Below, in pieces: positions 1 to 64,000 of a DNA stretch of 64,000 bases. The stretch lies in assembly GCA_029204225.1 (NCBI GenBank), contig CM055100.1, positions 19,334,341 to 19,398,340 on the forward strand, written 5' to 3'. The notes under the pieces are model-generated. The model did not search any database, was not told the DNA's origin, and saw only the letters and a program-made list of their open reading frames with translations. Positions within the stretch are counted from its first letter, which is position 1. Each line of letters begins with the position of its first letter. The DNA is from Diphasiastrum complanatum. Taxonomy: Eukaryota; Streptophyta; Lycopodiopsida; Lycopodiales; Lycopodiaceae. The position numbers were made by a program, and so were the translations under genes.

Positions 1-1
1 T

Positions 2-451
2 AAAGGCAATTGCCAGCTTGGCAAGAATTTTCCCTGCTAAGGAAACGAGGGTAGTCAAAGCACTAACTGGACAGGTTGCAAACAAAGAATTCTCTGTAGC
101 AGCAAGAAGCTGCACTAGCATTGCAGAAGTTTACAGTTCATGAAAATTACCTCTGTGTGCAGCACTCAAAGACCATTTTAGAAGCTTCTGGAGCACCCTT
201 TTTGGTGCAGTTGGCCTATTTTGGAGATGAAGCCCAGGTTCCTGCCATTATCTTGTTGTGCTATATAGCCTTGAATGCTGGGGATGATGAAGCCTTGAAG
301 AAGGCAGAGGTGTTGCAGGCTTTGCAGAGTTCATCAAGGGCCGCTACAATTATGCAAATAGCGTCCGTGCGGGAGATTTTACCCTCATGCAATAGAGAAT
401 CTTGGACTTTATCAACCAGGCAGTGTTCATCTTCATGACGACTTTGTGTAG
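2..451 (+). pseudogene. 3' end of an ARO-like armadillo repeat gene, two frame breaks
   Basis: Reading in three successive frames gives the C-terminal armadillo repeats of an ARO (armadillo-repeat-only) type plant protein: LARIFPAKETRVVKAL, then AALALQKFTVHENYLC and HSKTILEASGAPFLVQL, then CYIALNAGDDEALKKAEVL, ending GLYQPGSVHLHDDFV before TAG at 449-451. ARO proteins are known as armadillo scaffolds in polarised plant cell growth; the family call is from recalled motifs (HSKTI, ALV/ILLCYIA, LYQ near the C-terminus). The frame changes near position 100 and again near 385. Each break is a 1-2 base indel in otherwise well preserved coding sequence, so this is either a young pseudogene or an assembly error. 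The upstream part lies outside the window. Confidence 0.75.
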
Positions 452-3099
452 ATATACTCTCTATTTGTTGTGAAATTAAAAGAGAATGTGTTCTTTTCAA
501 ATATGTGAGCTCTTTAGAACAAGTTTACGTACGATTCTTTCAAGCAACGAGGATGCTGATAATAATGCAACCGATTTGAATGAAATTTGTGATTCCATAT
601 ATTGATCATTTGATGCTTTTGTTAAGTTATTGAACTTTTTATTCATTGTTATGGTGATGGGAGTCGCATCAGCATATTAGCTTGAGGTCATCTATAGGTT
701 AGACTAGGTCAGGTTTAAGGGTTACAGTTTTGATAAAAGTTTGTAGTCAGAGTTTATAAATCTCAACATTATTTGCATGCCTCATAATCCTTAAAACATG
801 TCTGATTCTGTTGAAAAGTATGGAGCGATGACTTTCTCAATTTTACAGGTTTTCTGTTTTTTTACAACAGTAGAGATGCTTTTTAAATCAATTGAGTAAT
901 TTAATTATGTTGTTACTTCATGAGGATTAGTCTTTTAAGTAAATCATGAAAAAGATTTCATCTGTTTTGGACACTACTGGTTCTGTTGTTGGTATTTTGG
1001 CTTTTGGTGTGTTCAAGATAATTGATAAGAGAATTCAGATGAGCCGAAGCTTAAAGGAGCTCAAGTCATATCTAGTACGGTGTACATTTTTTTCATCTGT
1101 TCTTAAACTCTTGTTTACAAATTAAGGTTCATGGTGTTGCTTTAGTTTTTTGCTTCTTTTAGGTTTTTTCTTGGTTTTTTGTTGGTTATTAGTTACTCCC
1201 TGGTTAGGATGATGAAGTTGATGGTCTAAGACCTTGTGGTATAGGGTTGAAGATTGCATGTTTCGATTGTTATGTGGCATTATCCTAGACATAACATCCA
1301 TAAATTATATCTAGTGTTGTGTATATTACCTTAGTTGCCCATTCCGGAACGGGACCCCCAAAAAAGTTTAAAAAATACTTATTTGTTTACAAAGAAATAA
1401 CCATATCCTGAGAGTTAATATCCAAAGAACTAACAACCATACGCCAGAGTTTAAAATAGCTTAAATGTAAAAAAAAATAGCACAGAAAAGAATTAGCTGT
1501 AAACTATCTAGAGAATTCAAACCTGATAAATACAACCAAAAACCAAATTTGGAGGACTTCAGTGCCTCTAAAGTCAGACTCCCAAAGAATGTTTATGTAA
1601 CTGAATAGAATTTTCTACGTCTGTCTATTCTGTCTGTTGACTCTATTCTACCTTAACAAAAACGCATTAGCAGGGGTCTGTTCATCTCCTTAGGCTTTGT
1701 TTCACATCTTCAGGATGGACTGAAGCTTTGTGTTTTCGGATGGGGGCCGACGAGATCAGGATGAGAATAACAGCTGTCTCTGATTATATGCATGCATCCC
1801 ATTTCTGGGTGGAAGAGCTATGTCAGCCATCAGCAAGTGTTCATTGCTTAAACTGAAAACACTGTTAACTTTCAAATAAAACCCATGGAACTTACTTCAT
1901 GAGTAAAAGTTTCCTTCAAGTTTTTTGAGCTAAAATAAAAATACATTCCAGATGCAAAAGTCCCTCCACAGAATTTACCTGCCCGGTAACCCATGAAAAT
2001 CGATAACCAGAAATTTACAGGCCCATAAAGATTTGATTGCTGGTAGATCTTTTAGTTTTATGAATCAAGATATCATAAAAAATGATGCATGAAAACCTTT
2101 TAGAACCCATATATGATCGTTTTGTGTAAGAGCAATTGATACTCATATATTGTTTTTCTTGAGACCTTCACTGGTAGTTTGGATAATTTTGAAATTACAG
2201 TGAGCCCTTCTCAAATGACTAACTAAACTAGCGGGATTTGTGGCATAGGTTAAGCGCATACAAGACATATAGGTGTGAAGAAAAATGGCATTGCTTGCAT
2301 GAATTTCTTGGATTGATGTATCCTGAGAGTTATTTCCTGGCTTATTCTTTCCTGAAAACCCTGATTCTGAACTCTGCCTGAACCACTGATTCTTAAGCCT
2401 TCCTAATACAAATTCCAAATTCATATAACACCATATAGATGAGAAAAAAAAAAAAGTTTTGACCCAGTACGTTCTGGAATGAACGGTACGATACGTACAG
2501 TACGTTCTGATGGGTTTCTATCTACACAACTATATCAGGAATGGGATCTAGGACCATTAACATCAATAGGCTTTAATATTAAACTTGCTGATCAACTTTG
2601 TGTAAAACCCCTTAGAATAATTGAAGACGTTCACGTGAAGGTCGTTGATCTATGATTTGTGGTTATCTTCACCGTCCTAGAATTACCCGAATCTCATTCT
2701 GATTATTTTTTTATTAAATTAATTTTCTTGTCAAAAATCATTTTTATTTTATACAGTTCAATAAAAATTCATAAATTTATAAATTTTATTGGACTGTTTT
2801 TTTCTCACCATCATGATAAGGTATTTCACAAGGATCTGAATTGACATTTGCATATTAAATTGTTCTTTCGTAAAATCACTTTTATTATTTATTTTCAATC
2901 AATAATACGTGGAGCAGGAGATTCAGTTAGTCTGGATTCGGAAGCTGAAATTTGACTTTTGCCATCAATAGGTTGAGCTAAAGCATTTACAACACACCCA
3001 AATAATCGTCACTTATTGGTATTTGAGCAATTCCATATTGAAAATGGCCAAAGTATGCCCCCATGCTTTTGTTTTGAGAGTTAAAGCATTCACAATGAT
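452..3099. other. Non-coding stretch, no gene seen
   Basis: AT-rich sequence downstream of the ARO-like remnant. No open frame resembles a known protein. Two short patches (1345-1360 and 2465-2515) contain GTTCCGG/GTTCTGG-like palindromic bits similar to the ends of the hAT element in the 46-52 kb region, but neither is enough to call an element. Confidence 0.4.
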
Positions 3100-4120
3100 G
3101 AGTTAGCATGTATCGATAAAAGCATTAAGGAGGTAGAACTTGTTCAAGTTATACTTAATGGCCTGTTGGATGATCATGCTAATCTTGTTCAAAGTTTTGC
3201 TATTCAAAAGACTTTGCCAAGTATTGTGGATTTGCAAGAGATCTTGGTGAATGAGGAGTATAGGCTTCAATCAAGAGGAGGTGGATCTACATCGACCTCT
3301 CATTATGAAGAGGAGGCTATGTTCATCAAAGACAAGTTCAAGGGCAAAGGCAAAGGCAAGTGATCTAAAGGGCAAGATCAAGGCGAGACTTCCTCTTTTG
3401 GCAAAAAGAAAGATAATTCTAAGTTGAAATGCTTTTATTGTGGAATCAAAGGGCATTTTGCTAATGAATGTTTGAAGAAGCAAAGAGATGAAGGTAACAA
3501 GCAAAGCAACTTTATTACTAATGATGAGGATCTAGGTGGTTGTGATTATCTTTTGATGTGTTCTTCAAGTCAAATATCAAGTGAAGGGGACAAAGATTCA
3601 TGGTGGATTGATAGTGGAGCTAGTTCACACATGACTAGTCACAAGGAGTTCTTTACTTCTTTGGTCACTTATGATGGAGACAAGAAAGTGATACACATGG
3701 CCAATGGTGGTGAGTGTGTGATTGAAGGTATTGGTTCAATTCCTATTTGTCTTTCTACTAATAGGACAACAATACTTGATGGTGTTCTTTACATTCCTTC
3801 ACTTTCAAAGAATTTGTTAAGTGTTGGTCAAATGATAGAGAAAGGATACATGGTAAAGTTTGGTGGTGATGCTTGTTTCATTACAAAGGAGGAAATCTTG
3901 GTTGCTAGGGGCAATAGACAAGGTAGACTTTTCAAGCTTGTTGATGCTTTTGTTATGGCTAACAAAAAGGATGGAATGGAAAAGGAGATTAGTCTAAACT
4001 TTCCAAAGTTCCCTTTTAGCATCAATAAGATTGGTGGATCTTATGCAAAGTCTAACAAGCTTCCTTATGCTAGATCTAGGTCAAGATCTAATATGCTTGT
4101 TGGCGATGTTCATCTCTTGT
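3100..4120 (+). pseudogene. Ty1/copia gag-protease remnant
   Basis: Two reading frames cover a copia Gag C-terminus and protease. The Gag part has ANLVQSFAIQKTLPSI and a basic GKGKGK tract. A CCHC zinc knuckle (CFYCGIKGHFANEC, about 3430) follows after a stop at 3361. The aspartic protease signature WWIDSGASSHMT lies at about 3603-3640, and LYIPSLSKNLLSVGQM is the usual downstream block. The expected GAG-pre-integrase and integrase do not follow. Instead the sequence passes into the eroded RT-like frame described next. An antisense relative of the same family lies at 53914-55200. No LTRs were found. Confidence 0.8.
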
Positions 4121-5540
4121 GCTAACTTGGCTAGTCTTGAGGATAATGATGGTGTTTCAATGGTTCTTCATGGCAAGTGCAAGCATGCAAAAGGTAAGGA
4201 AAGAGCTAACTTCATCAATGGAGGTGCAGGTTCTTCCTTGGAAAAGATTGTTGGTAATGATTTCTTTGATCATATGGAAAAAGATGTTGCTAGGTGCATG
4301 CATGAAGGAGGTGGTTCTTCTACATTCTTTTGTGATGAGTCCAAGAAAGTCATTTTTGCAGCAAGTGGAGTCACGTGCCTTCATAAAGAGAGTTATCAAG
4401 AGACTTGGTGAGGGAGATAGTCACAAGTCAAGAAGAAGAGAAGTATGTGAAGAGTTCAAAGTAGGATGTACTTTGAATGATGTCATTGTGAATGATAGTA
4501 AGGAAGAATCATTATCATATGAGTCATTACCTAAATCATTGAGTAGAAGGTCTTGTTTGAAAAAAGAGAGTACTTCAATAATCCTTATGTTGAAGGTGCT
4601 AGTTATTTTTTTCATGGCTTCTAATGATTTTGAGGTTTCTACTTCTTATGATGCAATCATTAAGAGGGAGTCATATGAAGGAAAGAGCAATGGAAGATTG
4701 GTTCTTGGGAAGATCCAAGGCATGGATCTCACAAAGTTGGTTGGAGAAGACTACATGGAGCAAATCGAGAGGCAATTTCTTCAAGGCAAGGGAGATCTCA
4801 TTAGTGAGCTTATTGAGGTTTGTTATGGACTCAAGAAGGCTGGATTTCTCAGGCTTGATACTCATCTTTGCCTACTTTACTTCATGTTGGATGGAAAATT
4901 TGGAATGTATCTTTCGATTTATGATGGTGACATTGGTGGCATTGATTTCACTAACCTTTGTGGAAATTCGAGATCAAGCATTGATGAGATCTTGTTGGAT
5001 CTAGATCATATGTTTGAGAGAGAGTATTTACAGAGGGTGAAGTCTAAAGATATTCATATCTTTGATATCTTTGATGTTCAAGAGAAAGGTAAGCACGTGG
5101 AAGCGACTCGCCTTGCTTTACTCACATGTTTTGGAGAAACTTCTTGTGTAGATGATGCTATGCAAATGGATATTGGTTCTCATGGTTTTCATGCTGGAAA
5201 ATCAAGTAAGATCTAGAAAAGAGTTCCTAGTCAGTGGCTTTGATGGTCAAGTGGAAGATCAAGGGGTTGGTCTCAATGGGCTTCAACAACACAAAAGGAA
5301 AGGTGGCAATTTGGAGCTAGTCAAGAGCATGAAAGGAAGGTTATTTTGCAAAGATGTTATAGATCTGTTTCTGCAGGAGTCTTTAAACTCAAGTAAGGTC
5401 AAAGGAGAAGCAAGGAAGTGTTGCTCAAATTTACTTTACTTGTTCTATCTCATGTTTGAGCTATTTCATGTGAATGTGTGCAAATTGTCAAGATGTGGAC
5501 AAACTAGCTACATTGTCTTGCAATATCTTATTGTTTGAGT
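4121..5540 (+). pseudogene. Long open frame from a decayed copia reverse transcriptase
   Basis: An open frame runs about 365 codons (4119-5216). Its C-terminal half aligns in spacing with copia RT: a DYMEQ block, CYGLKKAG in place of the usual LYGLKQAP, IYDGDIGGIDFTNLCGNSR in place of the block that carries catalytic YVDD, then SSIDEILLDLDHMFE. Both catalytic aspartates of YVDD are gone, so it cannot be an active RT. The N-terminal part (4119-4400) is better coding in another frame and is not recognised. Integrase is missing between protease and RT. Either drift by chance kept the frame open or the segment was rearranged. Confidence 0.5.
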
Positions 5541-5699
5541 TGTACTAGCATTCTTGGCTGGTTTTGCTGATGGAAATGAACCTAATGGAGGTTCATTATA
5601 TCACTCATCCATGCCTAAGTTCTCAAGTGTTGAGCTACTTGGTGCCAATACTTGGAGATTGTCAATTTTTGGTGAATTCATGGTCATTTTCTTGTAGGA

Positions 5700-6530
5700 A
5701 GAGAGATATACTCGTTCATGGACTGTTTCACAGGGTATAATCAAATAGCAATGCCAAGAAAGATAAGTTGAAAACTACCTTCACAACCACATTTGGAACC
5801 TTCGCTTATCACGTCATGCCATTTGGACTAACTAATGCCCCTACCACATATCAACGTTTTATGAATCAACACTTTGAGGACATTTTAGGTGCCAAAGTGA
5901 AAATTTTTGTTGATGATCTTTGTGGAGCTTCATCCCTTTCAGAACACCTAGTTGTACTAGAAAATTGCTTTGAGAAATACGCAACAACGTGCATGGCCCT
6001 AAATGCCAACAAATGTCTATTTGGAATCACTTACGAAGTTTTACTAGGGCACGTAATTAGTCGATATGGGATGGCCACTGAACCTGAGAAAATCGCAATG
6101 TTGTTAGCTATAATGACACCCACCAAGGTGTAACAACTGCAGTCCTTCCTAGGTTCCTTTGGATACTACAAGTGATATGTGATAGCATATGCATCACGTA
6201 TCTATCCCATGACTAGTTTGCTCTGAGAAGATACGAAGTGGGATTGGACCAATGAATGTGAACAAGCATTTAAAGACTTGAAAAAAGCACTAGTTGAGGC
6301 ACCAATCCTGAAACCACCTATGTATGACAAGCCATTTCATGTATTTACCAGTACTACTATTACCTGTATTAATTGTTGTCTATCCCAAGTGTGGGACAAA
6401 GTTTATCACCTCATCGTGTTCACAAGAAGGAAATTGAAAGTAGCCAAACTAAACTATTCCAAAGCCGAAAGAATATGCTTAGGATTAGCTTGTGCCGCTA
6501 CCCACCAGATCGATTGATAAAATGGATCTT
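5700..6530 (+). pseudogene. Ty3/gypsy reverse transcriptase and RNase H remnant
   Basis: RT blocks are visible in order: SFMDCFTGYNQIAMP near 5716, KTTFTTTFGTFAYHVMPFGL (from 5768), then KIFVDDL, where the usual YVDD tyrosine is phenylalanine, and LGHVISRYGM. After a stop at 6131 a decayed RNase H follows: DLKKALVEAPIL, YDKPFHVFTSTT and RKLKVAKLNYSKAERICLGL. Several stops and frame changes separate the blocks. No gag or protease was seen upstream; the sequence before 5700 belongs to copia debris. Confidence 0.8.
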
Positions 6531-7936
6531 TACCCTCCAAGAATTTGATTACAAACTTGAAAGCAAGCCACCACATTTACAGGAGTTGAATGACATCATT
6601 TGCGAACTAGGCAACATAAAGATTGAGGATAGCAATTGGGAGACTGACCAAGTAAGAGACCTTATGAAAATAGACACAACTATGATACCTGAGTGGTACA
6701 ACAATATAGCCACCAATCTTTTGACACTCACAGTACCAGAATCCATGTCCTATCAAGAAAAGAGGAAGCTACAGTTGCAAGCCTTTAGATTCTCATTAAT
6801 AAGGGGTGTCTTATACAGGCGAGGGATAGAAGGACTATATAGACGATGTATCACCCCCGAACATGTTGGTTTTGTTTTAGAAGAATGTCATGATTCAGCC
6901 TGTGAAGTCCATTTTGTGGGACAATTAACGGCACAAAAGGTCCTCAGGGCCAGATATTGGTGGCCTACTATATTTCATGATGCTCATCTATATGTGCATA
7001 GTTGCGATATTTGCCAAAGGATTGATCCGCAAGCCAATCGGACACGTTCTTTAGTACCAATACAAGTGATGCTACCATTTGAAAAATGGGAATTAGACTT
7101 CATGGTACCTATACCCTACATCATCAAGTAGAAAGCACTACATAGTTGTAGCCACTGACTACTTTACCAAGTGGGTAGAAGCCAGAGCAGTAGCAAAAGA
7201 TAATGCCAAAGAGACAACATGGTCCTTGTTGGAACAAGTAATAAGTAGATTTGGAACTCCCAAAGAGTTAGTATCTGATAGAGGGACACACTTCCTTAAC
7301 AAAACTATTAAAGCCTTGACTGAGCAATTGTTGATCAAACACCGGAAAAGTACCCCATATCAACCACAAGCCAATGGCCAAGCTGAGAGTACAAACAAAC
7401 AACACCTATCTATTTTGAAAAAAACTGTGGCTGAAAGCAAAAGGGATTAGGACCGTAAGTTATATGTTGCATTATGGGCTTACAACATCACCTATAAAGT
7501 TAGCACTAACCATACTGCCTTTTTCCTAGTTTATGGACAAGAGTGTGTTATACCCATAGAGATTGAACTCCCCACCATCCGATTTGCCATGGTACACGAC
7601 CTAGGGGAAAAAGAGGCACTACAGCAACGCATTGATACACTACAAGAGTTGGACGAACAACGATTGACTTCCTTGACCCACCAAGAAACATACAAAAAAT
7701 GGATAAAGACCATACACGATAGGGAAATGCTGGAGTACAAGTTCACTAAGGGACAACTAGTACTATATTATGATGTGAGGAATGAGTTGATGTCTCAAAA
7801 GTTCGGGATGAGATGGGAGGGACCATACATTGTCCAAAAATTGTATGATAATAACACAATTACATTGATAGAGTTGAGTGGGAAAGTGTTCAGGCATCGT
7901 GTGAACCTGAACAAATTGAAGACCTACTATGTATAA
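6530..7936 (+). pseudogene. Ty3/gypsy integrase
   Basis: The HHCC zinc-binding domain (HVGFVLEECHDSACEVHF ... SCDICQRIDPQ, about 6858-7030) is followed by the catalytic core: WELDFMVPI carries the first Asp, SDRGTHF (about 7276) the second, and NGQAESTNK (about 7372) the Glu. The C-terminal domain runs to the stop at 7934-7936 and ends KFGMRWEGPYIVQKL ... FRHRVNLNKLKTYYV. Stops at 7129-7131 and 7448-7450 break the frame. The C-terminal GPY/F-like block suits gypsy elements; the lineage cannot be fixed by eye. Confidence 0.85.
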
Positions 7937-8521
7937 AGATCAACACTCTTGTACAATGTATAATAGAATTTTGTTTTGTTTCAAGTACCCGGTTATATTA
8001 GGGTAAAGGAGGAGTATCTGAGACTATGCAACTATGGCACAAGAACAACCGGGATCCATCAGAATGATTCAAGAAAAAGGGCCTCTAACACAAGCAATCA
8101 ATCCTTATGTAAGAAGTTTTGAGTGGGAACCCCAAGAATCATAACTATGGATAGATTCATGACTAATGTGGGAATGAATACCCAACATTCTTAGTCTTTT
8201 TATGGGCACACCAAACCATCCGTCACATACTTGTTAACTAAGAATACAATACTCCTTGTCGTTCACACTATGACCTCAACAGTCCTTTCATGAACATGGA
8301 TATCATATATGAGTGGGTCCTAGAAGATATTGCCACAACCATTCCAACCCATCGCACAATCTATCTATATTTTTCACCATCTCGATGCAATGTTCCTAGA
8401 AGATATCGGTCATGAATCACCAATTTCTTGGGGGATTAAATTGGGGGGAATCCTTGACATGGTATAATTAACCTCACCTGTTACTCGAAAGGGGCTCGAC
8501 CTCCAACTTAAACCATAGAGA

Positions 8522-8570
8522 GAAAAAAAAAAAAAAAAAAGGGGGGGGGGGGGGAGGGGGGGGGGGGGGG
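8522..8570 (+). repeat. Long homopurine tract A18-G14-A-G15
   Basis: A run of 18 A is followed by 14 G, one A and 15 G. It sits between the gypsy integrase and a second RNase H. It could be an expanded polypurine tract, a quadruplex-forming run or a sequencing/assembly artefact; its exact length is doubtful. Confidence 0.8.
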
Positions 8571-8594
8571 TGCTACTTGTACATAAGAGGATGA

Positions 8595-9090
8595 ATGAAA
8601 ATGGAAATCACATCTGGCAAAGGAGTATACATCCTAACAGTTGATGGGGCATGTAGACATCATACAAAAGAAGGTGCAATAGGGACGAGTTTGACGAATC
8701 CAAAAGGTGAAGAAATAGCTAGCATGGGAGTATATTTGGCAACACAGTTTATGAACAACACTATAGAATCTAAGAGTGTCATACTAGGACTACACATGGC
8801 TGATACCAAAAGAGAGCCATCTTAGGGTGTTCAAGGATTCACAGTTATTAATATATGGGGTGACCAATAGGTATCATCTAAAAGACTGAAGATTGAAAAC
8901 CTACGCCTTGGCCATACATCAATTGATGCAAGAGTTTACTATAGTGGAATGGATGCATACCCCGCATAACGAGAATGTGAGAGCCGACGAGCTAGCCAAC
9001 TTATCGTACAGTCAAGACGTCTATCATAATTATGGACCTAACAAATCCACTCCTCCTCTGATACCGCTCCTGAACTATGGGCACAAATGA
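8595..9090 (+). pseudogene. Second RNase H domain of plant gypsy type (aRNH-like)
   Basis: The RNase H fold signature is complete but split over two frames: LTVDGACRHHTKEGAIGTSL (first catalytic Asp at about 8641), TIESKSVILGLHMA (Glu), VFKDSQLLIYGVTNRYHLKD (second Asp at about 8836), and HTPHNENVRADELANLSY at the C-terminus. This is the type often called archaeal-like RNase H, known in Tat-lineage elements, where it normally lies between the ordinary RNase H and integrase. Here it lies about 650 bp downstream of the integrase stop. It may be part of the same element or a separate fragment. Confidence 0.75.
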
Positions 9091-11183
9091 AGACTGAGTC
9101 TATGTATGGCATAAGATGGATAGAAAGCCTATTAACTCACCTATCTCAAACGTCTCCTTGTCTCCTACAAGACCTACATCAACTGATGAGCCAAGAACTA
9201 ACCAAGACCCGTTTCTGGACACACCAACATGACATAGCACAAGGATTGATGCACATCGCTTGACGCAACACACATACCTTAACACTAGAAAAATCATCTG
9301 AGCATGCACACCACTCGTATGGTTGCTGTTTAGTGAAAAGAGGGGGCTCAATCACCAAAATTGTGGAATTACAAGTTGAAAATCAAATGGCTAAGGTTAA
9401 GGGAGTCTACAAAATGCAACATCAAAAAGAGGACCAATATCAAAGAAAGAAGAAAAAAGAGAGCATGACTTCATGACCACATGGACAATGGACCAAAGGC
9501 TAGAGAAATTAGCCATGGGCCCTCCTAATAGCCACATGGAAAAAGGACAAATTGATTTTAAATGCCAAAGGGAGGCCAAAATCAAAGTTGAGGCTTCATG
9601 AAGAGGCTTAAAGGGTAAAACTCACATGGCACTAGTTATGAGGCAAATTCTATTAGCCACATGCCAAAAAGGCCAAATCAACTTTAATGGAAAATCAAGG
9701 TGGAAGGTCCCTTAATTGTGGATTTGGTGATTCAAGCATTTAAAGAACCCATATGCCAAAAACAAATAGGCATGAGGGATTCTTTTCTAGGCACATACTA
9801 AAGGTTCAATCAACATTCAATACCTCAAAAGTGACAGGTGCAAAGCCGAGAAAAGTGAAGAGAGGAGCACAATGGCAAAATGACGGAAAACTATTTGAAA
9901 AAAAATACCAAAAAACAAAAAGAAAAAAAAACGGGAATCGTCTAAACCAAGATAAAACACCTCCACTCAACAACACCAAACCTTTTTAGCCTGCACTCGT
10001 AAAACTGGAAGACATAAAAAAAAAAGAGATAAAGCGGTGAAATGATCACTAAATCACAACCTATATGTGTGATAATGACTTTTGAAGAGAAGGATGTGTC
10101 TAAGGGTTTACTTGAGAGGGGTTAACAGTGTCATCCTCATGCACTAAGAAAAGCATTTTTCTAGGAGGCACAAGAAAGGAAACATGTAAGGGGCTTGTCT
10201 AAGCATTGTACCTACAAGCTAAAGAGTTTTTTTATGCCAACAGTTGGAAAGTCATCTAGAGCATGTAATACCATCCTAAGGGCTTTATACTGCAATATTT
10301 TAAAGCTCACCTTAGACTGACCATACTTGAAATACCAATCTAATGTGCTGTGACTAGATCCCAAGAGAGAGACATGAATTTGTGTAAACATCAATGAAAG
10401 TCATAACAATAGATGCTATCATTAGTTGTCTCAAGAAGATGACTTATGAACAAAAAGTTTGAATGGGTCATCGACTTTTGTAGTTTCTCTTGTCATCAGA
10501 AAGCAAGCCATGATAAGTGAACTCTAGATGAAAGGAATACACATTCTAGAACCATTTTGGGAAATGAGGGACCAACAATGATGAGTTATGATCAAGACCA
10601 CACCTACTCCACAAGAAAATAACACATACACCCTTCATAAATGGGGTCGTTACTAGTCAAGCATGTGAGGAATCAAGGGACATACAGATAAACCTCTAAG
10701 ATATCAGTGCAGAGAAGAGTGAATAGGAGAGAGTGGAATGTTTTAAAAGTTCAATAGCTAAGTCTTATGAAATCTTTGACAAATAGAGACTTGTTTAGAA
10801 CAAGACCCGCACCTTCTAGAGTTGTTGAGAAGCTTAAAACTTCCATCCATGCTGAGTAAGGGTCTTTGCCACTAGTACCCCTAGAACAATGCTACTTACA
10901 GTGAGATAAAGGGCCTAAAAATCAAGGCATGACAGATGAGTGTCAACCACGGCGATATTGTCCCATACTTCGCTTCACTGGACTCTACGTGACAATCATA
11001 GGACTCGATACCATAGAACGTGGCCTTCAAACTGGAGACTTAGCACTAGAGGTCGATAACACTCTCTATATATATGCCCACAAGTTTTTATAGGAATCAT
11101 GGAGAGGCTTACAGCCAGATGTTGTCATGATGAATATGATCCAACACCGTACTTAAAATCTTGTAATGATAACGTTGTAATTT
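9091..11183. other. Non-coding retroelement debris
   Basis: No frame is recognisable. The stretch 9400-10030 is purine-rich with repeated words such as GCCACATGG and AAAGGCCAAA, consistent with the 3' untranslated part of the gypsy element. No LTR pair or tRNA gene was seen. Confidence 0.35.
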
Positions 11184-11690
11184 AATTGATCTATGTAGAT
11201 GATCTCATTTTAAGTGGAAATTGTGTAAAAGGCATTGATAGGACCAAACTAGATCTTAGCAAAGATTTCAAAATGGTAGATATGTTACATGACATTTTGG
11301 CTATAGAGGTAGTTAGAAGTTCAACTTCTAGTTTTATTTTTCAATCCAAGTATGCTCAGTTTTTTCAATACTCAAAATATTTCATAAGGATAGTTGCAAG
11401 CATATAGACATTCCATTGGAGCAACATGTAAAAGAAAGGAGGAATCATTCTTTAAAGACACCACTCTCTTTAGGAAACTTATAGGCTCATTGATCTGGAT
11501 GACTATCACTAGAATTAATCTAAGCTATTACGTATGTAAAAATGTCAATACATGCAAGCACCTTTAGCTATGCATTGGCAACAAGCCAAAAGAATACTTA
11601 GATACATCTCATGCACACCTGATTTTGGCATAGTTCATGGGGGTGATTCATTAACTTGCATGCTTTTAGTGATTTGGATGAAGGACAAGA
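11184..11690 (+). pseudogene. Copia RT/RNase H fragment
   Basis: The block IYVDDLILSGN (from 11189) is the copia RT catalytic motif, followed by a decayed palm region. Further downstream in other frames are TLFRKLIGSLIWMTITRI and AMHWQQAKRILRYISCTPDF, the conserved start of copia RNase H. Stops and frame shifts interrupt it. Neither integrase nor LTR is attached. Confidence 0.75.
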
Positions 11691-11757
11691 AATGAACAAG
11701 TGCATTTGCAACATTCATAAAAAAATGAAAACTTCCTTGGTTAACTAAAAACATGAA

Positions 11758-11761
<4 letters not shown>

Positions 11762-11817
<56 letters not shown>
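11762..11817. repeat. (CT)n microsatellite
   Basis: About 28 perfect CT units directly downstream of the copia fragment. Confidence 0.95.
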
Positions 11818-11819
<2 letters not shown>

Positions 11820-12960
11820 GGTAAATTCGAAACCTCTTTTTTTTTTGTATTAAAATTTGCCATCAAATTGTTTTAATAATATTGAAATAGCACCAATTTC
11901 TTGCTTCTAGAAATTGGTGTGCTTTTCAACAGGGGCTGCTTTTTCTATTTTTGAAAGGCTTTTTTTGTTTAGAATAGAATGGGCCCCAACAAGTACACAT
12001 TTTCAATTTGATAGATAGAAATATTTGCAAGTTGAGAAGTAGATTGAATTTAGAAGTGTTTCATGAAAATAGAGGTTGGTGTTTTTTGTTTTGAAGTAAA
12101 GAAGTAGAAGTTTGGCTTTTTGTGGGCTGTCCCAAATTTGAGGGCCCAACAAATAGTTGCCCAACTTCAACTTTCAAAAGTTTTTTTGAAGTTTGGTTTG
12201 TGCCTAAAGTGAAGTTACCAAATGTAGAGGGAGTTTTGGAAGATTGGTGTTGCCTACACACTAAAATTTAGTGAGAAAATCAACCCATCTTAGGCTAAAG
12301 TTGCCTTTCATTTTGATTTTCTATTTTTTTCACAGAACTTCAGTGACCTTCACACAATTTCATAGAACTTCAAATTCGATTTTTAGTCTATTTGAACCTT
12401 GGATTAAGAAAAATAGACCAAAAATTTCGTTTTTTGTAAATGGAAGTTTGTTTTGCATAGAAAGGGGATTTGTTTTGATTAAGGGTTTGTAAATTCATTC
12501 ACTTCTCAACTTTTGGATTTGAAGAAGAACGACAAAGAATTGTTAGCAACTCTTACAAAACAAATGTTAGTTCTCCATTCTACATTGCTAGAAACATAGA
12601 TGAAACAATTTTGAAATTTGGTAGTTGTAAATGGAAATTTGCCACCAAATTTTCTATGGTTCATTATGAGTGATGTTATGGAAACTAAAAGAGGAACCCA
12701 ACATGTGAATGAAAACTTGGATAAGTTTTGAGTCATTGTGATTGAATCCAAAAAGTTTTGAACTTTTTTTTGGGATTACGCTTGTAGTAAGCTTAGAATG
12801 AGCTTGTGAAAAGAACATGCATTAGTTACACTAAAGCATTCGTAAGCCTATTGTCTTTTTCTGATCTTAGTTTTCTTTGTTGTTGCTTTGAATACTAGGA
12901 TCACAATCAAGACACTCCCACGGATCAATCAACCTCTAATCCTACCTTTGATTTATCTAA
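11818..12960. other. No gene seen
   Basis: T-rich sequence with short unremarkable open frames. Its position just upstream of a gypsy gag suggests leader or LTR of that element, but no LTR boundary could be proven. Confidence 0.35.
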
Positions 12961-12970
12961 ACCTGATAGT

Positions 12971-14455
12971 GTGGCACAAGCCCTACAACATTTCTACCAA
13001 CAAATTCAAGAGACAAACCAACAACTACATGAAACTAATTTAAAGAATCAAGCTCTTGAGTCTAAGTTGGCCAATCAAGGAAAGCATGTAGTACCTCCTC
13101 CCGTTAAAGTGTATAAAGGAGAAAAGAAAGAGAGGAGTCTACAAGTAGTAAATTCACGGCTTTATGTTTGAAATAAATATTTTGTCATGAATATATTTTT
13201 TGAAAGTGAAAAACTCTCCACCACTACTATTTTTTTGGATGGAAAAGCTTTCGTATGGTGGGAGGACTTAGTAGGCAAAGGAAAACAACCATTAATATGG
13301 GAAGCATTTTGCCTAGTATTCAAGGAATACTTTCTTCCCTTGTTAGATGCTTATGAACATTTTCAAAAACTTTCGGGATTGAATATGACTAAAGGCCTTG
13401 ATCAATCTATTCAATATTTTCATGAGTATCTTAATCCTCTTTCTAGTGAAATACCTCCAAAGATACAAATGCTCATGTTTATTGATGGTTTACGTAAGGA
13501 CTATCAAGTGGATGTTTGAAGGAACCATCCCAACACCTTAGAAGATGCTATTAGGGCTGCAAAGTTTTATGATGATACTCCTAAGCCACGTAAGAGTCAT
13601 CACCCTAATGAGCAAAAGAAGGGTTTTCAATTTAAAAGGAAGGATAAGGAAGTTACCAATGAGGCACCTTCCAGTCCTAATTCTAAGAAATCTAAACACC
13701 ACTTTAATAAACATCAAGGTGGCAAGAAGGACGTAGCGGAAACTTGGAAGAAGAATCTTTGCTTCAAGTGCAATGGAGAGGGTCACCTTGCACATGATTG
13801 TGTAAAAAAAATATCTCAAAGTATGGATATTTGGTTTCTTAGTTCAATGCCTTATGGACCTAATGACATTTGCATTAAGGGTAACATGTTGTTAATGTAC
13901 TTTTTGACACGGGATCCACTCATAATTTTATGAATGCAAATTTGGTGCATATGCTAAACCTTCCCATAAAAAAAAGTGAGAAAAAATTATTGTGCGACAA
14001 GGGCGTCTGGATGTAATTCCAAACCTATGGATTATGTGGTTCCTAATGTACCATTGCACATACAGGACTATGTCTAAAAACTAGAATTCCAAGCCGTTAA
14101 TTTGGCAAATGTGGAAGTTGTTCTTGGGCAACAATGGCATTATGATAAGAATAAATGATTAAAAATTGATTTTGTTGAAAAATCTTTAACTTTTATGCAT
14201 GATTGTTCTTTAATAAATATTAGTTTAAGTGTTTGTTTTAGGACAGGGCGAGGCACTATGCTGATATGTCTCAAAAGCACATGGAATTCAAGGTCAATGA
14301 CATTATGTTTTTAAGGGTCCCTACTTACTCTAAGGGCTTGAAATATGGTAAGTGTGTAAGTTGGTGCCTAGGTATTGTGGTCCCTTTAAGGTTATCCAAG
14401 TGATTAACAAGGTCACATACAGGCTAGTAGATCTTCCAGCTAATGTTGAAACTCC
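12971..14455 (+). pseudogene. Internally deleted Ty3/gypsy element: gag, protease, then integrase C-terminus
   Basis: Gag is visible in two frames (ETNQQLHETNLKNQALESKL; then FVWWEDLVGKGKQPLIWEAF and IQMLMFIDGLRKDYQVDV), followed by a zinc knuckle CFKCNGEGHLAHDC near 13759 and a protease-like FDTGSTHNFMNANL near 13904. An LGQQWHYDKN block follows. RT, RNase H and the integrase core are absent: the next recognisable part, about 14353-14455, is the integrase C-terminus [20 protein letters not shown]. The element therefore lost most of pol by an internal deletion. Confidence 0.7.
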
Positions 14456-14650
14456 AAAATTTTTTATGTCATCTACATAAAGTACAATAATTGTTACATC
14501 ACCATTATAAAATTTGAAGTACAATGATGGAGGATCAAAATCTCGTGTAGTAATCCAAGTGATGGAAATTTCTTGGATTGCTCCATATAGATCTCTTTGT
14601 CAATGTAACTATTTAAAAAGTGTTGTGAAGGATTTCAGATCATTCAAGAT
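14440..14650 (-). pseudogene. Antisense copia RT fragment
   Basis: On the minus strand the block [17 protein letters not shown] (about 14470-14520) is a copia RT catalytic site. Upstream on that strand KRSIWSNPRNFHHLDYYTRF matches the spacing of the LYGLKQAPRAW region, heavily mutated. It abuts the end of the gypsy integrase remnant head to head, so one element was inserted in or recombined with the other. Confidence 0.6.
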
Positions 14651-17038
14651 TCAAATCCATGTCCCTGATCTTTGGTTAAAAACGAAACAAACCAACAATC
14701 CAGCCAATGTAGAAAAATCGGCATCTAATTCTAAGAGATACTGATCAAACATGAACCAAAACATAAAAAATAGCTGATGTCCATATAATTACAGTACCCT
14801 ATTTCACATGTGCGAAACCGAAAATAGCAATAAATGATCACTCTACACATAGAATTGCAAGATAACATCATGAGAGTGCACCAATGAGTAGTAGAACCCA
14901 AAGAGAACCATGTATAATGATGGAATGAGAGAGAGAAGATATCTTTCTCCATGAGTTACAACAATATATAGCAGGTCCAAACCCTACTTTGCCACTTGGC
15001 TTTCCCTCCAATATGAAAAACCCTACTATTTTGGGACTAGATTCAATGTACCCAAAGTTCAAATTTGAATCTCTCTCAAACTCGACTACCAACTTTCCCA
15101 CACTTTCAAAAAGCGTTTATTGACTGTATTTTAAACTAATATAACTTCAAAAAGTCTATCTCTAAGTCTAAATGAGTTTTGGCCTCATATTGACAATTTA
15201 CCAAATATGACTAAACTTGTTGAAATCTCTCGAACTCCCTCTTCAACTAGTTTTGGCATAGTTTTGACCATACTACTTTGATCCAACTTTAGAATGATCT
15301 CCATTCTAAGTATAAATCTCCTTTCTAAGGTTCTAAAGTATCTTTCATAATTGATTTAGAGAATAGTGTCCAAATTGGATGCTTCACTATGTCTTACATC
15401 AATTTTACACATCAAGATATAACTAGAACATGAAGAACCAAATAGAATGTGAATGAAATGATTCCTCCATGTTTCAAACTTTGAACTCTCTGAAAAATTA
15501 CAACAACCAAAGCATAAATGTGAATGATCATCCAATGCTTGTTTGTATCCTCCATATTTGTTGGTATACTACAATCTCATTTCTTGTTATTTCTTCTTCT
15601 TCCTCATTTGGAAGGATTTCAATACCCTATTGTCTGTACATTGTAATGTCTACATCATGAGCAACATTGCATGGCTCTAAGTTGCGACTTTTATTGGAAA
15701 AAGTGTCCAAGATAAAATGTATCTAAAGAATTCAAGATATTCACAACATATTACATTTCAAAATACAAAAAGATCTTTGTATATCTGTTGCATAGTAGCT
15801 TATATTAATTTGCATGCTTTTTGAAATTTTTGATAATCCGTCAGTTTGTATTGTGATGAATTCAAACTCTTCTATAAAATCACTAAAAAAGTTGAAAAAT
15901 ATAATGGTTCTTTGTGTTAGTTCGACCATGTTGTGTACTTTTATGGAATGTCGTTCTTGCTTGCCAATGAGATTTCTCCATTTCTTGTGATGACCATATG
16001 CTGATACTTTCACTATTTCTTGCGTCGAATGTTGAATGATGTCGTAATAGGTGTTGCATTTCATAAAAGTGGAATATAAATCAATAGTAGAAGTATCTAA
16101 ATTAGTAGCTCAAAATTGTCTACAATAGTACTACAGATAAATCTTACCATATAATTTGTTATGTGATCTACCATTAGAGGAGTTCTCAATATCAAAAAGA
16201 CCCTTTGTAAAGATACCTTTTTTTTTTTTTAGTTTCGACCGTCACCAGGCCCAATCAAAATGCACAGATTTGAAATCTACGTAACGTGGTTCAAATTAAC
16301 TAAAAAATAAAAATGCAATATTAAAAACTTTGAAATTTGTGTCCGGGCAGCATGGACGTATCCCATTGGTTTCTTCTTCCTACCCAACACGTGCTAATCT
16401 GTCCGATGTCAATAACTCAAGTTAAATTTACTTGACTATGCTGGTTAGTATAGTGAAATTTTCTAACTATAGTAGTTATAGTTATAGAAATATAGTATGT
16501 ACAGTTACATAAAATATGGTATACGCAGTAACTATGACTATGTTGGCATTCACATTAGATTAAATGTGATACAAAGAATTGAAATTAAGTATCATATCAG
16601 AGAGATTTTTGGCGCCCAAGCTTTGAAAATAGCAATGGCAAGGAGACCTAGATCTACAATCGAGTCTGTGATTCTTTACAATGAGAAAGATGAAGCTGAT
16701 AACTAGAAGCCAACAAAATATATGAAGACTCATGGGTATTGCTGCATCCATCATCAAAGGGCAATTTTCGACAAAAGAAAAGAGCAAAATGACTTACAAA
16801 TCTTATTGGAAAGCAAAAATTTTGGAGTTTAAGACTACCCCGGGAGGTCAATCTATATCAGAAGTCTTAGTACAACATGTATATATGCATTCAGAAATCA
16901 AAGTACATGATATCAATCCTCATGATGTAATTGTAAGTATATTAAAACATATGCACTCTACAACAATCATAGGTGATTTTCTTTATTGATGCTCTTCAGA
17001 TTATGATTTAAATGCCTCAACATTGTTTTTTTCTTTTA
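14651..17038. other. No convincing gene; possible lost exons before 17039
   Basis: Short frames only. A plus-strand stretch at 16588-16700 reads GAQALKIAMARRPRSTIESV before a stop and could be an upstream exon of the gene at 17039-19045, but nothing proves it. A poly-T run lies at 16220. Confidence 0.3.
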
Positions 17039-19045
17039 GATTTATATCCATCATGCATAAGTGAATGGGAGCCCGCACAATCACTTGCAGGAATATTATA
17101 CGTGATTCACTCTGATGTTGGAAAGCTGCAATACAGAGGAAGAATGTTGTAAAGCTACCTTTACAAGCTTTACTTCCGGCGCCATCGGCGCCAGCTATGT
17201 CCCCGGCGCCAGCAGCGCCCCTGCTGCTCCCGGCGCCACTGTGACCAGAATCCAGCCGGCGCCAAGTTCCTATGGCTGAAAATCTTTGATCGGTTCTAGC
17301 GAAGTCCAGAGAGCTCAGATCGATGTGCAATCACCTCACACGATCTAGGCATGATTAAAGGAAGCCTGGGGATCAATAAAATCTAGAGAGAGAAAATGAC
17401 TTTCTAGAAAGAGAAAATACTAGAGAGAGAAAAACGTGCTTTACCAGCTTGGGTAGAGTGCTTGGTATGAGGGGGGGGTGCCGAATCACACCAATACTAT
17501 AGGGGAGTGCGGGTTGCGACTCAGGGCGAGCTCCAACCAAGTCTCAGCCTCCCTTGCTGGAATGTTGTCATGGCTCTCGCCTTGGCATGCTAGCGCCCCG
17601 GAGACTAGGGTCGGTCACACACTTGAAATGTAACCTTCTCAGATTTATCAATAAAGTGGGATTTTTCTCAAACTGACTCTGATTACCTTCTGGGTTTCAG
17701 TGTTCGGTAAAAGCGCCAGTTGTAAGGCCGCTTTCAAAATTCTTAACTTGGCACATAGCTGAGGGTCGTATCCCGGGACACCAGCGGTATGCCGTCGGGA
17801 CCATTCGGTCCGTGGCGCCAGCGGTATGCTGTCGAGACCATTTGGTCCAGGAACTGGTTGTTTCCATATCTGTCGCGGCTTGTGGTTCTGAGTGTTCCTT
17901 GCATGAACGTGAATGGGTTAAGCTCTTGGGGAACGGGCTCTAACCTGTCGGCTGAGTTGGATGGCTTGCTTGGGTGGATGTTACCTGTTTATGGCTGTCC
18001 AGTCTGGCGTGGCGCCAGGTTGGCTTCCAGCGCTCGTGACGAAGCTTTCAGTTGGTTAAGTCTGATGTAAGTCAGACCGCTTGCTTGGAATGGATGTTAC
18101 TCGTTTGTAACAAAGCTTCGAGTTGGTTAAGTTTGATGTATGTTGGGCGGCTTGCTTGGAGGGAAGTCACCCACATCGGGACCCCCGATCTGGCATGGCG
18201 CCAGGTTGGATCTCAATGTTGGTCTTCAGAACTTCAAGTTGGTTAAGTCTGATCGTTGTTGGCGAGTTGGCTGCTTGTATGTCAAGTGGGTTCGGATGGC
18301 AAGAGTTGAAGGCTGGGAAGCTAAGTCGTGGTTCCCGGCTCCCTTTGGGATGTCTGCGCTACAAAGAAGTCCAAAGGAACTTGCAGATTGTGGTATCTAT
18401 TTTTATGAATCTTTATATATGCCACAAACAGATGGAAGTTTTGGCAAGCTCGAAGCAATTCCATTGCCTAATTTTCAAAGTGATGAGTGGCCTACTCCTG
18501 ACAGCATTGTTTCTGAATCCTTGAGATGCAAGCTACTCATTGATATTAGAAATGCTATGAAGATAAGCACATGCTCAAAAATTGTTCACCTAAGTTGGTT
18601 TATCTCATTACATATATTTGTTGATTTTTTCTCGAGTGCTAGTGTTCGTAGGACACCAACTTTATTTGTTTGCAAGGATTTATCAGATGAGACTTTGTCC
18701 GATCTCATGGATCAAGGCTGGGATAGTAAAACAAATAATGACATAGAATGCAGGATTAAAAAGTCCTCAATGATATTTCGTTATCATATCGAAAAGCAAA
18801 TGCTCAGTCTCACATTTAGCTACCAGAGATACAAGAAAATTGAAGGTACATGGCTACCATTGGATCAAGACTTTGAACTAAATGGTCACACAAACCGAAT
18901 GGAGATAGGCATTATCTACAATGAGGAATATTTGACTATGGTTGAGGTGGAAGAGCATTGGAAGCTTGATTTTATCAGAACAGAGCTCATGCTATTACAA
19001 ACCAATCTACCAACATATTTCAGATTTATCATCAACGGAAGACTC
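17039..19045 (+). pseudogene. Exon of an unrecognised gene, split by a solo LTR
   Basis: After a good acceptor (TTTTTTCTTTTAG, ending at 17038) one frame reads LYPSCISEWEPAQSLAGIL to VGKLQYRGR at 17144. The solo LTR follows. The same frame resumes at 18369 as SPKELADCGIYFYESLYMPQ and stays open to a donor GTAAGT at 19046. Removing the LTR and one copy of its target duplication restores the frame exactly. The 3' part includes LTFSYQRYKKIEGTWLPLDQ, MEIGIIYNEEYLTMVEVEE and LPTYFRFIINGRL. The last block faintly recalls the S5 region of MORC/GHKL ATPases; I do not regard this as an identification. No further exons were found downstream. Confidence 0.55.
17145..18363 (+). mobile_element. Solo LTR of the 38-43 kb LTR element family, TSD AAGAA
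   Basis: It begins TGTTGTAAAGCTACC and ends GCGCTACA, and is closely similar over its full length to the LTRs at 38360-39567 and 41931-43076. Perfect 5-bp direct repeats AAGAA flank it (17140-17144 and 18364-18368), so it is an LTR element that inserted normally and later lost its interior by LTR-LTR recombination. It contains several GGCGCC palindromes near its start and two diverged tandem copies of a unit reading CCAGCGGTATGC.GTC. Confidence 0.93.
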
Positions 19046-19413
19046 GTAAGTACTTTATGTTTATTGCCATTTCAAAATAGAGCAAAATAATAGAAAATGT
19101 CATCATTTACAATTGCACATTCACTAATATTTGCCATGTCACAGAGGTGAAAAAGACAAGAGCTGATAACATGCTGCAAAGATCTACCTACAACAATCAC
19201 CATTGTGGGAGAACAATAGTTTCAAATAAACTTTAGTAAAAATCTATGTATACACTCTTTCATTCAATAAATGAAAGCCAAGTTGGGCATCAGTACATGT
19301 ATTTTGTGCTCCCAAATTCATAAACTAGAGCAGCATATGATATATCAATGTATATTTTTCTATGAATTCTATACATGTATTTTTGTTCTATGCTATCTAT
19401 ATTTGTTCTGATC

Positions 19414-21167
19414 TTAATTTAGTATAACTACATCATCCTTTGCACCATCATCAATAATGGGAGGCTGAAGCCTTGCCCTAGCCAGTATTCTCAGGATAAT
19501 TTCTTGTCTAAATCTGTACACCTGGCTTGATGTGTACTCAGGAAGTGTAAATTGCAAAATAGAACATTCATGTATTAGTGATGGCCAAAAACATCAACAA
19601 AATAGAAAACTAATCATGATTCCAAAATAATAATAAATAGAATTTATCACCTTAGAAATATCAACATCTTGCTGAAGGTTGAACCACTCAAAAAATCACT
19701 TTGCATTGTATAATGTGTACCACCCACAGCTGAATGAATCATTTTGCTGGGGTGACTGCAAAATAATTCAGCACACAAGAAATCAATTATGAAACAGAAT
19801 GAATTAGAATGAAACAATTACATTAGAATACTGATTTCAAAATGCTATTAAGAAAGACAGAGTTTACCTCCAAACTGACGATCTACCAGTCCACGAAATG
19901 GGGAACATCTGTAGGAATATATTTACTTAGATATGGAAGGTATATATTTACATCCTTCTGCGTATTTCTTGCCGAATTCATCTTGACACAAAAACCTTTA
20001 ATAATATTATGTACAGATCTAAGAGATCAGGTTTAAACTCCAGTGGTCACTGCAAAATAAGATTGAAATTTCTTTAGCTGCAATTCTGAGAACTATTTCC
20101 ATTGACAATGCCAATGTTAATGCATAAAACAACAAGAAGCATTTAATATATCTTACTTAGTATGATAAGGGATGAGTAGATACTTTGTTGCTGGTGTGAA
20201 TCCACTTGTCAGACATTGTGACAATGTGTCATTATTCTTCTTGAAGGCCTGAAGCAGAAAGTTGCTCAGCACTAGCAACTCATTGGATGAATCTCTTGCA
20301 ATGTCATATTGCAAGAGTGTAAGCCCGGACTCTATCACAGGATCACTGATAGAAGCCTGTCTATCTTAAAGATCCAAGCAATCTAAAACTCTAAAATTAA
20401 TACTAAATTCAAGTTCATCTAGTCTAAAACAAAAAGGAGTACCAATTGTATCTATAGCATCGAATATGTCTTTCTCAAATTTAAGATAATCATCCGAATC
20501 TATATATGTATGAAAATTTGGAGGAGGAGGAGGAGGTGGATGTGTAGTATCTACAAGAATTAAAGAGGTATCCAAAACAAATGTAGCTATATTTACAACA
20601 TTATCAACAACAGCGTTATCTACAATGGATTCCGGGTTAGGCTTCACAGAATCTGTGGTGTCTACCCTCCTTACTTTCTTCGGAGCTCTCTTGGGGGCTG
20701 TCTGCTTCCTAGGAATCTTTGTAGGAAGATCAGTCCTATCTAGAAGAGTTGGTCTAGGAGCAGCAGGTTGAGATATGTGTAACCTACAATACCTATCCCT
20801 CATTCTCATCAGGAGCTGAAAATCCTTGGGCATTATGGTGACTCTCTTGGAATGGATTGCAAGCAAAAAAGAATCCTAAAAAAAAAAGGCTAATGTAATC
20901 TTCAGCAGCCTCCAAAAGGCACTGAAGAGCATTGGGTGTGAATCTAACTAGCTGTCCGAGATCATTTCTTGTTATGTTTCGGACAGCACGGTAGAATGGA
21001 GCTCTTGGGATCAACAGAGCTGTTGATCTCTGATACTTGTGTATCTCAGAGAGCCACCTGCTGTAGTTGCATGTTCTATGTCTAGCGGGTGGTGTAATGG
21101 CAACCGCAGGGGCTGAGGATGAGCCAAGAGAGAAGAAGTCCCTCCTTGTCTACTTTCTCCTATCCAT
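19414..21167 (-). pseudogene. Histone H3 fold (CENH3-like) joined to a Ulp1-type SUMO protease, disrupted
   Basis: Four exons are visible on the minus strand: 21167-20157, 20049-19868, 19755-19651 and 19551-19414. Exon 1 starts MDRRK, then TAG, then TRRDFF. From residue 43 it reads HKYQRSTALLIPRAPFYRAV, RNITRND, and NALQCLLEAAEDYISLF, an H3 core with CENH3 traits (LLIP.APF.R.VR.IT and a loop 1 one residue longer than canonical H3). A T10 run at 20878-20887 breaks the frame, after which LLAIHSKRVTIMPKDFQLL completes the H3 fold. The same frame continues through a basic patch and an acidic linker, one TAA (20366), and KYLLIPYHT into exon 2, where DHWSLNLIS gives the Ulp1 catalytic His (20043-20045). 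Exon 3 reads SPQQNDSFSCGWYTLYNAK: oxyanion Gln and catalytic Cys (19726-19728). Exon 4 ends VVILN. The catalytic Asp is not clear. H3s package DNA and C48 proteases cleave SUMO precursors; the combination is inferred from contiguous frame. Confidence 0.72.
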
Positions 21168-21960
21168 GGACGTGTACTATGGGATAGCGGACTTGTGCGT
21201 GACGGTTAGGATGAGCAGGGAGGGATGATAAAGACCTCGCAGAGGACCGATATTTACAGATAGAATGTACGGTTAGTTTTGAAGAAAGACGCACAAGTGC
21301 GATACGGGGAGACACGTAGGCAGATGTATCGGACCTGTGCGCATGGAAGGTGGTAGGAGGAATATTGATTGTGAAGGACGCGCACAAGTGCGATATGAGG
21401 AGCAAAAAAAAAAGTGAAAAAAATTGATCGAAGTTTGTGATTTTATATCGCGGTTCGCACATGCGAAAGAACATTCTATCACACGTGTGGGAGTTGTACA
21501 AACAAATGCAAGAGTGACACATGTCACCCTGTCACATTACACATGTGGGATTTGTATGAGCAAATGCGAGAGCGACATGTGTTGTCGAGCAAATGAATGA
21601 ACACACGACATGTGTCCAAGTGTCATTTCACACGTGTCCAGGTGTCACCTTACACGTGCCAGTGCCTGTAGTCCAATTGAAAGTAGACACGTGTCCTTTG
21701 TCCGTTGACCACACGTGCAAAAATTTAGTATAAATGGCACGAAAACCGATTACTTTTTTACCTTTTACGTTCTCAAAATTCGCGGCATATCGCTCTTGTG
21801 CGCGCGCATTGTTGTCCGTTTGCTTGCAACGATACCTACTTGCGCACACGTGCGATATTTGGTATCTGCCTGTCGTACATATCCCTCTTGTGCGCCATCT
21901 TGATAGTTAGTTTTGTTTCAGTTCTCCCTCGCGCAGAAGTGTGATATTCATGTTACTGCC
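21168..21960. promoter_or_regulatory. Spacer between divergent genes, dense in CACGTG and ACATGT palindromes
   Basis: The 793-bp gap between the histone-Ulp1 start (minus) and the ATG at 21961 (plus) holds six CACGTG sites (21482, 21631, 21653, 21688, 21713, 21847), four ACATGT sites between 21518 and 21612, and several GCACAAGTGCGATA-like words (21285, 21381, similar at 21847 and 21930). CACGTG is the plant G-box bound by bZIP and bHLH factors. The arrangement suggests a bidirectional promoter or the subterminal repeats of a transposon; the sequence does not decide. Confidence 0.5.
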
Positions 21961-22902
21961 ATGGCCTCTTCCTCAGGATTCTCACGAGATTTAGGCTTGA
22001 GTTCATTTCTTAGTGAGTTTGGGATTACTAAAAACCTAAACTACTTCCACAGCCTATTCAGGCCATATCTACATGTTTTCAGGACTGCACAACCAAATTC
22101 TGACGTATTTTATGAACATTATGTTAGATTCAGAGATATACTTAGTAAGTCTGTTTTCTCCATAGATCCACTCCAGTACATGCATTATACTGATATTGTT
22201 CATTTCTTCCCAGCTTTCAGACATAGACTGGATAGAATGTTCACCAAATTGTTTGATCTTTTCAAAAGCAGTTCAATGTGTCCATATTGCAACAAAAAAT
22301 GTCGATTGGTTGAATATCAGAGTGTTTTTGTACTTTTCCTGTTAGTTCAGATCCCAGATGATGAGGAAGTTTCTGTTGTTGACCCTCCTTTTGCATCATC
22401 CTCTATTTAGTCAGCTATTAAGGATATCAGTCACTTTCTTATCAACACTCCTGATAAGGAAAGTGACTTTATTGATGTAAATACTAATGTTCTCCGAGAT
22501 TCTTTTATTGGCCAAAATACATCTGATGATGAATCCAACCCTATAGAGGAGTCAAAATGTCTTTTCAATTTGCCTGTATATTATATTAATGACGATGTAT
22601 ATTTTACTATTGCTGATTTATGTAAATTTTTTGACTATCGTGAAGACGAGGTTCTATGTTTATTATCCGACACAATTTCCGAATTCTCCGACTTTGTAGA
22701 TTTTGAAACAGATGACCTTGTTGCTCGTATTGATTTTGATGATGAGGAGGGACTTATGACCGGTGAAGAATGCCTGACCAAGACTTTATCAAATATAGCT
22801 AAGGATGGGCAAGGCAGACCATCCGATGAAGAATTCACGACATTTCAATCCCAGATGGGCTTCCCTCGTCCATCATTAATGCATTTCACTAGTATGATTT
22901 GA
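21961..22902 (+). pseudogene. Unrecognised ORF divergent from the histone-Ulp1 gene, one internal TAG
   Basis: From ATG 21961 one frame runs 313 codons with a single stop, TAG at 22408-22410, and ends TGA 22900-22902. The N-terminal half reads SSSGFSRDLGLSSFLSEFG, then FHSLFRPYLHVFRTAQPN, and contains a possible metal site CPYCNKKC. The C-terminal half is acidic (NTSDDESNPIEESK, DYREDEVLCLLSDTISEF, DFETDDLVARIDFDDEEG). I recognise no family. It stops just where homology to the unrelated minus-strand gene copy begins (about 22893), so its true 3' end may have been lost. Its head-to-head position suggests that it belongs to the same unit as the histone-Ulp1 gene. Confidence 0.5.
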
Positions 22903-23129
22903 TAGGAAACGACGTGCTTTTGCTCCTCCTATGCTTGGCTTAGTTGGCATGTTCGTATTCTTTCTTGAAAGCGTTTCATCTTTTTGAATTTTGACATGTC
23001 CTTTATGGAGTCCTAGTTTTGATAAAACATATTCTAATCGAGAGATAGCTTCCTTTGCTAATGATGCTAGCTTAGTATTCCAAGCAAAAACTATATGAAG
23101 ATAAATGATCTTTTCTATTAATATAACTT
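22893..23129 (-). pseudogene. Exon of unrecognised gene, copy 2, stranded by copia insertion
   Basis: The minus strand reads IVFAWNTKLASLAKEAISRL, then VLSKLGLHKGHVKIQKDETL and PTKPSIGGAKARRFLSN. The segment at 31700-31510 (minus) carries a clear second version (LSKANLHKDHVKI, then LSIGESTTRKFLPN). The shared run ends at the same point in both. The rest of copy 2 lies at 29593-30780 beyond the copia element, so the gene was split by about 6 kb. Function unknown. Confidence 0.55.
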
Positions 23130-23403
23130 CTGCATGAAGAGTGCAAACATGCACATTTTTTAAGGGGATAGACAGCACAGGATTCCAGTTTGGATCGGCA
23201 TATTCTCTAGTAATTCATGTACTCCCAGTTACATCTTTTGTCATTTTCATGCAGTACAAGCAAGGATGTTTTGATGTAGCACCGTGAGAGACATTATACA
23301 TACATTTCAATGTTTTCAAATCATTTGGTAAGTGTCATTTAACATTGAAGTCTCCAACTCCTGGAACATTGAGAAGTCCTCCATCCATATAATCCTTGAT
23401 AAG

Positions 23404-23674
23404 TTAGAATTAGAGTTAGAATCACTATGTGATTGTAAGTGGGTCCAGTCAGTGGATAAGGATCAGTTGGTCTCGCCACGAGGCAAGTCGACGGGACACG
23501 CATCCCGCCAACGACAACCTGGGTCATGCATGGGTTGCCTGAGTGAACAACTATATGTACAATGTAATTTCATTTTGAGAAATACAGTTGCTATGTGAGC
23601 TTGCTGAGGAGAGTGATTTTCTGTCTGTGTTACTGTGTAGCATGATCTGTGTTCTTGTGCAAAGCAAATTCTAA
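23404..23674 (+). repeat. 5' LTR of copia element
   Basis: 271 bp, starts TTAGAATTAGAGTTAG and ends GCAAATTCTAA, followed after three bases by the tRNA-iMet PBS. Confidence 0.88.
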
Positions 23675-24976
23675 GTTGGTATCAGAGCCGTATAGGGAGT
23701 GTACACAGTACAGTGTCGCCGTTGAAGAGAGCTTCGGGAGAACTGTCTTCTGAGAGTTCGGGGTTTTACGGCGGGTTGAAGACGGAAAGAGAAGCACTGG
23801 TGCACGGTTTCTAATTTATAGAGGCTTGCTAAGCTCAGCAGAGGGATTATTAGCCTGTGCATAGCATCAGACAGGGAAAAATTTGGTGAAAAATTGACAA
23901 TTTCGAAGCCAGCTGAAAATTAAAACCGGACTTGGGGTTACGGTTTTTATACGTAACTGGTGATTTCTTCACTGTTTGTGCACCGTTTTGGATGTCGTAA
24001 GGATAGGAAGGAAGCTAATCACACTGTCAATCAGCCATGGAGATTTGTCAGAGATTTGTCTCCAGACAGTTAACCTAGCAGATTTGCGGTAAAAGGTGAA
24101 AAAGCCACTTTGTCAAGTTGAGCTAAAATCACCATTTCTCCATGGAATTTCCTGTTTGAATATTCTATAGTCATGGATTCAGTAGGGCAACCCTGCTCCA
24201 GGCCTCAGATCGTGCTCAAAACGATCCACATGAGAGCTTGATCCGATCTTTTTGAGGGAAGGGAGGCGTGGCCGCAGGCAGGGAAGTCACGGGCAGTTCG
24301 CGCACCCAACACGATGAAGAACTTAGTGTATTGAAGTTCTTAGCATATGCAGGAGTTTGGTTCGATGCCCAGATGTACTTTGAACCTGTAGATGAGGTGT
24401 CAAGTGAATCAACGGTCCAGAATCTGTGATGGGAGAAAAATTTGAACTACAAGATTTGGTTCAGCCATTGGATGAGCTTTAAACAGGGTCTTGAAGAATT
24501 GAAGTGAATTCTGGCCTTCAACTTCATTAAAAATTTTCATACTGAAAATTGAATTGGGTCCCTTCACAAGTGAAGAGTGAAGTTTCTTCAAAGTGAAGAA
24601 ACAGTTCAAAAGCTAGAAAAGTCCATATTTTTGGGTCCTTTGCCCGTTTTGACCCAAACGAAAGGCTATAACCTCCAAACGAAGGGCACCCAGACTGTAC
24701 CTGCAAGTACGGTACAACAAAACAGAGCGGTTACAGCAGAGAAAGTGTTCGGAGTACGCCAGAAGTAGTTTCACCATTCCACTGGGCACGTTGTTGGGAA
24801 TTGACGACTGAGTGCATTTCAGAAGGTGACGCCGATTTGGCTTTCAAATTGGTGGAAAAGCGGCGAGTGGCCTGGTAAGAAAAAAAAGTGCAGGTCATTA
24901 TTTTCAACTTCTGACATCACTGTTGGCCTCGACATACTATTCTTAGCCTAAGGCAGAAGTTTTAAGCAGTTTTGTG

Positions 24977-27900
24977 ATGGCAAACATGGGAGAGTCCATT
25001 TTGAGTGAAAGTAGCAAATTGGACAGGATTTCCAACTATGCAGTGTGGAAATTCAAAATGAAAAACATACTGATGGAGAAAGATGTGCGGGAAGTCGTCA
25101 CAGGTGATGAGAGAAGGCCGCCAAATGAAGCAGACATCAAAGTGTTCGACAAAAAGATGAGGAAAGCTTTGACCTTCATTAACTTGTCAGTGAAGGATCA
25201 TATCATTACCCACATTTGTGATGCTATTACACCCAGACATGCATGGGATGTGCTAAAGGAGCAGTTCGAGATGTCCAATTCGTCAAGAATCATGTTTTTG
25301 AAGTCAAAGTTGAATAGTGCCCGCATGGAACAAGGAGAGCACATTCAGACGTACATGACCAGAATCAAGACAATGAGAGATGAACTGCATTCTATTGGAG
25401 AATGCATACGTGATGTGGAGCTGGTGCATAATGCATTATGTGGCATTGCAGAACCCTATCAGATGTTTGTGAGCGGAATAGCATCAAGAGAAAGATTGCC
25501 AGCCTTTGACGAGCTCACAGGAATCTTGATGCAGGAAGAGCAACGACGAGAAATGGTGAAAGCTAGACGTCAAAATATTGATGATCAGGCACTTGCAACA
25601 CGCCAAAAACAAGGCAAGGGCAAGGGCAAGAAGAAGACTAAACAGCAATTTGCCAAGTCTCAGGAGGATGAGGGATCTTCCAGCAAAACTAAGAAGAAAG
25701 ACAAGTGCTTCCATTGTGGTAAAAAGGGCCACTGGAAAAGTAAATGTCGCAAATTCCTGGCGGAACAAAACAAGGGAAAACCAAAACAAGTAGGTAACCT
25801 TGTCGATGAGGGTGAAACTGAAGACTCTAGTATCTTCATATCTGCATTGTCATCTGATCAAGACGATCAAGCATGGTATATTGACTCAGGAGCCACAAGA
25901 TACATGACAGGTAACAAGAACTGGTTCAATAGTTTGAAGGCATTGGATAATGGAACATCTGTTTCACAAGCAAATGGTGAGGTGTGCATGATCAAGGGGA
26001 TAGGCACAGTTTCAATCCAACTGCCTGATGGCATAAGCAGGATGATCAGGGAGGTACTTTACGTACCAGGTTTAAAGAAAAAACTACTTTCTGTTGGAGT
26101 CATTACTGATCAAAAGTTGAAAGTAGAATTCGCCCATGATCGTTGCTTTGTGAAGGATGCGAACCAAAAGTTCAAAGTTATTGCGAATGGAGTAAGAGAG
26201 AACAATACAAAATTGTACAGGTTGAATGCCACAATCAAGGGGCAACATGGACTTGTATCATCCATTCCTTCACAAACTGAGTTGTGGCACAAGAGACTTG
26301 GTCACTTGAACTTGGGAAGCCTCAGTTTGATGAGAAAATTGGAGATGGTAACAGGACTGCCTACAATAGACGATCACTTGAAATCGATGTGCGAATCTTG
26401 TATATATGGGAAGCAGCATCGAGAGAAGTTCAATAAAGGGGGTGTTGCAAGAGCAAAGAACATCTTGGATTTAATCCACACAGATTTATACAGGCCCACG
26501 AGGACCATGTCCTTAGGAAAAGCCTTCCATTTCATGACCTTTATTGATGATATGTCACGTAAGACGTGGATCTACTTCTTGAAGAAGAAATCAGATGCTT
26601 TTGATAACTTCAAGAACTTCAAAAACTTGGTCGAAAATCAGACAGGTAAGAAGATCAAAGTCCTAAGATCAGATAGTGGAGGTGAGTATAAGTCTAATGA
26701 CTTCAATGATCTTTGTGATCAATGTGGGATTAAAAAACAATTTATGCAAGCTCATACTCTTGCTCTCAATGGTGTAGCTGAGCGCAAAAATCGTACGATT
26801 GTGGAAAGTGCCAGATCTATGCTAGCTGAGATAAAATTACCAAAAGATTTTTGGTCAGAAGCATGTAGCATGGCAGTCTATCTTCAAAATAGAAGTCCTA
26901 CCATTGCCATACCAAAAATTACACATGAGGAAGCATTCAAAAAGAAGAAGCCAAAGGTGAACCACTTGCAAATCTTTGGATGTAAGGCCTTTGTACATAT
27001 TCCTAAGGAAGAAAGATGTAAACTCGATGTAAAAGCTATCAAGTGCATATTCCTAGGATATGATGATCGCGTGAAGGGCTATAGATGTTTTGATCCAGTC
27101 GAAAACAAAATCCATATAGGTCGAGATGTTATCTTTGATGAATCCAAGATGTATGAAGACGAAGATGATGAGAAGATAGACACATCCAGTAGGAAAAATG
27201 GCATAGTGAGGATACCACCTGATGATGATCCATTCATTGACCTTCCGAGTGATGAACATGAGGATACATCTCAAGATACTACTACTCAACCTCAAGAAAT
27301 AGGTTGGAGAGGTAGGGATAAACCTCTTGGTGCAAGAAGGATTGAAATTGTAGGTGACAAACGCAAGGAGAAGGATGTACTATGGGATACATTTTTACCA
27401 GGAAGCCGATCATCTGACAGAAAGCTCCCTAAGTGGCGTGAGAGATTGATGGAGAGCCGCGATATAGATGACTTTTCAGGATCATCTAACCAGGGAGAGC
27501 TACAAACATCAACAAGAGAGAAGATACTACCTGAAAGGTATGAAGCAAATTATGCTCTGTTATCCAGCATTATTCAAAGCAAAGAACCTTCGACTTATGG
27601 TGAAGCGAAGGATGATGACATTTGGATCAAAGCCATGGGAGGAGAGATGGAGTCAATTGCTAAGCATAGGACATGGGACTTAGTAGAACCACTAGTTGGC
27701 AAGAAACCCATTGGTTGCAAATGGGTATATAGAACTAAGTACCATGCAGATGGAAGCATAACAAAGCACAAAGCAAGATTGGTAATCAAAGGGTACGCAC
27801 AAAATAAAGGCATTGACTATGAGGAGACCTTTGCGTCGGTGTGTAAGTGGAATACTCTATGTCTACTTATTGCTTTAGCTTCACATTTTGGTTGGCCTTT

Positions 27901-29116
27901 GTATCAGATGGATGTGAAATCTGCTTTTCTAAATGGTGAGTTAGAAGAAGAAGTGTTCATGGATCAACCTGAAGGCTTTGTAACGAAAGGATAGGAAAAT
28001 AAAGTATGTCGCTTGAAGAAAGCGCTTTATGGTCTTAAACAAGCACCACGTGCGTGGTATAGCAGGATTGATGCCTACTTTTGTTCAAAGGGGATGGTGA
28101 GAACACATTCTGATCCAAATCTATATGTCTTATGCTTTGATGGTATGGTTGCTTTGATTGCTCTTTATGTTGATGACTTGATTATTACGGGAAATAATCA
28201 AGAGATGATAGACATAATCAAGAAAGACCTCATGAAACAATTTGAGATGACGGATCTCAGCTTGATGCATTACTGCCTTGGAGTGGAAGTGTGGCAAAAA
28301 GGACATGAAGTGGGTTTAACACAGGTCAAATATGTCAAAGAGTTACTACACAGGTTTAGGTTACAGGATTGCAAACCAGTAAACACTCCTATTGAACCAG
28401 GTAAAAAGCTTTCTAAGCTTGATGAATCACAGTCATTTGATACTACGCTATATAGACAGTTAGTAGGGAGCTTGATTTACCTTACCACAACTAGACCAGA
28501 TATATGCTATGCTGTTGGCATTGTAAGTCAGTTTATGGCAGCACCTACAGAAACGCATTGGAAAGCAGCTAAACGCATTTTGCGTTATGTGAAAGGCACA
28601 TCAGAGTATGGCTTGATTTACAGGAAGCATGATGGTTTACCTGAGTTGTGTGGCTATGTGGATGCGGACTGGGGAGGTGACTATGATGATCGTAGATCCA
28701 CCACAGGATATATATTCCAGTTTTGTGGTAATTGCTTTTCCTGGTCTAGTAAGAAGCAAAGTACAATTGCTCTTTCCACCACAAAAACAGAGTATAAGGC
28801 AATGTGTAGTGCTGCACAAGAAGCTATATGGTTGAGACAAATCTTGGAAGAGATTGGCATGAAGCAGAAAAATCCCACAACTTTATATAGCGACAGTCAA
28901 AGTGGCATTCAGCTAGCAAAGAATCCAGTGTTCCATGCGAGAACTAAACACATTGAGATTCAATATCACTTCATACATGAAAGACTACTAAGTCGTGAAA
29001 TTCATGTTGTTCATTGTAGCACAGAAGAACAACTAGCTGATATTTTCACTAAGCCACTTACTGGAGAAAAGTTTGATAAGTTTAGATCAAAACTTTCTGT
29101 ATTTAAAGTTTGTTGA
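24977..29116 (+). pseudogene. Copia Gag-Pol, open except for one TAG
   Basis: The frame from ATG 24977 to TGA 29114-29116 is 1,380 codons including stops, with a single internal stop at codon 1006 (TAG 27992-27994). Order along the protein: Gag; CCHC knuckle CFHCGKKGHWKSKC from about residue 244; protease WYIDSGATRYMT with Asp 303; GAG-pre-integrase ELWHKRLGHLNLGSL; integrase with D503, D566 and E602, a canonical D-D35-E spacing; RT with DVKSAFLNGELEEEVFM before the stop and ALYGLKQAPRAWYSRID after it, YVDD from residue 1064; RNase H with DADWGGDYDDRRSTTGY and the end block EEQLADIFTKPL. The TAG probably replaced CAG. Domain order protease-integrase-RT-RNase H fixes it as copia. Confidence 0.93.
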
Positions 29117-29171
29117 CTTTAAAGCTATGTATATGACTGTATAAATAGTGACTCTACTTTAAGGGAGAGAG

Positions 29172-29442
29172 TTAGAATTAAAGTTAGAATCACTGTGTGA
29201 CTGTAAGTGGGTCCTGTCAGTGGATAAGGATCAGTTGGTCTCGCCACGAGGCAAGTCGACGGGACATGCGTCCCGCCAACGACAATCTGGTTCATGCATG
29301 GGTTGCCTGAGTGAACAATTATATGTACAGTGTAATTTCATTTTGAGAAATACAGTTGCTATGTGAGCTTGCTGAGGAGAGTGATTTTCTGCCTGTGTTA
29401 CTGTGTAGCATGATCTGTGTTCCTGTGCAAAGCAAATTCTAA
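29172..29442 (+). repeat. 3' LTR of copia element
   Basis: 271 bp and about 95-96% identical to the 5' LTR by hand count; preceded by a purine tract. Confidence 0.88.
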
Positions 29443-29592
29443 GTTGGTGATCCTAGGATAAGATATCCTTGAGAATATCCATGATAATATATCATGATCC
29501 TCTGTCAACACATGTCCAAAGAATTAATCAGACTTAGTTTACAATGTATTAATACTATTCAATGAATGTAATGTAATAATGAGGCTAGTTAC

Positions 29593-30780
29593 TTGAAACG
29601 CTGCCAACCACCATATGTCATTTTTAGACTGGACACTGAATCTGAAATCTTCTTGGTTCTCTGTTTGTGATAGAGCACCATTCATGAGAGTTATACTAAC
29701 CCTCTCCATCTTCTGCCCTTTCACAATTTCTGACTCATCTATCTTAAGTACTATGATTATTTTGTCATTCACCTTTTCATAGGTTATATCATAGAATGTG
29801 CAACAAGTAATTTAGATCAACAAATAAATTGTTTGATGAATTATAGAATATCGATTTTCCATCAGTTTCATACACCTCCTCAATATGAAATGAAGTTCCA
29901 GTGATCTTATGCATACCTATGTTTAATGTATCCCTCTCTTTCCTATTGTTCATCATGATACGCTCAGTGGATTTGCAATTCAATATTGTGCCCAATGACA
30001 TTCCTAGTGAAGCATTGTCTTTAATATTCCGAGGAGCTACTAATGCAGATCTGCAAAAAAAATAGATAGTTAACAGAATATCACCATAGTTGAAATTAAA
30101 TCCAAATGTCATTGAAAAACTTACAAAAATCAGAATATGCTTACTTGAATGCATAGATCCTTCTATTTCGATAACCTCCTTTTGAAAGCGTTTGAATATC
30201 CTTGCAACTTTGTCGCTTTCGCTTCTTACTTTCAGCCTTCTTCTTTGCCAAATCCACATCCTTCAATAATTGTACGTTTTCAATACGAATAGACTGTAAG
30301 ACTGATTGCATTTGCTCTAGTTTTGATTTGATATCGATTGTTATCTTCTGTAATGATTCATTATTTTTTTTAAATTGTTCATTTTCTTCTAACGTCTTTT
30401 GGAGATGACAATCTCTATTCTGACAATAAGAGGATATCCAAATCAACTCACCTTCTAAAAAGTGAATTTTATTCATATAAATTTGTTTTCCATGGTTTTG
30501 CAATCTTTCCCAATATCCTAGTAATCCACTATGCCCATTGCATATCCATGTAACTAAATGAGTTATTGAAGTGAATGTGGGATGTGTCAAAGTGCTTGGA
30601 TCTTGTGGATATAATGTTCCATCTATCCACAAATCCAAGTTTTTTTTCCCTTCTGCCCTGTAACGAGAACGATCCTTAGCAGATATTTGAATTCCTTTGC
30701 CTCCTCTTCTCTGCAAAGGTGCCAAATCAATAGAGATATCCACATGTAGATGATACAATGTCATCATCAAAATAATAATA
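29593..30780 (-). pseudogene. Unrecognised coiled-coil gene, copy 2 (two exons)
   Basis: Two minus-strand exons with good splice signals. The first (about 30780-30145, donor GTAAGC) reads LYHLHVDISIDLAPLQRRGG, KKNLDLWIDGTLYPQDP and SGLLGYWERLQNHGKQIYM, then a coiled coil (TLEENEQFKKNNESLQKI onward) ending in a lysine/arginine-rich patch SKKRKRQ. The second (30050-29593, acceptor TTTTTTGCAG, donor GTAACT) reads SALVAPRNIKDNASLGMSLG to NDIWWLAAF, with a frame break near 29815. The coiled coil and basic patch suggest a nuclear protein; beyond that I cannot assign function. The next exon lies beyond the copia element at 22893-23129. Confidence 0.5.
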
Positions 30781-31499
30781 GAGTAATCAGTTGCATCAAA
30801 GTAATATGACCAAATTCTATGAAGCAAAACAAAATACTCATCTTTGATTATATTATATACTATGTACGATCAATCCAATCTCCATGCTTGTATGCTTGAT
30901 TCAAATTTGGAAATGTTGCTCATTTTTTCATTCCAATAGGTAGTTGGCGCTCATATTTCCATTCTCGTGGAAGGAATGCATATGTAAACATTTTTCAATT
31001 TTTCCTGATTCGAATTTGGGGATGGCGGTCATATTCTAGATCCAGTGAAAATATTGGCCTTTTCGTAACCAATGGAGAGAATATTTTTGAATTTAGTCAA
31101 GTTATATTGCGAACTGTTAACAATTCTTAACTGTGACTATAGACACTGTGGTTAGATCATTGGGAGTTGGGGAGGCCTTGGGAGTGGTGTGGGCAAGCAA
31201 ATAAACAATATTGCTTTTTTTATTTTGATATTTTTCTATATCCTACATGGCATTCCTTAAAGGGTCTTTTTGATATTAAGAACTCCTCTGATGACCACAT
31301 GCACTTTGAACTGCATCAACATATTCACTGGTTGTTTTTTGTATCATTTGCACATCAACATTTCAAAATTGATCTTTTCTTGAATATTTCACCATGTTGT
31401 CAAGTTTTTTCAAACTTCCGCTTTGAGTAGCCAAGTAGAACCTTGTTTCTCAAAATCTTGAGTTGTAGCTATTATCTCTTTCCAAATTGAGTATTGAAT

Positions 31500-32575
31500 T
31501 TTGAATTTTAGATTTTTTTTGAAGTAATTTGGTAAAAATTTACGAGTTGTGGATTCTCCAATGCTCAGTCTGCATGGAATATTTTTCGATTGACCTAAGA
31601 GCTTCTCATCTTTTTTTAATTTTAACATGGTCTTTATGTAAGTTTGCTTTAGACAAAACATCTTCCAATATGTAAATGGCTTGCTTCAAAGAATACTATG
31701 GCTTAGTATTCCACACAAACAAAATGTGCATATATATCTAAAATTACATATGCTTTTGCGCATGGGTGAGGGACCCCATGCATCCTCCTCCCTCACTCGT
31801 TAGTTAACCAATGCAGCTCTACACAAAAACTATCATTTTCACAAAATAGTTAGTAAAGATCTAAAACACAATGTATTGATTGCAGCACATTGCTAAAATG
31901 CAAGTGGAAATAAATAAGTAATAGAACTAGTGATTGCATTAAATCAAAAAATTCCAATACAAATAAGCTAGAACTTACTTGAATGCACATATTCTTCTTT
32001 GTAGATGACCTCCTCTAGATGAAAGATCACAAATATCATTTTTTTGCTAACCTCTTTCTTTTATTACTTTTTGCCTTTTTACTTAGCAAGTCCATATCTT
32101 TAACGAAAGATAAATATGAAATACGAATGAATTGAAATACAACTTTCATCATTACTAGTTGTAAACCCAATGGGTTGGCTTTGTTGGTTAGCTTGCCATC
32201 CAAAGTTTCTTTGGTCCCAAGTTTGAGCCTCCCTTGGAAACCAAGAAGCATTACTAGTTGTAAAATCATGATTATGAAAAATATATTCTTTGCATTGAAT
32301 GTGCATTACCATAAGCTTTCAAATTTTCACAGTAACCTAAAAGATTACTTTTTTCATGGACATAAACTATCAATTGAGATATTGAACGAAAATCAGCATG
32401 TTCCAATAAATGTGGATCAAGGGGATATAATGTTCATGATGACCATAAATCTAAATGCTTTAGTTTTTCTTCCCTGTAATGGATCATAGTAGAAGTTGAT
32501 GATATCGATTCTTTTGAATTTCTTGTCCTAAGCGGAGCATATTTTGGTGAAAGATCCACATGAAGATCATAAAGC
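31500..32575 (-). pseudogene. Unrecognised coiled-coil gene, copy 1 (decayed duplicate)
   Basis: Upstream (minus strand) of copy 2 lies a diverged duplicate: LYDLHVDLSPKYAPLRTRN, LDLWSS then TLYPLDPHLLEHADF, LLGYCENLKAYGN, interrupted by a SINE at 32166-32248, and ending RRICAF at a donor near 31979, exactly as copy 2 ends RRIYAF. The exon matching 30050-29593 is missing. A last piece near 31700-31510 matches the 23129-22893 exon. Stops are frequent. The tandem order shows a local gene duplication that predates the copia, SINE and other insertions. Confidence 0.5.
32166..32248 (+). mobile_element. Short tRNA-like SINE with 16-bp target duplication
   Basis: An 83-bp unit contains a pol III A-box-like word (GTTGGTTAGC), a B-box-like word (AAGTTTGAGCCT) and ends GGAAACCAAGAAG. 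It is flanked by perfect direct repeats CATTACTAGTTGTAAA (32150-32165 and 32249-32264). A second copy of the family lies inverted at 62507-62591, also with a 16-bp duplication. tRNA-like head plus long target duplications identify LINE-mobilised retroposition. Confidence 0.85.
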
Positions 32576-33848
32576 TGTCATCAGTAAAAAATAATAATGA
32601 ACAATATGGTGACAAATGTTCATCTTTAAAGATGGTGGTAGCCATATCTTTGAAATGCTACTACTTTTTTGAATTTTTGAATGTTTCCAAATATTGTGAG
32701 AGAATAATATTTCAGTGCTTCAAAAATCAGACTTAAGTTTGGTTAAGCACCAGTCACATTTGATGTGACTAAAATAAGGTAGATTGTTTTGTGTTAAAGG
32801 TCGTGCAAAAAAATGTGAAAATTTGGCAAAATCTAGTTTGAGTATTTTGCATATCCTTGTACTTATGGAAATTTCACACGTGTGAAAAGTAGTCATAATC
32901 ATGTTAGATCTATGTTGAGTTAGGGGTACTTCAAATTTCGTAGACATCTATCCACATATTAGTAGGAGATAGGGCCAATATTGACTTTAGAGGCAAAATG
33001 GGCACGTACACATGTAAAGTCATGATTAAGTAGGATTTGATGTGGCTCGAGCTAGGTTAGGGCTTGTTACTTTTGTCATGATGAGGTTGGATGTGTGACA
33101 CTTCCCTATGTGTTGGCATGAGAGCTAATGACCAATCAAAAGCTAGAAATCCACCAAATTGGTCCAATCAAGTTTGAGGGTCAATATGTCACTAAGCCAA
33201 TCATATTTAGAGGAGAAAAAGAAGGGGTCCAATCATGTTTCACTCCACTTGACCTTTACTCGCTACTTATATGTGTCTTAGATCAATTCTATGTAAGTTT
33301 TTTGGAGTTAATGAGAGTTTCTACATTTTGAACATTTTTGGGTTTCTCTCTCTATTCGATTATTGGTACTTGGATTCTCTCTCTACCCGGAGCAAGGCTG
33401 TTTTGTAATTAGTTTTTTCCATCTCAAGTCTACACATGTGAATGTACTTTGGAAAGTGATATATGCATGTTTCATTGTGCTCTTGCCTTGCTTGTAAAAT
33501 GTTTTTAATCTCCACCGTAAATCCACAATGACAAATACCTAGTACATAATGATCACTAGGAGTGTGTGCGGAATCCGCGTATGTGTTGCAAAGCATTTCA
33601 AGAGGATTTCATGGGATTTGAAAGTCACTTGAGAAGGAGGTCCATAATTTTACATCCTTTTTGCCACCTCCTCAAAAGGGAGAATAAAATAGCTAGAAAG
33701 TCCATCATTCTCTCTCTCTTTCTCGTCCCGTCTTCTTCCAATACCTTCTTCCTCAGACGGGGTCCTCCTCCTATAACAGCAGCACCAGCAGCTGCGCTTG
33801 CGCAGAGCAGAATTTTGCAAGGAAGCGTCTCTCTCTGCCCTCACGCCA
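32576..33848. promoter_or_regulatory. 5' flank of the plastid-protein gene
   Basis: No gene. The last 300 bp include a CT-rich stretch (33710-33730, 33828-33838) and CCAAT words near 33100-33210. No clear TATA box could be placed with confidence, so the transcription start is not called. Confidence 0.3.
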
Positions 33849-36800
33849 ATGTTGGATCGATCGGCAGTTCTGGCAACCTGCCACTCTCCTCACATCAATA
33901 ACATTGAATGCTCTCATAAAGCTTTTCCAAAACCGGAGGTAGCATCACTTTCCAAGCATCCTTATCTGACATCTGCAGCAGGAATTGCGAGCGCATCGTT
34001 GAAATGTTGTACTGCAATTTGCGGATCACAGACCTGCTTCGCAAACAGAATTGCTGAGCATGGCAGAGTGCGGGGGGAGTCAGGAGGAGGGATAATGCAT
34101 TGGAATGGTAGACGGCCTTTTAGAGGAGGCAAAATGAACATCCAAGTTAGGGTTGCAGAAGTTGATGCAAAAGACATTGAATGGGACCATGAATCTTATC
34201 AGGCTCTGCTGCAGGGTGGCGAAGAAGTTGCCAGTGTAATGAAAGAGATAACAGAGCTGGTATAATTTACCTGAAATCTCAATGCATTTTTCGTGTCACT
34301 CAACTCTTGTAAATGTTGAAATCTTCTTGATTATGAACTTCTTGTGTTTAAGGTTTATTTTCCACGAGGCTGACAGTTTACATTCGTTTTGGCAGCTTCA
34401 AGACATAGCTGGAATGGACAAGGAAGCCGAAGATGCAGCATTGCAAATGGCAGTGACAGGCACGATTGGACAACGACTAGAGAAGTTGGATGGTAGCTTT
34501 TTGATGGCTTTGGACTGGATGATGGCTCAAGCTGAAAAGGATGATGATAAAAAGGTTTCTGGTTAAAACTGAAAGAAACTTGTGAGCTTCTCTTTGTTTA
34601 CCATACTTTACGTAGATATTTCAATTTGTCACGTATGCACTTGTCCCATGGAGTATAGTATAGCAGTCTTTGTTTTATCATTGTTTTGGTTGATTCTAAA
34701 GAACCTGGAATTTAGGTGAAAGTTAGCGATGGATATTTGTAATCCTCAAAAGATTGTTAATTTGCTTTTCAGGCTGAAATATATACTTTTACGGTCCTGC
34801 CCTACCTGCTGTCAGCGGCCTTTCAGTTAGCATAGTTTCAACGGGGATTCGTTATAGATAACGATCTCCTTTTTAATATCAGTTAGTGCATGCTTAAGAA
34901 TTCAGGTGCCCCACTGCAACGCATTAGTGCTGCCCTAGTTAGCATCAAATCAGCTACCTCAGAGATTGTGACAACCTAAAAGAATAGCAAGTGAGAGAAA
35001 GAAAGAAAGAAAGCTCTATTAATGTCTTTTGATGCCAAAAAGTCTTATAAGATGAAGTAACACATGTCAAGTGTGTATAACAACCAAGGGAGTGTATGAA
35101 TGTCTCCAAATAACGAAAAGCAAAAATACATGGAGTCTAAAGCTAATATGAAGAGAAATTAACAACTCTTATGAAAGTACAATATGTGGCGAGGACCATG
35201 CACAACAAATGATGTACATGTGCTCTCAGCTGAGACGATTGAAAAAGGCCGTAGATGGGCACTTGACAAAATCATAGCAGGGGGGGGCCGATGTGATAGA
35301 GACACGTTGGTGTCTCAAACTCTGCTGCTGGCTGGTATGGGATCTCTGAATATGATCATGGTAGGTATAGAGGCTTTAGTAGCAGGGAGGTGATGTGTTG
35401 CACCCTGTCTTTAATCTCTATGACGATCTCTTGTAGGAATAGCATATCCTCATCATCTGACTCTAGATCCGTCTGGGTTTTTTTTCCTGGAGAAGAAAGC
35501 TGCGATACGAGGTTGTGAATCTTGATAGTTTGACGGATCCTGGCACAAATCTCTCTGCATCAAGGGCATCTCAAGTAGCAACACGTATGAGATCCTCATA
35601 AGTGATGATAGAACATAATGTGTCTTTGAATAAGCAATAATATCCCCCACATATCTCACATCTGAAAATGACATGCTCTTTAGTCTCAACCTCTCCCAAT
35701 GAACATATCTGACATATCCTATCCTCATGAGTAACCTAGAAGCCTCCAGTGTCAATCACAAGTTGGTGTGAAGAGATTCCAATTTGTTTTAAGGTGAATG
35801 AGAGGCAATGTGATAACCCATATTCCAAGTAATGCGGTTGGATTAAGAAACATGATGCATCCAACTCTAAGAAGTGATAAAAGTTTACACCCAACTGTCA
35901 TTGCTGGGTATGTTGAAGATAAGCTCGATAGGTAGAGCATTTGATATACTCATGGTTGCTTGCTGGAAGATTGGAGATGGTAATGCCAAATGAGTCCAAA
36001 AGGCGGGGCAGCCTATGAAAACCCTGACTATGGAGCTGTTAGAAAACTGACTTGCTCATACAAGTAACCCAAGACAATATTCCTATTGTGATGAAACAAC
36101 AGCCAAACACATGAGATAGAACACATGTGATGAGAAACTACAAGTATGTCCCATTGCAAATGAGCTAGGGCACACTACATTCTTAATAGACTTTGGTCTA
36201 TGGCAAAAGCAAAAGCAATTGCCTAATTAACGTCTCTATATATGGTAAAAGCACCAACACCTATCTATAGCGAAACCTGTGCTCCAAATCAAGCACTAGA
36301 ATCTCGAACTTGAGTCTAACTAAATTCTAACTTGACTTTATTAAATATAGATAAAGGCCCCTAGAATTTGCATGCAAACATGGCCCAATAATCCTAATTA
36401 ATCCTAAACGACAACATTATGGGTAATAGTTTGAACATTAACTCTAACACTCCCCCTTACTGTTTATATTGTCAAGAACTATGCATAGCCCAAGTATGCA
36501 TGTGTATCCTCCATGATGGCCATGTAATGAAAATCCTCAACTCTGATGTAGAATGCATGATCAAGTCTGATCTCAATGTCTTCATTACTTGATGTAGAAC
36601 TTCTTCTGTATGGTGATGTAGAATTCCTTCGAATGCCGATTCTTTTCATATGAACCTGCTTTATATGACTTCCCAATGTCTTGCTTTTGTCATCATGTCC
36701 CTTTAGTGCATATGTGTGACCACCATGAGTGCAACATATCACCATCCAATACCTTGAATTCCATAGAATCAAACAACTTGACCCCTCCCGAACCAAATTA

Positions 36801-39800
36801 TGTGGACATGATTAACCTTTGCCATACCTTTGAGAACTTTGCTTGAAGATTGACTTCCTTGGTCTCTTTGAACATCAACCAAGCTATCACCGATCTATTT
36901 TCCTGCAGTGATCTGATCTGATTTTCTAGTAGCGATATCTGATCTATTCTTCAGCAACCTATCTACAAACGTATGCTTTTCAATGACCTGTGGACAACAC
37001 CAGCTAGCTCTAAAATATGATTCTCAACGATTTGTCACCCAGTAAACAGTTCGGCAGGCAATGGTCAGAAGGCACTAAATTGGTCTGCTGCAACTATAGC
37101 AATCCAGCTAGTGATCAATCAGCAATGATCCAGTTTAGCGGTCAATCAACAACGATCTAGCTCAGAGATCAGTCAGCAGCGATTCAACAAACAAATCTGG
37201 TAGACAGCGATAAAATATCCTGCATTCCACGATCAGGTTCCAGCAATCTGTATGCAGTGACATATATGGCTGTGAAGAGGAAGCTGAAGCAGTGTCAGAA
37301 ACAGAATTAGATGGTTGAGGAGTAGGGGTCCTAGCCCCTTTGTGATGAGGCATTTCAGATCTGTAGAAGGGCAATGGGCATCAGACACATGATGTAACAG
37401 AGACAATGGCTGGGGGCATAGGTGGGAGTAGCCTTTTGGAGTGGTGCTGAAGGTTATCCTCCAAGAAAATCTTAGCCTCTCCAATAGCGTTTTGGGAATC
37501 TGGAATACCATGAACGCGAACGTTAAGAGCTTTCTGTTCTCACAGATGGCCTTCAGTGAAAGTGGCTGAGATAAATGAAGATGACGGAGGAATAGCAGGA
37601 GATGAACCTTTGAGTACATCTGCCCATGATCGGACAGCCGTGTGATGCTCTTCCACTTGTGTGCTTGAAGCTGTTGGATCTTAGCTGAGGTAGATTGAGA
37701 AGACTCTTCGATTTTGACATCCGCAACCTCATGCATTCCGGATCGAAAAGGCATCTATGCAATGGCATAAATCCTATTTTTTTGGGGAAAATATTATTAA
37801 ATTTTTATAATGTATCTTCCAAAAAACGCTAATGGGATTTCTCATCTATAGTTCAACTTTGGAGCATGAAGAGCATCTCGGGGATGTCGAGAGCCCCCGG
37901 TGCACGAGGATGAGTCGATGATGACTTTATAAATGGGCGATGATAAGTGATTGGTCGTGACTTGACAATGCGAGGTTACCTTATGAGATCAACTTTCTAG
38001 TTTCCTTACATTACTCTTCCCACACCCATCTATACACTATACTCTCCATTCCTCACTCTATCCTCACCCATACTCTTCAACACATTTGCCTACTGTTGGC
38101 AATAACTGGAAGATGAAATTTTAGCTTGTACCATAGAATGGTGTCTTCTGTACCCCAGTGCCATATGACTTCGGATCATTTAATGCTTTTCTTCTTTAAA
38201 CGACTGCTGTTGCCTCTTAAGTTTGAATTCTTGAACCTTAACCATTTCTCCTCTCCCTTTCAGGGGCTGCATTTGGAGCTACTGCTTCTGCCTCCAACTG
38301 TTCTATCTTGATCCTCCAACTGCTTCTGCTTCTGCTTGGCTTCATCTATCTTGATTCTGTACCTTTACAAGCTTTACTTCCGGCGCCACTGGTGCCAGCA
38401 TTGTCCCCGGTGTCAGCAGCGCCCCTGCTGCTCCCGGTGCCGCTCCCGGCGCCACTGTGATCAAAATCCAGCTGGCGCCAAGTTCCTATGGCTGAAAATC
38501 TTTGATCGGTTCTAGCGAAGTCCAGAGAGCTCAGATCGATGTGCAATCACCTCACACGATCTAGGCATGATTAAAGGAAGCCTGGGGATCAATAAATTCT
38601 AGAGAGAGAAAATCCTAGAGAGAGAAAAACGTGTCTTACCAGCCTGGGTAGAGTACTTGCTATGAGGGGGGGGGGGGGGGGGGGTGCCGAATCCCACCAA
38701 TACTATAGGGGAGTGCGGGTTGCGACTCAGGGTGAGCTCCAACCAAGTCTCAGCCTCCCTTGCTGGAATGTTGTCCTGGCACTCGCCTTGGCATGCCAGC
38801 TCCCCGGAGACTAGGGTCGGTCACACACTTGAAATGTAACCTTCTTGGATTTATCAATAAAGTGGATTTTCCTCAAACTGACTCTGATTACCTTCTGGGT
38901 TTCAGTGTTCGGTAAAAGCGCCAGTTGTAAGGCCGCTTCAAAATTTTTAAGTTGGCACATAGCTGAGGGTCGTATTCCGGGACGCCAGCGGTATGCCGTC
39001 GGGACCATTCGGTCCGTGGCGCCAGCGGTATGCTGTCGGGACCATTTGGTCCAGGAACTGGTTGTCTCCATATCTGTCGCGGCTTGTGGTTCTGAGTGTT
39101 CCTTGCATGAACGTGAATGGGTTAAGCTCTTGGGGAACGGGCTCTAACCTGTCGGCTGAGTTGGATGGCTTGCTTGGGTGGAAGTTACCTGTTTATGGCT
39201 GTCCAATCTAGCGTGGCGCCAGGTTGGCTTCCAGCGCTCGTGACGAAGCTTTCAGTTGGTTAAGTCTGATGTAAGTCAGACCGCTTGCTTGGAATGGATG
39301 TTACTTGTTTGTAACGAAGCTTCGAGTTGGTTAAGTTTGATGTATGTCGGGCGGCTTGCTTGGAGGGAAGTCACCCACATCGGGACCCCCGATCTGGCAT
39401 GGCGCCAGGTTGAATCTCAATGTTGGTTTTTGGAACTTCAAGTTGGTTATGTCTGATCATTGTTGGCGAGTTGGTTGCTTGTATGTCAAGTGGGTTTGGA
39501 TGGCAAGAGTTGAAGGCTGGGAAGCTAAGTCGTGGTTCCCGGCTCCCTTTGGGATGCCTGCGCTACATGTGGTATCAGAGCCGACTGGCCGGTCAGCTAT
39601 GCGGATCTCACAGAAATGGCCACTGTTTGGGGTTCATCAAGACAACTGTTGTGCAAGGTGCTGCCCACAGTGTAAGCACGGGTGCGTCCACGATCAGGGT
39701 GGTCGGCAGAACGGTGGACTTGATGAGTCAAGGTGCTGCCCTTGAGGTGTAAGCACGGTTAGTTCTCGCGGTTCGGGCCTGGCGCTGTCTGCACGTAGGA

Positions 39801-42800
39801 CAGATGAGGCAGTGTGCTGCCATTAGGTTGGTGTAAGCACGGTCTGTGCCTTGTGGGGTGCGGGGCGACATATTCGAACTGTACGGGTTAACCATTGATA
39901 CAGAGATGCTGCTCGAATTCGGGTGTAAAGCACGGGTGGTTAGCTGCCAGTGCGGGATAGCTGCCGATCGTTTAGCTATAAGGGCTATCGACCAAAAAGT
40001 GGTGGGGCGTGACTAAGGCAATGTGTTGCTTAATGGTGAAAGCACAGATAGTTGGAGGGGTGTCCTATGTGGGCTGATTCTGTGATCGATTTGTATGGGC
40101 GCGGCCAGGCAAAGGTCCGTTGGCAGGACCATCTCAAAGGGGGACCTTGTCTTTGTTACCTGTTAGTAAACCTGCCTGAGTGTCTTGCTTGCATGTATTC
40201 GTGGTGAGTCTTAGTACTCGTGCTTTGCCTGGTTTGCATGATTGCTTGTGATACAAGGAGCTGATGGCTCGAGAAGGAACCTTTCTTTTGAAGGCTGATA
40301 CCATCAAATAAAGAGGACTACAGAATCTGTGGGGCGGATTTGCAGTTCAAGTACTCGCACGTGAACGGCAACGAAACGACTCAATGTTTGCAAAGGATGG
40401 ATGGCTAGCCTGTTTCTTGGGTTAGTTTCATTTGCGACAACGCCCACCAGACGCAAGCAGGAAGTCAAAAGTTGGAAAGGGCAATTTCAGAGGAGATCTT
40501 CTATGGAGCAGTTGGTCTTCATTTGGGACGGCCACCTTCAGAACTGAAACTCACTGAGCATGGGCGATATCCAGTATCAGTTGGGTTTTTCCTCAAAGGG
40601 GAAAGACTAGGATTCTCTTCAGAGATTGGCAACAAGTTGGATCGAGCCATAATCCTAGCAGATGGGAAGCAAAGTGTTGGAAAGGCTTTTTGTCCGAAGA
40701 ACTCTACTCTAAGTCCGATCAGCTGATTTTATAAGTGGAGGGGGAACTATCACACACACCTCTCTCTTGGGGCAAATTTTGAATGAAAGTTGATCAAAAC
40801 GGGGGCAAATTCAAGGTGACCTAGCCATACTCACACGAGGAGACTGGCGAACTTTGGACCTAATAAGTTGACAAGTTTTTGTTGTGGAAAGGAAAGCTTG
40901 TTATAGGCTTTCTCTGGACCAACAATGATGAGGAAACATATGAGTACGCTGGCTTGTGTTACGTGTAAGGCAGCTGATCAATGAAGGAACTGTGAAAGTT
41001 GAGTCTTGCGTGAGAGACTTGGTATTTCGAACAGACGCTAAGGGACAGTTCGTGTTGAGATCGGACTAGTGCAAACTCTGGGTGCATGTGTCTGATTCAA
41101 AGAGAGCTACTTGAAGCCAAGCTCGATGTACACTTCTTGTTTTGACTGTGAGGCAACTGACCAGTGATGGAATTGTGAAAGTCAAGTTTTGCGCGACGGA
41201 CATGGTGCTTCAAACAAACGCGAAGAGATAGTTCGTATGCGGATTAAACTGGTGCGACCCGTTGGCTCTCCACGAGGTCAATGGTTACATTTGGGCTGAT
41301 TCAAAGAGCTACTTCAAGCTAAGTGAGAGGTGCGTTGCAGAGTACTCAATCTTTGCCTACCTCAAAGAGCCAAAAAGGAAAAGTATCAAGATCAGGCTGG
41401 GACAAGGAGAGAAATCAAGGTGCAGAAGCAACAAGGCACGGAGTGGACCATAAAGTGGGCAATCAAACGATAAATCCTTTAGCTCAGGGAGCCTTGATAC
41501 CTGTGCGGAACTGATCAAATCTGGAGCTCAAGGAGCTCAACACAAAGTGCATCAAGGACTAATCAGGAGCTCAAAGGAGTTCCAAAGTCAAAAAGTCAGA
41601 AGCGACAGGGGCGAACATTTCACAGAAAGGCCTCTGTCACCAATTAATAAGGTTCTTGGGTTTTACGTAAGCGATATAAAATCTACGCTTTTCCCAGACA
41701 AAGAGCTACGCTTTTCCCAGACAAAGAGATATTTTCAAGTTATGTAATTTTTCAGTACAAAGAGCTGAGCCTCCGACTTGTGGTGTGCCAACTTCAATGT
41801 TAATAAAAAGTGGCCAGTAAATTGAGTACTGTGCCAAGTAGCTTAAATGTATAGTTATTTTAATTGGGAGACACCTTTACTTTAATCTGACATCTGATGA
41901 GGACATCAGATTTTATAAAGGTGGGGTGGATGTTGTAAAGCTACCTTTACAAGCTTTACTTCCGGCGCCACTGGTGCCAGCATTGTCCCCGGCACCAGCA
42001 GCGCCCCTGCTGCTCCCGGCGCAAGTGTGACCAAAATCCAGCCGGCGCCAAGTTTCTATGGCTGAAAATCTTTGATCGGTTCTAGCGAAGTCCAGAGAGC
42101 TCAGATCGATGTGCAATCACCTCACACGATCTAGGCATGATTAAAGGAAGCCTAGGGATCAATAAATTCTAGAGAGAGAAAATGACTTTCTAGAGAGAGA
42201 AAAACGTGCTTTACCAGCCTGGGTAGAGTACTTGCTATGGGGGGGGGGGGGTGCGAATCCCACCAATACTATAGGGGAGTGCAGGTTGCGACTCAGGCGA
42301 GCTCCAACCAAGTCTCAACCTCCCTTGCTGGAATGTTGTCTTGGCACTCGCCTTGGCATGCCAGCTCCCCGGAGACTAGGGTGGGTCACACACTTGAAAT
42401 GTAACCTTCTCAGATTTATCAATAAAGTGGGATTTTCCTCAAACTGACTTTGATTACCTTCTGGGTTTTAGTGTTCGGTAAAAGCGCCAGTTGTAAGGCC
42501 GCTTCAAAATTTTTAAGTTGGCACATAGCTGAGGGTCGTATCCCGGGACGCCAGCGGTATGCTGTCGGGACCATTTGGTCCAGGAACTAGTTGTCTCCAT
42601 ATCTGTCACGGCTTGTGGTTCTGAGTGTTCCTTGCATGAACGTGAACGGGCTCTAACCTGTCGGCTGAGTTGGATGGCTTACTTGGGTGGAAGTTACCTG
42701 TTTATGGCTGTCCAGTCTGGCGTGGCGCCAGGTTGGCTTCCAACGCTCGTGACGAAGCTTTCAGTTGGTTAAGTCTGATGTAAGTCAGACCGCTTGCTTG

Positions 42801-45800
42801 GAATGGATGTTACTCGTTTGTAACGAAGCTTCGAGTTGGTTAAGTTTGATGTATGTCGGGCGGCTTGCTTGGAGGGAAGTCACCCACATCGGGACCCCCG
42901 ATCTGGCATGGCGCCAGGTTGAATCTCAATGTTGGTTTTCGGAACTTCAAGTTAGTTATGTTTGATCGTTGTTGGCGAGTTGGCTGCTTGTACGTCAAGT
43001 GGGTTTGGATGGCAAGAGTTGAAGGCTGGGAAGCGAAGTCGTGGTTCCCGGCTCCCTTTGGGATGCCTGCGCTACACCCCGGTGCACGAGGATGAGTCGA
43101 TGATGACTTTATAAATGGGCGATGATAAGTGATTGGTCGTGACTTGACAATGTGAGGTTACCTTATGGAGATCAACTTTCTAGTTTCCTTACATTACTCT
43201 TCTTACACCCGTCTATACATTATACTCTCCATTCCTCACTCTATCCTCACCCATACTCTTCTCACATGGTTTGTGACCCTCACTAATTCAACACATTTGC
43301 CTACTGTTGGCAATAACTGGAAGATGAAATTTTAGCTTGTACCATAGAATGGTGTCTTCTGTACCCCAGTGCCATATGACTTCGGGTCATTTAATGCTTT
43401 TCTTCTTTAATCGACTGCTGTTGCCTCTTAAGTTTGAATTCTTGAACCTTAACCATTTCTCCTCTCCCTTTCAGGGGCTGCATTTGGAGCTACTGCTTCT
43501 GCCTCCAACTGTTCTATCTTGATCCTCCAACTGCTTCTGCTTCTGCTTGGCTTCATCTATCTTGATTCTGTATTCCTCTAATCTTTGCTGCTCTTTCTCA
43601 ATTGCCCTTGTAGAATGTCTACTTGGTTAATTGATGTGCTGGCCTTATCCACTGCAGCCTTCAACTCAACATTTCTTCTTTCAACCTAGAATTTTCGGTT
43701 GTCAACATGGCAATTTCTTCTCGTCAATCTTGGAGTAGAGCTTATCTACCTCTCTATGTGGGGCAGATCTTCCACTGTCAGTTTCATCATCAATAATTTC
43801 TATGCCCTTCAATGTCCTTCACGTGCAAAGAAGTGGGTGACATGTCTAGAATCATTCCAACTGGCCCATTACCACTATTCTGCCACACCGTAACTTCTTG
43901 ACAAGTGGAGATTGAGCAATCCTTGCAATCGTCCTTCTCTTTCGATTCTTTCCAATAATATTGGATTGCTCCTAAGTAGATGTTTGATAAAACGCCAAAT
44001 TTCTCCCATGGGTACTTCCAACTCACAAGCATAATCTCCGGTCATAGCCTATCCCTTACTCTCCACCTTTCTGTGCCTGCTCCTGTGGCATTTCTTCCTA
44101 CTGGTTTCTGTTATCTTCATCCTACCTGTTATGGGCTTGTCTCCCTCATTAGAGAAGCTCGTGGTTTCTTGCACTAAACTTGCTTGCCTGTCAGTTGTCT
44201 GTCCTTCCTTCACTTGGCAGCATGCTACCCATTTTACTTCTATTTCCCTCGACACTGCACAGATTGGCATTATTGGCCTTGCCAGAATCCCTCACCTTCT
44301 TTTCACTGCCCATCCACAATTAGCAACTTGGAAAGAGAACCAAGGTAAAATAGAGGAGAGGGTTAGGAAGGCTGTAAAACTTGAGAAGAGGGCAGCAAAA
44401 CTTTGAATACATGAAATGAGGAGGGCTGGGGAGATCTTCAAGAGCAAGAGGCAATATCTTGCTCGTGAAGGAGAACTCTTGTGGCTTGGAGGAGGAGAGA
44501 TGGTTTAGTGTGAAGGAGCCTTCAATAACCTGTCTGAAGGGCTAGTGTTCATGGGGGTTCTTCATGGCGTGAAGAAAACATTGGGGCTCAGCCCCGATGA
44601 GCCCCGATGTATGTCTTTTCCTAAAACAAGTTTCCCATGGGCCAGAGAGTTCAGTTTTTCAAAACGAGTTCTAAAACCCATTTTTGAAGCACCGTGTCCC
44701 ATGTCGCTTCCTAAATGGGAAACTCCTTTCGTACACAGTAGTCTTTTTTGGTTAAGAGCCCCGATGTAGTGTCTTTTCCTAAAACAAGTTTCCCATGGAC
44801 CTGAGAGTTCAGTTTTTTAAAATGAGTTCCAAAACCCGTTTTTGAAGCACCGCGTCCCATGTCGCTTCCTAAATGGGAAAACTCCTTTCGTACACAGTAG
44901 TCTTTTTTTGTTTTCTTAACTTTTTTTTTTCTGGAAACGATTGGGGAAACAACTTTTCTCCACATCGTTTCCCCACCTGGTTTTCCACGCTCATTTTCAG
45001 TTATGGGAAAATGAGGAACTAGGGTGTATTTTAAACTATGCAGTCTCATCAAAACAAATGCTAATCTGTCTAATGCATCTTTGTTTTCAGCTTGCTGTAG
45101 ATATTCCATTTGCAGAATTGTGAATGCAAATAGTTCCAGTTCCTGCAGCAAATCATGAGTATCATGTAACGCACATTGCATACCTTTTGAAAAATTTCAG
45201 AGTCTGTCAGCTGCTTCGCTAATTTATACATATTATCGCAATGCAGACTGTCATTGTGCAGTTATCTTCCCTCTCATAATCTGTTTAGACCAATTCTACT
45301 TTGCATAAGATCACTGCCAGCTCCCAATCAGTCCTCAGGCCCACGCAATTTGCCTACATTGGCTCCTATCTGTCTGTGATTTCCTGTAAACTACCCACAC
45401 ACTGATCATCTGACATCTAGGCACAATTAGCATTGGCTCTGCAACTGAGCACTCTCTATTCATACTATTTCACATTCTCCAGCTTCCTATAAAGCATTCA
45501 CGATGGGAAGGACTCAGGAGGATAGCTAAATTAGCCTTTTAGCTGTATTCAATGCATGACAAATGCTATTCTTGCCAGTTCTTTCCTTGATAACTACTCA
45601 TGGAATGATTTTGCAGATCCTTGTCAATCCTATATCATACCGTTTCCTCATTGTTACTTTTCATTTCTCTACTCCTCTTAAAGGCTGAGCTGAGCACCTC
45701 TTTTCATTTTCATGCCTTTTTTCTTGGCCCTTTTATCTAATTCAAGAAGAGATTTCTGATCTTTCTAGTAGCCAAACACATATAATAAGATCTCACTGGA

Positions 45801-48800
45801 ATCAATATCATGAAAGCTCAAACAACAAGTCCTTTTTTCCAGAATGGAATGTATTATCTCTGAAGCTCACAATCTTGTGTTTTTTTATGCAGAAAACTGA
45901 ATTACTTCAGATGATCAAAGATACAGTGTTGAGCCAACTGACCGAGAAGTTTCCTTCGCATGTAAGTTGTCTTCAGCAATATCTGCTGAATGTTGGTGGT
46001 GTGTCTTCCAGAGCTATATAAGAAACAACATATAATGGATGAAGCTGATGAAATGTAACAGGGAAGAGTAAAAATCTTCCATTGCTAATTTTGTGAATGC
46101 ATTGGTTTCTTTTAGTTGGTCAATGAATTGTGAGAGTGCGATTTGTGACCTAGGTGGTATTTACAGGTGCAAGTAGTCAGTATGCTCTGCACTACATCCA
46201 GCAAAGAGCATCGCCAAACAATACTGAGGAATAGTGCAGGAGGAGGGGGCACCTTTGGAACGGAGAGCGGGGGAAAACTGTTGATCCCAGGGGCAAACCT
46301 TAATGAAATTGCCAACCAAGCTGATGACATACTTGCAGTAAGTTTATTGATTTTGTGCATATTGTGTTTGTTCCTTGGTGAGACTGCAGTAGTCACTGCC
46401 AGTGGGGGATTATTTCTTTATGCCAGATTTTACATGGTGGAGGCTTTGCAAACCATTTGAAGATACATATAAGAACATATTTTGCAAGGTTTAGTCAAGC
46501 CTACTTCAATTTGCAGACTATTGAAGAAAAACCAATCATAAAGGACCGTCAGTTATTGGCGAAACTAGTTCTGATACGTGAAGAGGCTCGCAGTATGATG
46601 GGCGGAGGTCTACTTGATGATCGGAATGATAATCGTGGTCTCAAGAATCTACCTGAGCCCGAGGTGAAGTTCAAAACAACCTCTCTCTTTTGTGTCCTAA
46701 GCATTCCTCACTGCAGAAGAGTTTTGCTATTTTTCAACAATGTTATCTTTCGTGTTGATGTTATGTTGATGCAAAGTTGCAGGCCACGATCCGGAACGCG
46801 GATCGCGTTCCGGATCACGTTCCAGGATTTTCCATTAGGGTTTTCCGGGACGCTTTTTTTTTTATTTTCTCTCTCTCTCTCTCTCCCTCCTACCCCCTCC
46901 TGGCTGGCTCCAACTGCTCCTCCTCTGCTACTCCCTCTAGGTCGCCCTCTCAACTGTGATCTCGTAGCCTGGGAAGGCCCTATAAACTCAGAGCCGACCT
47001 GGCCCTCAACTGCTTGTGAAACTCCAGTCCTCTCTACAAACATTGCCCCCAGCCCACCCCCCCCGGAACGTCTAGGTTGCCCTCTACGTCTAGGTGCAGG
47101 AACGGCTGGCTCCTCCTGTGTCTCGGCATCAGGGTCTACAAATAAGTGCTGCATGTCTCCCCCCCCCCCCCCCTCATGCCCACCCTCATCCTTTGCCTCT
47201 GTATCACCCTCATCCATCCACTCCTCCTCGTACCCATGCCCATTTCCCTCTCCACGCCCCAAAATCTCATCATCTCCATCCTCTCCCATCTCCTGACGTC
47301 GAGCTGTGTTACGAGCTTGTGACCAGTGCCGAACCCTAGAGAACACAGATAGGTCAGAAACCATAGTCAAGGTCGTGTCCAGCGTACACGACCAACAGGG
47401 CAAGACAGTGTGAGTAGTGTGCCCCAGCACGGTCCATAGCCATGGCGGGCCTAACACAGCCTAGGGACCCTGTCAGCAGGATAGGACCCCCAGTTGGGTC
47501 TCGACGTGCAGTCGGCCACGTCAGTGACACGTGGCCGACACTTGGCAGTTGCATGCTACCAGTCCTCACACTGGGCTAGGAGGGGCTTATTCTATATCAG
47601 GGAGTAGGCAAGGTTGGGTGGATCAGTTAGTGTTTGCCCTACTGTGGTGTTAGGATCTATTACACTGGTATCAAAGCCATCTCCATCTTTGGGAGCTAAG
47701 TAGCAGCAGGGAGAAAGTAGAGAGAGTGCTGGAGGAGTAGCTATTGGTAAATAGGAGAGACAGATCCAGCGCTGGAGGAGTAGCTTTCTACTGTGAAAAT
47801 CTTCGTTGAATCATCTTCCTTTCAGTTGGAATATGAGTTAGATTTCTGAGACAGATCCATCGCTGTAGAGACAGCTATATGACAAGGCAATTTCAGTAAA
47901 ATTCTGAGTCATCTGTGCGGAATTTTTAGTAAAATTCTGAGTCATCTGAGCAGTCAGACGATTTGTCAAGGAATATGCTCAGATAGCAGTTCCCATGACA
48001 AATCTTCTTAAGGGGAAGGGAAAGGAGTTCATTTGGGAGTCCGCACAGCAGGAGAGCTTTGATGCTCTCAAAACAGCCTTAGCTACAGCACCAGTTCTAA
48101 AAGTCGTCGACCCCAATCAACCATTTGTGGTCGAAACAGGTGCTAGCGACTTTGCAGTTGGTGCTGTGCTAACTCAGGGTGGACGACCAGTTGCGTTCGA
48201 GAGTAAAAAACTCGAGCCAACTCAGACTAGGTACAGTGCCTATGAAAAGGAACTCTTTTCTATAGTCCATGCCCTTAAGACTTGGAGGCATTATTTGTAT
48301 GGTGCCGACTTTGAGGTCCTGACAGACCATGAAAGTCTCAGATACCTTTGCAATCAACCTGAGCTTAGAGGTCGGAAAGCTCGTTGGGCAGAGTTGATGC
48401 AAGAGTTTGATATGTCTATCAGATATAGACGGGGGAAATTCAATACAGTAGCAGATGCCCTTAGCAGAATGCCTATGATAAACGAGCTGAGTTTTACTCA
48501 GATTCGTAATGAGTTACTCGAGTCCTTGAGAGGGAAATGCCAGCATGATGCATTCTTCTCTACTATCTGGAACTCAGTCCAGAGCAGACAGGTACAGACT
48601 CCAGAACCAGTTCCCGGGGCTGGTACCAGTTCATCCAAGAATACGGCAGCTTCCGTTGAGGATGATGATGAGTCCGAGTATACGTCGTCAGATGACGTTG
48701 AGGATTCTGAGCTTGTATTACCCAAGCAAACCCCAGTGGTTGAGGGTCAGTTGACTCAAGGATTCAAATGGAAACAGTATTCCATTCAGAATGAGTACTT

Positions 48801-51800
48801 GCTCTATAGAGATAGAGTATGTGTCCCCAATTCAGAGGATTATAGGCAGCAGGTCCTATATGAATGTCATGACAATCCCAGTGCGGGACACCCAGCATAC
48901 AGAAGACCTATGAGCTTCTTCGTAGGCAATTTTTCTGGCCCAGTATGAAAAATGACGTCCAACAGTATGTAACCAGTTGCCAGTCACTAACTCACCTCGA
49001 TCAAGTGGTCACCCTGCATACGTGTGCGTCTCAACATGCGTCCGTTGGTTTTCACGAATACCAACCGCTTGCACTGCTCAATGGAGAGTCTATTTCTCTT
49101 CTTCGTGTGATAGCTGGCCCATACACTCCAGTTTAGCTCACAGGCGGAAGCCGAACAGTCCTGTGCAAGGACCCTCTCTGCCAGTCGCTGAAGGTTAGGC
49201 GTACTGCGGCCATGAAAGCTCCACCATGTGACAGGCGCCAACTGGTCATCTCTGAGCTTACACTGCTCTCGATCAAAAGGATACAAGCCCCACTTGAACT
49301 TGACTATGTCTCGCTATATGTTCCCCAGAGCCGTGCCTGTTGGCAAAGGAAATAGAACACGTGTCAGGCCACAAACCAAAGCATATGCTAATATAAACAA
49401 CTACACTAGTTAGAATATTTACAATACCTGTGTCGGGCCATGCACGCTCGGTGCACTCCACCCATCCTCGGTGGAGCTCCATGTCGCCAGGACGTTTGGT
49501 AGAGCGCCACAATGGGTGCAGCATGTGGGCCACCGCATGGATGGGTCTGTGGAAGTAGTCCCACCTCACCTCGCAAAGTGTGAGGAGCTCGTCCTTCCTG
49601 CGCAGGTGACATTGCAAATGGTTAGGCATCTTTGAAAACACGAGAGCAAAGTGAAACTGAAATAAGAAAGTGATAGGAGACGTACCTATCCTCCTCCAAG
49701 CCACATCTGTGAAGTGCCTCGCCGATGCGGTCCATGAACTCGTATATGAGACCGAGAGTGCACCCCTCTCGGTCTACTAGGCGCAGCACATAGAAGACAG
49801 GTCGAAGAACCTCTACAATCTCACACGACCGTGTCCAGAAGTCGTCTCCAAAGACCATGGCCTGGAAAAACACTGCCTCTGTTGTGCAATTCCTGAACTC
49901 ATCAAATGCCTCACTGGATACCATCCTCTGCAAATGATCTCGCAAGACGCATAGTCGCTCGAGAACCAGGAAAGAGAAGGCAAAGCGAGTGGGTGCTAGC
50001 TTCTTCAGGTCCCCAGCCGAGAGAAGGTACAGAACAATGCCAGCACGTGCCTCTTTCTAGTGACGAACTTCACTATGCGCATGGCCTGAGAGGTGAGCTG
50101 CAAGACAAACATTAGACAAAAAACTGTTAGAAGCTAAAGGAGGTTAGGGGCCTAGAACAATTGATAAGTGAAAAATGCTTTACAAAGTGATGAAAATTGT
50201 ACCTCATGAATCCATGGAAGTGCAACCATGTCCTGAATGAGAAGGTCGATGCAATGTGCAGCACATCGGGTCCACACAATACTCCGGTGCTCCCTCATCA
50301 CCATCTCTCCCATCAGTCTGCAGTTCGAGCCGTTGTCTGTGACGACTTGAACCACGTGCTCTGCCCCAATCTCTTGCACTACAGAGATGACTGCCTCATA
50401 GATGAACTCGGCCGTGATGGATCCACCAGCTCGAGTAGCATCCACGCCTCGTAGGAAGACTGTGCCAAGTGGGCAAGACACTAGGATATTGACGACAGAT
50501 CGCCGACGAGTGTCAGTCCATCCATCGCTCAATATCGAGCATCCATAGTTGCAAAAATACAACATTTCTTAGACGTGCACTTGCAAACATTGTGGTAATT
50601 TGTAGAGTGAAACAAATTAAGTGGTAAAGAGTAGCAAAAAATTCTTACGTCTGCCACGTTGTGCGGATGGAGCTCAGCTCCCGTGTGATGGTCTCCTCCT
50701 CCTGTCGTAGCATGGTCGTGCGCAATGCCTCTCTCCTCGGAGGCCTCCATGAGGAATCAGCTGTTGCGATCTGAAGGCAAGTGTCCCTAAAGATCCAAGT
50801 GTCTGCAACAGCAAAAGGAATGCCACACTCATAGAACAGCTTGCCAATCCGTCGGGTACACAGGGCATGATGATGTCTCTGCCATGCACCTCGGTCCAAG
50901 GTCTGCTGCCTAGCCCTTAACCGCTCTCTGCTGCACAAAGGACTTTCCTGGTCTAGAACGCCCACCAGAAACAACAGATGGGCGTGCTGAAGGTGTGTCT
51001 GCTGACTGTGGAGCATCGCCTGCTACATCGCTGCGGCCCCCTCTGGTATGATCTGGCTCTGTAAATGGTGCGTCAGCAGTTGATGACGACGCTGGACGAG
51101 ATGGACCTGTTGCTGAAGGAACAACTGGAGGAGAGGCTGCATGTGTGCTGGTAGCTCTAGGAACATCTCCCCCCATGTGACTAGGCCTTGCCTCTGCATC
51201 TGCTCTAGACCCTACACCTGCACCATGTCTTGAACCTGCTCTAGTCCCTGCTCCTGCCACTGACCCATGAACAGCACTCTGAGATGGTCTCAAAGGCTCA
51301 AGAGATGTACCGTCACGCCCGTATGTGTTCATCAATCTCTCCACCTCTGCATCTGATATGCGAGGGCAGATGGATATGCCCATCCCCCGCCCATCTGGCC
51401 TGGTGAGTCGTAGCAAATGGGCCCTAACCCTGGTAAGAGAACCAGTAAAGATGTCGCCACAATGCAGGCATCTCCATCTGCGGGCACCAGATCCCTGGTG
51501 CGTAGCCACATCCCCCTCTGTCAACTCTACCTCTGACCAAATGCCTCTACCAAGGACCGGCATCGTGTGAATCTGTCAATGTATCAGATCGTGTGACTCA
51601 GACCTACAAACGAGGAAGCAAACAATCACATGTCAGTATTCTGTTGGTAGCAACAACATTCGGATTGATGCGAATATCAAATACTTACAAGTTACAACAA
51701 CCCTAAACCCTAAAACGCATGTGATTTGGGCATGCCACCGAAAACTTTCTCTACAAGCGATAAAAACCGAAACTAACAGCACAAGCATGTTTGTGTGCAT

Positions 51801-54800
51801 GAAGAACCACAATTTAGCCTAAAATTGCACCTCAATCAGATGATTATAAGCTAGTTTGCAAAAAGAGTCAAAAACACACGGAAGAGGGGCATGAGATTCA
51901 TATCTTTTGATGCAAGCAAAAATGGGAAAAACTAACAGCGTGAGCATGTCTGTGGGGTTCAATACAGATGATTTGAAACCAAAAACCACTTCATTATGTT
52001 ACCTACAGCTCATTCTATGAGGTACCAAGGTTTGAACTCAAAACTTACCTAAAATCGTTTTGGAGACAAATGCCACTACCTCGTCACTTCCACGGGCTTG
52101 ATCATGCACAGATCGATGCTCCACGCTGCCCACAATCCACCATCACTCCTCACCTTTGTTCTCTCTCACTCTCCAACTCTCAGAAGCCAAATTTTTTTAT
52201 GTGGGCCGCGGGCTGCCTGCTTGCGGCCCACATAAAAGAATTTGAAATTTTATTCGCGTTCCGGGACAACGTTTCTGGTCCTGGAATGCTCGATCCGGAT
52301 CGAGATCCTTCCGGATCGTGATCCGCTGCAACACAATGTTGATGATGGTGTTGATGGTGGATCTAACATTTTTTATGATGTTTATGGTTCTTTGGATGAT
52401 GGTGATGTTTGTTTCAAGCAGATCCCTCGTATGATTTCTCTCTGTGATGTTTGCAGGTTAATTTTCTGTCAACACTTGCGGCAATGAGACCTGGTTCCTC
52501 ATTACGGGAGAGGATTACAAATGTTATGAACGGAAAAGACGAGGGTGCTGATCGTGCACCTGAATCAAATCAAAGTGCAGAGCAAGATGTCAAATCATCC
52601 CATCCCAAAAGCAGATCTGTGAGACATGTAAGATCTTTCTATTATTTTTTGCTATATGTCATTAGTGAGCAACAGATAGATAGTGGAATATATCCCTGTA
52701 TTGGACAATGATAATTTTCACCTATTTTCATTCGAAGTTGCATGTGTTATATAGGTAGTTCCCTGAGTGATGGCCTGTATTGCTCGCCATTCATTATTAT
52801 TTGATATTAGCCTATATGAAATGGGCTTTGGGCCCTATTAAGACATTTATTTGGAACTTAGAAATATTATTGCAGGCGGATCGCGCTCCGCTCAAAAGCG
52901 TTCTGGAACGTCAGCGATCTGCCACCCGGATGCAAATATGTATATTTTATTGTTTGTGGAAAAAAGACTAATGGCCATTTTATTTTTTAGAGTTTAGTTA
53001 GTGTTAAATGAACTCGGAAATAATCAATGAACGCATTAGAAGAACAACGTATTGATAAACTGGAAAGATGCAAAAGTAATATTGCATAGAAGCTAGAGCC
53101 ATATTGATCTGGTTAATTATAGATAGAGATACTGTTGGCACTGTATAATTTACTCATATTCTATTGAGCACATTGAGTTGATTTACATTTTTGTCACAAG
53201 CTCTGAGATGGGTGCTTATGCTTCATAATTGTTCTCGGTTTGCTGTCGTTCAATACGGTTCCATGCGGTCTCCTTTCACATAATACAGAAATAGAGATGT
53301 TCGATAAAGAATCACTTAGTGGCCCAAAACTGGCGGCACACTTCTTGGAACTCCTGTCAAACCAAGTGGATTGCTCTTGAAAACACTTTAAATCCGATAC
53401 CCATATTGGCACCCAAAAAAAAACAAAGAAATTTGTGTTTCGGGAACCCCTAATGGGAAATCCCGGATCATGTTCCGGAATGTGGGCTGCATCTATGGTT
53501 AGTAGTAAGTACTATTAGATACTTGCAAATGATATTTGGTCACTAAGTCTCAAACCTAACCTGAATTTGCCCTCCAGAATGGTTCAAATAAACAGATGTG
53601 CCTATGCCTCATTGTTGGGCAGGAAATTTATTTGGAGTAGTCGACTAGCATTCCTCTAAATTTGGTATAAAGAGTAGATCAGATTCAGTCAATTACCATA
53701 TTGATTTAGTAGTATAGTAGATCAACCATCATCAAGAATGTTTGAAGAAACATCATTAACATCGAGCTTTGGCGCATTTCCCTTATAAAAGATAACATCC
53801 TACTTATGATCACCTTTCTTGTGGAAGAAATGAATACTTTGAAAGCTGTAATTACTTCACTATAGCCAACAAATATGCCCTTCGTAGATCAAGGATCTTC
53901 TTTAGTCTTATCATCACGCTAGCTCCCTCACATAGAGTTCCATTCTTCCTTGGGCTTGAAAGCTCCCTCTTGATCCCATGTACTCCACAAAATCTTTGAA
54001 CTTGGTTGAGATGTATTCACCTCCATTATTTGAGTCCAAGCATTTGATCCTAGTGTTGAATTGATTTTCCATTTCATTCTTGAATTTGACAAACACATCA
54101 AAGATGTCATCCTTGCTTTTTGAAAGATAAACCAAGTATATCTACTAAAATCATCTATAAAAGTCAAATACATCTTTGCTTCTCCATTGCTAGGTGTACC
54201 ATTAGAATGAATATACTAGTTGAAATGGCATGCGAGATCTTGAGCTAGATTTTGCATATGGAAAGCCTATGTGACTTTGACAATGCACAATGCTCACAAA
54301 CTTTATTTTCGCTAGAAAGAGAGTTTGGAAGGCCAAGAAGAACTTCCCTTTTTGTCATTACCCAACCTCTTGTGTCACATCCCTTGACTTGTCATTTGCT
54401 CCTTTCCCACAAAACTTTCTTGGTCAGCAAAAACACAAGCATCAAGCCTGTAAAGTTTACTTTTTCTCTTGCCTTTGGCAATCAAGGCTCCACTTTTACT
54501 TATCAAACAAGCATCACCAACAAACTCATCTTTTGGACAGGAATCATTTGTCTCTAAGTTTGCATTCCTATGTGTAGAGAGAGAAAAAAGAATGGGTCCA
54601 ATGCCCTTTATGGCACATTCACCATCATTGGTCCTGTAGATGACCTTCCTTTCACTTTCATAAGACATCAAGGATGAGAAGTACTCCTTGTGCCTTGTCA
54701 TGTGAGAGCTTGGTTCACTATCAATCTACCATGAATCAATATTCCTTTATTGGTTAACAAGCTGGAAGACATCATAAGAGAATCACAAATATTTTGCTCA

Positions 54801-57418
54801 TCCTCATCTAAAGTGAGATTGCCTTGCTTCACTTCTTGTTCCTTTTTCCTTTTAAAACACTCACTAGTGTACTTTTGTGCCACAAGAAAAACACTTTAGC
54901 TTTGACTTATCTTTCTTCTTACCATCAAAAGAAGAAGTCTCACCATGATCCAAGTCACCTTTCTGTCTTTGTCTTTGAATTTTCCCTTTAAGAAGTGTGC
55001 CTCTTTTCCTCCTCCACGAGTAGAAGTGCCTCCACCTTTTGCTTGTAACCTATGCTCTTCAACCACCAAGACCTCTTGCAAGTCTTCAACACTTGGCAAA
55101 GTTTTTTGAATGACAAAGCTTTGTACAAGATTAGCATGATCATTCAACAACCCATTAAGCATAACTTGAACAAGTTTTACGTCCTTAATGCTTTCATCTA
55201 TGCATGCTAGGCCTCAACTCTTAGATCAACAAAAACTTATATGCAAAAAATCGACAATCTTGCTCATCCACAAAAGGGGGCTATCTCAGCCACAAAGGAA
55301 AGTTTTTCATCCACAAGGGGAGCTATGCTCATCCACAAGGGAGATTAGAACTAGAAACAAGAATGTTTGCTTGAATGTACTCAACCTCTCCAACAAATAA
55401 AGAGTTTCTTTTGATGAATGACATAAGATATGATTGATCTAATTTTCTGAACTCCAATTAGCCTAAAACGCCTTTGGATCCTCAAGATCCCACTCATATC
55501 AAAGTGTTTATAGAGATTTGATTAAAACAAATGCACAAAAGCATGCTAGAATTAAGGTCACTCTCAAATCTCTACCAAAATAGTGAACTTATTATTTTTG
55601 GCTGCCAACCAGCTCTAACACCATTTGAAATTTTCAGATCCAAAGATGATCCAAAATGTTAGATCTAAGGCTTGAATGAATGGACCAACAACCAATTATA
55701 TATGTTTGACAAAACATCCACTGGTTTTCTAGGTTGATCAATAACACTTACAGAATGGAAATAGAAGCAAAAAATAATAAAAACCTGCTCAAATCTGATG
55801 ATAAGTCTTTGTTTACAGTCCGTACAACAGCAAAATCACATTCAATTCATCACCTATAAGCACATCAATCAAGTACACTACACAATTCTTACACCAATGT
55901 AGAAGAAAGCCAGAAAATAACAATATTTTAATCTACCACACATGTATGAAAGGTCTGATTTGAAATATTTACAAACTAGGCTTCAATTTGAACCCAAAAC
56001 AAACAAGTAGTATGTTGACAATTTTTCACATGCTTCACATTTGCTTAGGAGGGAATTGGGGTCAAGTGGATGCTTGAGGTGGAGGGACATGTGAACTGAA
56101 AGAGTGAGAACCTCTATTTCTCACTTTTTACTATGCAACTTTGATTGGGAGGAGACTTTGTAGCAGTGCCCTTTGGTGTGTATTTGTGACAGGATCTTAT
56201 TATGTAGTAAATATGTACTATCGAGAGGATTCGATAAAGTGAATATTTATGCATACCTTTTGTTGGCTTTGGTTTGTGATAAAAATGAAACCTGGTAAAC
56301 AAATCCATGCAACAAACTATCCTAACTGTTATAAAACAATTTTGAAACTCTTCCATCTATCTTAAGAACTACTGCTTGAGCTACTGTATTTGAATGATCT
56401 AGAAGCGTAAGGAAGGGGCAAATTAGGAGCATCTAGTCCATTTCTGCACAACAAAAAATCTCCAAACTCCATGTAGAAGTTTTGTTCATAGAGACTATTT
56501 GAGATTCCTTATCAGCATAATCATGACCTGTGAGTTAAAAGTCCCAGCCCATTAGTTTGGTAGAGTCATTGCAGGGAGTAATGAGGTGAGTTTTCATGGT
56601 TCATCAGAGGAACGGTATCTTGATCTAAGATCAGCACCAGAGACTGACTGGGCTAGTGAAGACATAAGCTATCTTAACAAACTCCTCTAGATACCACCTA
56701 CTTAAATCTTTGTATAATTCGAGTTATTGTTTTACAATTTCTGTAGTTGTTTCTAGAGACAATTTGCAAGAGTCATTTCCTAATTTAACCCTTTTGATGT
56801 CAATTTCTAGTCCTACAAAGGTGTGATGTTCGTTCCCAATTTTACTGGTTTGCATTGCATCATTCTAAGCTGTGAGTAGCTTTTTATCTTTGTTCACCAA
56901 ATGTGGGGATTTGCTTTTGCTAGTTGCTTGTGATCTAAAAGTGGGAGGTGGGAAAATGATTCTACTTCGCAGATGCTTAGGGCCAAAAGGCGTGCTGCTG
57001 CTCTTCCTGTACGGCCAGGGATATTTCTGGATACAGTTACAAAGGTTACTTTGCCATTTAATCATTTTCTAAGATGCTTGAAGAAACTGGTGTGTTTTTG
57101 TTATAGTCAACAGGGCATTTGGTGACTTGTAACTTGCATGGCTAGGTATTGGCTGGCATGTACAAGGTGGGTGCATCTGGAGTGACTGTACAACATCTTG
57201 AATGGGTAATAAAAGAAAATGTTCATACTAGTGGGAAAGATCCATTGTGGCATGCTTACGAAGTCCTTATGAAGAGTTTGTCATTAATTGTTATGGAAAT
57301 GCTCATCGGTTGAGTCAGTTTCAAGATAGCCATGCTACAGTTACTCATTTTTAAGCATCAATTGTTGCAGGTTCACAAAGAAACTCTGAAAATTTTGCAA
57401 GAAATTGCTTTTGTATGA
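33849..57418 (+). CDS. Probable chloroplast-targeted conserved plant protein, nine exons, TE-swollen introns
   Basis: Exons by frame and GT/AG signals: 33849-34259, 34396-34554, 45893-45961, 46167-46337, 46517-46663, 52457-52627, 56973-57044, 57146-57262, 57371-57418. All lengths are multiples of three, so every intron is phase 0; total 1,365 nt, 454 residues plus TGA. The first ~70 residues are Ser/Ala-rich with few acids, as in plastid transit peptides. The mature part reads MNIQVRVAEVDAKDIEWDHE, GQRLEKLDGSFLMALDWMM, GTESGGKLLIPGANLNEIAN, LVLIREEARSMMGGGLLDD and LHHAYE-like end DPLWHAYEVHKETLKILQEI. I recall a conserved plant family of unknown function with this pattern (possibly At1g63610-like; low certainty). 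No stop or frame break was found despite about 22 kb of intron. The eighth donor (GTCCTT at 57263) is weak; without it the frame would end at 57313. Confidence 0.8.
34555..35399. other. Start of 11.3-kb intron 2, no element named
   Basis: AT-rich intron sequence with a short GAAA repeat at 34995-35012. No coding similarity seen. Confidence 0.35.
35400..35940 (-). pseudogene. 3' end of a non-LTR retrotransposon (zinc-finger tail)
   Basis: The minus strand reads HEDRICQICSLGEVETKEHV then IFRCE, preceded by QIGISSHQLVIDTGGF. This is the pattern of the C-terminal cysteine/histidine motif of many LINE reverse transcriptases (C-x2-C...E-x-EH-x4-C). Frame changes are present. The RT itself was not found nearby. 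Confidence 0.4.
36037..36449 (-). repeat. Copia-type LTR, minus strand, with adjoining polypurine tract
   Basis: On the minus strand it starts TGTTAGAGTTAATG and ends TTTTCTAACA (inverted ends TGTTAGA/TCTAACA). It is immediately preceded on that strand by GTAAGGGGGAG (36450-36460), the classic copia polypurine tract. It is therefore a 3' LTR; the interior is reduced to a few hundred bases of non-recognisable sequence (36461-36830) and no second LTR was found. Confidence 0.75.
37105..37186. repeat. Three diverged ~27-bp tandem units
   Basis: Units built on GATCAATCAGCAATGATCCAG are repeated three times with substitutions. Confidence 0.5.
37230..37760 (-). pseudogene. Possible LINE ORF1-like fragment
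   Basis: In shifting minus-strand frames a plausible ORF1-like run is visible: WADVLKG, SSSFISATFTEGHL, QKALNVRVHGIPDSQNAIGE and AKIFLEDNLQHHSK. The NVRVHGIP block resembles the fold seen in L1-type ORF1 proteins. The evidence is weak and no RT is attached. Confidence 0.25.
37895..38361 (+). repeat. Left copy of 467/496-bp duplicated target flanking the LTR element
   Basis: This segment, beginning CCCCGGTGCACGAGG and ending CTTGATTCTGTA, is repeated at 43077-43572 on the other side of the LTR element. It differs by a few substitutions, one single-base deletion and a 28-bp deletion (after 38070) bounded by TTC on both sides. The right copy continues into unique sequence. Confidence 0.9.
38360..39567 (+). 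repeat. 5' LTR, 5'-truncated
   Basis: It ends GCGCTACA and starts at TACCTTTACAAGC. It includes clustered GGCGCC near the start and a run of about 20 G at 38665-38684, a site where the three LTR copies differ in length. Confidence 0.9.
39570..39582 (+). other. Primer binding site (initiator Met tRNA)
   Basis: TGGTATCAGAGCC, two bases after the LTR end; it is complementary to the 3' end of plant initiator methionine tRNA. Confidence 0.9.
39655..40050 (+). repeat. Five-fold reiterated motif in the leader of the LTR element
   Basis: A word like AGGTGCTGCC, 10-20 bases, then GTGTAAGCACGG occurs at about 39655, 39730, 39811, 39903 and 40018, drifting along the series. Spacing is 75-115 bp. It follows the PBS directly, where packaging or dimerisation signals lie in LTR element RNAs. 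Confidence 0.6.
41931..43076 (+). repeat. 3' LTR, complete
   Basis: It starts TGTTGTAAAGCTACC just after the polypurine tract and ends GCGCTACA. It carries one copy of the CCAGCGGTATGC unit where the other two LTRs carry two. Confidence 0.92.
43077..43572 (+). repeat. Right copy of duplicated target
   Basis: 496 bp matching 37895-38361; it retains the 28 bp (CACATGGTTTGTGACC within it) deleted from the left copy and continues uninterrupted into TTCCTCTAATC, so it is the side joined to the original locus. Confidence 0.9.
43480..43900 (-). pseudogene. Fragment of an unrecognised coiled-coil protein
   Basis: In shifting minus-strand frames: EIIDDETDSGRSAPHREVDK, EIAMLTTENSRLKEEM, VELKAAVDKASTSINQVD and QQRLEEYRIKIDEAKQKQKQ. 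Heptad-like spacing indicates a coiled coil. It covers the LTR element's target site, so the element entered an already decayed gene or transposon ORF. Confidence 0.35.
44601..44912. repeat. Tandem duplication, two units of ~157 bp
   Basis: Units start GCCCCGATGTA at 44601 and again at 44758 and run through CCTAAAACAAGTTTCCCATG to GTACACAGTAGTC. They differ by scattered substitutions and small indels. Confidence 0.85.
44913..45892. other. End of intron 2, nothing recognised
   Basis: T- and C-rich intron sequence ending in a good acceptor (TTTTTTATGCAG) for exon 3. No coding similarity was seen. Confidence 0.4.
47410..48985 (+). mobile_element. Truncated Ty3/gypsy element nested in the hAT
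   Basis: A probable 5' LTR (about 47410-47664, ending TATTACA) is followed by a PBS TGGTATCAAAGCC (47666-47678). After only about 320 bp, pol begins directly at the end of RT/RNase H, so gag, protease and most of RT are deleted. The element stops abruptly at about 48985, inside the integrase HHCC domain, where hAT sequence resumes. No 3' LTR. The left boundary is approximate. Confidence 0.7.
47995..48985 (+). pseudogene. Gypsy RNase H and integrase zinc domain
   Basis: The frame is open for 317 codons: FDALKTALATAPVLKVVDP, ETGASDFAVGAVLTQGGRPV, YEKELFSIVHALKTWRHYLY, TDHESLRYLCNQPELRGRKA, YRRGKFNTVADALSRMP. These are the classic gypsy RNase H blocks. A variable acidic linker and HDNPSAGHPAYRRPM with MKNDVQQYVTSCQ then mark the HHCC domain, which lacks its second cysteine partner because of truncation. 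The good preservation indicates a late arrival compared with the elements at 3-15 kb. Confidence 0.9.
53411..53492 (-). repeat. Stray terminus of the same hAT family
   Basis: The run GGGAACCCCTAATGGGAAAT, then CCCGGATCATGTTCCGGAA, matches the left end of the 46782 hAT element read in the opposite direction (which has CCCTAATGG and GATCCGGAACG). A short related patch lies at 52876-52937. Confidence 0.5.
53914..55200 (-). pseudogene. Antisense copia remnant in intron 6
   Basis: The minus strand carries Gag (LVQVMLNGLLNDHANLVQSF, then IQKTLPSVEDLQEVLVVEEH), a decayed zinc knuckle, a protease-side block MTRHKEYFSSLMSYESERKV, and an integrase piece (YLTFIDDFSRYTWF, MENQFNTRIKCLDSNNGGEY). It is the same family as the plus-strand remnant at 3100-5540, to which the Gag and protease blocks match closely. 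Frames change repeatedly and RT is absent. Confidence 0.8.
55201..56972. other. Rest of intron 6, no gene seen
   Basis: AT-rich sequence, partly likely copia leader (CAGCTCTAACACCATTTGA at about 55610 resembles the reverse of a PBS region). Ends in the acceptor before exon 7 at 56973. Confidence 0.3.
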
Positions 57419-59166
57419 TTGTCACTGGAGGGATGCAAGCTTGATTGACCTTCCAGCAGAGAGCTGCTGTCTGAGATTACCTGGTAGATCACAAGCCGTC
57501 ACTATCACAAGTAGCTTGAACGGATCTTATCAAAATTTTAGTGGTTGTACGCTTTGAAAACTTCACCTATGCTACTTTAGCTTGTTCTGGACAACCATAT
57601 AGCACAGAAGGTGCACAGAAGATGAATTATCTATCACAAGAAGGTTTGTTATAGAACTTGCATTTTGTTGTAGTTGATTTTCTTCTGATTCACATGCCAC
57701 GGGATTTGCTAATTATGTGGATATTGAGGTTTCTCAGGAGTCTTATACTCTGGTGTTTCCATGGGAGAGAGTCATTCAAAATCTTTATCCTTCACTTGCA
57801 AACACAGCTGTGGACATTGATGTTTGCTGATTGTGACTTTTTATGTTGGAGAATACTACATCTGCCAACAAACATACATGAACTTATACAGGCATATACT
57901 GAATAAAGGATTATTAATTAATTTTGCTGGATGACTCAACCATCAAGTGACTATTGGAGGACGTCAAGGTGAAATATTTTGTTTTCACAAATACCACAAT
58001 GATTTGTAAGTATATATATGCACATGCAATCCACTATAATAATATGGGACTCCCATGTCATGCTCACAAGAAAGGCAGGACATTTACCAACGTAAAATCT
58101 TTCATGATGTTGTTATGGGTGAAGAGACTGCTTGAGTTCACTTCATCCATTTTTAAGAAAGATTTGCTCTGGTTAGTACCATAAATTTGTGCATGTGTCC
58201 TGAACCTACTCTAAGGCATTGACATCAATAGGAATGTCAGCATTTAGTCCATGCTATTCATAATGAAGTTGATTGCACATCTCCTTTGTTATGTTGGGTG
58301 GCATAACATCAATATACTTGTTAGTCTTGTGTAACAATATGGTGGCCTAAAATCTGATGATACTGACATCTAATCTGCTAAAATGCACCCACATGATTGT
58401 GTGCATGAGTTTACAAACAGCTTGGTTACTATGTTTCGAAGTGTTTTTTTTCTGCAATCAGGAGCTTGATAAATGAGAATATCCCTCAAGGTGCAAAGAT
58501 TATCAATGGTTAAAATTTTGCCCCTCACTTTGAGCCAAGATAATGTTTAGAAAAATATGGAGTATGCAAGCCTGACAATTCCAATGATCAGGACAATTAC
58601 TTTGGTATAGTGTGTAGCTAGGCAGATCACTTAGTTGTGTATAGACAGATTACCAGATGGTCATACAGTGGACATATTAGTCATCACATGAATTAAGGCA
58701 TGTTTTTGATGAAACCAATGATTTGATCTCAATAGTGTCATTGGAGGATTTCATAATTAACATGTAGACACAGAATAATCCACGGTTGAAGTCTTCTCCC
58801 TCTTTATAGTCAAGTCACGAGGCAGGTTCATATATTGTGTATAGCTGATCAGATGACCTAGTTAGTAACTATACACAGATTAGCAGATGGTTGTTGATAT
58901 TTGACATGATGCCAATGCAGAGCTTAAGGGCCATTGTGACATTTAGTCAAAACTAGTGACATCTTGCTATCATGAGGCAATCTTAGTCGTGCTAATGAAG
59001 CATTTTATTATGAACAAGAGATGGTCATGACATCATAGAGACGCTATTAGTATCTAGGTTATGTTGGAGACGTTTCGAAAGAATATCTCATTGTATTAGA
59101 AGAGATTTTTTTGAACTATAAATATGTGGCCTCAAAACATTGAACCTTGTGCAGGTTGTAATACAC
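57419..59166. other. 3' flank of the plastid-protein gene, no gene seen
   Basis: No frame resembles a known protein. Probable 3' UTR occupies the first few hundred bases; no polyadenylation signal was chosen. Confidence 0.35.
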
Positions 59167-59378
59167 ATAACACCATCTTCTAATTATGAAAAGATGGTCT
59201 TGAGAAAGTGCTTGTTAGGCACTCAAATTTTGCAGCCCTCGTAATTACCAATAAGGAACTTGGTAAACTCATATATCATCATCTTCTCATTATTATTAAA
59301 AGATGGCCTAGAGAAAGTGCTTGTTAGCTACTCAAATTTTGCAGCATTCCTAATTACTAATAATGAGATTGGTAAACT
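59167..59378. repeat. Tandem duplication, two units of ~108 bp
   Basis: CACCATCTTCTAATTATG...AAAGATGGTC...GAGAAAGTGCTTGTTAG...CTCAAATTTTGCAGC occurs twice in direct order, starting near 59169 and 59277, with about 15% difference. Confidence 0.8.
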
Positions 59379-59770
59379 TAAAGTATAATGGATGGAGGTT
59401 TGAAGCCAGGCTCATTTGATAAGATTGTCTTGATATAAGGGTTTGGATTATTTCAACATTGTACTTCAAAGGGGAAAATAACGTTAAAAGCTAGCAATTG
59501 GTTTGTCTACTTTTACAAGTAAATTTGTGTTTTTGCTTAAGTGCAAAAATTCTAACTATATTGGCATGTAAGTGTCCTCTAGGCTCATTGCTTGTTTGTA
59601 TGTCTCAGTACTAGTTTGCAATATTGTTCTTAGCGGTTTTGGATTAGCACATTGATTGGACCTGTTAAAACATATTCTTTTCGTGCTTTATCTATGGTAG
59701 CAATTTGTATCACGTGTGTAACTTGAAATAATGAAGTCCTCAAATTGCATATGAATGGAAAGCATTTGGG

Positions 59771-59773
<3 letters not shown>

Positions 59774-59844
<71 letters not shown>
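59774..59844. repeat. (GA)n microsatellite
   Basis: About 35 perfect GA units. The serine-leucine open frames seen on the minus strand here are artefacts of the repeat. Confidence 0.95.
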
Positions 59845-59847
<3 letters not shown>

Positions 59848-60555
59848 TGACAAACAAAAAATGGATAATACTCCAAAAATAAGACACACACACATTTCAT
59901 CTTTCAATTTCTAGTATTTAAACGTCAATATTTGGCATTACTTTGGAAATGTGTCTTTATCTATTACAAGACAATCTTGCTTTTATGATGTAAGGCACAA
60001 TATTTTCTTGATGCTCTACACCTTCACTCCTTGAGCCTTGCAAGTTCCTTGACACCAACAACATTAGAAACACTTCCATTCACACTTGAAACAACAACCT
60101 TGACATTAACATCAAATCCAATCTCCATGGATTTGAGATTTGGATGCTCCAATCTCTCCTCTTGAGAAAGAAGCTCTCCTTTGGTTTCCATCACATCCAA
60201 ATTGTGATTAGATCTCGTACAAAGATCAGGTTTGTAAAGCCTACCATCTTTAATGTCTTTGGCAATGACATTGCAAAGGAGGTGGAGCTTCAACATGTTT
60301 TCTTCAAGGGAGTGTATGACTAATATCTTCACCAAAGCATTGAAAAAAGACTTGCTTATGAAGCGAACCTCACTTGGAGTTCTATCTAAATCTATGCTAA
60401 AACTAGTTGAAGAGGAAGTGTGAAAAATTGTCAACTAGTTTAGGCCAACATGAAATCTCAACTTAGAGATAGGTTTATATTTGTCAATATAGGCCTAAAT
60501 AATGTTTGTACTATTTTTGGCAAGTAGATAAATGGGATGAGGTCGAGTTTGGACC

Positions 60556-60560
<5 letters not shown>

Positions 60561-60594
<34 letters not shown>
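60561..60594. repeat. (TC)n microsatellite
   Basis: About 17 perfect TC units. Confidence 0.95.
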
Positions 60595-60598
<4 letters not shown>

Positions 60599-62490
60599 GA
60601 CAATAGTGTTCATTGTTATGTGTCAACATGTGATTCAATTGATGAAGGGTTATCTGCTCTAACAATTTTATACATCACACAAATTTAAGTCCACAATATC
60701 TACAAGCAAAGAAAAGATTATGATAGCCTTAATATCAAATCTCATCTTTGAAATGATATATTTATAAATAAGCACATACCATGGGTATCCTACAAACCAT
60801 AACCAGATTATAATGGGAATGTTTTTTTAACTACATACCTTGCTACTTAGAAAATATACCATCGTCACTACACGCATTTGTTACATCGAGGTATTTCATA
60901 AGTTGTGGAGGCATACCATGGGCTAACTCTTATGTAAATCACGTGTCTTTGTACATAATAAAATAGCACTAAGTCATTTTAAATCTGCAAACATAAATGC
61001 TGTATTATGTCTAGCATTCAAAGAAAGACTTGTACATGTTCTCCATAATCTCCTTTAGTGTGCAAATTGTTCAAGCTTTACAATTACAAGACTTTAATGG
61101 AGAACAAGTGGTAGACTGGCAAATCAGCTACAAGTGTCTGCTTTCAAAAATGGAAGTTGAATATCCCTTTCCCTTTCTGATCCAAATTTCTATTCAGTTT
61201 AATAATGACACCACGATTCTTATTCTTTTTGTTACTTGCATATATATCTCATTCCATTTATCTTTCCTCTTGAAAACTGGCATATGGACAATGTACTAAA
61301 GATTGAGTTTGTAATGTTGCTTTTAAAATGCACGTGGACAGTAAGTGAAGATTATCCATAATGCTGTTGCACTCTTACCTATCTAAGATTGTGACATGAG
61401 GCATGGGAGTCACCATAGAAGTTTGTCGTTCTTTGAGTAGCAGAGAAGTCAGCCAGATGGTCGACTACAGATTATGGCGAGCTTCACAATAGCGAATGTA
61501 GAGGTGTGATCTCTTATTGACCCTCTCTCATATATAGCTCATGATGATCATGTGTGGTATCCACTTGTTTCAAATTGTTCTACATCAACAGGAGTTTGAT
61601 CTTAACCTATGAGCACCATGTAGACAAAGTGTACTATTGTAAAGACTCAGCCATGCAAGCCTGTGTCTTTCTCAATCCATGTGGTAATAATGCTCATCTG
61701 GGGTGCATACAAACCTCCTGTGTAAACGGATGGAGCTTGATATCATAGAAATTTGTGTTTTTTGGGTGGAAAAACATGTTGTGTATCTTCTGGCAGATTT
61801 TTGTGCTAAGTTGCTATACATAACCAGAAAGAGGATCATAAGACAAAGGATCGTTCAGCCCAAAAAAGAGTATATTGCAGGATTCCAAAACTAAGCAACA
61901 TTGGCACAAGAAGGCAAGATCCTGATTTGAAATCTTTGTTGTTTTAATCTCCCATATGAAATGTGCACAAATTCATAAAATTTGAAGGTTATGAAGCTAA
62001 ACGCAAGAAAATTAGCATTGTCACGTATGCACATAATATTCCAACCCCAAATCCTCATTATGAACTTCTTAGTGAGTGTAAAACACCATGGACATAGCAA
62101 AACACTATACAATGGAAGATGAGATACGGGAATCTCAAGTCACAAACACACTTCAAGACTCTGAGAAGAGGGAAAAAAACAATTTGCAGCATTCAAAACA
62201 GATTGGGAAACTAGCTGCAAGAAGTCAGAATACTATGTAAACAGTTTTATTAGTTTGCTAAGCGTATGAACCCAAATACAGGAACAAATGCACCATCACA
62301 TATGCACAAGACAGCCCAACATAGAAAGACACTTTAAAAGACAAGATTTAAAAACGAAAACAAGACATAGAAATCTCAGATAACAAAAGCATTCAAAGAA
62401 ATCAGTGTTCTGGTTTCTCTCAGCCTGATAATCTTGTTTAAATCTAAAACTTGCCCAAAATATCTTGACATAAAAGAATGTGACCTACTG
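60595..62490. other. No gene seen
   Basis: AT-rich intergenic sequence with only short frames of no recognisable similarity. Confidence 0.4.
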
Positions 62491-62506
62491 TTGTAAGTTT
62501 TTAATG

Positions 62507-62591
62507 CTTCTTGGTTTCCAAGGGGAGGCTCGAACCTGAGACCAAAGAAACTTTGGATGTCAAGCTAACCAACTAAGACAACCCCGTTGGT
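62507..62591 (-). mobile_element. Second copy of the short tRNA-like SINE, 16-bp target duplication
   Basis: Read on the minus strand: GGGGTTGTCTTAGTTGGTTA (A-box), then GGTTCGAGCCTCCCC (B-box), ending GGAAACCAAGAAG. Direct repeats TTGTAAGTTTTTAATG flank it at 62491-62506 and 62592-62607. About 85 bp, closely related to the copy at 32166-32248, with better preserved A and B boxes. Confidence 0.87.
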
Positions 62592-62689
62592 TTGTAAGTT
62601 TTTAATGAAGTGCTCTGAAAGCAAAAGATACAGATTCTTAAATGATCATACCAAACCTGCAACTAAAATTCAGGTGGTAGAAAGAGAAT

Positions 62690-64000
62690 CTATGATGATG
62701 ACTCGGATCTCGAAAACTCTTTTCTCATTTTCTGAGAAAATGGTCGGCAGGCATCTACACTTAAACCAACTGCAGCAGATAGGGCCAGAAATACAGCAGC
62801 ATCCTCGACACAGGTCACATGGCGCATTGCCAACTGCACAAAAGGGCGGCCCTTTTTGCCATCACCAGGTACAGTACAGTTCATAACAAACCCACCAACA
62901 GCAGGTAACCCAAGGTTAAAGGAACAATCACCACTGCTATGAGGGCTCTCCACTGGAGAAATGGCAGGAGAATTGCCTGGACGGAACCTCACCGTATCTA
63001 TTAAAAACTCGCCACCCTTCTTACAGTTGATAACGCATTCAGAGAGCACAATGCCAGTACCAACACCGGCCAGCCCACCACCTCCTACTAGCTGAAATCT
63101 AAGACCAAGTTCTCCCTTTCCGCGTTCTCTCCAAGCCTCCAAACGGCCCCAGGGCTGCCAACTATCAACACTGGACGGATCCGGCCTCAAAATAAGCCAA
63201 GCGCCAGGATTTGAACGACTAACTTTGTCAGAGCCTGTTGAGGGAACGAAAGGGGTCACCATAGACGCTGCGGCGACTGGTGATCCAGACAAATCATGTA
63301 TCATAATCAACCACCCCTTCCTCTCTTTCTTTTCTTTCTCAGAAAAAGGTCCAGCCCAAGAGTTGGCACGAGGAGTTTCTCCTAAGCCAAATCTGAAAGA
63401 AGAAACACAGATTATGAGAGGCCTATAGTACAAAACTTCAGTTGGAAAGATCAAGACCGAGGAAGGGAAAGATTAAAGACACTACGAATGGCAGGGCTAT
63501 AAAGAACTGCCAGTCTCGTAAGCCTGGTAACTAGGAAAACTAGTAAATTGGATATCACTCGCTTAGAATGAAAAAGAACGATAATAATACAAAAGTACAT
63601 TGAGATACAGACAGTTCAGAGGGATCACGAAATTCTGCAGCACAGAACTATCAAAACTAAGTAAAAGGATGTACAAGCCCAGAAACTCCCACAACTCCTT
63701 AAATAAAATTCATTACTACTCAAGAACATGAGAGAACTAATAGAAACATGACCCAACTGCCGAAACTGCTAAACGTATCCCATACCTAGAGCGGCTACTT
63801 CTGTCTCGGCTGAACTTGCAGCTGAAAATAGGCTGCGGCAAGCTCCCTTGAATCTGAAGCACCTGAGGACTCAATGCGGGGTCTTCATCGAACTGAAATA
63901 TGTAGCGAGGATCAGCTTCAACTTTTACATTGAGATGAAGCTCTGCGCAGGGTCCTTCCTTTGATTTCGCTTGGCCTATAGCAGTCCATCCGATGTGAAG
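62690..64000 (-). CDS. DUF1005 family protein (ASG1-like), 3' two exons
   Basis: The exon running off the right edge (64000-63786) reads HLNVKVEADPRYIFQFDEDP, ALSPQVLQIQGSLPQPIFSC and KFSRDRSSRSR; donor GTATGG. After a 393-bp intron with acceptor TTCTTCTTTCAG, the last exon (63392-62690) reads FGLGETPRANSW, KGWLIMIHDLSGSPVAAASM, NPGAWLILRP, PWGRLEAWRERG, then GGFVMNC, RPFVQLAMRHVTCVEDAAVF and LSAAVGLSVDACRPFSQKM, ending RSESSS and TAG. This order is that of the plant-specific DUF1005 family, which includes the Arabidopsis stress gene ASG1; the biochemical role is unknown. The intron is phase 2 and the splice restores SRSRFGLG. No break is visible; the 5' part is outside the window. Confidence 0.9.

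Follow-up and report, generated by a model that had tools for sequence, protein, structure and literature searches.

The element and its genes

The window is the whole stretch of DNA analysed here, 64,000 nucleotides from Diphasiastrum complanatum. When it is compared with three other copies (A, B and C) it is found to hold a transposable element, TE-I, at 16172-31293 with 35-bp inverted ends. One terminal repeat (16172-16206, plus strand) has the outer end CATTAGAGGAGTTCTCAATATCAAAAAGACCCTTT, which is the same in B, C, L048 and L049. The other (31259-31293, minus strand) is 94% complementary. The gene set in the orientation of the window is Y (+), H3-Ulp1 (-), X (+) and T (-). Gene Y belongs to a family without a name. 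Its main exon is an open reading frame whose protein is also found in L049, with a relative in TE-II (below). In the window this exon is split into 17012-17143 and 18317-19090 (plus strand) by a ~1.17-kb insertion at 17144-18316 that is absent from A, B and C. Against copy A, about 55 bp of the element is found on both sides of the insertion. Gene X (MASSSGF..., 21961-22899, plus strand) runs divergently from H3-Ulp1, matches no named family, and has its 3' part deleted in the window copy. The putative transposase gene T lies on the minus strand, with its N-terminal part at 29444-30869 and a second part at 22876-23414; a stretch of the gene downstream of this is deleted. Between them sits a Copia LTR retrotransposon (23414-29444, plus strand) whose repeats are 96% alike over 279 nt. 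It has long open frames of 1015 and 373 aa. With T interrupted by Copia, Y interrupted as well, and portions of both T and X missing, we infer that the window copy cannot be autonomous. TE-I is about 9.4 kb long: L049, which has both ends, is of this size and is 94% identical to B over 9.4 kb, and L048 is an 8.1-kb copy with deletions. In copy C (L020+L021) part of the element, C 15668-19998, is inverted relative to the rest.

The 30-nt end sequence occurs at 2,433 sites in the genome (1184 + 1249) when up to 3 mismatches are allowed, and its reversed control at none (0 + 0). The flanks of ten further ends all differ, in nine cases up to CATTAG and in one up to a changed CTAG. TE-I has the inverted repeats and the dispersed copies with unrelated flanks expected of a cut-and-paste DNA transposon. 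A sequence-only reading of this DNA had offered capture of both domains by a transposon as an alternative. This alternative is right: the gene lies inside an inverted-repeat element present in hundreds of copies. Candidate target-site duplications in the four two-ended elements are 3 bp in L049 and 2 bp in the window, with none in L048 or TE-II. Mates were sought for the ten ends and one was found, with an irregular end. Among the places listed on contig C1, 15 of 86 exact termini fall in 64.9-66.7 Mb and 28 of 86 beyond 95 Mb. Two pairs within these clusters share their flanks (99.8% and 94%), so the clusters are at least partly segmental duplications and terminus counts overstate independent insertions. 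Centromere targeting was rejected as the cause of the clustering on the same grounds.

In T we find a Cys-x2-Cys and conserved Asp motifs, which would be expected of a DDE transposase. The motifs LKLDES and AGDLK are conserved between families, and copy B has a candidate Glu in QGMEKSH. We take the protein to recall RAG- and CMC-like transposases. Neither Pfam nor PDB nor NCBIfam, a collection built for bacteria and archaea, has a match to a 485-aa part of T from L048 that stops short of both ends of T. Several known groups were considered and rejected. CACTA/EnSpm does not fit the CATTAG ends, and the T part has no Pfam match at E<=10. A MULE of the Kaonashi kind is rejected since the T part is without any Pfam match and so without a match to a MULE transposase. 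Crypton is rejected since the T, X and Y parts are without any Pfam match, and so without one to a tyrosine recombinase. A hAT would be known by its transposase or by a C-terminal dimerisation domain; the Pfam search gave no match to the 485-aa part, which ends before the C-terminus of T. A viral origin was rejected because single-sequence patterns from the fusion and the T part found no relative in viral_contigs, a search that reaches close relatives only.

The H3-Ulp1 gene in the window

Aligned with other copies, the H3-Ulp1 gene occupies 21167-19414 on the minus strand in four exons. Exon 1 (20157-21167) encodes an H3-like tail and fold, a basic linker and the start of the C48 domain. Exon 2 (19868-20049) has the catalytic His (DHWSL) and an MNS motif, exon 3 (19651-19755) has the Gln and Cys motif SPQQNDSFSCGW, and exon 4 (19414-19551) encodes the C-terminus, which ends in VILN. 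The sequence-only reading had located the motifs well. The first H3-like half is within the ORF 20793-21149 and the LLAIHSKRVTIMPKD half is in another frame, and KYLLIPYHT, DHWSLNLIS and the SPQQNDSFSCGWYTLY exon are all where it put them. It had also assigned phase 2 to intron 1, which is borne out in open copies, where exon 1 is 1010 nt (L012, L027, L040, L044).

The window copy is dead. It was described as damaged, and the damage is real: a TAG at codon 6 and a frame break in a T run near 20880, both in exon 1, further stops, and a mutated last acceptor before exon 4 that reads AA where AG is expected. PF00125 matches the two H3 halves separately with E 1.6e-12 and 5.9e-5, the second below the Pfam cut-off. 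The short protease exons of this copy, searched singly against PF02902, gave no match.

Other copies and the case for one gene

A search of the 1.74-Gb genome with the 235-aa H3 part and linker gave at least 150 scored matches at 77-90% identity. Every one of the 150 matches listed starts no later than residue 21 and reaches residue 228 or beyond. A number of them are stop-free. Some are on unplaced contigs, which look like duplicates. We aligned 42 rows: the window, the 12 best-scoring loci, 26 loci that are stop-free in the H3+linker match, and 3 longer stretches, of which A and B repeat loci already in the sample. Removing duplicate or near-identical rows (L006, L008, L011, A and B) leaves 37 distinct ones. 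It must be noted that all 37 were chosen via the H3 part and that the sample favours open copies. Even in such a sample, 31 of the 37 rows have one or more stops when the spliced frame is read, counting frame breaks. Codon 6 is Gln in 26 rows, TAG in 7 (the window, L015, L025, L026, L030, L045 and C), His in 2, Arg in 1 and a gap in 1. The identical change from CAG to TAG in 7 of 37 rows may reflect shared ancestry, or else decay of a methylated CHG site.

Six copies (L012, L027, L040, L043, L044 and L046) have zero internal stops and GT/AG at all six intron ends. L012 and L043 are without the catalytic Cys and L027 is without the final stop. The protein is 479 aa long in L040 and L044. The suggestion that the window copy is a dead member of a family with live ones thus holds to the extent that copies without stops exist. 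When spliced, L027 and L046 match Histone (PF00125) with E 1.4e-24 and 4.9e-26 and Peptidase_C48 (PF02902) with E 7.6e-9 and 4.9e-10, all above the Pfam cut-offs. PF00125 scores are 87-99 bits in L015, L027 and L046 against a cut-off of 26.4, and PF02902 scores in TE-I are 36-43 bits against 20.7. Since both families are above cut-off on the same undamaged spliced copies, the fusion is not due to chance. The two domains do form the single gene that was proposed from the window, and decay did not create the fusion. Most of both domains is kept in 30 of the 37 rows, and the other 7 are without most of C48. A profile search of the genome with PF02902 alone gave 3 places, matching exon by exon.

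Related families

A search of the genome with the Arabidopsis CENH3 core led to a second family, TE-II, and to other H3-like repeats. It gave 13 matches of at least 92 bits; the three that were read are canonical host H3. TE-II has at least 150 scored matches at 72-100% identity. Its protease exons, SKHWSV and then QSSQQDDAFSCGWY, follow in order behind the histone. All six TE-II loci that were read have C48 sequence behind the histone; in L081 it amounts to the first 14 residues. Aligned with each other, the fusion proteins of TE-I and TE-II are colinear at 30% identity (E 3e-59) over a span that starts at residue 1 and reaches the C-terminal part; the TE-II query took its last exon from a different TE-II copy. 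In a single genomic stretch (L083+L085), tblastn matches TE-I residues 1-369 (E 2.6e-35) and 399-462 (E 8.5e-8) at 28-31%. PF00125 scores 77 bits in TE-II, and the C48 part scores 18.2 and 17.6 bits, below the 20.7 cut-off of PF02902.

The TE-II element in L083+L085 is about 9.1 kb, provided that its right end is correct. The left end is CATTAGAGGAGTT; between it and the right end there are 7 differences in 28 places. It carries the same four genes, with T 50-58%, X 26-44% and Y 40% identical to TE-I. H3-Ulp1 is inverted between TE-I (L049) and TE-II (L083+L085), and the orientation of Y, X and T is constant. L083 and L084 (C1:5467600 and C1:63912446) have identical histone parts and are 98.6% identical over the 10 kb compared, so they look like a segmental duplication and not two insertions.

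TE-III is one locus (L082). Its histone scores 90 bits with PF00125 and joins the TE histone group in the tree (88/85), and the linker is shared as well (E 3e-8). The 2 kb of this locus that were read gave no protease. A further repeat, TE-IV (L076, L077, L080, L090 and L091; for example L091 4549-5730), has at least 150 scored matches at 77-99% identity. A long Gln/Pro-rich tail precedes its H3-like fold (PF00125 E 7e-29), and its left end CCATTAGGGCCCTTTTTGG resembles the CATTAG ends of TE-I. An upstream ORF that looks BAH-like by eye has no Pfam match. The possibility raised at the outset was that the H3 and Ulp1 parts are really separate genes. In this genome both are largely kept within one gene in the 30 TE-I rows, and C48 sequence stands behind the histone in the 6 TE-II loci read. 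The other 7 TE-I rows keep little of C48, and tblastn of five TE-IV loci found none.

The histone part

The best PDB matches of the histone part are H3 (E 4e-19). The fold shares about 50% identity with canonical H3, and as much with CENH3. The tail reads MDRRKQTRR in many TE-I copies, MARTKQTAR in TE-II L078 and L079, and MARMKQTTR in L074. We take MARTKQTAR to be the N-terminus of H3 itself, and the same string is in the host copy L070. The tail keeps K4 and R8, and K9 is absent. R83, R116, V117, T118, H113, D123, L126 and R129 of H3 are kept in four TE-I/II/III rows; the TE-II copy L079 has Tyr at position 113. These residues presumably have roles in the nucleosome as DNA contacts or at the H3-H3' interface. 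Their conservation makes it plausible that the fusion protein enters nucleosomes. Position 63, which we assume to be on the DNA side, is Pro in the TE rows compared.

CENH3 is recognised by a loop 1 longer than that of H3 and by Trp at H3 position 84. The excess in loop 1 is 1 residue in TE-I, 4 in TE-II and 0 in TE-III, and position 84 is Trp in TE-II and TE-III and Phe in TE-I. The TE-II histone scores 78.9 bits with cnp1 versus 78.4 with an H3.3. In a tree that includes only two CENH3 rows, TE-I, TE-II and TE-III form one group with support 88/85, which is below the tool's star. The tree leaves the place of this group relative to H3 and CENH3 unsettled. An origin from CENH3, based on the Pro63, Trp84 and longer TE-II loop in common, was not adopted because the tree gives no decision. 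The sequence-only reading had connected the fusion to CENH3 deposition in particular. That connection is not supported, given the equal identity to H3 and CENH3 and the undecided origin.

The protease part

A PDB search with a profile built from C48 domains, three of TE-I and one of TE-II, found Ulp1-type SUMO proteases (6dg4, E 4e-4; 1euv, 0.008). The catalytic His is kept in 32 of the 37 TE-I rows (2 gaps) and Gln403 in 29 (6 gaps). The catalytic Cys is kept in 21, with 7 gaps and 9 changes, so 9 of 30 readable rows are without it. His, Gln and Cys are all retained in L079 of TE-II. An Asn of the MNS motif is near the place of the catalytic Asp in 31 of 37 rows (5 gaps). The third catalytic residue is probably Asn rather than Asp, with the alignment to Ulp1 uncertain here. 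L009, L012 and L022 have a common change from Cys to Phe and cluster in the TE-I tree, which implies that a lineage with a dead protease spread or was duplicated. Other copies could have helped it in trans.

Selection

We estimated dN/dS by Fitch parsimony on 36 TE-I rows, leaving out L030 as an outlier, with a mutation spectrum derived from 351 intron changes. Internal branches have 197 nonsynonymous and 209 synonymous changes and 7 stops (dN/dS ~0.36). By part, the internal counts (N/S) are 23/58 in the H3 fold (0.16), 45/59 in C48 (0.31), 11/13 in the tail (0.33), 108/74 in the linker (0.51) and 10/5 in the C-terminus (0.78). Terminal branches have 809 nonsynonymous and 413 synonymous changes, with dN/dS 0.74, and stops make up 39 of the 1261 terminal coding changes. 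The terminal ratios are 0.78 in the H3 fold, 0.76 in C48, 0.93 in the tail, 0.70 in the linker and 0.51 in the C-terminus, a short part that reverses the trend. Since the sample favours open copies, fewer stops were counted and dN/dS may be lowered.

The internal ratios of 0.16 and 0.31 imply that both the H3 fold and the peptidase were selected while the elements lived. The contrast between internal and terminal branches in these two parts, along with the fusion in TE-II, is our strongest reason to think that the protein serves the element. The changed Cys in 9 of 30 readable rows is a counterweight.

What the fusion may do

We regard it as nearly certain that this is a gene of a CATTAG-ended inverted-repeat transposon, that it joins an H3-like histone (MDRRKQTRR tail, full fold and basic linker) in frame to a C48 (Ulp1) peptidase, and that the window holds a dead copy of it. 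Its function is a more tentative matter. The histone fold would pair with H4, or an H3 chaperone would bind the fold. The fusion protein would then be placed in or near nucleosomes, holding the peptidase on chromatin. There the peptidase could strip SUMO, or a modifier related to it, off silencing proteins or off the transposition complex of the element. The outcome would be an element that stays expressible and mobile. We tentatively prefer this mechanism, in which a deSUMOylase tethered to chromatin would lift silencing or help transposition. Some VANDAL elements, which have anti-silencing genes, have Ulp1 in the VANC gene according to the available text of one review (PMC13317346). We use these genes and the TET/JBP genes of transposons as analogies for the deSUMOylase role.

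Identity and mechanism taken together have a probability of about 0.5 in our estimate. In favour are both domains above cut-off, near-complete elements, a colinear fusion with the same four genes in TE-I and TE-II, the internal versus terminal dN/dS, the conserved H3 residues, and a peptidase His and Gln that are mostly kept. Against are the loss of Cys in 9 of 30 rows, an apparent Asn in place of Asp, the TE-II C48 below cut-off, the absence of K9, and Pro63.

One can imagine instead that the fusion serves transposition itself. The histone fold would dock the complex on nucleosomes and so choose targets, and the peptidase would mature or deSUMOylate the transposase or repair factors. The gene accompanies T, X and Y in both families, and in Ginger1 the transposase is itself joined to an Ulp1 or OTU domain (available text of PMC2836005). 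However, the fusion is a gene separate from T and its orientation differs between TE-I and TE-II. The flanks of the ten ends also all differ, and the C1 terminus clusters are at least partly segmental duplications. We think this rather unlikely, and rank it after a chromatin-tethered deSUMOylase directed against silencing.

A decoy is less probable by some distance. The histone part would be a dominant-negative H3 that poisons host chromatin assembly, and the peptidase would free it from the linker. A full H3 fold with a tail and a long linker would suit this, as would the faster evolution of the linker (internal dN/dS 0.51), but the cleavage site is purely hypothetical and the strong constraint on the fold suits either use. 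Very improbable is passive cargo, in which H3 and Ulp1 fragments were picked up by Pack-type transduplication and drift neutrally. The stops in 31 of 37 rows (frame breaks included, in a sample that favours open copies), the 39 stops among 1261 terminal coding changes and the lost Cys would all be expected of such cargo. An internal dN/dS of 0.36 over all parts, and of 0.16 within the H3 fold, would not, and neither would a fusion common to two families at 30% identity. Finally, a host H3-Ulp1 gene unrelated to mobile DNA would explain six copies with an open frame and intact splice sites, but it is refuted for the copies read here by the high copy number and by their place in inverted-repeat elements beside other conserved genes.

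More tentative than the chromatin-tethered deSUMOylase is the broader reading that these elements are an undescribed superfamily of plant DNA transposons. Such a superfamily would encode a permanent fusion of its own H3 variant with a deSUMOylating protease, put into chromatin to undo silencing, or to mark or target the element's DNA, and selection would have kept this through deep divergence.

Comparison with known systems

No H3-Ulp1 fusion was found in the open-licence PMC literature, a body of text that mostly excludes subscription papers and preprints. Ulp1-carrying MULEs of the Kaonashi/KIU group were reportedly treated in a study cited as Hoen 2006. As far as the available texts go, the nearest precedents carry one half each: H3L in a fungal hAT, and Ulp1/C48 in MULE, Ginger1 and Crypton elements. 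The hAT of Pyrenophora tritici-repentis is likewise an inverted-repeat DNA transposon with a divergent H3-like gene (available text of PMC3538342). It has been amplified, and next to H3L it has an ORF of which little is known in function. Its authors group H3L with neither H3 nor CenH3, and count 26 H3L genes in the reference genome. It differs in having a hAT transposase, and that text mentions no protease; TE-I and TE-II have a putative transposase without a family match, many more matches, two divergent families and the H3-C48 fusion.

The Kaonashi/KIU MULEs of flowering plants are also plant DNA transposons with an Ulp1-domain gene, tied to escape from silencing. They have a MULE transposase whereas our T part has no Pfam match, and the word histone is absent from the review text available (PMC13317346). 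Ginger1 of animals likewise has Ulp1 fused to another domain encoded by the transposon; in the available text of PMC2836005 Ulp1 or OTU is fused to an integrase-like transposase, whereas in TE-I and TE-II C48 is fused to an H3 fold. CryptonF and CryptonS are mobile elements that encode a C48 peptidase too, but they are tyrosine recombinase elements, and the text available makes no mention of a histone (PMC3212892). The fungal TET/JBP transposons are, by the portions of PMC12730594 available, several lineages with an enzyme of chromatin or DNA marks proposed to counter silencing. That enzyme is a dioxygenase acting on DNA methylation, and not a histone-protease fusion as in TE-I and TE-II.

Transposons are known for single captured chromatin genes. 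Here a histone and an enzyme like a SUMO protease are one protein under purifying selection, whose gene has the same three neighbours in both of two divergent families. It is also a naturally evolved H3-enzyme fusion, and it comes with a putative transposase unmatched in the libraries searched. The fusion permits a direct test of whether elements escape silencing by making nucleosomes of their own or by altering the SUMO state of chromatin at one site.
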